In this document: piece by piece, positions 1-64,000 of the stretch
Layout: each line of letters begins with the position of its first letter
Position numbering within the stretch: position 1 is the first letter of the stretch
DNA from: an alpha proteobacterium SCGC AAA536-G10
GTDB taxonomy: Bacteria; Pseudomonadota; Alphaproteobacteria; Puniceispirillales; Marisalimonadaceae
Assembly (NCBI GenBank): GCA_000384615.1
Contig: ARQU01000011.1
Span: forward strand, 1-64,000
Length of the DNA stretch: 64,000 bases
Reading direction: 5' to 3'
Position numbers and translations under genes: made by a program
The notes under the pieces: model-generated
The model's input: only the letters and a program-made list of their open reading frames with translations
Database searches by the model: none
Told to the model about the DNA's origin: nothing

Positions 1-93
1 TATTTCGGAAAGATGATGTTGATTAAAGTTGCTAATTGCTACAGTATTTATTTTTATTTTTAGACCAACTTCACGGGCTTTTTTTAATCCTCT
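1..93 (-). repeat. Inverted repeat copy A (moaA codons 152-182), exact match to 16685-16777
   Basis: Reverse complement of 1-93 (agaggattaaaaaaagcccgtgaag...ctttccgaaata) is identical to 16685-16777; the repeat may continue left of the window. Confidence 0.95.
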
Positions 94-546
94 CTTAACT
101 TTCTCAAGATCTCCCCATCTTGTTATTTCTTTAAATTTTATTGGGTCTAAATGATCTAAAGATACATTAATACGTCTAACACCAGCTTTGTATAATTCTT
201 CAGCTTTTGATTCCAGCTGACTGCCGTTTGTTGTAATTGTTAATTCATCGAGTAAGGTACCAACCTCTTTGCCTAAATTATTAATTACTTGCATAATACC
301 TTTTCTAACTAAAGGTTCACCTCCCGTTAATCTAATTTTCCTTGTTCCAAGTTTCATAAAAGTTCTACAAACTTCTTCAATTTCCTCAAGACTTAAAATA
401 TCTTTTTTTGGAAGAAATTGCATATCTTCAGCCATGCAGTATGTACATCTGAAGTCACACCTATCAGTAACTGACACTCGCAAATAATTTACATCTCTAC
501 CAAAAGGATCAATTAACTTATTTTGATTTTCAATTTTTTTGTTCAT
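1..546 (-). CDS. moaA: GTP 3',8-cyclase MoaA, N-terminal part (runs off left edge of window)
   Basis: Reverse-strand translation from ATG at 546: MNKKIENQNKLIDPFGRDVNYLRVSVTDRCDFRCTYCMAEDMQFLPKKDILSLEE... with radical SAM CxxxCxxC; 182 codons open to position 1. Confidence 0.93.
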   Translation of the reverse strand, partial: MNKKIENQNKLIDPFGRDVNYLRVSVTDRCDFRCTYCMAEDMQFLPKKDILSLEEIEEVCRTFMKLGTRKIRLTGGEPLVRKGIMQVINNLGKEVGTLLDELTITTNGSQLESKAEELYKAGVRRINVSLDHLDPIKFKEITRWGDLEKVKRGLKKAREVGLKIKINTVAISNFNQHHLSEI

Positions 547-672
547 AAAGCAAAATTCAGTTTTAAAATTACAAGAGAAATAATATAACACATTATTTTG
601 GAAATTTAGTAACAATTTTTTCTTAAGAACATATAATGTAAATTTATATATAATCAATTTGTGGAATTTATT

Positions 673-1332
673 ATGAGTGATCTTGGTAAAATATATAGAC
701 ATAAACCTGCAGCAGGAGGCCTTTCTAGCCATTTAGTTGTTTTTCTTCATGGATATGGGGCTGATGGAAAAGATTTAATTGATTTAGCAAATCCATTTTC
801 TATGGCTTTACCAAACGCTACTTTTATTTCGCCTGATGCACCTGATCCTTGTGCTATGTCTCCTCAAGGAAGACAATGGTTTCCGATTGAAGAAATTCCT
901 AATGGTGCAATAAGAGCTTCAGAAAGTTTAATTAAATTAATCAATAAAGAAGCTGAAGATCTTAATCTCACTTTTAAAGATGTAGTTTTAATAGGGTTTT
1001 CACAAGGAGCAATGATGAGTATGCAATGCTTATTATTAAATAAGTTCCAACTTGGAGCTATTATAGGATACTCAGGTGCTTTAAGAGAAGAAAATATTGA
1101 AGCTGCAAGCTTTCAGTTAATCAATGGCAAACATAAATTTTCTGATACCCCAATATTGTTGGTTCATGGAGAACAAGATGTGGTCGTACCTTTCCATTCA
1201 TTACAAAAATCAAAATCACTTTTAGACAAAATTGGTTTTAATGTTGAAACACTCTCAAGACCTAAACTTGGCCATGGAATAGACCCTGAAGGTATAAGTA
1301 GAGGAATGGAGATATTAAAAAAAATAAATTAA
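673..1332 (+). CDS. alpha/beta hydrolase, phospholipase/carboxylesterase family
   Basis: HGYGADGKDLIDLA, GFSQGAMMSM nucleophile elbow, GEQDVVVPFH and GHGID motifs; GTG start at 661 also possible. Confidence 0.88.
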   Translation: MSDLGKIYRHKPAAGGLSSHLVVFLHGYGADGKDLIDLANPFSMALPNATFISPDAPDPCAMSPQGRQWFPIEEIPNGAIRASESLIKLINKEAEDLNLTFKDVVLIGFSQGAMMSMQCLLLNKFQLGAIIGYSGALREENIEAASFQLINGKHKFSDTPILLVHGEQDVVVPFHSLQKSKSLLDKIGFNVETLSRPKLGHGIDPEGISRGMEILKKIN

Positions 1333-1412
1333 TTAAAATTCTAATTTTTTTATTTAATAAATTTTTAATATTGATAGTCTAATAATTATCCAAATAATTT
1401 AATTAGAGTTCA

Positions 1413-1976
1413 ATGACTGCCTATTCCTTTTCACCTACATTAGTTCTCAACGCCGATTACCAACCGTTGAGTTATTTCCCATTATCTCTTTGGTCATGGC
1501 AAGATACAATAAAAGCCGTATTTCTTGACAGAGTAAATATTGTCTCTGAATATGACGAAGTTGTAAGATCCCCTGGATTTTCAATGAAAGTACCCAGTGT
1601 AATTTCTTTGAAAGAATATGTTAAAAATAAGAAATCTCCTGTTTTTACAAGATTTAATGTTTTCTTAAGAGATAGATTTTCCTGTCAATATTGTGGAGCA
1701 GTTAAACAATCACACGATTTAACTTTTGATCATGTAATACCAAGGTCTCTAGGTGGAAGAACTAATTGGAATAATGTTGTAGCTGCTTGTCGCCCCTGTA
1801 ATTTTAAAAAAGGTAGCAAGCGATCCAAGGAAATTAACATGTTTCCTATTATTAAGCCAGAAGCTCCATCAACAAATTTACTAAAAAAGAATGGTAGGTA
1901 TTTCCCACCAAACTATTTACACGAATCTTGGCGTGATTTTTTATATTGGGATACGGAATTGGAAAGTCATAATTGA
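1413..1976 (+). CDS. HNH endonuclease
   Basis: CQYCG...LTFDHVIPRSLGGRTNWNNVVAACRPCNFKKG HNH motif. Confidence 0.9.
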   Translation: MTAYSFSPTLVLNADYQPLSYFPLSLWSWQDTIKAVFLDRVNIVSEYDEVVRSPGFSMKVPSVISLKEYVKNKKSPVFTRFNVFLRDRFSCQYCGAVKQSHDLTFDHVIPRSLGGRTNWNNVVAACRPCNFKKGSKRSKEINMFPIIKPEAPSTNLLKKNGRYFPPNYLHESWRDFLYWDTELESHN

Positions 1977-1990
1977 ATAAATTATAATCT

Positions 1991-2515
1991 TTAAATTTTC
2001 TCTGAAATTTTTATAGCAGTTCTACAACCTAGCTGAACAATAGCTTTCATTACATCAAATCCAGGTGCATTTTCACCATCATGCTCAACTCCAGTTTCAA
2101 GATGGTCAAGTTCATCATCCCTGAACTTCATTAATGTTGATTTAAGTTTTTTATGTTTTTCGTCTAAACTGTCTGCCTGCTTTGCATAATGTTCTCCAAT
2201 GACTTCTTCAACGGCTATCGTACAAGCCATAGCAGCTTTTTCTCCCATTATAGCACTGGCAACACCAAGTCCATAACCCATAACATTCCAAAAAGGAAGA
2301 AGAGCAGTCGGTCTAGTATCATTTTCCACAAGAAGATCATTAAATGTATCTAGATGTTCTTGTTCCTGATCCTTCATATGTTGAATAGTGGGGCCAACAG
2401 GGGTATTTTTTAAAATAGCCAACTGTCCGTCATATATCTTAGCTGCCGCCGTTTCTCCAGCATGATCAACTCTCAAAATAGAATCAATCTGATGTTTACT
2501 AATATTTTTTTTCAT
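1991..2515 (-). CDS. coq7: demethoxyubiquinone hydroxylase family protein (COQ7)
   Basis: LRVDHAGETAAAKIYDGQLA; EEVIGEHY; DDELDHLETGVEHD diiron carboxylate motifs. Confidence 0.93.
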   Translation of the reverse strand: MKKNISKHQIDSILRVDHAGETAAAKIYDGQLAILKNTPVGPTIQHMKDQEQEHLDTFNDLLVENDTRPTALLPFWNVMGYGLGVASAIMGEKAAMACTIAVEEVIGEHYAKQADSLDEKHKKLKSTLMKFRDDELDHLETGVEHDGENAPGFDVMKAIVQLGCRTAIKISEKI

Positions 2516-2994
2516 ACTTTTATAAACCTTTTATTCGTTAAAAAAACATTTACTATCATAAACATAATAAATGACATAAGTGCATTCCAACCAGCTAATG
2601 ACAACCCAAATATACTGAACATTACTTCATCACATTTAATAGGAGACTTGTTTAGTAAATATTTAAGTGTATCTTTTGAAAAATCAATACTTGAAGAACA
2701 TCCATCTGGTCCAGTCCAGAAATTCATCTCGATACCAAAATGATATAATCCGGCAATTGAACTTGCAATCCAAGTTAGAGATAGACCTATTAAAACTAAT
2801 TCACCTGCTATAAAATTTTTTTCTAAAGTTAAAATTGCAATTAAACTGTAAGAAATGATTAGGGCGTGAAACCACCTTTGCGTTATGCATAAGTCGCATG
2901 GAATTGCGTCATGAAAATATTCCAAATAAAAAGCGGATAAAAGCATCAAAGAAGATATTAAAAAAGATATTTTAAAAATATTGTTCATTAACAT
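2512..2994 (-). CDS. dsbB: disulfide bond formation protein B
   Basis: Four-TM protein with CDLCITQRW and later C(S)SS/C motifs typical of DsbB; overlaps coq7 by 4 nt. Confidence 0.85.
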   Translation of the reverse strand: MLMNNIFKISFLISSLMLLSAFYLEYFHDAIPCDLCITQRWFHALIISYSLIAILTLEKNFIAGELVLIGLSLTWIASSIAGLYHFGIEMNFWTGPDGCSSSIDFSKDTLKYLLNKSPIKCDEVMFSIFGLSLAGWNALMSFIMFMIVNVFLTNKRFIKV

Positions 2995-3594
2995 TTACAT
3001 AACATAAATTGTAAAAATTATAAATGCCACCCCTAAAATGCTAGATGAAATCAGAAGGTTTTTTTGTAAGAATAATAATGCTGGTTTACCAAAAAATTTA
3101 ACCAAATAAGCAACTATGAAAAAACGAGTGCCTCTTCCTAAAATGGACATTAAAATAAATGCAATTATATTAATTTCTGCAATTCCACTTGTAATTGTTA
3201 TAATTTTATATGGGAGTGGTGTAAAAGCTCCCAAGAAAATGATTAGCATTCCGTTTTCTTGGTATGCAAATTTGACAGCATTAAATTTTTCTTCGGTAAA
3301 CCAAGGAAAATATAAAAATAAATTTTCAATAGACGGCCCAATCAAATAGCCTAATAACCATCCAATAACACCACCTATTACTGATCCAATAGTACAAATA
3401 ATTGCAAATCTAAAAGTTTTTTTAGGAGCAGCTAAAGTCAATCCCGCCAAAAATGGATCAACTGGAAGAGGGAAAATGATTGATTCAATCATTGAAATAA
3501 AGCCTAAAACATTGTCAGCCAATGGCTTAACAGCATTCGTTTTAGCTTTTTCAATTAAGTTATTTATTATAATTTTATAGTTGTTAAAAATCAT
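2995..3594 (-). CDS. YqaA/DedA-family (SNARE-associated) membrane protein
   Basis: FPLPVDPFLAGLTLAAPKK, GSVIGGVIGWLLGYLIG, GAFTPLPYKIITITSG motifs. Confidence 0.82.
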   Translation of the reverse strand: MIFNNYKIIINNLIEKAKTNAVKPLADNVLGFISMIESIIFPLPVDPFLAGLTLAAPKKTFRFAIICTIGSVIGGVIGWLLGYLIGPSIENLFLYFPWFTEEKFNAVKFAYQENGMLIIFLGAFTPLPYKIITITSGIAEINIIAFILMSILGRGTRFFIVAYLVKFFGKPALLFLQKNLLISSSILGVAFIIFTIYVM

Positions 3595-3680
3595 AGTTAA
3601 TACATCTGATTTATATCTTTTAATTTTCTAACATTGATATATATAATACTTACTCAAGTATACTTATAATTAAAAATATT

Positions 3681-3765
3681 GGGGATATGGTGAAATAGGT
3701 AAACACGCTGGTCTCAAAAACCAGTGCCGCAAGGCTTCCCGGTTCGATTCCGGGTATCCCTACCA
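3681..3765 (+). tRNA. tRNA-Leu (anticodon CAA), CCA encoded
   Basis: ggggatatggtgaaataggtaaacacgctggtctcaaaaaccagtgccgcaaggcttcccggttcgattccgggtatccctacca folds as a class II tRNA; anticodon loop ctcaaaa. Confidence 0.95.
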
Positions 3766-3880
3766 AAATTAAATTCTAATTAATTAATATGTGAAATTAT
3801 TTATCTTTAAGTTTTTAAGAATTTATAATATATAATTAGTTTAGAATCATTTTAATTTAGATTTATTGGGAGGGATCTAT

Positions 3881-4735
3881 ATGATACCTAGTGCATTCAC
3901 TTTTTATAAACCAGATAATATAGAAAAAGCTGTATCTCTTATGTCAGACTTTGGCGATGAGGCAAGGGTAATTGCTGGAGGTCATAGTTTGATACCAGTA
4001 ATGAAACAAAGACTTACAGATATTAAACATTTAATAGATTTGTCTGGGATTAATGAAATTAAAGGTATTGAAATTACAGGTAACCAAATATCAATTGGTG
4101 CAATGACTACTCAAGTTGAATTGATAAATAATGAAGAATTATTTAAAAAAGCCCCTATTATAAGAGAAGCCTCATTGCAAATTGCTGACCCACAAGTCAG
4201 GAACCTTGGTACAATCGGGGGAAATGTGGCTAATGGTGATCCAGCGAATGATATGCCTGGCTTAATGCAACTACTTGACGCTACTTATAAATTAAGTGGC
4301 TCTAATGGTGTTCGTGATGTTAAAGCAAGAGAATTTTATGAAGGAGCTTATTTTACTGTTAGGGAAGATGATGAAATTCTTATTTCAATTTCCTTTGACG
4401 CTCCATCAGGTGGTTATGCCTATGAAAAACAAAAAAGAAAAATTGGTGATTATGCAACTGCAGCAGCTGGTGTAATATTAAAAGTTGAAAATAATATGTG
4501 TTCAAGTGCTTCTATAGCATTAACTAATTTATCAGACACTCCAGTATATTGTGATAAAGCTGTAGATATAATCCTTGGAAAAGAAATTGATAACAACATA
4601 TTAAATCAAGTCACAGAAGCTTGTGTAGAGCAAAGTGATCCTGTAGCTGATCAAAGAGGACCAGTTGAATTTAAGAAATACGTCGCTGGTATTGTAATTA
4701 AAAAGGCTCTTACAAGAGCTATTGAACGAACCTAG
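3881..4735 (+). CDS. coxM: aerobic carbon monoxide dehydrogenase, FAD-binding medium subunit
   Basis: [14 protein letters not shown] and [16 protein letters not shown] flavin motifs; directly upstream of coxS and coxL. Confidence 0.92.
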
Positions 4736-4749
4736 TTAAGGGGAAAGAT

Positions 4750-5253
4750 ATGGAAAAAATTAATGTCACTATGACAGTTAATGGTAAAGAAGAGACATTG
4801 TCAGTTGAGCCAAGAACACTTTTAGTCCACGCTCTTAGAGAGCACTTAGATTATACTGGTGCACATATAGGATGTTCTTCATCCCATTGTGGTGCTTGCA
4901 CCATAGATATGAACGGAAAATCAGTAAAGTCTTGCACAGTATTTGCCCCTCAAGCAGAAGGCGCTGAAATTTTGACTGTTGAAGGTATAGGTTCTCCCGA
5001 CAAACTTCATGCTATACAAGAAATGTTTAAAGAGCATCATGGTTTACAATGTGGATATTGCACACCTGGAATGATTATGAGGTCATATAGGTTTTTACAA
5101 GAGAACCCTAATCCTACAGAAGAAGAGGTTAGATTTGGTATTTCAGGAAACTTATGCAGATGTACTGGATACCAAAATATTGTTAAATCAATAATGGCAG
5201 CCGCAGATAAAATAAGAGATGAAGTTAACGTTGAGAAAAAGGAAATAGCATAA
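4750..5253 (+). CDS. coxS: aerobic carbon monoxide dehydrogenase, [2Fe-2S] small subunit
   Basis: [16 protein letters not shown] and QCGYCTPGM...[12 protein letters not shown] two [2Fe-2S] motifs. Confidence 0.94.
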
Positions 5254-7676
5254 TGGATGACGTAAAAACCCCATCACGAGAAGAAAGAAAAAGCGCATTA
5301 AGCGGTCTTGGTACTTCTAGAAAAAGAGTTGAAGATGCTAGATTTACGCAAGGTAAAGGTAATTATGTAGACGATATAAAGCTAAAAGGAATGCTTTTTG
5401 GTGACTTTGTAAGATCACCAGTTGCACATGCACGAGTAAAGAACATTGATACAAGCGCAGCTCTAGCCTTACCTGGTGTTCATGCAGTACTTACTGCAGC
5501 TGATTTAGAACCATTAGGTCTACATTGGATGCCAACGCTTGCAGGTGACAAACAAATGGTTCTTGCAGATGGCAAAGTTCTATTCCAAGGGCAAGAAGTT
5601 GCGTTTGTTGTTGGAGACGACAGATATGCTGTAGCTGACGGTGTTTCTTTGGTCGAAGTTGAATATGAGGAGTTGGCAGTAGTAACAGATCCTTTTAAAG
5701 CTGAATTAAAAGATGCACCTATCTTAAGAGAAGACATTGCAGATCAAAAAGAAGGTGCTCATGGAGCTAGAAGACATCCAAATCACATTTTTACATGGGA
5801 AGCAGGTGAAAAAGAAGAAACTAATAAAGTATTAGAAGAAGCTGAAGTTGTTGCTGATGAAATGGTTTATTATCATAGAACACATCCATGTCCTCTTGAG
5901 ACTTGCGGATGTGTTGCTTCTATGGACAAAGTTAATGGTAAACTTACAGTTTGGGGTACGTTTCAAGCCCCACATGCTGTAAGAACGGTAGCGTCATTAA
6001 TTTCAAGTATTCCAGAGCATAACATTAGAATTATTTCTCCAGATATTGGTGGAGGATTTGGAAATAAAGTTGGTGTTTATCCAGGCTATGTTTGTTCAAT
6101 TGTTGCATCAATTGTAACTGGTGTTCCAATAAAATGGGTTGAAGACAGAATGGATAACTTAATGGCCACTGCTTTTGCAAGAGATTATTGGATGCATGGT
6201 AAGATATCAGCAACAAAAGAAGGAAAAATTACTGGTTTGTGGTGTCATACTACAGCTGATCACGGAGCATTTGATGCATGTGCTGATCCCACAAAGTTTC
6301 CAGCTGGATTTATGAACATTTGTACTGGTTCATATGATATTCCAGTAGCTTATTTAGCTGTTGATGGTGTTTATACAAACAAGGCGCCTGGTGGCGTAGC
6401 ATACAGGTGCTCTTTTAGAGTGACTGAAGCTTCTTATTTTATAGAAAGAATGATTGAAGTGCTTGCACAGAAACTTGGAATGGATTCTGCTGAACTCAGA
6501 TCTAAGAATTTTATAAAAAAAGAGCAATTTCCTTATACATCAGCTCTTGGTTGGGAATATGATTCAGGCGATTATCATCAAGCATGGGAAAAAGCTATGA
6601 AATCTGTAAACTATAAACAATTAAGAGAAGATCAAGCAAAACAATTACAATTATTTAAAGATGGTAAATCAAGAAAGTTGATGGGTATAGGTCTTAGTCA
6701 CTTTACTGAGATAGTAGGGGCTGGTCCCGTTAAAAATTGTGATATCCTTGGTTTAGGAATGTTTGATGCTTGTGAAATAAGAATTCATCCAACAGGTTCA
6801 GCAATTGCAAGATTAGGAACCATATCACAAGGTCAAGGTCATGCCACTACATTTGCTCAAATATTAGCATCTGAAATTGGTATTCCAGCCTCTGACATTA
6901 CATTAGAAGAAGGTGATACAGATACCGCTCCATATGGACTAGGGACTTATGGATCTCGTTCCACACCAGTTGCTGGAGCAGCAACTGCCATGGCTGGTAG
7001 AAAAATAAGAGCAAAGGCACAAATGATTGCAGCTTATTTGCTAGAAGTTCACGACGACGATTTAGAATGGGATGTTGATAGATTTTCAGTCAAAGGTGCA
7101 CCTGAAAAATTCAAAACTATGAAAGAGATTGCATTCGCTTCTTATAATCAGGCCATACCTGGTGTAGAACCCGGTTTAGAAGCCGTTAGTTATTATGATC
7201 CACCGAATATGACTTATCCAAACGGAGCCTACGTAGTAGTCATGGAAATTGATGTAGACACCGGGGTTAGTGACATTAAACAGGTTTACGCTCTTGACGA
7301 TTGTGGTACTCGAATAAACCCAATGATTATCGAAGGTCAGGTTCACGGTGGATTAACAGAAGCTCTAGCTATATCTATGGGACAGGAAATTGCTTATGAT
7401 GAGCAAGGTAATGTCATGACAGGTACTTTGATGGACTTTTTTATCCCAACTGCTTGGGAAACACCAAATTACGAGACTGATTATACAGAAACACCAAGTC
7501 CGCATCATCCTATAGGTGCAAAAGGTGTAGGTGAAAGTCCTAATGTAGGTGGAGTGTCTGCTTTTTCAAATGCAGTTCATGACGCTTTTAAACCATTTGG
7601 ATTAACACAGGCACATATGCCTCATGATCATTGGAGAGTTTGGAAGATTGCTAAAGATCTTGGACTTCATAGTTAG
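5253..7676 (+). CDS. coxL: aerobic carbon monoxide dehydrogenase, molybdenum large subunit, form I
   Basis: 807 aa xanthine oxidase-family; active-site AYRCSFR (6399-6419) matches the form I AYxCSFR signature; GGGFGNK motif. Confidence 0.95.
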   Translation: MDDVKTPSREERKSALSGLGTSRKRVEDARFTQGKGNYVDDIKLKGMLFGDFVRSPVAHARVKNIDTSAALALPGVHAVLTAADLEPLGLHWMPTLAGDKQMVLADGKVLFQGQEVAFVVGDDRYAVADGVSLVEVEYEELAVVTDPFKAELKDAPILREDIADQKEGAHGARRHPNHIFTWEAGEKEETNKVLEEAEVVADEMVYYHRTHPCPLETCGCVASMDKVNGKLTVWGTFQAPHAVRTVASLISSIPEHNIRIISPDIGGGFGNKVGVYPGYVCSIVASIVTGVPIKWVEDRMDNLMATAFARDYWMHGKISATKEGKITGLWCHTTADHGAFDACADPTKFPAGFMNICTGSYDIPVAYLAVDGVYTNKAPGGVAYRCSFRVTEASYFIERMIEVLAQKLGMDSAELRSKNFIKKEQFPYTSALGWEYDSGDYHQAWEKAMKSVNYKQLREDQAKQLQLFKDGKSRKLMGIGLSHFTEIVGAGPVKNCDILGLGMFDACEIRIHPTGSAIARLGTISQGQGHATTFAQILASEIGIPASDITLEEGDTDTAPYGLGTYGSRSTPVAGAATAMAGRKIRAKAQMIAAYLLEVHDDDLEWDVDRFSVKGAPEKFKTMKEIAFASYNQAIPGVEPGLEAVSYYDPPNMTYPNGAYVVVMEIDVDTGVSDIKQVYALDDCGTRINPMIIEGQVHGGLTEALAISMGQEIAYDEQGNVMTGTLMDFFIPTAWETPNYETDYTETPSPHHPIGAKGVGESPNVGGVSAFSNAVHDAFKPFGLTQAHMPHDHWRVWKIAKDLGLHS

Positions 7677-7694
7677 TCTAGCTGATAAACAAAA

Positions 7695-8564
7695 ATGCAA
7701 TGGCAAAATATTAAGAAGTATCTATATGATTTAGATTATATAGCATCAGATGAATTAGCTATGAGTATTCACATAGCTTCAAGTCTTAGTAGGCCTCTAC
7801 TATTGGAAGGTGAGGCAGGTATTGGAAAAACTGCCCTCGCCATTGCTTTATCTAAATTGCATGAAACTAGTCTTATAAGATTACAATGTTATGAAGGTCT
7901 TGATTCTACCTCAACAATTTATGAATGGAACTATCAAAAACAATTACTTGCAATTCGTTCTAACGAAACCAAAAGTAACAATGAAATAGATATTGATAAA
8001 CACATATTTTCTAGAGATTTTCTCTTGGAAAGACCTTTATTAAAGGCAATAACTCAAAAAAAATCACCTGTTCTTCTCATTGACGAAATCGACAGAGCTG
8101 ACGAAGAGTTTGAAGCGTATCTTTTAGAAATTTTGTCGGAGTTTCAGGTGTCTATTCCTGAATTTGGTACAATAAAAGCTGTTTCAAAGCCTATTGTAAT
8201 TATAACGTCTAACAGTACTAGAGATTTGTCTGATGCGTTAAGAAGAAGGTGCATTTATAATTATGTATACTACCCAAAAAAAGAACTTGAACTTCAAATA
8301 TTACAAAAAAAAATGCCTAACATTGAGTTAGAATTATCAAGACAAATAGTTAGCTTTGTTCAAAATTTAAGAATGGAAGATTTAGAAAAAAAACCTGGTA
8401 TAGCAGAAACTTTAGACTGGGCTGCCGCTATATCAGGATTGGGATTAAAGGATTTATCTGAAAATCATGAAATCTTACATTCAACTTTGGTCTGTTTGTT
8501 AAAAACAGAAGCTGATAAGGCAATTATTTCTTTAGAAACAAGTCAGAAATTAGCTAAAGTATAA
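7695..8564 (+). CDS. coxD: CoxD-like AAA+ MoxR-family ATPase
   Basis: Walker A GEAGIGKTALA, Walker B PVLLIDEIDRADEEFEAYLLE; position after coxL. Confidence 0.9.
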   Translation: MQWQNIKKYLYDLDYIASDELAMSIHIASSLSRPLLLEGEAGIGKTALAIALSKLHETSLIRLQCYEGLDSTSTIYEWNYQKQLLAIRSNETKSNNEIDIDKHIFSRDFLLERPLLKAITQKKSPVLLIDEIDRADEEFEAYLLEILSEFQVSIPEFGTIKAVSKPIVIITSNSTRDLSDALRRRCIYNYVYYPKKELELQILQKKMPNIELELSRQIVSFVQNLRMEDLEKKPGIAETLDWAAAISGLGLKDLSENHEILHSTLVCLLKTEADKAIISLETSQKLAKV

Positions 8565-8565
8565 T

Positions 8566-9759
8566 ATGCTTAAACCTACAAAATTTCTGTTAAGGTCGTC
8601 TAAAACTTCTAGGTTGTTAGACTTTAGTCATCACATGTTTGCTAACGGTTTTAATACTTCCTTTGATCAGGTAACTCAGTCTCTTAATGGTTTGCAAAAT
8701 ATTGATTTGTCTAAAATACAAGAATGGAAAAATGCTCTTAAATCAATTTATTGTTACAACTTTGATACATATGAAAAATTTGATGAATTATTCGATTCCT
8801 TCTGGACAAATGAAGGAAGAAAAAAAACAAATATCCAAAGACAAAATAATAATAAAAATAACGATACAATTAATACTAGAAGTATTTTTGCCCCTCCGGA
8901 GCAAGGCACACTTGACAATGAATCAACAAATAAATCCATGACTGATAACGAAAACGAAATGGAAGCCTCTAGCAATGCAGTGTCTAAAATAACTGCCAGT
9001 TTCATAGAAAACAAAAAGAAAACAGATTTAAAAGAACTAATTGATTCTGATTTACAAAAAAGAATACACTCAGCTGTTTTGAAAATAGCTAAGTCAATTA
9101 AACATAAAAGATCAAGACGATTAATAGCAGACAGAAAAGGTATTAAATTAGACTTAAGGAAAATTGTTAGTAAATCATTACCCTATGAAGGTTATCCTAT
9201 TAAATTGTATAAAAAAAGTAAGCCTAAAAAGCCGATGAGAATAGTTAGCATATTAGATATATCGGGATCTATGAAGGTATATAGTCAAATTTATTTAACT
9301 TTTGTTAAAGGTTTGGTAGGAGTTAATCAATCTGCAGATGTATATTTGTTTCACACAAGATTGATGAGAGTTACAGAGTATCTTAAAGAAAATGACACTT
9401 TAAAAGCGGTCAATAGGATTTCTTTACTTACAGAGGGATTTTCGGGTGGTACTAAAATTGGTAAGTCATTAAAAGAATTTAATAATGTTTATTCAAAAAA
9501 CCAAGTTAATGGTAGAACAGTCGTTATTATTATTTCCGATGGCTACGACACGGGAAGTCCAAAAATTGTTTCGCAAGAACTTGAAAAATTAAAAAAGAGA
9601 AATTGTAAAATAATCTGGCTAAATCCTCTTCTTGGATGGGAGAATTACGAACCAGTTGCTGCTAGCATGAAAGAAGCATCTTCGCATTTAGATTTATTTG
9701 CACCTTGTAATACTATCGAAGATTTAGAAAATTTAGAAAAAGAATTATGTATGATATGA
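8566..9759 (+). CDS. coxE: CoxE-like VWA-domain protein
   Basis: MIDAS DISGSMKVY and ISDGYDTGSP; follows coxD. Confidence 0.9.
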   Translation: MLKPTKFLLRSSKTSRLLDFSHHMFANGFNTSFDQVTQSLNGLQNIDLSKIQEWKNALKSIYCYNFDTYEKFDELFDSFWTNEGRKKTNIQRQNNNKNNDTINTRSIFAPPEQGTLDNESTNKSMTDNENEMEASSNAVSKITASFIENKKKTDLKELIDSDLQKRIHSAVLKIAKSIKHKRSRRLIADRKGIKLDLRKIVSKSLPYEGYPIKLYKKSKPKKPMRIVSILDISGSMKVYSQIYLTFVKGLVGVNQSADVYLFHTRLMRVTEYLKENDTLKAVNRISLLTEGFSGGTKIGKSLKEFNNVYSKNQVNGRTVVIIISDGYDTGSPKIVSQELEKLKKRNCKIIWLNPLLGWENYEPVAASMKEASSHLDLFAPCNTIEDLENLEKELCMI

Positions 9760-10547
9760 CAAATAATGATGAAAAATTAAATTTTGAAAATGTTTTGAAA
9801 ACTCTTGAAAATAAGGGATCTTCTTTTGTAATTGCTACTGTTATTAGAACTATGTCGTCAACTGCTGCAAAACCTGGCATGAAAGCGATAATATCAAACA
9901 AAGGCGAAATATTATCAGGTTGGCTTGGAGGTGGATGTGTTACGAACGCTGTACGTAATACAGCTTTAGAAACATTAAATTTAAAAAAACCCAAATTAGT
10001 TGTGTTAAGTCCAGACGATATTAAAGAAGATTTGGATGAATTAAAAAGCAATCAAACTTTTCATAAAAAAAATTATTGTCCTAGCGAAGGTTCAATGGAT
10101 ATTTTTGTTGAGCCTTTTTATCCTAAATCAGAATTAATAGTTTATGGTAATACACCAATTGCAAATGAATTAGTCAAATTTGGCGAGAAATATAGTTTTA
10201 ATGTAGTTCATGTTAGAAATTTTCAAGACGATAACAATAATAATTTAAATGAATTTTCGGAGAAATTTATTGTTATAGCTACTCAGGGTAACTCAGACCT
10301 AATCGCAATAACAGAATCGTTAAAAATAAAAGCAACTTATATCGGCCTTGTTGCAAGCAAAAAAAAATATCAAGCTTTAAAAAAGAAAATAACAGACGAA
10401 GGTGTTTCGCAAGAAAAATTAAAAGATATAATTTGTCCTGCAGGAATTTTTATAAATGCAATTATGCCCGAGGAAGTAGCCTTATCAATTTTTGCAGAAA
10501 TAATTGAATTAAAAAGATCTGGTAAAATTGGAAGTAAAAAATTTTAA
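9756..10547 (+). CDS. coxF: CoxF-like XdhC/CoxI family protein
   Basis: TMSSTAAKPGMKAIISNKGEILSGWLGGGCV; ATGA overlap with coxE stop; upstream ATG at 9747 also possible. Confidence 0.88.
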   Translation: MTNNDEKLNFENVLKTLENKGSSFVIATVIRTMSSTAAKPGMKAIISNKGEILSGWLGGGCVTNAVRNTALETLNLKKPKLVVLSPDDIKEDLDELKSNQTFHKKNYCPSEGSMDIFVEPFYPKSELIVYGNTPIANELVKFGEKYSFNVVHVRNFQDDNNNNLNEFSEKFIVIATQGNSDLIAITESLKIKATYIGLVASKKKYQALKKKITDEGVSQEKLKDIICPAGIFINAIMPEEVALSIFAEIIELKRSGKIGSKKF

Positions 10548-10577
10548 ATAGTTAATTTAAGTAAATCGGAGAAAATC

Positions 10578-11039
10578 ATGGAACTTAACGATGAAATTAC
10601 AATACCAGCAAAATTGGAATTAGTTTATAAGTCATTAAATGATCTTGAGGTATTAAAATCTTGTATTCCTGGTTGTGAAGAACTTATTGAAGAAGAAGAT
10701 GGCAAATTATCTGCAAAGGTTATTTTAAAAATTGGCCCTATAAAAGCTAAGTTCAAGGGAAAAGTTACTTTAGATTTATCAAATGGTCCTACAAAATATT
10801 CACTTACTGGAGAAGGAGATGGTGGTGTTGCTGGATTTGCTAAAGGTGGAGCTGATGTTGAGTTGACCGAAGATGGTGATCAAACCATATTAAAGTATGT
10901 TGCTAAGAGTGAAGTCAAAGGAAAAATTGCTCAACTTGGGAGCCGTTTAATTTTAAGCACAGCTAAAAAATTATCTAAAACTTTTTTCGAAAATTTTAAA
11001 GTTTATATGGAAGGCGACAAAAAAGAGGTTCTTTCTTAG
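10578..11039 (+). CDS. coxG: CoxG family SRPBCC protein
   Basis: MELNDEITIPAKLELVYKSLNDLEVLKSCIPGCEEL, typical CoxG N-terminus; end of cox cluster. Confidence 0.92.
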   Translation: MELNDEITIPAKLELVYKSLNDLEVLKSCIPGCEELIEEEDGKLSAKVILKIGPIKAKFKGKVTLDLSNGPTKYSLTGEGDGGVAGFAKGGADVELTEDGDQTILKYVAKSEVKGKIAQLGSRLILSTAKKLSKTFFENFKVYMEGDKKEVLS

Positions 11040-11192
11040 TTAATTATCTTTTTTTGAAATATAATTTTAGAGGCTAATTTGATTATATACTTCTTAATAA
11101 TACTAGTATATTTATCAATGGGTTAGGTATTGTGATTAGGGTGAAATAGCGAAATATAATAAAAACTAAAAGCAAAGTTTCAGAGATTTTCA

Positions 11193-11744
11193 ATGAAAAT
11201 TAACAATTCTAATTTGGAAAAAGATTTACCCTTCACATCTAAAAATTTAATTAAAATATTAGATGATTGGAAAATTATTTATAAAAGCTATTCTCATGAA
11301 CCAGTTATGACTGTTAAAGAAGCCAAATTCGTCCAAGAAGAAATTTTTGGTTTAGACGATAGTAACGGGCATATTAAAAACCTTTATTTAAGAGATAAAA
11401 GAAAAAACAATATATTATTAGTTGCTCATCAAGATGCCTCAATAAATTTAAAGTTGTTAGCCAAAATAATTAAAATGGAGCGCTTAAGTTTTGGTTCCCC
11501 CAATAGATTATTTGAAAACTTGGGAGTTTTACCAGGAGCTGTGTCTCCATTTGCAATGATAAATGGTGCAAAAACAGGTGTGTCTTTATTTTTAGACAAT
11601 AATTTGAAGTCATTTAGTAAAATTTACGCACATCCATTAGAAAATGACAAAACTTTAGAAATATCAATTAAACAGTTAGAAAATTTTTTTGAAAAAATAT
11701 CAGTCATCCCGAATTGGATTGACCTTGACTCTTTTGATAATTAA
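11193..11744 (+). CDS. YbaK/prolyl-tRNA deacylase (ProX-like) family protein
   Basis: YSHEPVMTVKEA, GHIKNLYLRDKRKNN, LGVLPGAVSPFAMIN motifs. Confidence 0.88.
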   Translation: MKINNSNLEKDLPFTSKNLIKILDDWKIIYKSYSHEPVMTVKEAKFVQEEIFGLDDSNGHIKNLYLRDKRKNNILLVAHQDASINLKLLAKIIKMERLSFGSPNRLFENLGVLPGAVSPFAMINGAKTGVSLFLDNNLKSFSKIYAHPLENDKTLEISIKQLENFFEKISVIPNWIDLDSFDN

Positions 11745-11800
11745 AAAACATATTATCAAAAATTATTGACATATCCTTTTTCATAAAACAAATTCTTTAA

Positions 11801-12109
11801 ATGACGTCTATACATTTTTCAAAAAAATATATTTATACTCCTATTATTGTTTTCCTTATCTTTATAACATCAATATTTCAATCTGTTGACGCCAAAGATA
11901 CTTCTTTAATGATAATGATAACAAACAAAAATTGTTTATATTGCATTGTGTGGGAAAAACAAATTGGTAAAATATATCCTAAGACTGAAATAGCAAAAAA
12001 ATTTTCATTACATAGAATAGAAGTTAAAAACTTTGTTAATTATACTAAATATGATTTAAAAAAAACAAATTTGGACTTCATAACCTCCCCCAGGTTTAAA
12101 AGTAGATAA
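11801..12109 (+). CDS. thioredoxin-like (SoxS/SoxW-type) secreted protein, apparently C-terminally truncated
   Basis: Signal peptide then MITNKNCLYCIVWEKQIGKIYPKTEIAKKFSLHRIEV; ends before the expected TPTF..GYPG region. Confidence 0.6.
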   Translation: MTSIHFSKKYIYTPIIVFLIFITSIFQSVDAKDTSLMIMITNKNCLYCIVWEKQIGKIYPKTEIAKKFSLHRIEVKNFVNYTKYDLKKTNLDFITSPRFKSR

Positions 12110-12258
12110 AATTTACCATTTAGCCATTGTTAAACTATTTTCATGATTAATTATTTATTTATCAAGGAATAATTTTCCTAGGGAAAATTTTCATTGTTAT
12201 ATGTCTATTTTCAATTTAAATTATAACTTATTATCTTTAAAAAATTGTAAGGTTAGTT

Positions 12259-15051
12259 ATGAGTTTATATATAAATTATATATCTGAAATTGAAAACAGA
12301 AAAAAAGAAGGTTTAAAGCCAAAGCCAATAGAGGATGGCACTTTATTAAAAGAAATAATTTCACAAATAAAAGACGAAAATAATATTCATAGAACCGATT
12401 CACTCAACTTTCTCATTTATAATACTATCCCAGGCACAACTACTGCAGCAGTAGTAAAATCAAAGTTTTTAAAAGAAATTATAACAAAACAAATTGTTGT
12501 AAAAGAAATTGAACCAAAGTTTGCATTTGAACTTTTATCTCATATGAAAGGCGGACCATCGATTGAAGTACTTCTTGATTTAGCTTTGGGTGAAAATAAA
12601 TCTGTAGCTCTAGAGGCAGCAGAAGTTCTTAAAACCCAAGTTTTTCTCTATGAGATTGACACTTCTAGATTAGAGAATGCTTACAGTAAAGGTAATAAAA
12701 TTGCGGAAGATATCATTAAAAGTTATTCAGAAGCAGAATTTTTTACTAAGCTTCCAGAAATTGAGGAAGAGATTAAAGTTGTAACATATGTTGCAGCTGA
12801 AGGAGATATTTCAACCGATTTATTATCACCTGGGAATCAGGCTCATTCAAGATCTGACCGTGAGCTTCATGGTAAGTGTATGATATCAGAAGCAGCACAA
12901 TTAGAGATTAGAAGATTGCAAAAGGAAAATCCTGACAAACGTGTGATGATAGTTTCTGAAAAAGGAACAATGGGTGTTGGTTCGTCAAGGATGTCAGGAG
13001 TTAACAATGTTGCTTTGTGGACAGGCATTCAAGCTAGTCCATATGTTCCATTTGTAAATATTGCTCCAATAGTGGCAGGAACGAATGGTATATCACCAAT
13101 TTTTTTAACAACAGTAGGTGTTACTGGGGGAATAGGAGTTGATCTAAAAAATTGGACTAAAAAGCTTGATACAGATGGAAATCCAATAATTAATAATGAC
13201 GATAATCCAGTACTTGAGCAAAGATATAGTGTTGATACTGGGACAGTATTAACCATCAATACTAAAAAACAAAAACTATATGATGAAACAGGTGACAAAG
13301 AGCTTGTAGATATGTCTTCCTCTTTTTCACCACAAAAACTTGAGTTCATGAAAGCTGGGGGTTCATATGCTATTGTATTTGGAAAAAAACTTCAGAGCTT
13401 TGCCTGTAAAGCTCTAAATATAGAATTAAAGTCTGCATTTGCACCTTCAAAACAAATTTATAATTCTGGTCAAGGTTTTACTGCTGTAGAAAAAATATTT
13501 AATGCAAATGCGGTAGGTGTGGAAGATGGAGTCAAGTTACATGCAGGATCTGATGTACGCGTAAAAGTCAATATTGTTGGTTCTCAGGACACTACAGGTT
13601 TAATGACTTCGCAAGAGTTAGAAGCTATGGCTGCGACTATAATTTCTCCAAATGTTGATGGAGCATATCAATCAGGATGTCATACTGCTTCTGTATGGGA
13701 TTTTAAAGCTCAAGAAAACACGCCCCGACTTATGAAATTTATGCATAAATTTGGTCTTATTACAGCACGTGATCCAAAAGATTCTTATCATTCAATGACC
13801 GATGTTATTCACAAAGTTTTAAATGACATAACTGTTGATGATTGGTCAATTATTATTGGTGGTGACTCCCACACCAGAATGTCAAAAGGTGTTGCATTTG
13901 GTGCTGACTCCGGAACAGTTGCGCTTGCCTTGGCAACTGGTGAAGCAACTATGCCTATACCAGAATCAGTAAAGGTTACTTTTAAAGGTAAAATGAGTGA
14001 TCATATGGATTTTCGTGATGTAGTACATGCAACTCAAGCACAGATGCTTAAACAATTTGGTGATAATGTATTTCAAGGAAAAATTATAGAAGTACATCTT
14101 GGAACTCTTTTAGCTGATCAAGCTTTTACTTTTACAGATTGGACAGCTGAAATGAAGGCCAAAGCATCCATCTGTATTTCAGAGGATAATACACTTATTA
14201 GATCATTAGAAATTGCAAGAGATAGAATACAGGTAATGGTTGATAAGGGTATGGAGAATAAAGACAAAATGCTTCATAGGTTAATAGGTATTGCAGAAAA
14301 AAGAATATCTCAAATTAAATCGGGGGAAAAACCCGCATTAAGACCTGATGCAAATGCAAAATATTCATCTGAAGTTGTTGTAGATCTTAACTTAATTGAT
14401 GAGCCGATGATTGCTGATCCAGATGTTAATAATCATGATGTGTCTAAGAGGTATACTCATGACACTATAAGACCAATTTCATATTATAACGCAGAAAAAA
14501 AGGTTGATCTTGGCTTTGTAGGCTCGTGTATGGTTCATAAAGGAGATGTAAAAATTGTTGCACAAATGTTACGTAATCTTGAAAGATCGTCAGGTAAAGT
14601 GAATTTTAAGGCTCCTCTAGTTGTAGCGGCACCAACCTATAATATTATAGATGAACTTAAAGAAGAAGGTGACTGGAGTATCTTGCAAAAATACTCTGGC
14701 TTTGAGTTTGATGATAAAAATCCAAAAAATTCAGCACGTCTAGAATATGATAATATTCTTTATCTTGAAAGACCTGGGTGTAACCTTTGTATGGGAAACC
14801 AAGAAAAAGCTGCAAAAGGGGATACGGTTTTGGCAACTTCAACAAGATTGTTCCAAGGTAGGGTAGTAGAAGACACTGAAGAAAAAAAAGGTGAATCATT
14901 ACTTGCTTCTACCCCAGTTGTAGTTCTTTCTGCAATATTAGGAAGAACACCAACAATAGAAGAGTATAAAATTGCTGTAGAAGGAATTGACCTAACGAAA
15001 TTTGCTCCACCGCTGGAAAAAAATCAGAATACCTTATCAGCACATTTTTAA
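12259..15051 (+). CDS. acnB: bifunctional aconitate hydratase 2/2-methylisocitrate dehydratase
   Basis: 930 aa, AcnB architecture; GGDSHTRMSKGVAFGADSGT; ERPGCNLCMGNQ cluster-ligand motif. Confidence 0.96.
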   Translation: MSLYINYISEIENRKKEGLKPKPIEDGTLLKEIISQIKDENNIHRTDSLNFLIYNTIPGTTTAAVVKSKFLKEIITKQIVVKEIEPKFAFELLSHMKGGPSIEVLLDLALGENKSVALEAAEVLKTQVFLYEIDTSRLENAYSKGNKIAEDIIKSYSEAEFFTKLPEIEEEIKVVTYVAAEGDISTDLLSPGNQAHSRSDRELHGKCMISEAAQLEIRRLQKENPDKRVMIVSEKGTMGVGSSRMSGVNNVALWTGIQASPYVPFVNIAPIVAGTNGISPIFLTTVGVTGGIGVDLKNWTKKLDTDGNPIINNDDNPVLEQRYSVDTGTVLTINTKKQKLYDETGDKELVDMSSSFSPQKLEFMKAGGSYAIVFGKKLQSFACKALNIELKSAFAPSKQIYNSGQGFTAVEKIFNANAVGVEDGVKLHAGSDVRVKVNIVGSQDTTGLMTSQELEAMAATIISPNVDGAYQSGCHTASVWDFKAQENTPRLMKFMHKFGLITARDPKDSYHSMTDVIHKVLNDITVDDWSIIIGGDSHTRMSKGVAFGADSGTVALALATGEATMPIPESVKVTFKGKMSDHMDFRDVVHATQAQMLKQFGDNVFQGKIIEVHLGTLLADQAFTFTDWTAEMKAKASICISEDNTLIRSLEIARDRIQVMVDKGMENKDKMLHRLIGIAEKRISQIKSGEKPALRPDANAKYSSEVVVDLNLIDEPMIADPDVNNHDVSKRYTHDTIRPISYYNAEKKVDLGFVGSCMVHKGDVKIVAQMLRNLERSSGKVNFKAPLVVAAPTYNIIDELKEEGDWSILQKYSGFEFDDKNPKNSARLEYDNILYLERPGCNLCMGNQEKAAKGDTVLATSTRLFQGRVVEDTEEKKGESLLASTPVVVLSAILGRTPTIEEYKIAVEGIDLTKFAPPLEKNQNTLSAHF

Positions 15052-15115
15052 TTTAATTGAAAAAAATAGAGCTAACTCATAAGTTACATTACAAAATAAC
15101 TTGATTGGTCAGTAG

Positions 15116-17248
15116 GTGAAAATCAAAAATAAAATTTATACCTTATTAATTTTCTTAGCCTTTTTATTTTTTAGTTTTGAAAATGTTTTCGCAAATGTAG
15201 ACAATAAAGATAATATAACTTTTATTCTTAATACAGACGATTTTGAAACCATACCCTCAAAACATTTAGAATTTGTTGAAGGCTTTGATCAAAACACTCC
15301 TTTTGAAAAATTATTTAAATTAGACTGGAAAAAAAAATTACACAATGATCAATCATTCGTTGATGGTTACTGGGTTCGATTTAGTGTTCAAAATAATACG
15401 AATAAGAAAAATATTGGAGTTACTTTCAATTATAATAACGAAAAGAAAGTTTTTAGTCTAAATAATAAGACAGTTATAGAGTATCCATATTGGAATGAAA
15501 AATATGATAGATGGATTGATGATGGAAGAGTTAGAGCAAGTTATAAAGTCATAATGAATCCTAATGAAACCACCCAAGTTTATAGTTTTTTTAGAAAAAA
15601 ACCATTTGATCGTTATATGGGTAGAGATAGTCTTCACCGAATGACTATTAGCTCATGGGAAAATATTAGTACTCATCAATTTGTAAAAATTGCCGCAAAC
15701 TTAGCAACTTTTGCAATAGCTATAACTTTTGCTATTTATTATTTATTCATTTTTTTAGTCTCGAAAGGTAACTATTTGTGGTTGTCACTAAGCCTTTTTC
15801 AAATCTCTTTTCTGTCCATTACAAATTTAGTTATTGGCAGAATTATTGGGATAAATTCCTGGTTTTATGCAAGTGAGTTTTCTTTGGCTTCAATATCACT
15901 ATTATTTTTACTATTACTTCAATTTTTTAGACAATCGCTTAATTTAAAAGTAAATTATCCAGTTTTTAATAAAATTTTTGTTTCAACTATAATTTTTTAT
16001 ATTGTTATGATTTTTTTAAATTTATATACATCTTTATCTTGGCCAAGTATAATGTATTTGGATTTAAATTTGTATCCACCTGACATGAATGGACCAGGCT
16101 TAGTTAAAGTAAAATATTTATTTGCCCCTTTTACATTTTTATTGCTAACTTCTGCTGTTATATCATTCTTACTTTGGAAAAAAGGAAGCTCCTACGCCAA
16201 ATATTTATGTATATCCTTCGCGTTACCTTTTTTATCGGCACCAATTTCGGGTTTGGCATATTTATTTTATGATTTTAATTGGATTACTTGGTTAATCATA
16301 AATTCTGCAGTAGGAATTTTATTCCTTGGTATGTTTATTACTTTTGGATTTGCTGTTGCTCAGCAATTAAATGATATGAAGTTGTTAGCTCTTCAACAAC
16401 AAGTAAAATTAACAGAAGCTTACCAAAGATTTGTACCACAGCAATTACTCAAAAACCTTGGTAAAAATAGTATATTAGATGTCTCATTAGGAGACCAAGT
16501 GAATGTTGAAATGAGTATATTATTTTCTGATATAAGATCTTTTACTTCGATATCAGAAAAAATGACTCCAAAAGAAAATTTTTCATTTTTGAACTCATAT
16601 TTAAATCAAATGAGTCCAATAATTAGAGAAAATAAAGGTTATATAGATAAATTTATGGGTGACGGTGTTATGGCATTGTTTAAAAGAGGATTAAAAAAAG
16701 CCCGTGAAGTTGGTCTAAAAATAAAAATAAATACTGTAGCAATTAGCAACTTTAATCAACATCATCTTTCCGAAATACTTAAATGGTGTGGTAAAGAAAA
16801 TTTTGACATGACTATAATTGAAGTTATGCCAATGGGCGATATCGGTGGAGATACAAGATATGGACAATACTTACCTTTATCACAGGTCAGAACCGAACTA
16901 GAAAAAGAATTCACTCTAAAAGACCTTCCAGAAAGAACAAGCGGCCCAGCAAGATATGTGTCAGTTAAAGAAACAAGTAACAAGCTTGGTTTTATAACAC
17001 CATTAACGCATAATTTTTGTGAAAGTTGTAATAGGGTAAGACTTACTTGCACTGGTGTCTTATATATGTGCTTAGGACAGGATGATAATGCCGATTTAAA
17101 AACTGTTCTAAGAGAAGAAGGATCTACTGCTCTAGAAGAAGCGATAAGAATGGCAATAGGGAGAAAACCAAAAGGGCATGACTTTGAGATTTCACGTCAA
17201 TCTCCAAACATATCTGTCAACCGACACATGTCTCTTACAGGGGGCTGA
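15116..17248 (+). CDS. Chimeric ORF: membrane-anchored class III adenylate/guanylate cyclase N-terminus fused to MoaA C-terminus
   Basis: Residues 1-522: signal peptide, extracellular domain, seven-TM-like region, [18 protein letters not shown]...[11 protein letters not shown]. From residue 523 (nt 16682): [19 protein letters not shown]...[21 protein letters not shown]...HMSLTGG (MoaA). Confidence 0.85.
16685..16777 (+). repeat. Inverted repeat copy B, exact match to reverse complement of 1-93
   Basis: Base-by-base comparison; first mismatch at 16684 (a) vs complement of 94 (g). Confidence 0.95.
16685..17248 (+). other. moaA: moaA 3' part (MoaA residues ~152 to C-terminal GG) embedded in chimeric ORF
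   Basis: C-x2-C-x13-C second 4Fe-4S motif and C-terminal GG; 93-bp exact match to reverse complement of window start. Confidence 0.92.
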
Positions 17249-18424
17249 TTAGTATCTCACTTTAATCCCATCAGGTTTGATTATAATTATGCTCATGAAC
17301 AAGATAAGAATTGGTATTGCTGTGTAAAACATCATTATTTTCCAGCCAAGAGTGCTGTGAAGTGCGCCTGCTAAAAATGATCCTGTTGCTACAAAAACAA
17401 AAATAATAAAATCTGTTACGCCCTGAACCTTCGCCCTTTCCTCTGGAAGCGCAGATTTTGCAATAATATCACTACCTCCAACATAAAGAAAATTCCAACC
17501 TAAACCACATAAGAATAAAGCTATCCAAAAATGTTCGATTGTCTGACCAATAATTGTAAAAGAGATAGAAAAAACATAAAGAAATAATCCTATCATCATT
17601 ACTTTACGGTTACCAAATGAGTTAATAATTGTACCAGTGAAAAAAGAGGGTGCAAACATAGCAATAACATGCCATTGAATCACAGTTGCACTAGCGCTAT
17701 CACCCAATTTACATACATTTACAATTTGTAATGGAGTTGCTGTCATAATAAAACTCATAAGGGAATAACCAACAGCAGCTGCTAAAATAGCTATTATAAG
17801 ATTTTTCTGAAGTAAAACATCACCTAAAGGCCTATTTATTTTTTTGGATGGAATTGGTTTTTTTATGTTTATGAAAATTAAAATTAGAAAATTTATTATT
17901 TGTATTATTGCTGCAAATAAGTATGTGGCTAAATAGATATAATCAGGGAAAAAATCAAAAGAGTATCTAGAAACTTCAGGGCCTAAAATAGCAGCGATGA
18001 GTCCACCAGCCAAAACTAACGAGATAGCTTTACTTTTTAAACTAATTGAAACATTGTCGGCAGCAGCATAACGATAAAATTGTTGGTTTGCTTGTGAAAA
18101 ACCTAGCAATATTGAACCAAGAATAAATAAAGAAAAAAGTTTGTAATAGATTGCACAAGCTATGACTAAACATCCAACAAAAGCTGACATAGCTCCTATA
18201 AGAAACATAGGCCTTCTTCCAAATTTACCCATCAATAAAGAAACAGGAATTAACGTTAATGCTATTGTTAAAAATTGAAGAGATAACGGGATAGTTGCGT
18301 AAGATGAATGAGTAGCTAGAATAGTACCAACTAATCCAGTGTTTATCATGTTAATATTTGTAGTTGTAACAGATAGACCCTGAGCGATTGATAGTATTAA
18401 AGTATTTCTCTTCTCCAGTTCCAA
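17249..18424 (-). CDS. MFS transporter
   Basis: 12-TM-like protein with GKFGRRPMFLIGA motif; its stop directly abuts the moaA-3' stop. Confidence 0.87.
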   Translation of the reverse strand: MELEKRNTLILSIAQGLSVTTTNINMINTGLVGTILATHSSYATIPLSLQFLTIALTLIPVSLLMGKFGRRPMFLIGAMSAFVGCLVIACAIYYKLFSLFILGSILLGFSQANQQFYRYAAADNVSISLKSKAISLVLAGGLIAAILGPEVSRYSFDFFPDYIYLATYLFAAIIQIINFLILIFINIKKPIPSKKINRPLGDVLLQKNLIIAILAAAVGYSLMSFIMTATPLQIVNVCKLGDSASATVIQWHVIAMFAPSFFTGTIINSFGNRKVMMIGLFLYVFSISFTIIGQTIEHFWIALFLCGLGWNFLYVGGSDIIAKSALPEERAKVQGVTDFIIFVFVATGSFLAGALHSTLGWKIMMFYTAIPILILFMSIIIIKPDGIKVRY

Positions 18425-18485
18425 CTACTTGTTGTCTTTACACAGAGATAATATTAACGTCATTACACAATCATTCTTTTAAATT

Positions 18486-19559
18486 ATGGAGATAGATTTG
18501 AATACATATTCTGGCCCCGGTCCAAAGAACCTTATAACAGATGTTATTGGAGTTCAAGTAGGTCACGCGCAAGATAAAAAAATTGGTACAGGGGTAACTG
18601 TTATTTTAGGAAATGGTCCATTTTCTGCATCTGTTGATGTGAGGGGTGGTGGCCCAGGAACAAGAGAAACTGACATGCTAAGTTTAGAGAATTCAATAGG
18701 TCGCGCTGATGCTATAGTACTTTCTGGTGGATCAGCATATGGGCTTGATGCTTGTTCAGAAATTCAAGATTTGTTGAGAGAAGACCAAAAAGGATATAAA
18801 TTAGGCAAAGCAATTATACCGCTAGTACCAGGAGCCGTAATTTTTGACCTTAATATTAACGATAACCCTCATGTAAATGAATTAGGTGAAAGATCCCCTT
18901 GGAGAATTTTAGCAAATAAAGCGTATAAGTCAGTTAACAACGATTTATTATTAGGTTCTTATGGTGCAGGTTTTGGCGCAACTACATCAACATTGAAAGG
19001 AGGACAAGGTTCATCCTCATGGACACAAGAATTCTCTAATGGAAAGGTATATACAGTTGGAGCTATCGTAATAAATAATGCAGTTGGGAACCCATTACTT
19101 AATGATGGGCCTTATTTTTTATCAGGTCACCTGGAGTTAGATAAAGAGTTTGGAGGATATGGACCATCTAATAAAAGATCTGATAATGTATTAAGAGCAA
19201 AAAGGATACCTCTATCACTAGGACAAACAGATATCTTAAATGATATTTCAAGTAATACAGTCATTGGTGTTGTAGCAACAGATGCACCCTTAAATCGTAC
19301 AAACTTAAAAAGAATAGCCATTATGGCTCATGACGGTATAGCCAAATCCTTAAGCCCTTCTCACACACCAATGGATGGAGACACAATTTTTTCTATTTCA
19401 ACTAATCAGCATCATAAGGAACAAATTTTAGAAAATGTAGACATTCTAGCTCTTGGTTCTAGAGCAAGTGATTGTGTTGCAAGAGCATGCAATAGAGCAG
19501 TTTACGAAGCAAAGTCCATAGGCAACTTAAAACCTGATTGGAAAAGTTTATTCTCCTAA
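18486..19559 (+). CDS. P1 family (S58/DmpA-like) peptidase
   Basis: NLITDVIGVQVGHAQD, VDVRGGGPGTRETDML, LSGGSAYGLDA motifs. Confidence 0.9.
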   Translation: MEIDLNTYSGPGPKNLITDVIGVQVGHAQDKKIGTGVTVILGNGPFSASVDVRGGGPGTRETDMLSLENSIGRADAIVLSGGSAYGLDACSEIQDLLREDQKGYKLGKAIIPLVPGAVIFDLNINDNPHVNELGERSPWRILANKAYKSVNNDLLLGSYGAGFGATTSTLKGGQGSSSWTQEFSNGKVYTVGAIVINNAVGNPLLNDGPYFLSGHLELDKEFGGYGPSNKRSDNVLRAKRIPLSLGQTDILNDISSNTVIGVVATDAPLNRTNLKRIAIMAHDGIAKSLSPSHTPMDGDTIFSISTNQHHKEQILENVDILALGSRASDCVARACNRAVYEAKSIGNLKPDWKSLFS

Positions 19560-19575
19560 ATAAATTCTATATATT

Positions 19576-20367
19576 TTAACTCTTAAGATTTAAAGCTTCT
19601 GCTTTCTTTTTCAAACGCCAGTAAAACAAGGATGCAAAAGGCAAACTAAAAATGTAAACTAAAACCAAAATTATAAACCCTTTTATAGGATTGCTTATAA
19701 TTGCATTACTAAGAATAGCTAAAATTATCAACATGGGTATGACGTATGATTTTGAAATTTGAAAGACCTTGCCAGAAAAAGTGGGTAAGTTACTTACCAT
19801 GGCTATTGAAATAAAACCAATCCATAGTCCAACATTTTGAAAAGATTTTAAATTTTGTGATTGTAAATAACCATCTATGGCAATCGGAAATAGCATTAAA
19901 AATGCTGCAGCTGGAGTAGGGACACCATTAAAATAATTTTTGGCATAGCTAGGTCTTTCAGATAACTCTGAATTAAATCGTGCAAGTCTAAGCGCAGAAC
20001 AAATCACATACAGAACTATTATTATCCAAAATAAATTACCCTGTGGTTTGTCCATCCACAAATATACCGCAAATGCAGGCACAGCACCAAAAACCACAAA
20101 ATCAGAGAGAGAATCTAGATGCATACCAAATTCACTAGTAGATTTTAATAATCGAGCAACTCTTCCATCCAACATGTCAAAAACAGAAGCAATAATGATC
20201 ATTATAATAACATTATCCCAATTATTAAAAAGAGCTTGATACATAGCTTGTAAACCAAAGATTAAAGCACATATCGTAAGAAAGTTTGGAAGCATCCAAA
20301 CTACCGAAAAACGTTTAGGCCTAGCTTGAAAACCTTTTTTGGCGAATTTAATACCCTTACTTTTCAT
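19576..20367 (-). CDS. pssA: CDP-diacylglycerol--serine O-phosphatidyltransferase
   Basis: CDP-alcohol phosphatidyltransferase motif DMLDGRVARLLKSTSEFGMHLDSLSD. Confidence 0.93.
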   Translation of the reverse strand: MKSKGIKFAKKGFQARPKRFSVVWMLPNFLTICALIFGLQAMYQALFNNWDNVIIMIIIASVFDMLDGRVARLLKSTSEFGMHLDSLSDFVVFGAVPAFAVYLWMDKPQGNLFWIIIVLYVICSALRLARFNSELSERPSYAKNYFNGVPTPAAAFLMLFPIAIDGYLQSQNLKSFQNVGLWIGFISIAMVSNLPTFSGKVFQISKSYVIPMLIILAILSNAIISNPIKGFIILVLVYIFSLPFASLFYWRLKKKAEALNLKS

Positions 20368-21082
20368 CTAGATTTTCCTTAACTGATTTACTAGATTTAG
20401 TAAAATCACCAATAATTGTTTCACCTGCAATCATTTTTTGTCCTTGTAAAACCATTACTGCAACATCAGATGGGAAATAAATATCAACTCTACTTCCAAA
20501 TCTGATAAGACCAAATATCTCTCCAGCCTTCAAAGACGACCCTATATCAACATCGCAAATAATTCTTCTTGCAACCAACCCTGCAATTTGGACAAAAGCT
20601 ATTTTTTTTCCATTTTCTGTATCCATTCCGAGGATAAGTCTCTCATTTTCAGAAGAAGCTTTATCTAAGCTAGCATTAAAAAAAGAGCCTGGAATATACT
20701 TTTTATATGTGATTTGCCCTAGCATTGGTGATCTATTTACGTGAACATCAAAGACATTCATGAAAACACAGACCCTAGTCCAGTCCCCTTCAGGTAAACC
20801 AATTTCTTCAGTTGGCTTTATTTTAGAAATTTTTATTACTCTTCCGTCTGCAGGTGAAATAATAAGATTATTCTTATTTGTTCCAGATAAAACTGGTGTA
20901 ATTCTCAAGGGATTTCTAAAAAAATATATACACCAGACCGTCAAAATTATACCAACAAAATAAAGTGGAGCCCAAAACCAACCCATAATCACTGTCAATA
21001 TAAAAAATATTGCTATGAATGGAATGCCTGAAGGATGTATTGGAGTAAATATTGAGGCTTTAATAGAGTCAACGATATTCAT
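20357..21082 (-). CDS. psd: phosphatidylserine decarboxylase
   Basis: MNIVDSIKASIFTPIHPSGIPF; FRNPLRITP; SPADGRV; RFGSRVDIYFP; start reset to ATG at 21082. Confidence 0.92.
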   Translation of the reverse strand: MNIVDSIKASIFTPIHPSGIPFIAIFFILTVIMGWFWAPLYFVGIILTVWCIYFFRNPLRITPVLSGTNKNNLIISPADGRVIKISKIKPTEEIGLPEGDWTRVCVFMNVFDVHVNRSPMLGQITYKKYIPGSFFNASLDKASSENERLILGMDTENGKKIAFVQIAGLVARRIICDVDIGSSLKAGEIFGLIRFGSRVDIYFPSDVAVMVLQGQKMIAGETIIGDFTKSSKSVKENLDEK

Positions 21083-21191
21083 TTTTTTTCCTATAAAAAT
21101 TACAAATACGTAATTATTTAACTTATATATAGCATCTATGATATAAAATGCTATAATACAATAAAATTGAAATTTAATAATTGAGTTAAAA

Positions 21192-21479
21192 TTGAATACC
21201 ACTAAAGAAAAAAAATTAAACGCAATAAAGTCTGAGATTTTAGAAATAACTAATTTTGTTACTTCAAATAAAAAAGATGAAAATGCTGATATTCATTCAG
21301 ACAAAGAAATTAACGCTGATTCTAATGATACTCTTACTTTAACAAATATAGTTAATAGTAAACTCGAAGTTGAAACTCAGCATGACTTGACTGAAATAAA
21401 GAATGAATTGTTTATATTAAAGTCATTGTTAACCAAACAGGAAATAGTACTTAAAGAAATTTTATTAAAAATAAAATAA
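21192..21479 (+). CDS. small hypothetical protein, coiled-coil-like
   Basis: Open frame of 95 codons (TTG start), charged helical composition; no family recognised. Confidence 0.45.
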   Translation: MNTTKEKKLNAIKSEILEITNFVTSNKKDENADIHSDKEINADSNDTLTLTNIVNSKLEVETQHDLTEIKNELFILKSLLTKQEIVLKEILLKIK

Positions 21480-21618
21480 ATGCTAATTTTAATTTTAATT
21501 TTTAAAATTTAAATAATCAGCAAACTATTCAAAATACACTTTAAATTTAAAAAAACTGTATCTTTTTTAGTTGTGTGTTATATATTAATTGCTAGTTATT
21601 AAGTTAGTGGAGGTTTAA

Positions 21619-22791
21619 ATGCGTTTTTTAAAAGACAATCTCTTGCTTTTAACATTATGTTTTATAGCAATTGTAACAGCGTTTGATTCCAAAATGGTTT
21701 TAGCTGGTGGTGACCCATTGATTAAGGACAGTAAAATTGTTAAAAAAAAGAGTAACATTACGCAACACGATCACAATAAAACTTATTTAAAAGATCAAAA
21801 GAAACTTTCCGCCAAAGATACAAAAAATATTTCAAATAGCCCTATTAAAGAAAATGATAATGCTAAAAAAGATGGAGAGGTTGAAACCGCAGGTTTTGCA
21901 GCTATCGAAGATGTTCCCCTAATAATTGATTTATCATCTGTTACAGACTCTGACGGTATGGGTTCTGTAAGCGTCCAATGGCAAATTTCTGCTGATAACA
22001 AAAAATGGACAAATATAAGCGGAGCAACTAATCAATCATTTACTCCAAGAGAAATTCATGTTGGCAGTAGATTACGGGTTGTTATATCATATGTTGACGG
22101 TCAAGGAAATTTAGAACCACTCACTAGCCCTCCATCTACTCCAGTTAGAAATGTTAATGATAAGCCAACAGGATCAGCCCGTCTAATTGGATCCTCTGTT
22201 GAAGACAGTGCTTTAGTAGTTGATACGTCAAGTATAGCAGATGAAGATGGTATTGGTGGATTTGATATTACATGGCAAAGATCATCTTCAAAATCTTCAT
22301 GGGAGGCTTATCCAACAGGCCAAAATGAAGTCCTAAGATTAACTCAAAGTCAGGTTGGCTATTCATATAGAGCTGTTGTTTCTTACATTGATTCTCATGG
22401 TACAAGAGAAGTGCTTTACACGAGTCCATCCGAGACTATTGATAATTTAGATGATCCAGTTCAAGGTGAGGTTACTATCGTTGGTGAACCAAAAGAAGGA
22501 GTGACACTTAGAGCTTTATCTAATTCCTTGTCAGACGAAGACGGTATTGCATCTATTTCTATTAGTTGGGAGACCTCAAAAGACGGAAGGAACTGGATTG
22601 GTGTAAACAGTTTAAGTGGACCAATTTTATCTCTTGGTCAATCTTTAGTTGGATCTCAAGTTAGAGCAAGAGTTGCTGTAGTTGATAATTTTGGTATTGA
22701 AACTAATCTATATAGCCAAGCAACAAGAACAGTTGAAAACGTAAATAACAAGCCATCAGGTAGAATTGTAATAAGAAGAGTTGGTCAATAA
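21619..22791 (+). CDS. secreted repeat protein with three ~97-aa Ig/cadherin-like repeats
   Basis: N-terminal signal peptide; repeated D-x-DG-(I/M)-x-S(V/I)-x(2)-W and VRNVNDKPTG/IDNLDDPVQG/VENVNNKPSG linkers. Confidence 0.75.
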   Translation: MRFLKDNLLLLTLCFIAIVTAFDSKMVLAGGDPLIKDSKIVKKKSNITQHDHNKTYLKDQKKLSAKDTKNISNSPIKENDNAKKDGEVETAGFAAIEDVPLIIDLSSVTDSDGMGSVSVQWQISADNKKWTNISGATNQSFTPREIHVGSRLRVVISYVDGQGNLEPLTSPPSTPVRNVNDKPTGSARLIGSSVEDSALVVDTSSIADEDGIGGFDITWQRSSSKSSWEAYPTGQNEVLRLTQSQVGYSYRAVVSYIDSHGTREVLYTSPSETIDNLDDPVQGEVTIVGEPKEGVTLRALSNSLSDEDGIASISISWETSKDGRNWIGVNSLSGPILSLGQSLVGSQVRARVAVVDNFGIETNLYSQATRTVENVNNKPSGRIVIRRVGQ

Positions 22792-22847
22792 TATTTTGAT
22801 AAATTTAACTGTTATTATTTTATAATATTCTTTACGGAGCATAGTTA

Positions 22848-23123
22848 ATGAAGCAAACGTCTGATATTAATAATTCAGCATCAAATATAATTTCTTTTAA
22901 AAAATATAAAGATAAAAAGCCAGACGAAGTAACCTCTACTATTGCAGCAATAATTGCGATTAAAATAGATCATCCAAGTGATACTACACCAGAAGATTTT
23001 TTTGCATATCAATTAAATAGTATTGAAAATATAAATGTTCTAGCTTTTGAAGATGCTTTAGATAATGATAGCATAGGATTAACAACTAAAGATGCTCAAA
23101 ATGAAGCTTTAAATGATGCCTGA
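22848..23123 (+). CDS. small hypothetical protein
   Basis: 91 codons, ATG with ggag upstream; no family recognised. Confidence 0.5.
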   Translation: MKQTSDINNSASNIISFKKYKDKKPDEVTSTIAAIIAIKIDHPSDTTPEDFFAYQLNSIENINVLAFEDALDNDSIGLTTKDAQNEALNDA

Positions 23124-23168
23124 TTTTTTTCAGTATTGTTTAGATTATAATAATTTTTAATTAATAAA

Positions 23169-23759
23169 TTAACTTTTTTTTACTAACTTCCAAATCTGTG
23201 GTAATAATAACGCTGCAAGTAAAAGCTTGTAAAAATCACCTATGATAAAAGGCTTTAGTCCATTTATGATAGCAAAGTCAAAACCTTTAATAGCACTTAA
23301 TTGTAATATCCCAAAAAAGTAAATCATAAACATACCTATTAACATTGCAAAAATAGATTTAAATAAGAGTTGTCCCCATCCCCTGTCTGCAAGTTCCCCT
23401 ACAATTATAGAAGCAATTAAGAAACCAAATAAAAAGCCTCCTGTAGGCCCCATTAAGTACATCAAACCACCACCATAGGCAAAGACTGGTAACCCAATAA
23501 TACCTTGAAATAGATAAAGGCTTACTGAAGCCACAGCAATATTTCTGCCGCATAACATTGCAATCATTAATACGGCTAAAGGCTGCAATGTCATTGGAAC
23601 TGGGTACAGATCAACTTTAGTTTTTGCAGATAAAATTAACAAAAAACTACAAACTAAAATTATAAATAAGGTTGTGACAATAGAAAATTTTTCGATATTT
23701 TTTTCTTTTAAAATTACGCTTTCAATCCATGTGATTCTAGATATTTTATCCTCAATCAT
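23169..23759 (-). CDS. bioY: biotin transporter BioY
   Basis: KVDLYPVPMTLQPLAVLMIAML; YLFQGIIGLPVFAYGGGLMYLMGPTGGFLFGF. Confidence 0.92.
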   Translation of the reverse strand: MIEDKISRITWIESVILKEKNIEKFSIVTTLFIILVCSFLLILSAKTKVDLYPVPMTLQPLAVLMIAMLCGRNIAVASVSLYLFQGIIGLPVFAYGGGLMYLMGPTGGFLFGFLIASIIVGELADRGWGQLLFKSIFAMLIGMFMIYFFGILQLSAIKGFDFAIINGLKPFIIGDFYKLLLAALLLPQIWKLVKKS

Positions 23760-23862
23760 AAATAAATTCCTTTGATTAAATTAATTTTAATTATTAAAAT
23801 CATCTTACAATTGTATAACATAAATTAGTTTTTTAAAAATTATATTTTATAGGGTGTCAACA

Positions 23863-24816
23863 ATGACTGAAGTAGATGACATATTAACTCCTATGAGTGT
23901 TTGGTTAAAACAAAAGAGAAAAGTTGCTCTTGCTACAGTAATTTCGACATGGGGAAGTGCTCCTAGACCTGTAGGTGGACAAATGGCAATTGATAGTAAT
24001 GGAGAAATAATCGGATCAGTTTCAGGCGGGTGCATAGAAGGTGCTGTAATTACTGAAGGTATCAATTCAATAAATGACCGTAAATTGAGAATAAAAGATT
24101 ATGGTATATCAAACGACATGGCTTGGGAAGTCGGTCTCGCTTGTGGGGGTGAGTTAAAAGTGCTTATACAGCCTCTTAATCTTGAAGATGAAATAGTTTA
24201 TTCCATAGTAGAAAATATTAAAAATAGGGTGCCTACAAAACTTAAAATAAACTGTTCAACAGGTTCAAGGCTAATTGATAATTCTATAACCAGTCAAATA
24301 AGTTCTTATGATAAAAAAAATGAAGAGTTTATACATGTTATAAATCCTAAACCAAGATTATTTATTGTGGGCGCTGTTCATATTGCTCAAGGTCTTATTT
24401 CGTTAGCTAAAATAGCTGATTTTGAAATTATATTAATTGACCCTAGAGGCCATTTCGCGACAGAAGACAGGTTTCCTAATTGTAAAATTATAAATGAATG
24501 GCCAGATACTGCTTTATCAAATTTCATTCTTGATGAGGCCACACATTTAGTTACTTTAACCCATGATCCTAAAATTGATGATCCTGCATTAATTTATACT
24601 TTAAAAAAAGAAATTGGTTATATAGGGTCTTTAGGTAGTAAAAAAACTCATAGTAAAAGATGTGAAAGATTAATTAATATTGGTTTTGATAATAGTGATT
24701 TATCCAAAATTCATGGTCCAATAGGCCTTGATATAAATGCCAAAACTCCCGCAGAAATAGCTGTATCTATAATGGCTGAAATAATAAACTTTAGACGCTC
24801 TAAAAATGAAAAATAA
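23863..24816 (+). CDS. XdhC/CoxI family protein
   Basis: ATVISTWGSAPRPVGGQMAID, GSVSGGCIEGAVI; Rossmann FIVGAVHIAQGL; alternative start 23854. Confidence 0.9.
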   Translation: MTEVDDILTPMSVWLKQKRKVALATVISTWGSAPRPVGGQMAIDSNGEIIGSVSGGCIEGAVITEGINSINDRKLRIKDYGISNDMAWEVGLACGGELKVLIQPLNLEDEIVYSIVENIKNRVPTKLKINCSTGSRLIDNSITSQISSYDKKNEEFIHVINPKPRLFIVGAVHIAQGLISLAKIADFEIILIDPRGHFATEDRFPNCKIINEWPDTALSNFILDEATHLVTLTHDPKIDDPALIYTLKKEIGYIGSLGSKKTHSKRCERLINIGFDNSDLSKIHGPIGLDINAKTPAEIAVSIMAEIINFRRSKNEK

Positions 24817-25417
24817 CAATAATATATCTATAAAAAAAATATTGTTGGCAGCAGGTAGTAGCAAACGTTATGGTGAAAAAAATAAACTTACAGAAAAATT
24901 TAAAGATAAATATTTAATACAACATATAATAGACACTTTGTTAAAAGTTTTTTATTCTAATGATTTGCTAGTAATAGTAGGGCATGATTTTAAAAGAATT
25001 ATTAATTTAATTAATAATAAAGATATTAAAATAATTAATAATAAAAATTATAAGTATGGTATTGGAACATCCATATCATTAGGTGTCACCCATTTAGGTT
25101 CTAATATTCAAGGTGTAATGATAATTCCTGCTGATATGCCTCTTATATTAGGAGAGGACTTGATAAAATTAGAAAATAAATTTATAGAACTAAAAGGTAA
25201 AAAAGTAGTATTACCAAGATATGAAGATACGCTTGGCAATCCTGTTATACTACCCAAAAGTTATTTTGTTACTTTAAGAAACCTTAAAGAAGACTTTGGA
25301 GCCAAATCTGAAATAAAAGAAGATGACATAGTTACTGTAAACTGTCACATTGGAACTATTTTTGACATAGACACATCAAATGCATTAGCAAAAGCTAATG
25401 CTATAAGAAAAACTTAA
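24806..25417 (+). CDS. MobA/MocA-like molybdenum cofactor nucleotidyltransferase
   Basis: KKILLAAGSSKRYGEKNKL and GVMIIPADMPLI motifs; overlaps xdhC-like gene. Confidence 0.85.
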   Translation: MKNNNNISIKKILLAAGSSKRYGEKNKLTEKFKDKYLIQHIIDTLLKVFYSNDLLVIVGHDFKRIINLINNKDIKIINNKNYKYGIGTSISLGVTHLGSNIQGVMIIPADMPLILGEDLIKLENKFIELKGKKVVLPRYEDTLGNPVILPKSYFVTLRNLKEDFGAKSEIKEDDIVTVNCHIGTIFDIDTSNALAKANAIRKT

Positions 25418-27258
25418 GAAGCAGTTCTTGCCGCTTTCTTTCTCTCATGTTCTTTTAGAAATTTTTTTCTGATCCTAAGGTTATTAGGAGTAACTTCAAC
25501 TAATTCATCATCATTAATAAATTCTAATGCAAACTCAAGAGTAACTTGAATGGGTGTTGTTAAAGTTACTGCTTCATCATTTCCTGACGCTCTAACATTT
25601 GTAAGTTGTTTACCTTTAAGAGGATTTACAACTAAATCATTATTTCTACTGTGTATTCCTACTATCATACCTTCATAAACTTCAATACCATTTTCAATAA
25701 TCATTTTACCTCTTTCTTGAAGGTTAAATAATGCATATGGAAGTGCTTTACCTTGACCAATAGAAATTAGGGCACCATTTCTTCTTCCTGTATGCAAACC
25801 CTGCACTATTGGACCATATTTATCAAATGTATGATATAACAAGCCTGAGCCAGAGGTTAAAGTTAAGAATTCTGATCTAAAACCTATTAAACCTCTGCTT
25901 GTCATATTATAGTCTATTCGAACTCTTCCCTTTCCGTCAGGAACCATATCTGACAATTGGGCTTTTCTTTCTCCCATTTTTTCCATTACTTTACCCTGAT
26001 GTAACTCTTCAACATCTATAGTAACGTTTTCGTATGGCTCTTTTTTCACATTGTCGATCTTTTTAGTAATTACTTCGGGAGATGAAACACCCATTTCAAA
26101 TCCTTCTCTTCTCATATTTTCAATTAAAATAGATAAGTGTAATTCTCCTCGACCAGAGATTCTAAATTTGTCTGGATTATCTGTATCTTCTACCCTAAGT
26201 GCAACATTAGTTTTTAGCTCTTGATGTAAACGGTCTCTAATAGATCTACTTGTTACTAATTTTCCTTCTTGTCCTGCAAAAGGGCTGTCGTTAACTTGTA
26301 TAATCATACTTAAAGTAGGTTCATCAACTGAGAGCTTTTCTAATCCTTCAAATTTTCCAAATTCACAAATAGTATCTGAAATTTTGATTTCACCTAGACC
26401 ACTTATAGCTACAATATCACCAGCATTAGCCTCATCAACTTCTTGCTTTTCGAGACCATGAAAATTCATAATTTGTAGAACCTTACTTTGACGAATTTCA
26501 CCATTTACACTGCCAATTGATACCTGTTGTCCTTTTTTTAAGTGCCCTCTTCTAATTCTACCTGTGCCTATCAATCCAACATAACTTGAATAACTTAATG
26601 CGGACACCTGTATCTGAAGATCTCCATTAAAATCAACATCCGGACAAGCTACATTTTTAATTATAGTTTCAAATATGGCGTCCATATTATTTTTTTTATT
26701 AGACAAGTTGTCAGTAGCCCAACCTTGAATTGCAGATGCGTATACTACAGGAAAATCAAGTTGATATTCGTCAGCACCTAATCTATCAAATAAATCAAAT
26801 GTTTGATCAAGCACCCAGTCAGGTCTAGCACCATCTCTGTCAACTTTATTAATAACTACAATAGGTCGAAGTCCTGCCTGAAGAGCTTTTTTAGTTACAA
26901 ATCCAGTTTGAGGCATGGGACCATCAACTGCGTCAACTAACAATAACACAGAATCTACCATAGAAAGAACTCTTTCAACTTCTCCGCCAAAATCCGCGTG
27001 ACCTGGTGTGTCTACAATATTTATCCTATATTCTTTCCATCTTAAACCAGTATTCTTAGATAGGATTGTAATTCCTCGTTCTTTTTCAAGATCATTAGAA
27101 TCCATTACTCTTTCAACTGTTTCAGCGTGAGCGGCAAATGTTCCTGATTGCTGCAATAAAGTGTCAACTAAAGTAGTTTTACCATGATCAACATGAGCAA
27201 CTATAGCTATATTTCGAATTAATTTTATTTTTTCTTCAGTAGTTATTTTGTTACTCAT
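25414..27258 (-). CDS. typA: ribosome-associated GTPase TypA/BipA
   Basis: AHVDHGKTTLVDTLLQQSGTF; MDSNDLEKERGITI; DTPGHADFGGEVERVL. Confidence 0.96.
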   Translation of the reverse strand: MSNKITTEEKIKLIRNIAIVAHVDHGKTTLVDTLLQQSGTFAAHAETVERVMDSNDLEKERGITILSKNTGLRWKEYRINIVDTPGHADFGGEVERVLSMVDSVLLLVDAVDGPMPQTGFVTKKALQAGLRPIVVINKVDRDGARPDWVLDQTFDLFDRLGADEYQLDFPVVYASAIQGWATDNLSNKKNNMDAIFETIIKNVACPDVDFNGDLQIQVSALSYSSYVGLIGTGRIRRGHLKKGQQVSIGSVNGEIRQSKVLQIMNFHGLEKQEVDEANAGDIVAISGLGEIKISDTICEFGKFEGLEKLSVDEPTLSMIIQVNDSPFAGQEGKLVTSRSIRDRLHQELKTNVALRVEDTDNPDKFRISGRGELHLSILIENMRREGFEMGVSSPEVITKKIDNVKKEPYENVTIDVEELHQGKVMEKMGERKAQLSDMVPDGKGRVRIDYNMTSRGLIGFRSEFLTLTSGSGLLYHTFDKYGPIVQGLHTGRRNGALISIGQGKALPYALFNLQERGKMIIENGIEVYEGMIVGIHSRNNDLVVNPLKGKQLTNVRASGNDEAVTLTTPIQVTLEFALEFINDDELVEVTPNNLRIRKKFLKEHERKKAARTAS

Positions 27259-27362
27259 TTTTATCTCAGATATTTGATGTTAGTTTTTATAAATGTGCTT
27301 ATATAGCTCTTTATCAGGGCTATTGTCACTAAATAAAATCAATTTCAATAATTCATTTTAAA

Positions 27363-30300
27363 TTATACAAATAAGTCTTCTTTGTATTGAGAAACAGGCT
27401 TCAATTTTTCAGTTTTTAAAGCTAAAGCGAGTAATGGAGGAACCATTAGCAAAGTCAAAATAGCAGATGTGGCTAAACCTCCAAATACAACTGTACCAAT
27501 CCCACGATACAACTCAGAGCCCGAACCAGGGAATATCACTAATGGTATCAACCCAAAAAGACTTGTTAAAGTAGACATAAATATTGGCCTAATTCTATTT
27601 CTAGTTGCTTCAGTTATAGCTTCTGAAACAATCATACTTTCATGCCTTATATGCCAAAGGGTTTGCTCTACCATTAAAATAGAATTGTTTACAACAATTC
27701 CTGCCAAAATAATAAACCCTAACATTGTTAACATATCCAAAGGTTGAGCTGAAAATTGATTTAGGAAAACCAAACCTAGAACTCCACCTGCACCTGCAAC
27801 TGGAACAGTTATCATTATAACAAGGGGAAGAACAAAAGATTTCATAAGAACTGTAAGCAATAAAAATATCACAAACAATGCAATTAAAACATTATTTTTC
27901 ATTGATATCCAAGTTCGTTCTAACTCACTTGCTGCACCAGAAAGATTTACAGACACACCTTCAGTAATATTTTTCATAGTTGGATTTATAACTGTATTTT
28001 GAAGCTTTAAAACAGCATTTTCTAAAGAGATACTGTCATGAGGACGTAACTGTAGAGTTATCACTCTCCTACCAGACAACCTTTTTATTTGTTTTGGAAC
28101 TCCTATCAAGTTTATGTCAGCAACCTGAGATAATCTAACTATTTCACCCGTTTTTAAAATTAATGGTAAATCTTTTATATCATCAATCTTATTATTATTA
28201 GCTTTATCAGAAGTTAATATAAGTTCTATAAGCCTACCCTCAAATGGAATTTCGATAACCCTAATTCCATCATTATAAACATCCAATGACTGGGCAAATT
28301 CTCTAGCAGTCATGCCGATATTAGCAAGTTGTTCTGGAATAGGTTTGATTATCACTTGAGGAGATCCACTTCCCATTTGTGGAACTGAACGAACTTGATG
28401 TCCATCCTTAGGTGGAAATTGATTTCTGATTAAGCCAATGATTTTTTGAGCAGTTGGTTGTATTAACTCTAAAGAGGATCCTGTAATTTCTACCTTTATT
28501 ACCCTTGAACCTCCTACAGACCTTCCAAATAATGATGCTTGTTGAGCAAAAGCTCTAGCTCCTGGTTGTGATCTTATAGGCTTCGTAAGTACGGGTAAAA
28601 TTTCTTTAACTCTTTCAGGATTATCAGTAGCTGCTCCTGCGAATGCGCCTCCAGAATAGGCTACAAAGAAAAATCGTGCAATTTTAGGTTTCCCGTACGG
28701 ACCATCTTTTTCAGCCTCCCAAAGGGGTTGGGCAGCTCTTTCCATAGCTCTAGATATTTCTAAAGTTGCTTCTTTATTATAACCAGATGGTACCATTATA
28801 CGAGCAAAAACAAAGTTTCTGTTTCCATCCGGCAAATAATCAAGGGGAGGAAGGGAAGATGAAATAATCACACATGCAGTTAAAACTAGACCAAAAACAA
28901 CTGTCAGACCAAATTTAAGAGAGCTCGCAGAGTAAGAAGCATACTTTTCCATTAATTTAGCAAATTTAGAGGCAAAGTTATCTAGAAAAATAATTGAAAA
29001 CTTTCTAGTCTCTTTTGATTCAGAGTTTTTCAATATTTTAGCAGCTATTGTCGGTATTAATGTAACAGAAACTACAACTGATATTAATACTGATACCGAA
29101 ATTGCAATACCAATATCTCTGAATAATTGCCCAATAGGTAAGTCTAGAAGTAGAATTGGAATAAATACTACAACAGTAGTAAGTGCTGAACCAAGTATTG
29201 GTGCCCAAACTTGACGTGACCCATTATATGCCGCTACGATAGGAGCTATGCCTGATTGATTTAATCTAAATATATTTTCCTGACTTACAATAGATGCATC
29301 AACCACCATTCCAACTGCAAATGCTAATCCCGCTAATGAAATAACATTTACTGATAGTCCTAACCAAGAAATAGCTACAAACGTGCCTATAACAGAAACT
29401 GGAATGGCTAACATAATTATAAATGTAGGCCGAAAACTTCTTAAAAATAGCATAAGTATGCAAATTGCAAGAATTCCACCAATAATAATATTTTGTTGAA
29501 CTAATTTAATAGCCGCATTTATATAAACCGTTTCATCATAAACATTATTTAAAATAAGTCCTTTTTCAGCAAGTGGTCCATTATTTAATTTATCAATTTC
29601 TACTTTTAATTTTTTAATAATTTCAACCACGTTAGAGCTTGGCTCTCTAATTACAGCAAAAGTTATTGCATCTTGGCCATTCATTCTTCTAAAGCTAGTT
29701 GGCTTTTTGTAAGACATATAAATCTTTGCAACATCTTCAAGTTTTACATTAACCGATCTACCATCTAGACCTGTATCAGATCGTAAAATAATATTTTTAG
29801 CAGTTGAAGAAGTATATGAAATGGCTTCTGCTCGTAGAGAATAAGTTCTTTTTCCTTCAATTATTTCACCTGCAGTAACTTGAGCAGAACTTGCTTTTAA
29901 GGCCTCTAAAACACTTGGTATTGAAATTGAATATTCAGCTAATTTTTGAGTATCTAAAGCAACTTTTAGTTCCTTTTTTTGTCCCCCACGAAATGTTATC
30001 TCTGAAATCCCTTCAATACGGGATAATTTTTCTATTATTTCAAACTCTACAAAATCCCCTAAAGTTCCTAAATCATCAATTTTAGAATCGGGTAATTTGA
30101 CCATAGCTAGTCTTGAAATTGGGCTATCATCTGAATTTGAAGTTCTAACAGTTGGACGTTTAGACTCATTAGGCAAGCCATCAATAGAGGATACTTTACT
30201 CAAAAGTTGTATAAGGGCAATATCCATGTCCTGACCGACAGAGTATGTTAACGTAACCCTAGCAGAACCAAATCTACTATCCGACTCTACATTTTCTACT

Positions 30301-30530
30301 GCAGTTAGAGATGAAACTGCTAGCTCAAGCCTAGTAACCACCTCTCTTTCTACATCTTCTGGAGAAGCCCCGGGCCAAGACACCCTTACTTGTAAAACTG
30401 GCTTATCAATATCAGGAGTCATTTGAATAGGTATTTTTTGGAGTGCTACAACACCAAAAGCCATAATTAAAAAAACAAATGCAGCAACTGCAATAGGCTG
30501 TTTGATTGCAAGTTTAATTATATTATCCAT
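27363..30530 (-). CDS. RND efflux transporter permease subunit
   Basis: 1055 aa AcrB/MdtB-type; GASPEDVEREV, GMVVDASIV, GIVVNNSILMVEQ. Confidence 0.94.
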   Translation of the reverse strand: MDNIIKLAIKQPIAVAAFVFLIMAFGVVALQKIPIQMTPDIDKPVLQVRVSWPGASPEDVEREVVTRLELAVSSLTAVENVESDSRFGSARVTLTYSVGQDMDIALIQLLSKVSSIDGLPNESKRPTVRTSNSDDSPISRLAMVKLPDSKIDDLGTLGDFVEFEIIEKLSRIEGISEITFRGGQKKELKVALDTQKLAEYSISIPSVLEALKASSAQVTAGEIIEGKRTYSLRAEAISYTSSTAKNIILRSDTGLDGRSVNVKLEDVAKIYMSYKKPTSFRRMNGQDAITFAVIREPSSNVVEIIKKLKVEIDKLNNGPLAEKGLILNNVYDETVYINAAIKLVQQNIIIGGILAICILMLFLRSFRPTFIIMLAIPVSVIGTFVAISWLGLSVNVISLAGLAFAVGMVVDASIVSQENIFRLNQSGIAPIVAAYNGSRQVWAPILGSALTTVVVFIPILLLDLPIGQLFRDIGIAISVSVLISVVVSVTLIPTIAAKILKNSESKETRKFSIIFLDNFASKFAKLMEKYASYSASSLKFGLTVVFGLVLTACVIISSSLPPLDYLPDGNRNFVFARIMVPSGYNKEATLEISRAMERAAQPLWEAEKDGPYGKPKIARFFFVAYSGGAFAGAATDNPERVKEILPVLTKPIRSQPGARAFAQQASLFGRSVGGSRVIKVEITGSSLELIQPTAQKIIGLIRNQFPPKDGHQVRSVPQMGSGSPQVIIKPIPEQLANIGMTAREFAQSLDVYNDGIRVIEIPFEGRLIELILTSDKANNNKIDDIKDLPLILKTGEIVRLSQVADINLIGVPKQIKRLSGRRVITLQLRPHDSISLENAVLKLQNTVINPTMKNITEGVSVNLSGAASELERTWISMKNNVLIALFVIFLLLTVLMKSFVLPLVIMITVPVAGAGGVLGLVFLNQFSAQPLDMLTMLGFIILAGIVVNNSILMVEQTLWHIRHESMIVSEAITEATRNRIRPIFMSTLTSLFGLIPLVIFPGSGSELYRGIGTVVFGGLATSAILTLLMVPPLLALALKTEKLKPVSQYKEDLFV

Positions 30531-30560
30531 AATTTAATATTATTCCCGATATCCTTACTT

Positions 30561-31682
30561 TTATTTCTTTATATTTTTTTTTATTTTGATTGTTTGATTT
30601 GGCCTCAAATTTTCGTTACCTTTAACAACAACTAACTGTCCCTCATTTAAACCATTTAAAATTTCTATTTTATTACCTACTGAAACTCCTGTATTAACAA
30701 AGCTTTGTTTGGCCATTCCTTTATCAAAGATATAAACAACTTTTTGTTTTCCTCTTGGTATCAATGCGTCTTTTGGTATTAGTAATCTAGGCTTACTTTT
30801 CCCTACTGGAATATGTAATGAAAACCTTGTTCCAGAAGTATTTAATTTTTTTGGCAAAATTTCATTTAAACTTATTCTGAGTTTGCGTGTGCCAGTTCTC
30901 ATGTTTTCTAAATTAACTATACCTCTTACTTTTCCAAAATAACTTGATTTATTATGAATAATTTCTACATCAGAACCAATTATTACTATGGATGCTAAAT
31001 CTGATCTTAAATCGGTTTCTATTTCTTTTGATCCATTACCAACAATAGATGCTAAAACTTGACCTTTAGTAGATATAGCTCCCGTTTTAGCATCAATACT
31101 TATAATATTTCCATTAACTGGAGATTTGATTTTTGATAAACTTAGATCTTCTTTATATTTTTCTAGTAAAATTTTTAATCTTTTTATGTTATATCTTCTT
31201 TCAGCAATTTGTTGTTGGTTTTGAAGAAGTGTTATATTCACATTGTCCAAATTATCTTGAGTAATAATATTTTGCTTATAAAGGTTTTTTGCGTTAGATA
31301 ATTTTGATATCCTAAGAGAAAACTGCTTATTTAAAAAATTTAAAGTTTGCTCCTCATATTTTAGCTCAGCAGATATTTGTTTAATATCTCTAACTATATC
31401 TTTTGAGTTAAGTGTGAATAGTAAATCATTTTTTTTTACATCATCACCAATTTTAAAATGAATTTTCAGGATTTCTTGATTAATTTTTGAAGATATAATA
31501 GTTGGATTAATCGCAACTAACCTTCCAATAGTATTAGTTTTTTCAGCAATGTTAAAAATTTTAACTTTTTTAACTTCTACTAAAGAAGCTCTCTTATCTT
31601 TATTTTTAAAAGCAGATTGAGCATACAATGGATAGGATAGAAAAATACTTAAGAAAACTATAATAGATATTAAAATTTTCAT
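30561..31682 (-). CDS. RND efflux periplasmic adaptor (HlyD/MFP family)
   Basis: Signal peptide, IHFKIGDDVKKNDLLF, IKSPVNGNIISI lipoyl-like halves; adjacent to the permease. Confidence 0.9.
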   Translation of the reverse strand: MKILISIIVFLSIFLSYPLYAQSAFKNKDKRASLVEVKKVKIFNIAEKTNTIGRLVAINPTIISSKINQEILKIHFKIGDDVKKNDLLFTLNSKDIVRDIKQISAELKYEEQTLNFLNKQFSLRISKLSNAKNLYKQNIITQDNLDNVNITLLQNQQQIAERRYNIKRLKILLEKYKEDLSLSKIKSPVNGNIISIDAKTGAISTKGQVLASIVGNGSKEIETDLRSDLASIVIIGSDVEIIHNKSSYFGKVRGIVNLENMRTGTRKLRISLNEILPKKLNTSGTRFSLHIPVGKSKPRLLIPKDALIPRGKQKVVYIFDKGMAKQSFVNTGVSVGNKIEILNGLNEGQLVVVKGNENLRPNQTIKIKKNIKK

Positions 31683-31724
31683 ATTTTTCCCAAATTATTA
31701 AATGTTTAAAATATATATATAATA

Positions 31725-33347
31725 TTAAATTTGTGGACCAGAATCCACGAGCTTCTTGCCATGATCGTTATCACAGAATTTTTTGAAGTTATTTATAAAT
31801 AATTTCGCTAGATCCTTCGCTTTTTCATTCCAGTTATCTAAAGAATCCCAAGTTGACCTAGGATCCAACAAATCTGACGGAATATTATTTACACTTTTAG
31901 GAATTGCAAGATTGAAAAATGGGATGTTGTGTGTTTCTGCTTCATTAAGTTCATTGTTCAAAATAGCATCTATAATTGCTCTGGTATTTTTTAATGAAAT
32001 TCGTTCACCTTTTCCATTCCACCCAGTGTTGACTAAAAATACTTTTGCATTTACTGCTTTCATTTTTTTGGAAAGAACATTTGAATATCTCGTAGGATGA
32101 AGCATCAAAAAAGCTGCTCCATAACATGCTGAGAAAGTTGGCTGAGGCTCGGTTATTCCTCTTTCTGTTCCAGCTGTTTTTGCAGTAAAGCCTGACAAAA
32201 AATGGTATTCAGCTTGTTCATAAGAAAGTATTGACACGGGAGGAAGAACTCCAAATGCATCAGCAGCTAAAAAAATAATTTTTGAGGCATGTTGACCTTT
32301 GGAAACTGGTTTTACTATATTTTCTATATGATTGATAGGATAAGAAACTCTTGTATTTTCTGTAACTGAAGTATCAGAGTAATTTACTATACCATTTTCG
32401 TTTACACTTACATTTTCTAAAAGCGCATTTCTTCTAATTGCTTTGTATATGTCTGGTTCTTTATCTTTATCTAAGTCAACAGTTTTAGCATAACATCCAC
32501 CTTCAAAATTAAAAACACCTCCTTGGTCCCAACCATGCTCATCATCACCAATTAATTGTCTTTTTGGATCAGTAGAAAGAGTTGTTTTTCCAGTACCTGA
32601 TAGGCCAAAAAATAATGCTACTGAACCATCATCACCCTTATTAGCAGAACAGTGCATTGAAGCTATATTTTTTTGGGGTAATAAGTAATTCATTACAGAA
32701 AACATCCCCTTTTTCATCTCACCGCCATACCAACTGCCTCCAATTATTTGAATATTATCTGTTAAGTTAAAAGCTATAAATGTCTCTGAATTTAATCCTT
32801 GCTTTTCAAAGTTTTTGTTTGTTGACTTAGATCCATTCAAAACATGAAAATCAGGCACAAAGTTTTTAAGTTCTTCATCAGTTGGTCTTATGAACATGTT
32901 TTTAACAAAATGAGCTTGCCATGCAACTTCCATCACAAATCTCACACTTAAACAAGTATCTTTGTTTGCTCCACAAAATGCGTCAATCACGTAAAGTTTT
33001 TTATTGGAAAGTTGTTTACTAACAATACAATACAGATTATCCCATATTTCTTTATTGATTGGTTTATTGTCATTTTTAGAAAATTTGGACGTCCACCATA
33101 AATTATTTTTAGTAGTCTCATCTTTTAAGATATATTTATCTTTAGGAGATCTTCCAGTGTAAATACCCGTCATCACATTAACAGCACCAAATTCAGTATT
33201 CTGAACTTTCTCAAAGCCCTCTAATTTTGAAGAATTTTCTTCAATATAAAGATGTTCGAAAGATGGATTGTAGATAATTTCAGTAATACCTTTTATTCCA
33301 ATTTCAATTAATTGCTTTTGTACTTTATTATTCATTAAATTATCCAA
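31725..33347 (-). CDS. pckA: phosphoenolpyruvate carboxykinase (ATP)
   Basis: [15 protein letters not shown]-type motif ([14 protein letters not shown]), [24 protein letters not shown]. Confidence 0.95.
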
Positions 33348-33551
33348 AATCTATTTAAAGGCGTAGAACTAATCTTTATTATTTTAAAACAAACATCAAG
33401 TTAATTATATTAAAAAAAATGGTATATAAAAAATTAAAATTAATGATGTAAAATATTATATTTTCTAATATGTTTTGTTAGAAACGATTTAATTTCAATT
33501 TTTTAAAGTAAATTAAATAATCTTTTGCACAAATTAAAATGAAGAAAAATT

Positions 33552-34667
33552 ATGGATAAAAATTTAACGATTATAGGTGGAGGGTTTGCCTCTTGGGTAC
33601 TAGCAAGTGTTTTTGCTAAACAAGGTTATTATATCAGTCTTTTTGAGGGTAAAGCCAAAAATTTTGGGTCTCAACAAATTTCTCCTAATGGCTGGACTGC
33701 ATTATCTAACCTAGTAAACCCAAAGAAAATTGAACCATATTTTGAACCTTTTCATAGTATTTATTTTAAAAAGTTAAATACAAATCAAAACTTGGAATTT
33801 TTAACCCAATTTAATTTATTGAATAAAATAGGTAATTTTGGTTCTATTGAAAGAGAGAGTATAATTAAAATATTCAAAAACCAAACTCTTAAAAATAAAT
33901 CTGTTACAGTTTATAATTCACAGATACAACATGTAATTTCTGAAAATGAAAATAATAAAATTATTGATGATGATGGAAGAGTATTTGAGGCGAAAAGTAT
34001 AATAGGCGCAGATGGTATAAATGGTATATCCAGAAGATTTGTTGTGGGATTAGATAAAAATATAGCTTCAAAAAAAATTTATAGAGCTGTTTCTTTTCAA
34101 AATAATCCTTACCAATTGACAAAAAAAATTCTTCAAGTTTTATTTCATGATAAAGGTTATTTTGTTATTTACCCAACTATAATTAATAAGAAAAAAGCTA
34201 CTAATTTTATTTTTGTACCAACTAATAATAATTTTGGTCCACCAGAGATCAATAAAAAAACTGTAAATTATTTAATACCTAATGATTTGAATTGGATTAC
34301 TACAATTAGTTCATATAAGAGTGGCGAGAAAACTTCTATTTATAAAAATGGTGTTTTTTTGTTTGGTGATGCTGCATTTACTATACCTCCGCATTTAGCC
34401 CAAGCAGGTAATCAAATATTGGAAGACGCAGATTTTCTAAGAAAAAAATTAGCAGACAATAGTAATTTTAAAGATGTCATAAATTCTTTTATTAAATATA
34501 GATATCTCAAAAAAAATATTGTTGCTGATAAATCTTCAATGATCGGTAAAATATTTAGCGCTCAAAAATTAGTTGGAAATTTAAGAAACTTATGTATTAA
34601 ATCTAATAAACTCGATTTATTTGACTACGTTCTTAATCCTATTTGGACAAATGAAAATTATGAATAA
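33552..34667 (+). CDS. FAD-dependent monooxygenase-like oxidoreductase
   Basis: TIIGGGFASWVLASVFAKQGYYISLFE, GADGINGISRR, LFGDAAFTIPPHLAQAGNQILED. Confidence 0.78.
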   Translation: MDKNLTIIGGGFASWVLASVFAKQGYYISLFEGKAKNFGSQQISPNGWTALSNLVNPKKIEPYFEPFHSIYFKKLNTNQNLEFLTQFNLLNKIGNFGSIERESIIKIFKNQTLKNKSVTVYNSQIQHVISENENNKIIDDDGRVFEAKSIIGADGINGISRRFVVGLDKNIASKKIYRAVSFQNNPYQLTKKILQVLFHDKGYFVIYPTIINKKKATNFIFVPTNNNFGPPEINKKTVNYLIPNDLNWITTISSYKSGEKTSIYKNGVFLFGDAAFTIPPHLAQAGNQILEDADFLRKKLADNSNFKDVINSFIKYRYLKKNIVADKSSMIGKIFSAQKLVGNLRNLCIKSNKLDLFDYVLNPIWTNENYE

Positions 34668-35205
34668 GACATTAATATTTTTTTTAATAATTACTGGAAT
34701 TTCAATGATCAACAAAGTTAGTGCGAATGCATATAAGTATAGTTTTACATCAATTGATGGTAAGATTATTAATTTGAAAGAGTTTATGGGGAAACCAATC
34801 TTGCTAGTCAATACAGCCTCACTTTGTGGTTTTACCAATCAATATGAAGATATTGAATCACTTTATAACGAGTATAAAGCAAATGACTTGATAGTGTTAG
34901 GTATTCCCTCTAATGATTTTGGAAATCAAGAATTATCTTCAAACGATAAAGTTAAAGAGTTTTGTACAACAAATTTTAATATTAATTTTTTGTTAACCGA
35001 AATAACTAAAATAAAAGGGCAAAATGGGCATCCTTTTTTTAAATGGGTAAAAGAGGAGGCTGGTTTTTTAGCTTTTCCAAAATGGAATTTCTATAAATAT
35101 TTAGTTAATCGTGAAGGTGAATTAGTTTCATGGTATTCAAGCACGACAAATCCTATGTCAAAGAAAATGAAAACAGAAGTAAAAAGATTAATAGATAACA
35201 AATAA
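34651..35205 (+). CDS. glutathione peroxidase family protein
   Basis: LLVNTASLCGFTNQYEDIESLYNEYK (Cys form), WNFYKYLVNREGELVSWYSS; overlaps preceding gene. Confidence 0.92.
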   Translation: MKIMNKTLIFFLIITGISMINKVSANAYKYSFTSIDGKIINLKEFMGKPILLVNTASLCGFTNQYEDIESLYNEYKANDLIVLGIPSNDFGNQELSSNDKVKEFCTTNFNINFLLTEITKIKGQNGHPFFKWVKEEAGFLAFPKWNFYKYLVNREGELVSWYSSTTNPMSKKMKTEVKRLIDNK

Positions 35206-35228
35206 AAAGCCATCCTAAGATGGCTTTT
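35205..35228. terminator. bidirectional intrinsic terminator between convergent genes
   Basis: Perfect 10-bp stem aaaagccatc/gatggctttt with ctaa loop, A/T tracts at both sides. Confidence 0.85.
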
Positions 35229-35251
35229 ATAAATGAAGAATTAATTATACT

Positions 35252-35980
35252 TTATTCTCTGTTTCCAAGGAACATTAATAAAAATTGAAACATAAGTATA
35301 AAATCTAAATACAAAGTTAGAGCCCCTAAAACAGACTTTTTACCTTCTGCTTCATTATTGTCTCCAGCCAAATACATATTCTTAATCTTTTGTGTATCAT
35401 AGGCTGTTAAACCTGCAAATATAAGAACTCCTATGATTGAAATCATAAAGTCTAATTGTGTAGAGGCCATGAATATATTTACTATTTGAGCAATAATAAG
35501 TCCAAATACACCCATCATTAAAAAAGAACCTAAGCCTGAAAGCGATTTTTTTGTTGTATATCCGTATATAGATAATGCTGCAAAAGCAGCTGCAGTTACA
35601 AAAAAAGCTCTTACAACTGAAGCACCTGTGTATACAAGCAATACTGAAGACAAAGAAAGTCCCATTAGACCAGCATAAATGTAGAACAAATTCCTAGCTT
35701 TTCCTGATGAAATACTATTTATTTTTGCTGAAATATAAAAAACCATTCCTAAAGGTGCAAGCATTATAACCCATTTTAACGGACTTAGAAAAAATAACTC
35801 ACCAATGGGTGTTAACGCACCATTTGAAATAGCAAGAAAGTTTAATCCCATAGCCATTAATCCTGTCAATGCTAAGGCTGTTGTCATATGATTATAAACA
35901 CCAAGCATGTATGCTCTAAGACCCAAATCTATCTGGGTAGCTTGAGCATTGGAACTTGACATAAAACGATTATTATTCAT
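35252..35980 (-). CDS. Bax inhibitor-1/YccA family membrane protein
   Basis: MNNNRFMSSSNAQATQIDLGLRAYMLGVYNHM; LTAYDTQKIKNMY; LYLDFILMFQFLLMFLG. Confidence 0.93.
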   Translation of the reverse strand: MNNNRFMSSSNAQATQIDLGLRAYMLGVYNHMTTALALTGLMAMGLNFLAISNGALTPIGELFFLSPLKWVIMLAPLGMVFYISAKINSISSGKARNLFYIYAGLMGLSLSSVLLVYTGASVVRAFFVTAAAFAALSIYGYTTKKSLSGLGSFLMMGVFGLIIAQIVNIFMASTQLDFMISIIGVLIFAGLTAYDTQKIKNMYLAGDNNEAEGKKSVLGALTLYLDFILMFQFLLMFLGNRE

Positions 35981-36068
35981 TTATCAATTATCCTTTTGAA
36001 TTATTTGTTATTTATATAATGTAATACTTAATAAGATCTAAAGCAATAGTTTCACAAAAAATTAATAT

Positions 36069-37184
36069 TTATAGAGAATGTATAGGAACAATCTTATTAA
36101 TTTGGGATTTTCTTATTTTCTCAGTATCAGATTTCAATTGACCACATGCCGCATAAATATCCTGCCCCCTTGGTTTTCTTATTGGTGACGCAAAACCAGC
36201 ATCCATTATTATTTTTGCAAAATTGTCTATTTTATTTTGAGAAGAGGTTTCAAAAAAAGAACCTGGCCACGGATTGAAGGGAATTAAATTTATTTTAGAT
36301 GGAATTCCTCTAATAAGTTTTATCAAGTTATTTGCATCTTCTTCAGAATCATTAATATCTTTTAACATAACGTATTCCCAAGTAATTCTTCGAGAATTAG
36401 ATAAGTTAGGATAGTTACGACAAGAATTTATCAAATCTTCAAGATTATATTTTTTATTAATAGGAACTAATATATCTCTGAGTTTATCACTAACTGCGTG
36501 AAGTGAAATTGCTAAGTTTACACCTAACTCAGCACCAGTCTTATCGATATAGGGTATAATACCTGAAGTTGAAAGTGTTATTCTGCGCCTAGACAATGAA
36601 ATGCCATCATCTGACATCATAATTTTTATTGCTTTACTTACCTCGCCATAATTTAGTAATGGCTCTCCCATACCCATCATAACTACATTTGTAACTTTTC
36701 TATGATTTTTTCCTGACGGCCAATCATCTAAATAATCCATAACTAGCATCAATTGACCAATAATCTCTCCTGAAGTAAGATTTCTGACTAAATTTTGTGT
36801 TCCTGTATGACAAAATGAACAATTAAGAGTGCAACCTACTTGACTTGATAAGCAAACTGTTCCTCGATCTTCTTGGGGTATATAAACTGTTTCAACTTCA
36901 GATCCATCTTTAAGCTTGATAAGCCATTTAATTGTTCCATCCTTACTTTCTTTCATTTCTGAAATTAGTGGCCTAGAAATTAAAGATAATTCCTTTAATA
37001 GATCTCTTGTTGGTTTTGAAATATTATTCATTTCTATAAAAGATTGTGATCCAAAACAATAAATCCATCTCCAAATTTGAGTAGCTCTAAATTTTGAAAG
37101 ATTATTTTTTAAACAAAAGGTTTGTAATTCTTCGAAACTAAAATTTAGTAGATCTTGTTTTGGCATGTCTACTTTCTTACTCAA
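36069..37184 (-). CDS. rlmN: 23S rRNA (adenine2503-C2)-methyltransferase / tRNA A37 methyltransferase
   Basis: CTLNCSFCHTG radical SAM motif; VVMMGMGEPLLNY; ISLHA. Confidence 0.96.
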   Translation of the reverse strand: MSKKVDMPKQDLLNFSFEELQTFCLKNNLSKFRATQIWRWIYCFGSQSFIEMNNISKPTRDLLKELSLISRPLISEMKESKDGTIKWLIKLKDGSEVETVYIPQEDRGTVCLSSQVGCTLNCSFCHTGTQNLVRNLTSGEIIGQLMLVMDYLDDWPSGKNHRKVTNVVMMGMGEPLLNYGEVSKAIKIMMSDDGISLSRRRITLSTSGIIPYIDKTGAELGVNLAISLHAVSDKLRDILVPINKKYNLEDLINSCRNYPNLSNSRRITWEYVMLKDINDSEEDANNLIKLIRGIPSKINLIPFNPWPGSFFETSSQNKIDNFAKIIMDAGFASPIRKPRGQDIYAACGQLKSDTEKIRKSQINKIVPIHSL

Positions 37185-37193
37185 TTATTTAAA

Positions 37194-37712
37194 TTAAGAG
37201 CAACTCTTATCTATTAACCTTAAAGCTTTTGTGAAGCCTGATAATGAGTATGTGTCAACAATTTCATTACCTGGGGTTGATGTCCCAGTAACTGTTAATG
37301 TCTTACCTCTTCTCATTGATTGAACTAAAACCCTATCTATTTTTGAACTTTCGGACCATGCTCTATCATCTACTGGAAATAGTTTTGTTTTTTTTCCATC
37401 AACATCGAAAATCACATCCTTATTAAGTTTAAAAATAAAACCTGCTTTTATAGAAACTTCATGGGTACTTCCACCTTTTGTGTTTGTTACAAATACATAA
37501 GGTTTTCCTCGGTTATTTTTATTGAATTTACCTCTTGTTTTTATTGGTTCAGAAGTAATAAAACATGTAAAATTTTTATTAAGTTTTGTTGTGTAGGCAT
37601 TCCATTTTTTTTTGGTACCTAATAACTTAGTTTCACCAAAAACTAAATTTGAAAAAAGAATTGTCAAGAAAAAGCAGATTAAAAAAGAAAAAAATTTTTT
37701 GAAGAATATCAT
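37194..37712 (-). CDS. invasion associated locus B (IalB)-like family protein
   Basis: Signal peptide, FTCFITSEPIKTRGKFNKNNRGKPYVFVTN, VQSMRRGKTLTVTGTSTPGNEIVDTYSLSGFTKAL. Confidence 0.75.
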   Translation of the reverse strand: MIFFKKFFSFLICFFLTILFSNLVFGETKLLGTKKKWNAYTTKLNKNFTCFITSEPIKTRGKFNKNNRGKPYVFVTNTKGGSTHEVSIKAGFIFKLNKDVIFDVDGKKTKLFPVDDRAWSESSKIDRVLVQSMRRGKTLTVTGTSTPGNEIVDTYSLSGFTKALRLIDKSCS

Positions 37713-37995
37713 TTAACATCTCATTCAATTTATGTCTTCTAATACAAAATGCTATATAATAGATTATTAATTCGTCTATTTGAAAAAAATAATAATTTTT
37801 AAAGATTAGAAGATATTTTTAAAGTAACAACAATTAGTAGCGCTGACAACTATAAAATATAGAAGGTAGAATTAAATAATTATTTTTACAAAAAATGATA
37901 TTTAACGTAATTAATAAATAATTAATTCAGGGCTGTAAAATCATTCGTTATTTAAAATTTCATGAATTATAATTACTATAACTTAAGGATAAAAA

Positions 37996-39222
37996 ATGCT
38001 TAACCAAAAACCTGAAGTTAAAAAAATAGTTTTAGCTTACTCTGGAGGTTTAGATACCTCTGTTATTTTGAAATGGCTCCAAGATAATTATCAATGTGAT
38101 GTTGTTACTTTCACTGCTGACATTGGTCAGGGTGAAGAAGTTGAGCCAACAAGGAAAAAAGCAAAATCTCTTGGTGTTAAAGAGATTTTTATAGATGATT
38201 TAAAAGAAGAATTTGTGAGAGATTTTGTTTTTCCAATGTTTAGGGCAAATGCCTTATATGAAGGAGTATATTTACTCGGCACCTCTATTGCTAGACCTCT
38301 TATCGCTAAAAGACAGATTGAAATTGCAAAATTAACTGGCTCTGATGCTGTATCACATGGCGCAACTGGAAAAGGGAATGATCAGGTAAGATTTGAAATT
38401 GGTTACTATAGTTTGCAACCAGATATTAACGTTATTTCTCCATGGCGGGAATGGGATCTTTCAAGCAGGGCGAGTTTGATTAATTATGCAGAGAAAAATC
38501 AAATTCAAGTGCCTAAAGATAAAAGAGGCGATGCACCATTTAGCGTTGATGCAAATTTATTACATATTTCCGCAGAAGGAAAAATCTTGGAGGATCCGTG
38601 GTTGGAACCTGAAGAATTTATATATTCTCGAACAGTATCTCCATTTGAAGCTCCAGACAAACCAACAGAAATAATATTAGAATTCTTAAATGGTGATCCA
38701 ATCTCTTTAAATGGTCAAAATTTGTCTCCAGCTGATATGCTTCATCAATTAAATGTTTTAGGCGGAAAAAATGGTATAGGAAGAATTGATTTAGTTGAAA
38801 ATAGATTTGTGGGTATGAAATCTAGAGGAGTATATGAAACTCCAGGCGGTACCATACTATTTCATATGAGAAGAGCTATTGAGTCAATCACCTTAGATAA
38901 AGGTGCCGCACATCTAAAAGATGAATTAATGCCCAAATATGCTGAGTTGATTTACAATGGATTTTGGTTTTCTCCAGAAAGAGAAATGCTACAAGCGTCA
39001 ATAGACATAAGTCAAAAAAATGTTTCAGGAACAGTAAGAGCTAAGTTATATAAAGGAAACGTAATTATAACTGGAAGAAAATCACCTTTTTCTTTGTATA
39101 GTGAAAGCTTAGTAACTTTCGAAGAAGGTACTACAGATTATAATCATTCCGATGCCGAAGGATTTATAAAGTTAAACGCACTTAGATTGAGGGTTAAAAA
39201 AATAATTGAATGCTCTTCTTGA
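37996..39222 (+). CDS. argG: argininosuccinate synthase
   Basis: [42 protein letters not shown]. Confidence 0.97.
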
Positions 39223-39228
39223 GTATTT

Positions 39229-39456
39229 CTATTTTAAACAAACTGGTCCGATTGAACCATCTTCAGAAACCTGTTTTAAAACAATTTTCCCATTTTGAGC
39301 TAATGCATAAGTGTTTTTTAATTTACCAGACGGACAATCTACCGGCTTAACAAAACTATATTTTATGGGACCAGATTTAGATGATTCAATTAAAAATTCT
39401 TTAACATGGGGATCTTGAAGACTTAACAGTGAATAGATAGCTACAAAAAATATCAT
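39229..39456 (-). CDS. small hypothetical protein with N-terminal hydrophobic segment
   Basis: 75 codons with upstream ggag-like site; no family recognised. Confidence 0.5.
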   Translation of the reverse strand: MIFFVAIYSLLSLQDPHVKEFLIESSKSGPIKYSFVKPVDCPSGKLKNTYALAQNGKIVLKQVSEDGSIGPVCLK

Positions 39457-39553
39457 AATTTTCTCCTTTTAATTATGTATTTCATTATTAAGTGGCTATA
39501 ATTTGACAAAATTAGACTGAATTTGGGCAATTTAAGTTTTTAAGGAATATAAT

Positions 39554-40570
39554 ATGAGTAATAAAATATTTACAATACCAGAAAAAATGCAAGCTATAGA
39601 GATCAAAGAATTTGGTTCTCCTGAAAATTTAAATCCTTGTTTTCGATCAATCCCAAAACTTTCTAATAATCAAGTTTTAATTAAAGTTTCATTTGCAGGT
39701 GTCAATAGACCAGATTTATTACAAAGACAAGGTAACTATAAAGTTCCAGATAGTGCATCAGATTTACCTGGTCTAGAAGTTTCGGGTATTATCGTTGATA
39801 TGAAAGGTTCCAATTTAAAATATGATATAGGAGACAAAGTTTGTGCACTTTGTCATGGAGGTGGGTATGCAGAATACGTGTCAGTAGATGTAGGTCACTG
39901 TATGCTTGTCCCACAGAATTACTCAATGCAAGAGGCTGCATGTATACCTGAGACTTTTATAACTGTTTGGAGTAATTTATTTATTCGTGGAAAATTATCA
40001 AAAAATGAAAAAGTTCTTATTCATGGAGGTGCAAGTGGTATTGGGACCACTGCAATTCAACTAGCAAAACAATTTGGTACTACTGTTTACGCAACAGCAG
40101 GGAGTGACAAAAAATGTTCTGCGGTAGAAAAAATTGGAGCAACCAAATGTATTAACTATAGAAGTATGGAATTTGAAAATGAAATAAATAAACTAACAAA
40201 TAATGAGGGTGTTGATGTTATTTTAGATATGGTTGCCGGAGGCTATATTCAAAGGAATTTAAAATGTTTAAACTTTGATGGCAGATTAATAATTATTGCA
40301 GTTCAAGGTGGAATTAAAGATGAGGTAAATTTTGCAAATATTATGATTAAGAGACAAACAATTTCTGGATCTACGTTAAGGCCACAATCATCGAATAAGA
40401 AATCTGAGTATGTTGAAAGTCTTGTTACAAATACTTGGAAATTTCTGGAGTCAGGTAAAATAAAACCCATTATTGAAAAAGAATTTGAATTAATGGATGC
40501 AGTTAATGCACACAAAGCTCTTGAAAAAGGCGATCATATTGGAAAATTTATTATGAGAGTTACTCAATAA
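39554..40570 (+). CDS. NAD(P)H quinone oxidoreductase (zeta-crystallin-like MDR)
   Basis: VSFAGVNRPDLLQRQGNY; VLIHGGASGIGTTAIQLAK. Confidence 0.92.
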   Translation: MSNKIFTIPEKMQAIEIKEFGSPENLNPCFRSIPKLSNNQVLIKVSFAGVNRPDLLQRQGNYKVPDSASDLPGLEVSGIIVDMKGSNLKYDIGDKVCALCHGGGYAEYVSVDVGHCMLVPQNYSMQEAACIPETFITVWSNLFIRGKLSKNEKVLIHGGASGIGTTAIQLAKQFGTTVYATAGSDKKCSAVEKIGATKCINYRSMEFENEINKLTNNEGVDVILDMVAGGYIQRNLKCLNFDGRLIIIAVQGGIKDEVNFANIMIKRQTISGSTLRPQSSNKKSEYVESLVTNTWKFLESGKIKPIIEKEFELMDAVNAHKALEKGDHIGKFIMRVTQ

Positions 40571-42457
40571 TTAATAACCAAGGGGTTTTAAAGCTTTTTT
40601 AATTTCTTGAAAAACTAATGGATTATCAACAGTTGCAGGCATTTCCCATTCAACTTTGTCTGCTATTTTTCTGATCGTAGCTCTTAAAATTTTTCCCGAT
40701 CTAGTTTTAGGAAGAGAAGATACTACTGCAACTGATTTAAAAGCTGCAACAGGTCCTATTTCATTTCGAACTAAATCAACAACTTCTTTGCATACAACTT
40801 CATGAGTTTTATTACATCCTTTATTTAAACAAATTAGTCCAAGGGGTACTTGTCCTTTAAGATCATCATGAACTCCAACAACGGCACATTCTGCAACATC
40901 AACATGATTAGACAATGCTTCTTCCATAGCACCAGTTGAAAGTCTATGTCCTGCAACATTTATTACATCATCAGTTCTAGACATAATGTACAAATAATCT
41001 TCTTCATCTTGATAACCTGCATCACCTGTCTCATAATAGTCTTTAAATGTTGTTAAGTATGATTCTATATATCTATCGTCTGCATTCCATAATGTAGGTA
41101 GTGAACCAGGTGGTAAAGGTAACTTTATAGAAATTGCCCCCAATGTACCTCTTGGAACCTCATTTCCCTCTTCAGATAAAACCTGTACATTGTATCCTGG
41201 CATAGCTAAGGTTGGCGAACCTGTTTTTACAGGAAGAGCCTCTATTCCAAGAGGATTAGCGGCTACAGGCCACCCAGTTTCTGTCTGCCACCAGTGATCG
41301 ATAATTGGAACTTTTAGTTTGTCTTCTAACCATAAAACGGTGTCAGGGTCAGCCCTTTCTCCTGCAAGAAATAAAGATTGCAAGCTAGTTATATCAAATT
41401 TCTTTATGTACTCCCCCCTTGGATCATCTCTCTTAACAGCCCTTAAAGCAGTTGGAGCCGTAAATAAAACTTTAACTTTATATTCAGAAATAATTCTCCA
41501 AAAGGTTCCAGCATCAGGCGTACCAATAGGTTTGCCCTCAAATAAAACTGTAGTACATCCATGTAATAATGGTGCGTACACGATATAAGAATGCCCAACT
41601 ACCCAGCCAATGTCAGAAGCCGCCCAATATACGTCTCCAGATTTTACGTCATATATATTATTCATAGACCATTTTAGTGATACGGCGTGTCCCCCATTAT
41701 CTCTGACTACTCCTTTAGGCTTTCCTGTAGTTCCTGATGTGTATAAAATATACAAAGGATCATTCGCATCTACCTCAACAGGCTTAACCAAGATAACATC
41801 TTTAATAACTTGATTCCAATCTACATCTTGTCTTGGATTGAGCTGAACTTTAAGTGAGCACCTTTGAAAAATTATGCATTTTTTGACTTGATGCTTTGCA
41901 ATCTCAATTGCTTTATCAAGTAACGGTTTATATTCAATGATCCTATTAGGCTCATGACCACAAGATGCAGAAACTATAACCTTAGGTTCACAATCATCAA
42001 TTCTTACAGCCAATTCATTTGAAGCAAATCCTCCAAAGACCACAGAATGAACTGCTCCAATTCGAGCACAAGCTAACATTGCCACCAAAGCTTCAGGTAT
42101 CATAGGCATGTAGATAATTACCCGGTCCCCTTTAATAATGCCTAATTTTGTTAGTGCTCCTGCAAATTGTGAAACCTGATATTGTAATTGTGAATAGGTT
42201 ATTTTCTTTTTAGTATTTGTAACAGGACTGTCATAAATAATAGCATCTTGTTCTCCTCTACCTGATAAAACGTGTCTATCAATTGCGTTGTAGCATGTAT
42301 TTAAGGTTCCATCAGGAAACCATTTATAAAAAGGTGAATTGGAGTCGTCTAAAATTCTTTTTGGTTTTTTGTCCCATATAATATTTTCAGATTGTTTTGC
42401 CCAAAATTTGAGGTGATCATTTTTCCAAGTTTTGTAAATATCTTTATAATATCCCAA
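40571..42457 (-). CDS. prpE: propionyl-CoA synthetase (acyl-CoA synthetase, AMP-forming)
   Basis: YTSGTTGKPKGVVRDNGGHAVSLKWSM is PrpE-like; clustered with mcm and pcc. Confidence 0.9.
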   Translation of the reverse strand: MGYYKDIYKTWKNDHLKFWAKQSENIIWDKKPKRILDDSNSPFYKWFPDGTLNTCYNAIDRHVLSGRGEQDAIIYDSPVTNTKKKITYSQLQYQVSQFAGALTKLGIIKGDRVIIYMPMIPEALVAMLACARIGAVHSVVFGGFASNELAVRIDDCEPKVIVSASCGHEPNRIIEYKPLLDKAIEIAKHQVKKCIIFQRCSLKVQLNPRQDVDWNQVIKDVILVKPVEVDANDPLYILYTSGTTGKPKGVVRDNGGHAVSLKWSMNNIYDVKSGDVYWAASDIGWVVGHSYIVYAPLLHGCTTVLFEGKPIGTPDAGTFWRIISEYKVKVLFTAPTALRAVKRDDPRGEYIKKFDITSLQSLFLAGERADPDTVLWLEDKLKVPIIDHWWQTETGWPVAANPLGIEALPVKTGSPTLAMPGYNVQVLSEEGNEVPRGTLGAISIKLPLPPGSLPTLWNADDRYIESYLTTFKDYYETGDAGYQDEEDYLYIMSRTDDVINVAGHRLSTGAMEEALSNHVDVAECAVVGVHDDLKGQVPLGLICLNKGCNKTHEVVCKEVVDLVRNEIGPVAAFKSVAVVSSLPKTRSGKILRATIRKIADKVEWEMPATVDNPLVFQEIKKALKPLGY

Positions 42458-42483
42458 TAATTTCTCCCCAATAAAATTAATGC

Positions 42484-44661
42484 CTATTTATTGATTCTAG
42501 CATTTCTATAATTATGCATTCTCATTAATTTTTCAGATGCCTTGTTAATTGTTGTTGATGCTGCATGTGGAATTGAAGTTCCAGGACCAAAAATAGCTGC
42601 TACACCCGCATCATATAGAAATTGATAATCTTGTGCGGGAATAACGCCACCACAAATAACAAGAATATCGTCTGCTTGTCTTTTCTTAAGTTCTTCTATT
42701 AATTCCGGTATCAATGTTTTATGGCCGGCAGCTAAAGAAGAAATGCCTATTACATGAACTCCAGATTTGATTGCAAGATCAACTGCCTCTTTTGGTGTCT
42801 GAAACAAAGTACCAATTTCAACAGTAAAACCAATATCCGTGAACGCAGAGGCAATTACCTTAGCACCTCTATCATGTCCATCTTGGCCTAGTTTAGCCAT
42901 AAAAATTTTAGGATTCTCACCTGCTATATTTTTAAAATTTAATAAAGCATTATCAACCTCTCTAAAATCTTCTTTATTAATATATGAATTCTTGTAGACA
43001 TCTTTTATCACATCTTGTTTAACTCCATAACGACCAAAAACTTCTTCTAAAGTATAAGAAACTTCGCCAACTGTTGCTCTTGCTCTAATAGCAATAATGG
43101 TTAAATCTAGGAGGTTACCTGTATTTTCTTTTGCTGCCTTTTTTAAATTTTCTAAAGCAATTTTTACATCATTAGGATTTCTTGATTTTTTTATCTCAAT
43201 TATTTTATTTATTTGTTCGTTACGAACCGCGTTATTATCGATATCTAAAATTTCAATAGGGTCTTGTTGTTCTGATATAAATTTATTAACTCCAACAATT
43301 ATTTGTTCACCTGAATCAATTTTTGCCTGACGTTTTGTAGCGGATATTTCTATTTCTGATTTAGGAAACCCTTCCATTACTGCTACAGTCATACCTCCCA
43401 TATCTTCAATTTTTTCAATCAGGGTATTTGCCTTATTTATTAGTTCCTTTGTTATGTTTTCAACAAAATAACTTCCAGCAAGTGGATCAACAGTATCAGT
43501 AATACCAGTCTCATGTTGAAGAATTAATTGAGTATTTCGTGCTATCTTAGCTGAAAATTCAGTTGGCAATCCTATTGCTTCATCAAATGAATTTGTATGT
43601 AATGATTGTGTTCCCCCTAGAGTAGCAGCTAATGCCTCAATAGTCGTTCTTATAATGTTATTGTATGGATCTTGCTCTTGCAAACTTGCTCCAGAAGTTT
43701 GGCAATGAGTCCTTAGCATTTGAGATTTTGGATTTTGACAATTAAATAACTTTTTTGTCCATTCTGACCATAAATACCTTGCCGCTCTTAGTTTAGATGC
43801 TTCCATAAAAAAATTCATTCCAATTGCAAAGAAAAATGACAATCTCGGAGCGAAATCATCAACTAACAAACCTCTTTTGGAAGCAGCCCTAATGTATTCC
43901 AAGCCATCTGCAATTGTAAAAGCTAATTCTTGGACTAAAGAAGCTCCAGCTTCTTGCATATGATAACCAGAGATAGATATAGAATTAAACTTTGGCATTC
44001 GCTTTGACGTATAATGAATTATATCTGAGACAATTCTCATAGAAGGCTCTGGTGGATAAATGTAGGTGTTTCTTACCATAAATTCTTTCAAAATATCGTT
44101 CTGAATCGTTCCACTTAAATTCTCAGGGCTAACTCCCTGCTCTTCTGCAGCAACTATATAGCCTGCTAACACAGGAAGAACTGCACCATTCATAGTCATA
44201 GATACAGACATTTTATCAAGAGGAATTCCTTCAAAAAGAATTTTCATATCCTCAACACTATCAATAGCCACACCGGCCTTGCCCACATCACCATAAACTC
44301 TTTCGTGGTCTGAATCGTACCCTCTATGGGTTGCCAAATCGAAAGCTACGGATAGCCCTTTTTGTCCTGAAGCTAGATTTTTTTTATAAAATTCGTTTGA
44401 CTCAGAAGCTGTTGAAAAACCTGCGTATTGCCTTATTGTCCAAGGTCTTCCTGTATACATTGTTGCTTTTGGACCTCTTACATAAGGAGCTTCTCCTGGA
44501 TTAGAACCTAAATGTTTTATGTCTTTGTTGTCTAATTCAGTATAAAGAGGTTTAATCTTAATACCTTCTGGCGTTTCAACTTTAATTGTCTCAATATCTT
44601 GTTTTTTTAGCTCTTTAAGAGCGTTTTCTTTCCAACTTTTTAAACTATTATTTTTTGTCAT
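42484..44661 (-). CDS. methylmalonyl-CoA mutase, full length
   Basis: [15 protein letters not shown]12-binding [13 protein letters not shown]-type domain at C-terminus ([12 protein letters not shown]). Confidence 0.95.
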
Positions 44662-44684
44662 ATATTTATCTCTTACGGCCTAGA

Positions 44685-46760
44685 TTATTTAAATATGAAT
44701 TCCATTATTATTTGATCAACAGATAAAGTAGTGCCCTCTTTATGATTAATTTTATTAACCATACATTTTTTAGAGGCTGTTAAAGTATTTTCCATTTTCA
44801 TTGCTTCTACAACACATAATGGCTGCCCTTCATCTACAATATCATTTTCTTTTACTAGAACTCTAATTAATTTACCTGGCATTGGACATGTCAAATAGTT
44901 TGATTTATCAACAATTTTAATTGGTTTCATATATTTATGATGTTCGGCAATATGTCTGGGAAGAACAGTTGTTGACATTGAAATCCCTCTATAGATAAGA
45001 TCTAAACTTGGGTTCTGATAGTTTATTCTACATTGAATTTTTTCAGGAAAAGATACTTCATTATTACTGTCACTAAAAAGTCTGATGGATGCTGTAACTA
45101 ACTTTTTAATAAAATCTTTTTGTATATCAAAAATTAAATACTCATTTGCGACACCTGAGATCTTTTTTGATGTTATAGGTTGAATTAATAATTGTATTTT
45201 GTCTCCAACTTGTTTTTTAATTTTAAAATTTAGTTTAGAGGTCTTTGATACTAATGATTTATAGTTGATGTGAACTTGCCATTCCTCAGAAAAACCTTCT
45301 AAACTTTCAAAATCTTTTAATATCTCAGTTATATGATAAGCTAAAATTATAGTGCCTAGTGTCCATTCTTCTTGATTATTTGGAATAATCCCTTTAAATC
45401 CATCTTTATATTCATTTTGAATGAATGATGTACTTAAGTCGGCAGACTTAAATCTTTTACTTGCTAAAATTGCCGACAAGAAAGGTATATTATGATCAAT
45501 ACCCTCAAGCAAAAAATTATCTAGAGCAGATTCCATCCTTTTTATGGAAACATCTCTTGTTTCACCCCATGAGCACAATTTGGCAATCATTGGATCATAA
45601 AACATAGATACTTCGTCACCCTCTCTTACTCCAGTGTCATTTCTTATAATTGAACCGTCGGGATATTTTTTTTCTTTAGGTGGATTATATTTAGTTAATC
45701 TTCCTATAGAAGGTAAGAAATTTTTATATGGATTTTCAGCATAGATTCTAATTTCTATTGCTGAACCTTTTAACTTTACATCTTTTTGTGTGATATTTAA
45801 TTTTTTGCCATATGCAATGTTAATCATCTGTTCTACAAGGTCTATTCCAGTAATTAATTCAGTAACAGGATGCTCAACTTGCAGGCGTGTATTCATTTCT
45901 AAAAAATAGAAATTTTTTTCTTTATCTACTATAAATTCAACAGTCCCAGTACTTGAATAACAAACTTTTCTAGATAATTGAGTAGCTTGATCACCCATTT
46001 TCTTTCTAGTTTGTTCGTCTAAAAAAGGTGACGGCGCTTCTTCAATAACTTTTTGATTTCTTCTTTGAATAGAGCATTCTCTTTCACCCAAATATACTAT
46101 ATTACCATAATTATCCGCTAAAATTTGAATTTCAATATGTCTTGGTTCAGTTATAAATTTTTCAATAAAAATACGTTTGTCTCCAAAACTATTTAAAGCC
46201 TCACTTTCTGCTCTTTCAAAACTATCTGATACCTCATCTTTTGAAAAAGCAATTCTCATACCTTTGCCACCACCGCCTGCACTTGCTTTTATCATGACTG
46301 GATAGCCTATTTCCTCAGAAATTTTGATAGCTTCATTCTTATCTTTAATTATACCTATGTGACCTGGAACAGTATTTACATTGGCAGATTTTGCAATTTT
46401 TTTTGACTCGATTTTATCTCCCATTGAAGCGATTGCTGACTTTGAAGGACCTATAAAAATTATTCCAGCTTTATTCAAATCTCCTACAAAATCAGCATTT
46501 TCTGATAAAAACCCGTATCCAGGGTGCAAGGCGTCACAGTTCTTCTCCTTACACGCTTTAATTATTAAATCTGATCTTAAATAACTTTCTGAAGCAGAGG
46601 AGCCCCCTAAGTGAACGGCATCATCAGCTAGACGAACATGTTCAGAATATCTATCCGCATCTGAAAAAACAGCAACAGTTTTAATATTCATTTTTTTTGC
46701 TGTTTTAATTACTCTACAAGCTATTTCCCCACGATTTGCAATTAATATTTTTTTAAACAT
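44685..46760 (-). CDS. pccA: propionyl-CoA carboxylase alpha subunit (biotin carboxylase + BCCP)
   Basis: KILIANRGEIACRVI; GYGFLSENADF; VVEAMKMENTL biotinylation site. Confidence 0.94.
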   Translation of the reverse strand: MFKKILIANRGEIACRVIKTAKKMNIKTVAVFSDADRYSEHVRLADDAVHLGGSSASESYLRSDLIIKACKEKNCDALHPGYGFLSENADFVGDLNKAGIIFIGPSKSAIASMGDKIESKKIAKSANVNTVPGHIGIIKDKNEAIKISEEIGYPVMIKASAGGGGKGMRIAFSKDEVSDSFERAESEALNSFGDKRIFIEKFITEPRHIEIQILADNYGNIVYLGERECSIQRRNQKVIEEAPSPFLDEQTRKKMGDQATQLSRKVCYSSTGTVEFIVDKEKNFYFLEMNTRLQVEHPVTELITGIDLVEQMINIAYGKKLNITQKDVKLKGSAIEIRIYAENPYKNFLPSIGRLTKYNPPKEKKYPDGSIIRNDTGVREGDEVSMFYDPMIAKLCSWGETRDVSIKRMESALDNFLLEGIDHNIPFLSAILASKRFKSADLSTSFIQNEYKDGFKGIIPNNQEEWTLGTIILAYHITEILKDFESLEGFSEEWQVHINYKSLVSKTSKLNFKIKKQVGDKIQLLIQPITSKKISGVANEYLIFDIQKDFIKKLVTASIRLFSDSNNEVSFPEKIQCRINYQNPSLDLIYRGISMSTTVLPRHIAEHHKYMKPIKIVDKSNYLTCPMPGKLIRVLVKENDIVDEGQPLCVVEAMKMENTLTASKKCMVNKINHKEGTTLSVDQIIMEFIFK

Positions 46761-46778
46761 TTTTTACTTCTATAATTA

Positions 46779-48290
46779 TTAAAGAGGAATATTTCCAAAT
46801 TTTTTATCTGGATTAGTTTGTGTTTTATTTTTTAATTTTGAAAAAGCTTGTATAAGCCTGTATCTAGAGTTATTAGGCATGATAACATCATCAAGGAAAC
46901 CTCTTTCGGCAGCTATAAAAGGATTGGCAAATGTTTCTTCATAATCTAAAGTTCTTTTTTGAATTTTTGTTGGGTTGTCAAGTTCATCTCTGAATAAAAT
47001 TTCAACTGCACCTTTAGCGCCCATAACTGCTATTTCTGCAGTTGGCCATGCATAGTTTGCATCACCTCTTAAATGCTTTGAACTCATAACGTCATATGCT
47101 CCACCATAAGCTTTTCTTGTAATTAGAGTAACTTTGGGAGTAGTAGCTTCTGCGTACGCAAATAAAAGTTTTGCACCATGCTTAATAATGCCTCCATACT
47201 CTTGAGTAGTACCTGGCATAAACCCTGGAACGTCAACTAATGTCAATATAGGAATATTGAAAGCATCACAAAACCTTACAAATCTTGCTGCTTTTCTACT
47301 GGAATCTATGTCTAAACAGCCTGCTAAAACCATTGGCTGGTTAGCTACAACACCTATGGTTTGCCCATCTAATCTTATAAAGCCAATCAAAATATTCTTT
47401 GCAAAATTTTCTTGCAGTTCAAAAAAATCAAACTGATCTGAGACAGAAGTAATAAGTTCTTTCATATCATATGGTAAGTTAGGATTTTCAGGGATTAGAG
47501 TATCTAAAGCAAGAGACAATCTTTTTTTTGAGTCTTCAGTTTTTCTCGTTTTTGATTTTTCTGAGTTATTCGAAGGTAAAAAGCTTAGTAACCTTCTCAA
47601 ACCAGTTAAAGCTTCAATATCATTATTATATGAACCATCTGCAACAGATGAAATTGTTGTATGTGTTTCAGCTCCACCCAACTCTTCAGCAGTTACTTCC
47701 TCTGATGTTACGGTTTTTACAACATCTGGTCCAGTAACAAACATATAACTTGTTCCCTTAACCATAAAAGTAAAATCTGTCATAGCTGGTGAATAAACTG
47801 CTCCTCCGGCACAAGGCCCCATAATCATTGATATTTGTGGAACTACCCCAGAGGCTAGAGCATTTTGAAGAAATACATCAGCATAACCTCCTAATGATTC
47901 TACTCCCTCTTGAATTCTAGCCCCACCACTGTCATTTAAACCAATAATAGGTGCTTTATTTTGCACAGCTAACTTCATGATCTTAACTATTTTTTTTGCA
48001 TGATCTGAAGATAATGAGCCTCCAAAAACCGTGAAATCTTGGGCATAGACGTAAATTAATTTTCCATTCACTTTACCAGATCCAGTTATAACACCGTCAC
48101 CAGGTATAGTTTTTCCATCCATTCCAAAATCTCTAATACGATGGATTACAAACATATCTGTTTCTTCGAAAGAACCCTCGTCTAATAGAGTGTTAATTCT
48201 TTCTCTTGCGGTAAGTTTTCCGAGTGAGTGCTGTTTTTCAGTTCTTTTCTGACCACCCCCGAGACGAGCTTTTTCTCGTCTGGACTGCAA
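46779..48290 (-). CDS. pccB: propionyl-CoA carboxylase beta subunit (true N-terminus likely ~11 codons further upstream, see findings)
   Basis: [45 protein letters not shown]; carboxyltransferase family. Confidence 0.94.
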
Positions 48291-48481
48291 CTCTGAGATT
48301 ATTTCTCTACTTGATTTTTTAATAATATTTCTCCCCTTGAGAACTCTTTAATACACATTATTTAACAAAATTTAGTAAATTTAACTAGAAATAATCAATA
48401 TATGTTAATTGAAATATTATTTAATGTAATTAATTATAATCTATAAAGATAAATAATAAGAATATTTTCTTGGAGAACCTT

Positions 48482-48907
48482 ATGAAAAATGTAATTTCTA
48501 GTGTAGGAAAACTAAATCATATCGCCATTGCAGTACCTAATATCCAAATAGCATCAGATATGTGGAAAAATGCATTGGGAGCTAATATAAGTACACCTCA
48601 GACGTTACGTGATCACGGCGTAAAGGTAGTCTTTGTTGAAGCACCCAATACGAAAGTTGAGCTTCTTGAGCCTTTAAATGATAATAGTCCAATAAGTAAG
48701 TTTCTTGAGAAAAATCCAAATGGTGGAATGCATCATATCTGTTATGAAGTTGAAAATATAAAATCAGCTTCCAGAAGACTTGAGGCAGTTGGAGCCGAAA
48801 TTTTGGGGGATGGACTTCCTAAAATTGGAGCACATGGAAATCCTGTAATATTTTTAAATCCAAAAAATTTTTCAGGTACACTCATCGAATTGGAAGAAGT
48901 TAAGTAA
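48482..48907 (+). CDS. mce: methylmalonyl-CoA epimerase
   Basis: GKLNHIAIAVPNIQIASDMWKNALGA; GGMHHICYEVENI; EIL..GAHGNPVIFLNPKNFSGTLIELEE. Confidence 0.93.
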   Translation: MKNVISSVGKLNHIAIAVPNIQIASDMWKNALGANISTPQTLRDHGVKVVFVEAPNTKVELLEPLNDNSPISKFLEKNPNGGMHHICYEVENIKSASRRLEAVGAEILGDGLPKIGAHGNPVIFLNPKNFSGTLIELEEVK

Positions 48908-48909
48908 AA

Positions 48910-49419
48910 TTATATATTTTTTTTATATATTACAGGTGCCCCACAATTTTTACAAACTAAGTTAGGTTTTCTCCTGTGAATCTTTTGTTCCCAACAATTA
49001 TTTGTACAAAATCTAACCCATTTATATTCTGAAAACTCTAAATTATGACAACGTTTAGCCGAACATCCAAGTTTTTTAGCCATATTTTTCCAAACCATGT
49101 CGTGACCGTGCTTGGGACCTACTAAAGCATGTGCAATTTCATGAAGTATGGTGTCATAAATATCTAATTTCTCCGCATATTTTACAAAATGTCTTGAAAA
49201 AGAAATTTTTTTCTCTTTGAAATGACAAGCACCTGCTCTAACCTTAGCATAATCAAGTTCTAATTTCCAATCGCAAAGACCATATTTATCCATTTCTGAT
49301 CTTGCCAAATTCAAAAAATCTCTAAAAAAGTCTAGATCTTTTTGTTGTCTTTTTCTAAGAAGTGAAAAACTTCTTTCCAAATTAAATAATTTTTTTATTT
49401 TAGAAAAATATTTTATCAT
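48910..49419 (-). CDS. SprT-like zinc metalloprotease domain protein
   Basis: ILHEIAHALVGPKHGHDMVWKNMA HExxH motif; C-terminal Cys pairs. Confidence 0.85.
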   Translation of the reverse strand: MIKYFSKIKKLFNLERSFSLLRKRQQKDLDFFRDFLNLARSEMDKYGLCDWKLELDYAKVRAGACHFKEKKISFSRHFVKYAEKLDIYDTILHEIAHALVGPKHGHDMVWKNMAKKLGCSAKRCHNLEFSEYKWVRFCTNNCWEQKIHRRKPNLVCKNCGAPVIYKKNI

Positions 49420-49475
49420 ATTGTATATTTATAAAAATACTAGAGACCATAATTTTAATTTTTGGATAAAGTAAC

Positions 49476-50123
49476 TTGCTAGAATTAAAAAACATATCAT
49501 TAAAATGGAATTCACCAAAAGAAAAAATATTTATAAAAGACCTTAATCTTAAAATAAAAAATGGCGAAATTTTATGTGTTTTTGGAGTGAGTGGTATTGG
49601 GAAATCTTCATTAATAAATATCATAGCTGGCGTGTATGAAGATGACTTACTATTTGAAGGAGATGTAATATTAAATGGAAAAAAATTGAATCAAGTTCCA
49701 ACCGAAAAACGAAAAATTGGCCTTTTACTCCAAGACGGAACATTATTTCCTCATTTGACTGTAGAACAAAATATATTATTTGGAATGAATAAAAAACTAA
49801 CTTATAAGGAAAAATCTTTATTAATTGCTAGAAATCTTAAAAAGTCAAATATGTCAGGTTTTGAGGATAGATATCCACACACTTTATCTGGAGGGCAAAA
49901 AGCAAGAGTCGCATGTCTTAGAGCAATATTATCAGAGCCTGAAGCATTGTTATTGGATGAACCATTTTCATCACTAGATCCAGATCAAAGAAATAGCTTT
50001 AGAGAATTTGTCGTCAATAATGTTAAGAATAATAAAATCCCATGTTTATTAGTGACACATGACGAAAATGATAAAATGGTTAGTGACAATGAAGCGCTAA
50101 ATTTAAATATTTTTCAAAAATAA
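49476..50123 (+). CDS. ABC transporter ATP-binding protein (YnjD-like)
   Basis: FGVSGIGKSSLINIIAG, LSGGQKARVACLRAIL, LLLDEPFSSLD; TTG start. Confidence 0.88.
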   Translation: MLELKNISLKWNSPKEKIFIKDLNLKIKNGEILCVFGVSGIGKSSLINIIAGVYEDDLLFEGDVILNGKKLNQVPTEKRKIGLLLQDGTLFPHLTVEQNILFGMNKKLTYKEKSLLIARNLKKSNMSGFEDRYPHTLSGGQKARVACLRAILSEPEALLLDEPFSSLDPDQRNSFREFVVNNVKNNKIPCLLVTHDENDKMVSDNEALNLNIFQK

Positions 50124-50211
50124 AATCTCATTGTTTTTGATTAAAATTAATAATCCTTTTCTTAAATAATATAATTTGTTAGACATTTATTAATAAACAA
50201 AAAGGTATGTA

Positions 50212-50826
50212 ATGAATTCGTCTATAAATGCTTCAAAAATAATATTGGATAATCAAGATAATAAGATTGTATCTCAACAAGAAGCTGAACAAGCCGTCAA
50301 AACACTTATTCAATACATTGGCGAAGATCCTGAAAGAGAAGGATTAATAGAAACACCTAAAAGAGTGATAAAATCTTTTAATGAATTCTATGCAGGTTAT
50401 AGTCAAGATCCTGAAACATTATTGTCAAAGACATTTGAAGATGTTGAAGGCTATGACGATATCGTACTTCTTAAAAATATTAATTTTGAAAGCCATTGTG
50501 AGCATCACATGGTTCCAATAATTGGAAGAGCTTCAATTGGCTATTATCCAAACAAAAGAGTTGTTGGAATATCAAAATTAGCTAGAGTTTTAGACGTATT
50601 TGCTAAAAGATTACAAACACAAGAAACTATGACTGCACAAATCTTAAATTGTATAGATAAAGCTCTATTTCCAAAAGGTACTGCAGTTTTCATAAATGCT
50701 GAACATCACTGTATGAGTACAAGAGGTGTTTTAAAAAATGATGTAACAATGACAACTAGCCAATTCAGTGGTTGTTTTTTAGAAGATATTAATTTGCAAG
50801 ATAGATTTTTGAAAATGGTAACTTAA
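50212..50826 (+). CDS. folE: GTP cyclohydrolase I FolE
   Basis: EDPEREGLIETPKRVIKSFNEFYAGY; FESHCEHHMVPIIGRASIGYYP; EAEHHCMSTRGV-type motif. Confidence 0.96.
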   Translation: MNSSINASKIILDNQDNKIVSQQEAEQAVKTLIQYIGEDPEREGLIETPKRVIKSFNEFYAGYSQDPETLLSKTFEDVEGYDDIVLLKNINFESHCEHHMVPIIGRASIGYYPNKRVVGISKLARVLDVFAKRLQTQETMTAQILNCIDKALFPKGTAVFINAEHHCMSTRGVLKNDVTMTTSQFSGCFLEDINLQDRFLKMVT

Positions 50827-50876
50827 TTATATTTGAATATATTAGTTTTTAAGATAAAATTTATAGAAAAATAATC

Positions 50877-52322
50877 ATGAAATTTTCACCAATAATTTAT
50901 CTAATAGGGATATTGTTATGCATTCTTTCTCTTTTTATGATGATACCTGCTCTTGTAGATTGGTTCTATGGAAACAATGATTGGCCCGCATTTGTTGGTT
51001 CATCCCTTATAACCCTATTTGTAGGAGCAATTCTTTATCTCTCCAATAAAGATAGTACAACTGAACATTTAGAATTAAGACAGGCATTTTTATTAACAAA
51101 TAGCGCATGGATATCAATCGCTTTATTTGGATCTTTCCCTTTTTTATTATCTGAAATTGATATGGGTTTTACTGACGCTATTTTTGAGTCAACTTCTGGA
51201 ATAACAACTACAGGCGCTACAGTTATCAATAATTTAGAAGCTACTTCCCATGGAATTTTAATATGGAGAGCACTACTTCAATGGCTAGGAGGTGTTGGTA
51301 TTATTGTAATGGCTCTAGCTGTTTTACCCATGCTATCTATAGGTGGCATGCAACTGTTTAAAACTGAATCTTATGAAACTCCTGACAAAGTTGTTCCTAA
51401 AGCAGCAAGTTTTGCAGCTGGTATCAGTATTGTATATATTACATTAACAGTTGTATGGGCATTAATGTTATGGGTTGCTGGAATGCCTATATTTGACTCA
51501 ATAGCACATGCGATGACTACTCTTGCAACAGGAGGATATTCAACCAGATCTGATTCTTTAGCAGCATTTAATTCATCTTCGATTGAAATAATTATAATTT
51601 TTGGAATGATAGTTGGCTCGTTACCGTTTGTTCATTATTTGGCTATAACAAAAAAAGGTTTAAAAAACTTATTTAAAGACGACCAGGTAAAACTGTTTTT
51701 AACTTTAATATTTTTTGTTGTTTTAATTGTTTCAATATATTTAAACTTAAATGATGTACCATTTCTTGAAGCTCTAAGATTGTCTTCATTTAATGTTATA
51801 TCAATCATAACTGGAACAGGTTTTGGCACATCTGACTTTAATAATTGGGGTGGGTTTCCTACAACAATTCTACTTATCCTTATGTTTATAGGAGGTTGTG
51901 CTGGGTCAACTACTTGTGGTTTAAGAATGGCTAGAATACAAGTTTTAGTTGCAAACGCAAAAGCTCAAATTTCTAAACTTATTAGACCTCACGCTGTAGT
52001 TGTCTCATATTATAATCAAAAACCTATACCAGAAAATGTTGCTGAGTCAGTCATGGGCTTCTTTTTTTTATATATAATCTCCTTTGCGGTAATAGCCTGC
52101 CTTTTGGGAGGATTAGGATTAGATTTAATAACTGCAATTTCAGGAGCCGCGTCAGCAATTGGAAACGTCGGCCCTGGCTTAGGAGATATAATTGGACCAT
52201 CTGGAACTTATCAGTCTATTCCTGAACTTGGTAAATTATTTTTATGTGCTGGTATGATTTTAGGAAGATTAGAAATATTTGCTATTTTAGTTATGTTTTC
52301 TCCATTGTTTTGGAAAAATTAA
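50877..52322 (+). CDS. trkH: Trk-type potassium uptake protein TrkH
   Basis: FESTSGITTTGATVI; RALLQWLGGVGIIVMALAVLPML; TTLATGGYSTRSDS; FIGGCAGSTTCGLRMAR. Confidence 0.93.
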   Translation: MKFSPIIYLIGILLCILSLFMMIPALVDWFYGNNDWPAFVGSSLITLFVGAILYLSNKDSTTEHLELRQAFLLTNSAWISIALFGSFPFLLSEIDMGFTDAIFESTSGITTTGATVINNLEATSHGILIWRALLQWLGGVGIIVMALAVLPMLSIGGMQLFKTESYETPDKVVPKAASFAAGISIVYITLTVVWALMLWVAGMPIFDSIAHAMTTLATGGYSTRSDSLAAFNSSSIEIIIIFGMIVGSLPFVHYLAITKKGLKNLFKDDQVKLFLTLIFFVVLIVSIYLNLNDVPFLEALRLSSFNVISIITGTGFGTSDFNNWGGFPTTILLILMFIGGCAGSTTCGLRMARIQVLVANAKAQISKLIRPHAVVVSYYNQKPIPENVAESVMGFFFLYIISFAVIACLLGGLGLDLITAISGAASAIGNVGPGLGDIIGPSGTYQSIPELGKLFLCAGMILGRLEIFAILVMFSPLFWKN

Positions 52323-52329
52323 ATAGAAT

Positions 52330-53205
52330 CTAACTAAAACTAGAAAAAATTCTCTCTGTTTTACAAAATTCACATTTAACTTTAATATTTCCCTTTTCAT
52401 CTGAAATATCTATCAATTCTTTTTCACTTAAATTTTTTATTACAAATTCAACCTTTGACTGTGAACATCTACACTTATCTTTAATTATAATTTCGTCATG
52501 TGTGGTTACACCTACTTCATTAAACAATCTAAAAAGAATCTCTTGAGAACTAATATTAACTGATAAAAATTCTTCTTTTTGTAAAGTTGATAAAAAATTA
52601 AGTGAATTTTCCCAAATCTCTTCGTCATTCTCAGTTTCCATATCATCTTTAACAGGCATTTTTTGAAGCATAATGAGACCGGATGACATTAGATTTTCTC
52701 GGTCCTTTTTATGTATTTTGTAATAATTAAAATTTGAAAATCTAGTTTCTAATTGCTCTGAATTATTGAAATATAATTCAGCAGATTTTGAGACAGATTG
52801 TTCTTCAAGCGCTACAATGCCTTGGTATCTTTTTGAATATTTTCCTTGATCTAGTGTAAAAGAAATATGACCAGAACCCATTAATGAATTTAAATTAAGA
52901 TCTTTTTTTGAGAAACCATCTTCTAAGCCAACATAACCTCTTAAAGAACCATCATTTGTTATATCAGAAAATAAGGTGTGAACCTCACTAGAACCTTTAG
53001 CTTGAATTGTAAAAATACCATCATGTTTCATTCTCGATCCTAAGCAAGCTGTGATAGTTAATGTGTCTGCAAGCAAACTTTCAATGTTACTAGGATAATT
53101 ATGTCGTTTAATTATATTAGATACAGTAGTTTCAAGTCTAACTATAGTACCCCTGACTTGATTTTTACCTAACTGAAAGGGAATTATGTGGTTGGTAAAT
53201 GTCAT
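52330..53205 (-). CDS. hslO: Hsp33 redox-regulated chaperone
   Basis: CRCS...CEFC zinc-binding C-terminus; N-terminal Hsp33 fold sequence. Confidence 0.92.
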   Translation of the reverse strand: MTFTNHIIPFQLGKNQVRGTIVRLETTVSNIIKRHNYPSNIESLLADTLTITACLGSRMKHDGIFTIQAKGSSEVHTLFSDITNDGSLRGYVGLEDGFSKKDLNLNSLMGSGHISFTLDQGKYSKRYQGIVALEEQSVSKSAELYFNNSEQLETRFSNFNYYKIHKKDRENLMSSGLIMLQKMPVKDDMETENDEEIWENSLNFLSTLQKEEFLSVNISSQEILFRLFNEVGVTTHDEIIIKDKCRCSQSKVEFVIKNLSEKELIDISDEKGNIKVKCEFCKTERIFSSFS

Positions 53206-53232
53206 TTAAAAAATTGAATTCTATTAAAATTT

Positions 53233-54120
53233 TCAGTTTATACAAAAGTGCATAATTGCTTTTTGTGCATGGAGTCTGTTTTCTGCTTCGTCAAATACTA
53301 CAGAATGGTCTCCTTCAAGCACTTCTGAACTTACTTCTTTGTCACGATAAGCAGGTAAACAATGCATAAAAATTGCTTTTTTATCTGCTATTTTCATAAT
53401 TTTGTTGTTAACTTGAAATGGAACAAAAGTATCTTCCGGCGTTGGATTTTTATCCCCCATCGAACGCCATGTATCTGTGATAATACAATTAGCTCCATCA
53501 GCAGCCTGAATTGGATTATGAGTGATAGAAATATTTTTATTTCTCTCAATTGCCCATGACAAAGTCTTAGAGTTAGGCTTTATCCCTTCAGGACAAGCAA
53601 TATTTAACTCGAAATTTAATAAAGCCGCTGCTTCAATCCAACTTTGCAAAACATTATTACAGTCACCAAACCAAGCAATTTTCTTATTATCAAAATTATT
53701 TGCATACTCTCTAAAAGTAACTAAATCGGCTAATACTTGGCAAGGATGACTAAAATCAGTTAATGCGTTTATTACGGGAATACTTGAAGCTTTAGCATAT
53801 TTGACTAATTGGCTATGTCCAAAGCACCTTATAATAACCATATCAGCGTATCTTTCTAAAACATTAGCCGTGTCTTCGACTGTTTCTCTTTCACCCAATA
53901 GCATTTCTTTTTCATTTAGAAGATAACTTTGTCCACCTAACTGATTAATTCCGACTTCAAATGACACACGGGTTCTTAATGAGGGTTTTTCAAATATTAA
54001 AATTACTTGTTTATGTGCCAGAAAATTTGGATGAGCTTTTTTTTTCCATTTTAGAGATAATGAAATTAAATCTAAGAGTTGATTTTTAGAAAGATCTTTT
54101 AAATCAATAAAATGAGGCAT
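53233..54120 (-). CDS. argF: ornithine carbamoyltransferase
   Basis: FEKPSLRTRVSFEVGI; HPCQVLADL; MHCLPAYRDKEVS. Confidence 0.96.
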   Translation of the reverse strand: MPHFIDLKDLSKNQLLDLISLSLKWKKKAHPNFLAHKQVILIFEKPSLRTRVSFEVGINQLGGQSYLLNEKEMLLGERETVEDTANVLERYADMVIIRCFGHSQLVKYAKASSIPVINALTDFSHPCQVLADLVTFREYANNFDNKKIAWFGDCNNVLQSWIEAAALLNFELNIACPEGIKPNSKTLSWAIERNKNISITHNPIQAADGANCIITDTWRSMGDKNPTPEDTFVPFQVNNKIMKIADKKAIFMHCLPAYRDKEVSSEVLEGDHSVVFDEAENRLHAQKAIMHFCIN

Positions 54121-54126
54121 GTTACT

Positions 54127-55323
54127 CTATGTTTTCTTTAATTCTAAAACAATATGATTAAGAATATCAAAGGCATTATCAACCTCTTCTTTGGATGTGT
54201 TTAATGGAGGAAGTAATCTAATTGTATTTTCTGCAGCACCTACTAATAACAAACCTTTTTCTCTGGCAATATTTCCAAAATCTCCTGCAGTTACATTTTC
54301 ATTCAATTGAAATCCTCTTAACATTCCAGAGCCTTTTTTTGCATAAATTATAGGATTATTTAGCATTTCATTTTTTATAAGTTCATCCATTTTCTTGTCA
54401 AAATAAACAATCATTTTTCTTAAATTACTCAAAAAATCTTTTTCTAACAGAAGTTCTAAAACAGCATTTGCAGAACGCATTGCTAATGGATTACCTCCAA
54501 AAGTACTACCATGGGTTCCAGGCACCATCGCATCACCCACTTCTGCTTTTGCCATTACTGCTCCAACAGGAAATCCACCTCCAAGGCCCTTGGCCAATGC
54601 AATTATGTCAGGCTCTATGTCCTCTTTTTGATAAGCGAATAAAGTACCTGATCTGCCCATACCTATTTGCACTTCATCAGAAATCAACAAAGATCCATTT
54701 TCCTTAGCTATGTCATTCATTAATTTTAAATATCCTTCAGGAGCTTTCCTGGCACCACCTTCTCCCTGAACAGGTTCTACCAAAATAGCTGCGACATGTT
54801 TTCCTATAACTTTTTTTAAACTTTCTATATCACCCCATTCCACGTGTGTGAAACCTTGAGCGGATGGTCCAAAACCTTGCCTAAATAATGGTCTGTCATT
54901 TGCCGCTAACATAGCTAATGTACGACCATGAAAAGCACCTGTTGCACATATAATTTCTGTTCTCTCTTTTTCACCATTAGCCCAAGCATATCTTCTTGCG
55001 ACTTTTACTGCACCCTCAGTTGCTTCAGCACCAGAGTTGCAAAAGAAAACTCTATCTGCACATGAATTCGCAACAAGTTTTTCTGCAACTGTTTCCTGCT
55101 CTAGTATTCTATAAAGATTAGAAGTATGCCACAACTTAGATGCTTGGTCTTGAAGAGCTTCTACTAATTTAGGATGACAATGCCCAAAGGCATTTACAGC
55201 TATACCACTAGCATAGTCTAAATATTTTTTTCCATCTTCGGCAATTAAAAAGCTTCCTTGACCATGAGTAAATGCAATGTCAATTCTACCATATGTTGTC
55301 ATTATTGATGGACTAATAGTCAT
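54127..55323 (-). CDS. argD: acetylornithine/succinyldiaminopimelate aminotransferase
   Basis: FCNSGAEATEGAVKVARRY; EPVQGEGG; ALAKGLGGGFPVGAV PLP lysine. Confidence 0.95.
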   Translation of the reverse strand: MTISPSIMTTYGRIDIAFTHGQGSFLIAEDGKKYLDYASGIAVNAFGHCHPKLVEALQDQASKLWHTSNLYRILEQETVAEKLVANSCADRVFFCNSGAEATEGAVKVARRYAWANGEKERTEIICATGAFHGRTLAMLAANDRPLFRQGFGPSAQGFTHVEWGDIESLKKVIGKHVAAILVEPVQGEGGARKAPEGYLKLMNDIAKENGSLLISDEVQIGMGRSGTLFAYQKEDIEPDIIALAKGLGGGFPVGAVMAKAEVGDAMVPGTHGSTFGGNPLAMRSANAVLELLLEKDFLSNLRKMIVYFDKKMDELIKNEMLNNPIIYAKKGSGMLRGFQLNENVTAGDFGNIAREKGLLLVGAAENTIRLLPPLNTSKEEVDNAFDILNHIVLELKKT

Positions 55324-55395
55324 GTTTAAACTCTTCTGAAAATTTTAAATAGAATATACAAACGATAATAAATAAAAAGAAATAAATAAGAAAGT

Positions 55396-56544
55396 CTAAA
55401 TAAAATGTTTGGCTAACTTTAATCCTTGAGCTTGATAATTACTAGTACTACCTGCCTCTCCATATAAAAATTCAGGAATATTTGCCATTGGTTCGTATAC
55501 TAATCTGCAAACTGTTTGACCTTGTTCAATTATAAAAGGGACGTCATGAGATCTGACCTCTAATACAGCTCTAGTTTTAGAAGCTCCCAAGTCAGATAAA
55601 CCAAAGCCTGGATCAAAAAATCCAGCATAATGAGCTCTAAATTCTCCAACCCTTGTATCGTACGCCCTCATTTCAGCTGCGTAACTTGATGGAACAGAAA
55701 CATATTCTTTACTAGCTAATATATAAAAAGCGTCTGGACTAAGAATTAAGCTACCAGAATTATTGTCACTTTCATTGTAGTTGGATTGATAGACTAAATC
55801 TTCAGTAGTTATTCTTTCCCAAAAAAGCTCTCGTTTATAAAAATTTGATTTATTAATATCTATAAGGTTAGAATGTTTTCTTGCCTTATATCCAATCAAC
55901 CCATTTTCTCCAATTAAATCTACTGATAAAGGGACGCCATCTTTAATTTTATCAGATAGATCCACCTTGTCTTGGCTCCTAACTAATCCTACATGCTCTT
56001 GTAAAATCTCCATTTCTTTATCTGATGTAAAAGATTGTCCTCTTCTTATTCTCAGTTGATTTAATCTAGACCCGGTTCTAACTAAAACAGAAAATGTTCG
56101 AGGAGATATTTCTACATATAGTGGCCCTTCATAACCAGCAGGAACATCCTCAAATTCCAATGCGCCATCAACTATTAATCTTGTAAAAATATCTAATCTA
56201 CCAGTTGAACTTTTTGGGTTTGCAGTACCTGTTAGATTTTCTATTAAAGAAACTCTCTCTAATAACTTTACAATATAAACACATCCACATTCTAAGACTG
56301 CCCCATCTATAAGACTAAACTCATGCATGGCGAGATCTTTTAATCTACTCGAGACTTTGTTGCCTTTACCTGGAAGAAAGGAGGCAGGAACTCTCCATGC
56401 TTTTGTTCCAAGCCTTAAATCGATGGAAGCTGGTTGAATTATGTCTTTTTCAATTTCCTGATCACTACTAATAATATTTTTGTTAATTAATTCTAGAAGT
56501 TCTTGACTCGATAAAATGCCAGGTATTTTTTGAACTTTGTTCAT
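55396..56544 (-). CDS. 2'-deoxycytidine 5'-triphosphate deaminase family protein (long, duplicated-domain form)
   Basis: IQPASIDLRLGTKAWRVPASFLPG; PKSSTGRLDIFTRLI; AHYAGFFDPGFG. Confidence 0.88.
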   Translation of the reverse strand: MNKVQKIPGILSSQELLELINKNIISSDQEIEKDIIQPASIDLRLGTKAWRVPASFLPGKGNKVSSRLKDLAMHEFSLIDGAVLECGCVYIVKLLERVSLIENLTGTANPKSSTGRLDIFTRLIVDGALEFEDVPAGYEGPLYVEISPRTFSVLVRTGSRLNQLRIRRGQSFTSDKEMEILQEHVGLVRSQDKVDLSDKIKDGVPLSVDLIGENGLIGYKARKHSNLIDINKSNFYKRELFWERITTEDLVYQSNYNESDNNSGSLILSPDAFYILASKEYVSVPSSYAAEMRAYDTRVGEFRAHYAGFFDPGFGLSDLGASKTRAVLEVRSHDVPFIIEQGQTVCRLVYEPMANIPEFLYGEAGSTSNYQAQGLKLAKHFI

Positions 56545-56577
56545 TTTGAAAATTTCCATAAAAGAATTATCATTATT

Positions 56578-57387
56578 CTATGCACGAAGTCTATAACCTG
56601 TTTTAAGTATGTACCAAGCAAAATAACTTAGTCCTAAATTACAAAAAAGTAAAATTATACTTCCTGTAATAGGAGACGCATCACTCATTCCTAAAAAACT
56701 GAATCTTAATCCGTCAATCGCATAGAAAATTGGATTACAATAAGCTATAACTTTAAGAGAATCTGGAAGTCTTTCAATAGAATAAAAAGTCCCAGATAGA
56801 AACGCCAGTGGTTGGATGACAAAGTTTGAAATAATAGCCAACTGATCAAATTTTTGGGCCCAGATACCTGCTAACATTCCTATTATTGCCAAAAAAAATG
56901 CCCCTTGTAATAAAAATAAAATCATCCAAATAAAATGATCGGGAAAATTTAAAATACCCAATCCACAGAGTAAGATAAAAGAAGCAATAAAAACACATAA
57001 GCCCCTTGTTACTCCAGCCATAGCATGTGCAATTAATATTTCTATTGGACCCAATGGAGACATTAATAGATCCACTATTGAGCCTTGAACTTTTGCAGTC
57101 ATAAATGCTGAGGAAACATTTGCAAATGAATTTTGTAAGACACTCATCATTATCAAACCTGGAACTAAAAATGTAATAAAAGAAATTTCTTTAAACCCCG
57201 CACTTCTATCAATGGCAATGGAAAAAACAATTACAAAAAGTAAGGTAGTTACCATTGGAGCAGTAATAGTTTGTAAAAAAACATTTGAAAACCTCTTTAC
57301 CTCTTTCAAATAAAGAGTAAACAACCCAGTCCAGTTGACTCTTCCAATTTCACGCTTCACACCTAGGTCAAAATTTCTTTTTTTCAA
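56578..57387 (-). CDS. ABC-2 type transporter permease
   Basis: TLYLKEVKRFSNVFLQTITAPMVTTLLFVIVFS; six TM-like segments; FLVPGLIMMSVLQNSFAN. Confidence 0.9.
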   Translation of the reverse strand: MKKRNFDLGVKREIGRVNWTGLFTLYLKEVKRFSNVFLQTITAPMVTTLLFVIVFSIAIDRSAGFKEISFITFLVPGLIMMSVLQNSFANVSSAFMTAKVQGSIVDLLMSPLGPIEILIAHAMAGVTRGLCVFIASFILLCGLGILNFPDHFIWMILFLLQGAFFLAIIGMLAGIWAQKFDQLAIISNFVIQPLAFLSGTFYSIERLPDSLKVIAYCNPIFYAIDGLRFSFLGMSDASPITGSIILLFCNLGLSYFAWYILKTGYRLRA

Positions 57388-57467
57388 ACTTTTGCTCCTG
57401 CAACTTAAATATTTATAATTTTTATAATATATATATAGTCATTAGTAATCAGCTTTAATAAAAATAA

Positions 57468-58043
57468 ATGATTCAATTAATGAATAACGAAGATAAAATT
57501 ATTAAAAGATTAAGAAATTCAGCTATGTCATATTTAGCACGTTATGAAGTTTCAATATATCAGTTTGAAAATACTATGAAGAGAAAATTATCTAATTTTC
57601 AACATGATTTAAGTGAAACAGAAGCAATTAAATTTATTGCCCTAATTAAAAAAGAAATGATCTCTGCTAAATTTATTGATGATAAACGTTTTGCCGAAAT
57701 TAAAGTACGTTCAATGAGACGACAAGGAAGTTCACAAAGATTAATTTTTGCCAAATTAAAAGAAAAAGGACTGTCAAATGATGTGATACAATCTGCTATT
57801 GACATAGTAGATGAAGGGCATGAAGACGCTGAAATGATTGCTGCTTTAAAATTTATTAAGAAAAAAAATATAGGTATTTATTATAAAAATAAAAAAATAA
57901 ATGATGAAACTAATGAGTACACTCTGAGAGAAAAATGGTTTGGAGTTCTCTCAAGAAAAGGATTTACATTAGAAGTAATTAGAAAAGTAATAAATATAAA
58001 AGATATTGATAATGCAGATTTAATATTAGAAAATAATATATAA
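57468..58043 (+). CDS. recX: RecX family regulatory protein
   Basis: YLARYEVSIYQFENTMKRKL; DDKRFAEIKVRSMRRQGSSQRLIFAKLKEKGL. Confidence 0.85.
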   Translation: MIQLMNNEDKIIKRLRNSAMSYLARYEVSIYQFENTMKRKLSNFQHDLSETEAIKFIALIKKEMISAKFIDDKRFAEIKVRSMRRQGSSQRLIFAKLKEKGLSNDVIQSAIDIVDEGHEDAEMIAALKFIKKKNIGIYYKNKKINDETNEYTLREKWFGVLSRKGFTLEVIRKVINIKDIDNADLILENNI

Positions 58044-58058
58044 AAACCGGAGTAGAAG

Positions 58059-59999
58059 ATGACAGATAAAGATTTATATAAACCAGCATTAGAAATTGTT
58101 AAAAACTCCCATGCCAATGAAAAAATTTATGAGAAAATGTATAGTGAATCTATTAACTCTCCAGAAGAGTTTTGGAAAGAACATGGTCAGCGGATTGATT
58201 GGATAAAGCCGTATACAAAAGTTAAGGATGTATCATATAAAAAAGAAAATCTTCATATTAATTGGTATGAAGATGGGACTCTAAATGCAAGTTTTAACTG
58301 CTTAGATAGACACCTGAAAACAAAAGGAAAAAATACTGCAATTATTTGGGAGGGTGATAATCCAAACGAATCTAAACATATAAGTTATAATGACCTCTAC
58401 AGAGATGTTTGTAAATTTTCTAATGTCTTAAAGGATGCTGGCGCCAAAAAAGGAGATCGTATAACTATTTATATGCCTATGATTCCAGAAGCAACAATTG
58501 CAATGTTAGCTTGTACTAGAATTGGAGCAATTCATTCTGTAGTTTTTGGGGGATTTTCTCCAGATGCACTTGCCGGAAGAATAGAAGATTGTAACTCTTC
58601 AATTATTATAACCGCTGACGAAGGTATTCGTGGTGGCAAAGTAATACCTCTCAAGTATAATACTGACGAGGCTATATCTAAAGCAAAAATGTGTAAAACT
58701 ACTATTGTTATTAGAAGAACAGGATCAGAAATTAATTGGATTGAGGGACAAGATATTTGGTATCACAAAGAAATGGAAAAGGCCTCTCCTGATTGTCCTC
58801 CAACTGAAATGAGTGCCGAAGACCCAATGTTCATTTTATATACCTCTGGATCTACTGGTAAACCAAAAGGAGTTCTTCATTCTACTGGTGGTTATATGGT
58901 TTATGCTTCTATGACACATCATTATGTTTTTGATTATCAAGAAAACGAAATTTATTGGTGTACTGCTGATGTTGGCTGGGTTACAGGTCACTCTTATATA
59001 GTCTATGGACCACTTTCTAATGGTGCCACAACTCTTATGTTTGAAGGTGTTCCTAATTACCCGACTGTAAGTCGATTTTGGGAAATTGTTGATAAACACC
59101 AAGTGAATATTTTTTATACTGCGCCAACAGCAATAAGAGCATTAATGGCTGAAGGAGATGATCCAGTTAAGAAAACAAAACGAAACAGCTTAAGGATATT
59201 AGGTAGTGTAGGTGAACCGATTAATCCCGAGGCATGGAATTGGTACAATAATGTTGTTGGAAATAATAAATGCCCGATAGTAGATACTTGGTGGCAAACT
59301 GAAACTGGCGGAATATTGATTACACCTTTACCTGGCGCAACTACAACAAAGCCTGGCTCTGCTACTAAACCTTTTTTTGGTATTTTGCCAGTTCTTGTTG
59401 ATTCTGAAAATAATGAGTTAGAAGGAGCTGCTGAAGGCAATTTATGTATAAATATGTCTTGGCCAGGACAAATGAGAACAGTATATGGTGACCATCAACG
59501 TTTTATTGATACATATTTTTCGACTTTTCCTGGAAGATACTTCTCTGGAGATGGTTGTAGAAGGGACAAAGATGGATATTTTTGGATTACTGGAAGAGTT
59601 GATGACGTAATTAATGTATCTGGCCATAGAATGGGAACAGCAGAAGTTGAATCTGCACTTGTTGCTCATTCTGATGTTGCTGAAGCTGCAGTTGTCGGTT
59701 ATCCGCACGATATTAAAGGTCAAGGTATCTATGCGTATGTTACAGTTAACATTAATGTTGAAAGCTCAGAGGAATTGTTATTAGAACTTAAAAAGTGGGT
59801 TAGAAAAGAGATAGGACCTATTGCCACACCTGACTTAATTCAATTTGCACCAGGGCTTCCTAAAACAAGATCTGGTAAAATAATGAGGCGTATTTTGAGA
59901 AAAATTGCTGCAAACGAGCATGACGAACTTGGAGATGTATCTACTTTAGCTGACCCATTAGTTGTAGAAAACTTGGTAGAAAACAGAAAGAATATTTAA
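58059..59999 (+). CDS. acs: acetyl-CoA synthetase
   Basis: [78 protein letters not shown]. Confidence 0.96.
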
Positions 60000-60682
60000 T
60001 ATTTTATTTTTTTTCTCGTATCAAAATAACTCATTAACCATTTTGTCAAAAACGGAAATATAGCTATTAGAGTAAAGCTCAGTAAGAGTGAGAAAGACAT
60101 AATATCATTGATATTATTTACCTTTGATATTTCTGAACCTGCATTCACATAAACTATTGTGGCTGGTAACATGCCTAATTGGCTTATATAATAAAATTTT
60201 TTAAGGCTAATGGGCAAGATACCCATTACTAAGTTGATTAATATGAATGAAATTGTTGGAATTAACCTTAAACTTAATAGATACCAAGGACCGTTTTCAT
60301 TAAATTTTTTTATTATTACAGATTTTTTTTTTAAAAATTTGTTATTAACGAAATCAGCCAAGAAATGTCTAGATATTAAGAAACACAAACAAGCTCCAAT
60401 TGTTGAAGCAAAGGATACTATTATCACACCTTCCAAAACACCAAATAAAGCCCCAGCAGCAATAGTTAATACACCAGGTAAAAATGGAAAGGATAAGCCT
60501 GCAAAAATAATGTAAGAAATGAAAAAGATTAATCTAGATAAAAAAAACTCTTCATTAGCCAATATTATCAACCACTTTATATTTTGTTTTAAACTATCTA
60601 AGTTCAAAATTTCTTGGAGATAAAAATATGAAATTGAAAAAGCTAAAATTAAAATAAATATAAGAAAAATTAGCTTTTTCAT
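59996..60682 (-). CDS. TVP38/TMEM64 family membrane protein
   Basis: [51 protein letters not shown]. Confidence 0.85.
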
Positions 60683-60688
60683 TATGAG

Positions 60689-61429
60689 TTAAATACCCCA
60701 GATCCTGTTTGCGAACTCTGGATAAAATTCTGAAACCATGGGTGCAATCTCATTTCTCAAAATATTTATTCTATTAGTGTCAGGATTAGACATTTGAGAA
60801 ATTTTATTATCTACATCAAAATCAAAACCTGTCACTTTAATTAAATTTTTAACAGTTTCTTTTTCATTAATTTTAAATAAAGAAAACTTTTGTAAGTTTT
60901 TATTAAACTTAAATAAAGCACTGTTCGTCAGTAAATATTTGGGTCCTCCTGGCCTATAGACTCCTCTTTCAGAGACCCCAGGCGCAGATATAAAATCAAC
61001 TTTTTTTACTAAAGTCCGTGGAGAATGTTCTTCTCTAAATAAAATTATTTGTGGAACTACAAAATACATTAGTGCTGAACCAAATGAACCAGGAAATCTC
61101 TTTTTTATTTTTGGATACTCCCCAGTTCCTACTAAATTAATGTTTGCTTGACCATCAATTTGAACACCTCCTAAGAAAAAAGTGTCTATTCGTCCCTGAG
61201 CGGCACAATCAAAAAGTTCTCTCGCCCCATCTGTAAAATTGTTATATTTATTTGAATGAAGAATAGTTACTCTTAACCTTTTATTCAAAAACTTTGCTTC
61301 TTCTTTAGCAAGTAAAGCCGCAGCACCTGGAATAGGAGAAGCGGCACCAACGGCTACGTGTTTATCGTTTTTTAATAAATCAGCTAATTGACTTATTAAA
61401 AGTTCTTCCCTTTGAATGTCTAAGATCAC
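60689..61429 (-). CDS. CoA-transferase subunit beta (glutaconate CoA-transferase-like)
   Basis: CAAQGRIDTFFLGGVQIDGQANINLVGTGEYPKIKKRFPGSFG; pairs with downstream alpha-type subunit. Confidence 0.87.
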   Translation of the reverse strand: MILDIQREELLISQLADLLKNDKHVAVGAASPIPGAAALLAKEEAKFLNKRLRVTILHSNKYNNFTDGARELFDCAAQGRIDTFFLGGVQIDGQANINLVGTGEYPKIKKRFPGSFGSALMYFVVPQIILFREEHSPRTLVKKVDFISAPGVSERGVYRPGGPKYLLTNSALFKFNKNLQKFSLFKINEKETVKNLIKVTGFDFDVDNKISQMSNPDTNRINILRNEIAPMVSEFYPEFANRIWGI

Positions 61430-61451
61430 TTTTATTACCTTGAAACTATTG

Positions 61452-62267
61452 TTAAAGACAATATCTCATATATTCTCCAAAACCTTCTTCAGTTTTAGCT
61501 GCTAAAGAATATTTTTTTATTTCTTCATTATCTGAGCTATAAACCCCAGGAAGCGAACATGGCCAAGCTCCATTTTTAACAATTGAAATACCATTTACAT
61601 ATAGAGCAGGAAGACAAGTAGCTGCGGATAATTCATCTTCAAAAAAATCTATATCTAGAATCTTTTCTACAGTTACAAATACTTTTTTTGAAGCATGTGC
61701 TAAAGTAGCCAATTCTCTTCTTCGTCCAATTTGTATATTTCCGTTTCTATCAGAACAGGGGGCGTGAAAAACTAAAATATCTAACTGAACAGCAGGAAGT
61801 AATAAAACAGGCTCTTCTCTAACTCCTGATGATCTCATGGGGTTTTCGATAACATGCCAATCTTTTCTATGTTTTTGAATGTCAGATCCAATCACTCCCC
61901 TCAGAGGCATGAATGGAACAGATTTTTCAGTTGCTTGAAGTTGAGCATGTAACGCCGGACAGGTGGAGTCTTTAATTAAAATTTTACCATTTTCAACAGC
62001 TTCGGAAAATCTAGGCGCCATTCCAAATTCGCCTAATGTTACAGCTGCAGCTTCAATTTCAGATACACACCCACTTCCAATTAACATGTCACCTTGTATT
62101 GTCGTCAATGGAAGGCAGTACAATTTTAAATTTTTGACACCTTTTTTTATAAGTTCCTTTGTGAATTTCATAGGAACACCTGAATAATCAGCTGGTATTC
62201 CTAATATAAATCCATCTTGAACTTCATCAACAATTTCTTTCAAGGATAATTCGTCAAATGACTTCAT
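61452..62267 (-). CDS. CoA-transferase subunit alpha
   Basis: DGFILGIPADYSGVPMKFTKELIKKGVKNLKL; FHAPCSDRNGNIQIG. Confidence 0.87.
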   Translation of the reverse strand: MKSFDELSLKEIVDEVQDGFILGIPADYSGVPMKFTKELIKKGVKNLKLYCLPLTTIQGDMLIGSGCVSEIEAAAVTLGEFGMAPRFSEAVENGKILIKDSTCPALHAQLQATEKSVPFMPLRGVIGSDIQKHRKDWHVIENPMRSSGVREEPVLLLPAVQLDILVFHAPCSDRNGNIQIGRRRELATLAHASKKVFVTVEKILDIDFFEDELSAATCLPALYVNGISIVKNGAWPCSLPGVYSSDNEEIKKYSLAAKTEEGFGEYMRYCL

Positions 62268-62298
62268 TTTTAAATTCCATTCTAATTTGTGATGTTAA

Positions 62299-62799
62299 CT
62301 AATAATTACTCTTTTTCCCTTTTTTGTATTTTGAAATAGATGCTTTTAACATTTTTTCTTCTTCACAACCAAGAAAACAAATTTTTTCTAATTTTTTCAA
62401 ATTCGACACTGCTTTTTGTAATTGTCCTAATGTTAAAAACATTTCTCCTTGATATTCAAGTGCACCTTTATGCTTAGGAGATATAGTTAATGCCTTATTA
62501 TAATACATTCCCGCTTTTTCTAAGTCTCCAGTTTTCCTAAACGAAAAACCCAGGTAATTGTATATATCTGGATCAGTTTTATTATTTTGTTCAGCTTTCA
62601 AGAGGTTTTCAATTGCAAGATTGAAAGAATTTTTCTTTATTAATTTAACTGCCTTATAATAGTAGGCTGATTTAACAAATGTATCTTTTTTATCATCATC
62701 ACCTCCACCTGCAGAAAGGGCTGAAAAACTAAATAAGAAAAAAATTACAAAAGTATTAATTTTATTGATGATTAAATATGGTTTTATTTTTTTTAACAA
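62299..62799 (-). CDS. secreted tetratricopeptide repeat protein
   Basis: Signal peptide; DPDIYNYLGFSFRKTGDLEKAGMYYNKALTISPKHKGALEYQGEMFLTLGQLQKA TPR units. Confidence 0.85.
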   Translation of the reverse strand: MLKKIKPYLIINKINTFVIFFLFSFSALSAGGGDDDKKDTFVKSAYYYKAVKLIKKNSFNLAIENLLKAEQNNKTDPDIYNYLGFSFRKTGDLEKAGMYYNKALTISPKHKGALEYQGEMFLTLGQLQKAVSNLKKLEKICFLGCEEEKMLKASISKYKKGKKSNY

Positions 62800-62869
62800 T
62801 TTTCACTCCATTTACAAAAAGTATTATGATGTATATATATGGAACAAAAATATTTATACTAGGTAACTC

Positions 62870-63328
62870 ATGAAATATATACTTCTAATTACAATATCTT
62901 TGTTTTTTCTTAAAAATGATAAAGCTTTAAGTAACGTTTTGCCCAATGACATCTTTTCTTCTGTTGAGGTTATTGAATTACAAATGAACTCCTTGCAAAC
63001 AAACTCGAAAGTAAATAACGCAGGCATTTATCAATGCTGGCTTTTTGCTCATCCAGAAAATAAAAAATATACTGGTCCTTTTTCAAATTTTAAAAGAATG
63101 ATTACTGACACTTCATATAAAGTTTTATTAAATTCTCTCAAATTTAAAACTAATTTGATTTCAGAAAATAAAAAAATTGCCAAATATTCAGTAGATATAG
63201 ACGCATATGATAATAAACGTTACAACTTAACTTGGGTTTTAGAAAAAGCTGCGCTTGATCAAAATTGCAAAAATTGTTGGATGACTACTTCTGTAACCCA
63301 ACCCCAATTCATAGGGCTATTAAATTAA
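62870..63328 (+). CDS. secreted DUF4864-like protein
   Basis: Signal peptide; GIYQCWLFAHPENKKYTGPFSNFKRMI resembles DUF4864; assignment from memory only. Confidence 0.55.
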   Translation: MKYILLITISLFFLKNDKALSNVLPNDIFSSVEVIELQMNSLQTNSKVNNAGIYQCWLFAHPENKKYTGPFSNFKRMITDTSYKVLLNSLKFKTNLISENKKIAKYSVDIDAYDNKRYNLTWVLEKAALDQNCKNCWMTTSVTQPQFIGLLN

Positions 63329-63348
63329 ACTTTAACAAAGAGGAAATT

Positions 63349-63723
63349 ATGAAAACAGCTAAAGATTATCTAAAGGAAGCAAACGAAGTGGTACCAAAAA
63401 TTGATGTTAATGAGGCCATTAAAAAACATAAGTCTGGGTCTTCCATTTTTATAGATGTCCGAGACAGTTCAGATATAAAAAAAACTGGAACGATCCTAAA
63501 TGGATTAGAAATACCTAGAGGATTAATTGAGTTCGTAGCAGACGAAGCCACGCCACTTTATAATAAAACTCTTAAGAAAGATTCCGAAATTATATTAGTG
63601 TGCGGAGTAGGTGGTCAAGCAGCATTGACTGGAAAAACTCTTTTAGAAATGGGCTATAAGAATGTTCTGAATGTAGGAGGAATACCTGAATGGGAAAAAA
63701 ATGGTGGCCCTATGAAAAAGTAG
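63349..63723 (+). CDS. rhodanese-like domain protein
   Basis: SSIFIDVRDSSDIKKTGTILNGLEIPRGLIEFVAD; EIILVCGVGGQAALTGKTLLEMGYKNVLNVGGI active-site Cys loop. Confidence 0.88.
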   Translation: MKTAKDYLKEANEVVPKIDVNEAIKKHKSGSSIFIDVRDSSDIKKTGTILNGLEIPRGLIEFVADEATPLYNKTLKKDSEIILVCGVGGQAALTGKTLLEMGYKNVLNVGGIPEWEKNGGPMKK

Positions 63724-63750
63724 TTTTTTCAATTCTATTATGGTGAAATA

Positions 63751-64000
63751 ATGTCCAACAAGACAATTGGTATTTTAATGCCTGGCGACATGGGCCATGG
63801 GTGTGGCAAAGCATTTATACAAAATAACTTCAGGGTCATTACATCTCTCAATGGTAGAAGTGATAGAACAAAAAATTTATCTAATAATGCCGGGATAGAA
63901 GATGTTAAAACAATTGAAAATGTAGTGAACTTTTCTGACGTCATCCTTTCTATTTTACCTCCCGAAGTCGCGCTTAAACAGGCAAGTATTGTTAACAGAA
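63751..64000 (+). CDS. NAD(P)-binding 6-phosphogluconate/3-hydroxyisobutyrate dehydrogenase-like protein, N-terminal part (runs off right edge)
   Basis: MSNKTIGILMPGDMGHGCGKAFIQNNFRVITSLNGRSDRTKNLSNNAGIEDVKTIENVVNFSDVILSILPP, open to 64000. Confidence 0.78.
   Translation, partial: MSNKTIGILMPGDMGHGCGKAFIQNNFRVITSLNGRSDRTKNLSNNAGIEDVKTIENVVNFSDVILSILPPEVALKQASIVNR

Follow-up and report, generated by a model that had tools for sequence, protein, structure and literature searches.

An open reading frame that joins a nucleotide cyclase to MoaA is very probably an artefact built from two ordinary genes

Does this genome encode a protein in which a membrane-anchored class III nucleotide cyclase runs directly into the C-terminal part of MoaA, or does the open reading frame (ORF) that suggests such a protein combine pieces of two separate genes? 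The ORF lies in what we call the window, the whole stretch of 64,000 nucleotides that was analysed, which corresponds to bases 1-64000 of contig C11 (79,403 bp) in an assembly of 2.16 Mb and 148 contigs. Based upon the ends of the contigs, the genes that can be rebuilt from them and the arrangement of the same genes in relatives, we consider it very probable that the cyclase-MoaA ORF is an artefact joining parts of two ordinary genes, most likely produced when the DNA was amplified before sequencing.

The open reading frame and its junction

The ORF exists as it was described in the initial annotation, beginning with GTG, and its composition of cyclase followed by MoaA was borne out by Pfam, which places a partial Guanylate_cyc domain at residues 465-525 (profile 8-68 of 183) and Mob_synth_C, the C-terminal domain of MoaA, at residues 564-689. 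Residues 1-523 constitute a membrane-anchored class III cyclase that ends past the second metal motif, and the remainder is C-terminal MoaA. Comparison of the cyclase, moaA and fusion sequences puts the breakpoint at the same place as before. With a slash marking this point, the cyclase gene reads ...TTTAAAAG/TTCAGC, moaA reads ...GTTAAGAG/AGGATT, and the fusion reads ...TTTAAAAG/AGGATT. The join points in moaA and the cyclase gene are ~16.7 kb apart in inverted orientation. The sequence that the two genes have in common there amounts to ~7 bp with one mismatch, as against the ~95-bp overlaps between contigs described below, and 6/7 identity at the join is expected in 0.3% of random inverted pairs. 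Preservation of the frame across the join is roughly a one-in-three coincidence.

Table 1. Coordinates of the features discussed, in window positions
Feature	Position	Strand	Basis or remark
710-aa ORF	15116-17248	+	GTG start; frame open across the cyclase-moaA join
5' part of intact cyclase gene	15116-16686	+	Exact 95-bp overlap with contig C3; 3' part is C3:96-684
3' part of intact moaA	16685-17248	+	Exact 93-bp overlap of contig end with 16685-16777
5' part of moaA	1-546	-	Truncated at position 1, where contig C11 ends; Radical_SAM domain
Segment inverted in C11	1-16686	.	Relative to five relatives (gene order) and to the two contig-end overlaps
Presumed false junction	16680-16689	+	Short imperfect common stretch TTAA[A/G]AG; exact match at the join 2 bp

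Recovery of both parent genes from contig ends

The left end of contig C11 coincides with window position 1 and falls inside moaA. The moaA 5' half had been placed on the opposite strand at 546-1, and the minus-strand ORF found there does bear a Radical_SAM domain (Pfam). The location of this "missing" half was thus correctly given, but its truncation at position 1 comes from the contig end: because position 1 is where C11 stops, moaA is cut there by the assembly and not by biology. The reverse complement of window 1-93 (C11:1-93) is identical to window 16685-16777 over 93 bp. When window 546-1 (minus strand) is joined to 16685-17248, the product is a MoaA of 338 aa in which Radical_SAM and Mob_synth_C are both present, and MoaA frames in the nearest relatives are mostly ~340-350 aa. 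Measured against MoaA, the GTP 3',8-cyclase of molybdenum cofactor synthesis (PF04055 and PF06463), the rejoined protein has both domains at full length, whereas the 710-aa ORF has PF06463 only.

The cyclase gene can be rebuilt in the same manner. The first 95 bp of the 171-kb contig C3 (C3:1-95) are identical to window 16592-16686, after which the cyclase frame continues from C3:96. Window 15116-16686 followed by C3:96 onwards forms a single 720-aa frame, in which the cyclase domain covers profile 8-176 of 183 (Pfam PF00211) and which contains the downstream motifs GINTGD and NLASR, both missing from the 710-aa ORF. The N-terminal part of the rejoined protein matches no Pfam family above the cut-off. 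Orthologues of the cyclase in relatives are 720-724 aa long, and the nearest are 96-97% identical. The rejoined protein is therefore like a class III nucleotide cyclase with an N-terminal membrane region (PF00211) in its coverage of the profile, whereas the 710-aa ORF retains only positions 8-68. The earlier statements that the cyclase has lost its remaining catalytic residues, and MoaA its radical SAM part, are accurate for the 710-aa ORF but not for the genome, which has the rest of each gene. Separately, the cyclase orthologue of one relative (G014:C9:2542-4138) contains several stop codons over two overlapping matches, and is either a decaying gene or an assembly fault.

Each overlap lies precisely at the end of a contig, and the sequences part precisely at the junction. 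The ends of C3 and C11 each lead on to the true partner, and each shares with the false junction approximately one k-mer-like length; overlaps of this length at contig ends are the trace left by a branch in a k-mer graph. The same assembly that holds the false junction therefore also holds both original ones, from cyclase to C3 and from moaA 5' to 3'. Because these junctions and the whole genes can be recovered from this one assembly, the 710-aa ORF is very probably no real gene.

A pairwise comparison of 83 contig ends, meant to reveal the assembler's k, was of little help, with seven of the sampled small contigs (C36-C42) masked as N at the ends read. The left end of C10 and the right end of C35 overlap by 80 identical bp, and these two contigs can probably be joined. 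A 94-bp match within the 4.9-kb contig C32 was rejected as a k-mer overlap, as it is part of a 116-bp inverted repeat (94% identical) that occupies both ends of the contig (C32:1-116 and 4627-4742, L205). This repeat may be either natural or another chimera.

Gene order and searches in other genomes

Five relatives (G021, G012, G022, G024 and G025) carry the cyclase gene and moaA on one contig, both whole and in opposite orientations. In all five, the genes from the left end of C3 come first and the cyclase gene next, after which stand the aconitase gene (window 12259-15051), the remaining genes of window 1-12000 in reversed order, and moaA; the gene at window 17252 and the remaining right-hand flank follow. 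This is the gene order predicted by following both contig-end overlaps. Because the overlaps and the five relatives agree on an order opposite to that of C11, window 1-16686 is inverted in this contig.

The fusion was also sought elsewhere. When 136 genomes from the order were searched with the junction peptide, this genome alone matched across the join; every other one matches just one of the two halves. A scan of 84,980 genomes of different species left 80 loci, and none of these covers both parts. One listed match to query residues 421-710 (L030), considered as a second fusion, proved to be an ordinary moaA that begins at the end of a contig. The initial annotation had proposed a search for the same fusion in independent genomes, and neither the 136 genomes nor the 80 loci provide one. 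Its title, if taken to mean a natural chimeric gene, is at odds with the intact rejoining of both parents from the same assembly. It had offered a fresh rearrangement as one explanation, but a fixed rearrangement is contradicted by the presence of both unrearranged junctions in this assembly and by the separate intact genes of the relatives, which match the predicted arrangement. Its other explanation, a chimeric assembly, is supported by the contig-end overlaps, the rejoined genes and the order in relatives.

The inverted segment also contains a complete-looking aerobic carbon monoxide dehydrogenase operon (window 3845-11036, plus strand), with genes for the FAD subunit, 2Fe-2S subunit, large subunit (TIGR02416 above its cut-off), MoxR-type ATPase, CoxE-like VWA protein, XdhC/CoxI-type protein and CoxG. 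G021 and G025 have the first six genes in this region too; in G012, G022 and G024 the stretches read lack them and keep the CoxG homologue alone.

Origin of the join

How could the two genes have been brought together? During multiple displacement amplification (MDA) of a single SAR116-type cell, a 3' end extending through the cyclase gene could have been displaced at ...TTTAAAAG, annealed via a few matching bases to a moaA strand ~16.7 kb away in inverted orientation, and been extended into moaA. The assembler would then have followed the chimeric molecule through 16686 and broken both true paths, which survive as contig ends that overlap by roughly a k-mer. The real genome has the cyclase gene as window 15116-16686 continuing into C3, and moaA as window 546-1 continuing into 16685-17248. 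Because TTAA[A/G]AG is far too short to mislead an assembler that works with ~95-bp overlaps, chimeric molecules were probably present in the library, and amplification is their most likely source. The closest relatives that have names are SAR116 genomes, and these names are of the single-cell AG- and AH- type; for the AG-321, AG-325 and AG-337 plates, MDA or WGA-X served for amplification and SPAdes in single-cell mode for assembly (PMC6122165). The shortest contigs of the present assembly measure 506 bp, which would also be more in keeping with a single-cell origin than with binning from a metagenome.

A real 16.7-kb inversion in part of the DNA, as a natural variant or in one copy of the chromosome, would likewise break both genes and join the cyclase to moaA, and the short inverted match at the join is one that real inversions can use too. 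However, a real inversion swaps both old junctions for two new ones, whereas here only one new junction is found and the assembly still has both old ones. The reciprocal junction (moaA 5' to cyclase 3') does not occur as an exact string in the stretches read, and a search of the genome itself returned no extra copy of either of its flanks, although the masked small contigs could hide the string or a flank. Moreover, such an inversion would destroy moaA beside a molybdenum-dependent CO dehydrogenase operon, and it is seen in no relative. We regard it as very unlikely.

That the assembler made the join by itself, from no chimeric molecule, is more improbable still: the breakpoint does coincide with a branching point of the assembly, but the genes share ~7 bp with a mismatch as against overlaps of ~95 bp. 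Least credible, to the point of being negligible, is the idea that a class III cyclase and MoaA are naturally fused into a functional protein. The open frame across the join speaks for it, but neither half has all of its essential parts, each gene was recovered whole from the same assembly, and no other genome among the 136 has a match spanning the junction. Thus, an amplification chimera that was carried into the assembly remains our preferred account.

When DNA has been amplified, an in-frame chimera can find its way into protein databases and be taken for a novel fusion of domains. One rapid check, which works without reads, is whether the sequence at a contig end also occurs at an internal position over roughly the length of one k-mer, with the two copies parting precisely at the presumed junction. 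The cyclase-MoaA ORF matters only as such a caution, and is very probably not a real feature of the organism.

In single-cell MDA of E. coli, 85% of chimeras were inverted and >70% of joins had 2-21 bp of complementarity; most inverted chimeras linked points <10 kb apart, and among inverted joins of >10 kb only ~35% showed complementarity (Lasken and Stockwell 2007, PMC1855051). The join described here differs from these in its distance of ~16.7 kb, compared with mostly <10 kb, and in that its amplification is deduced; neither changes the conclusion that the organism has no such gene. It resembles them in linking two segments of one genome through an inverted join at a few matching bases.
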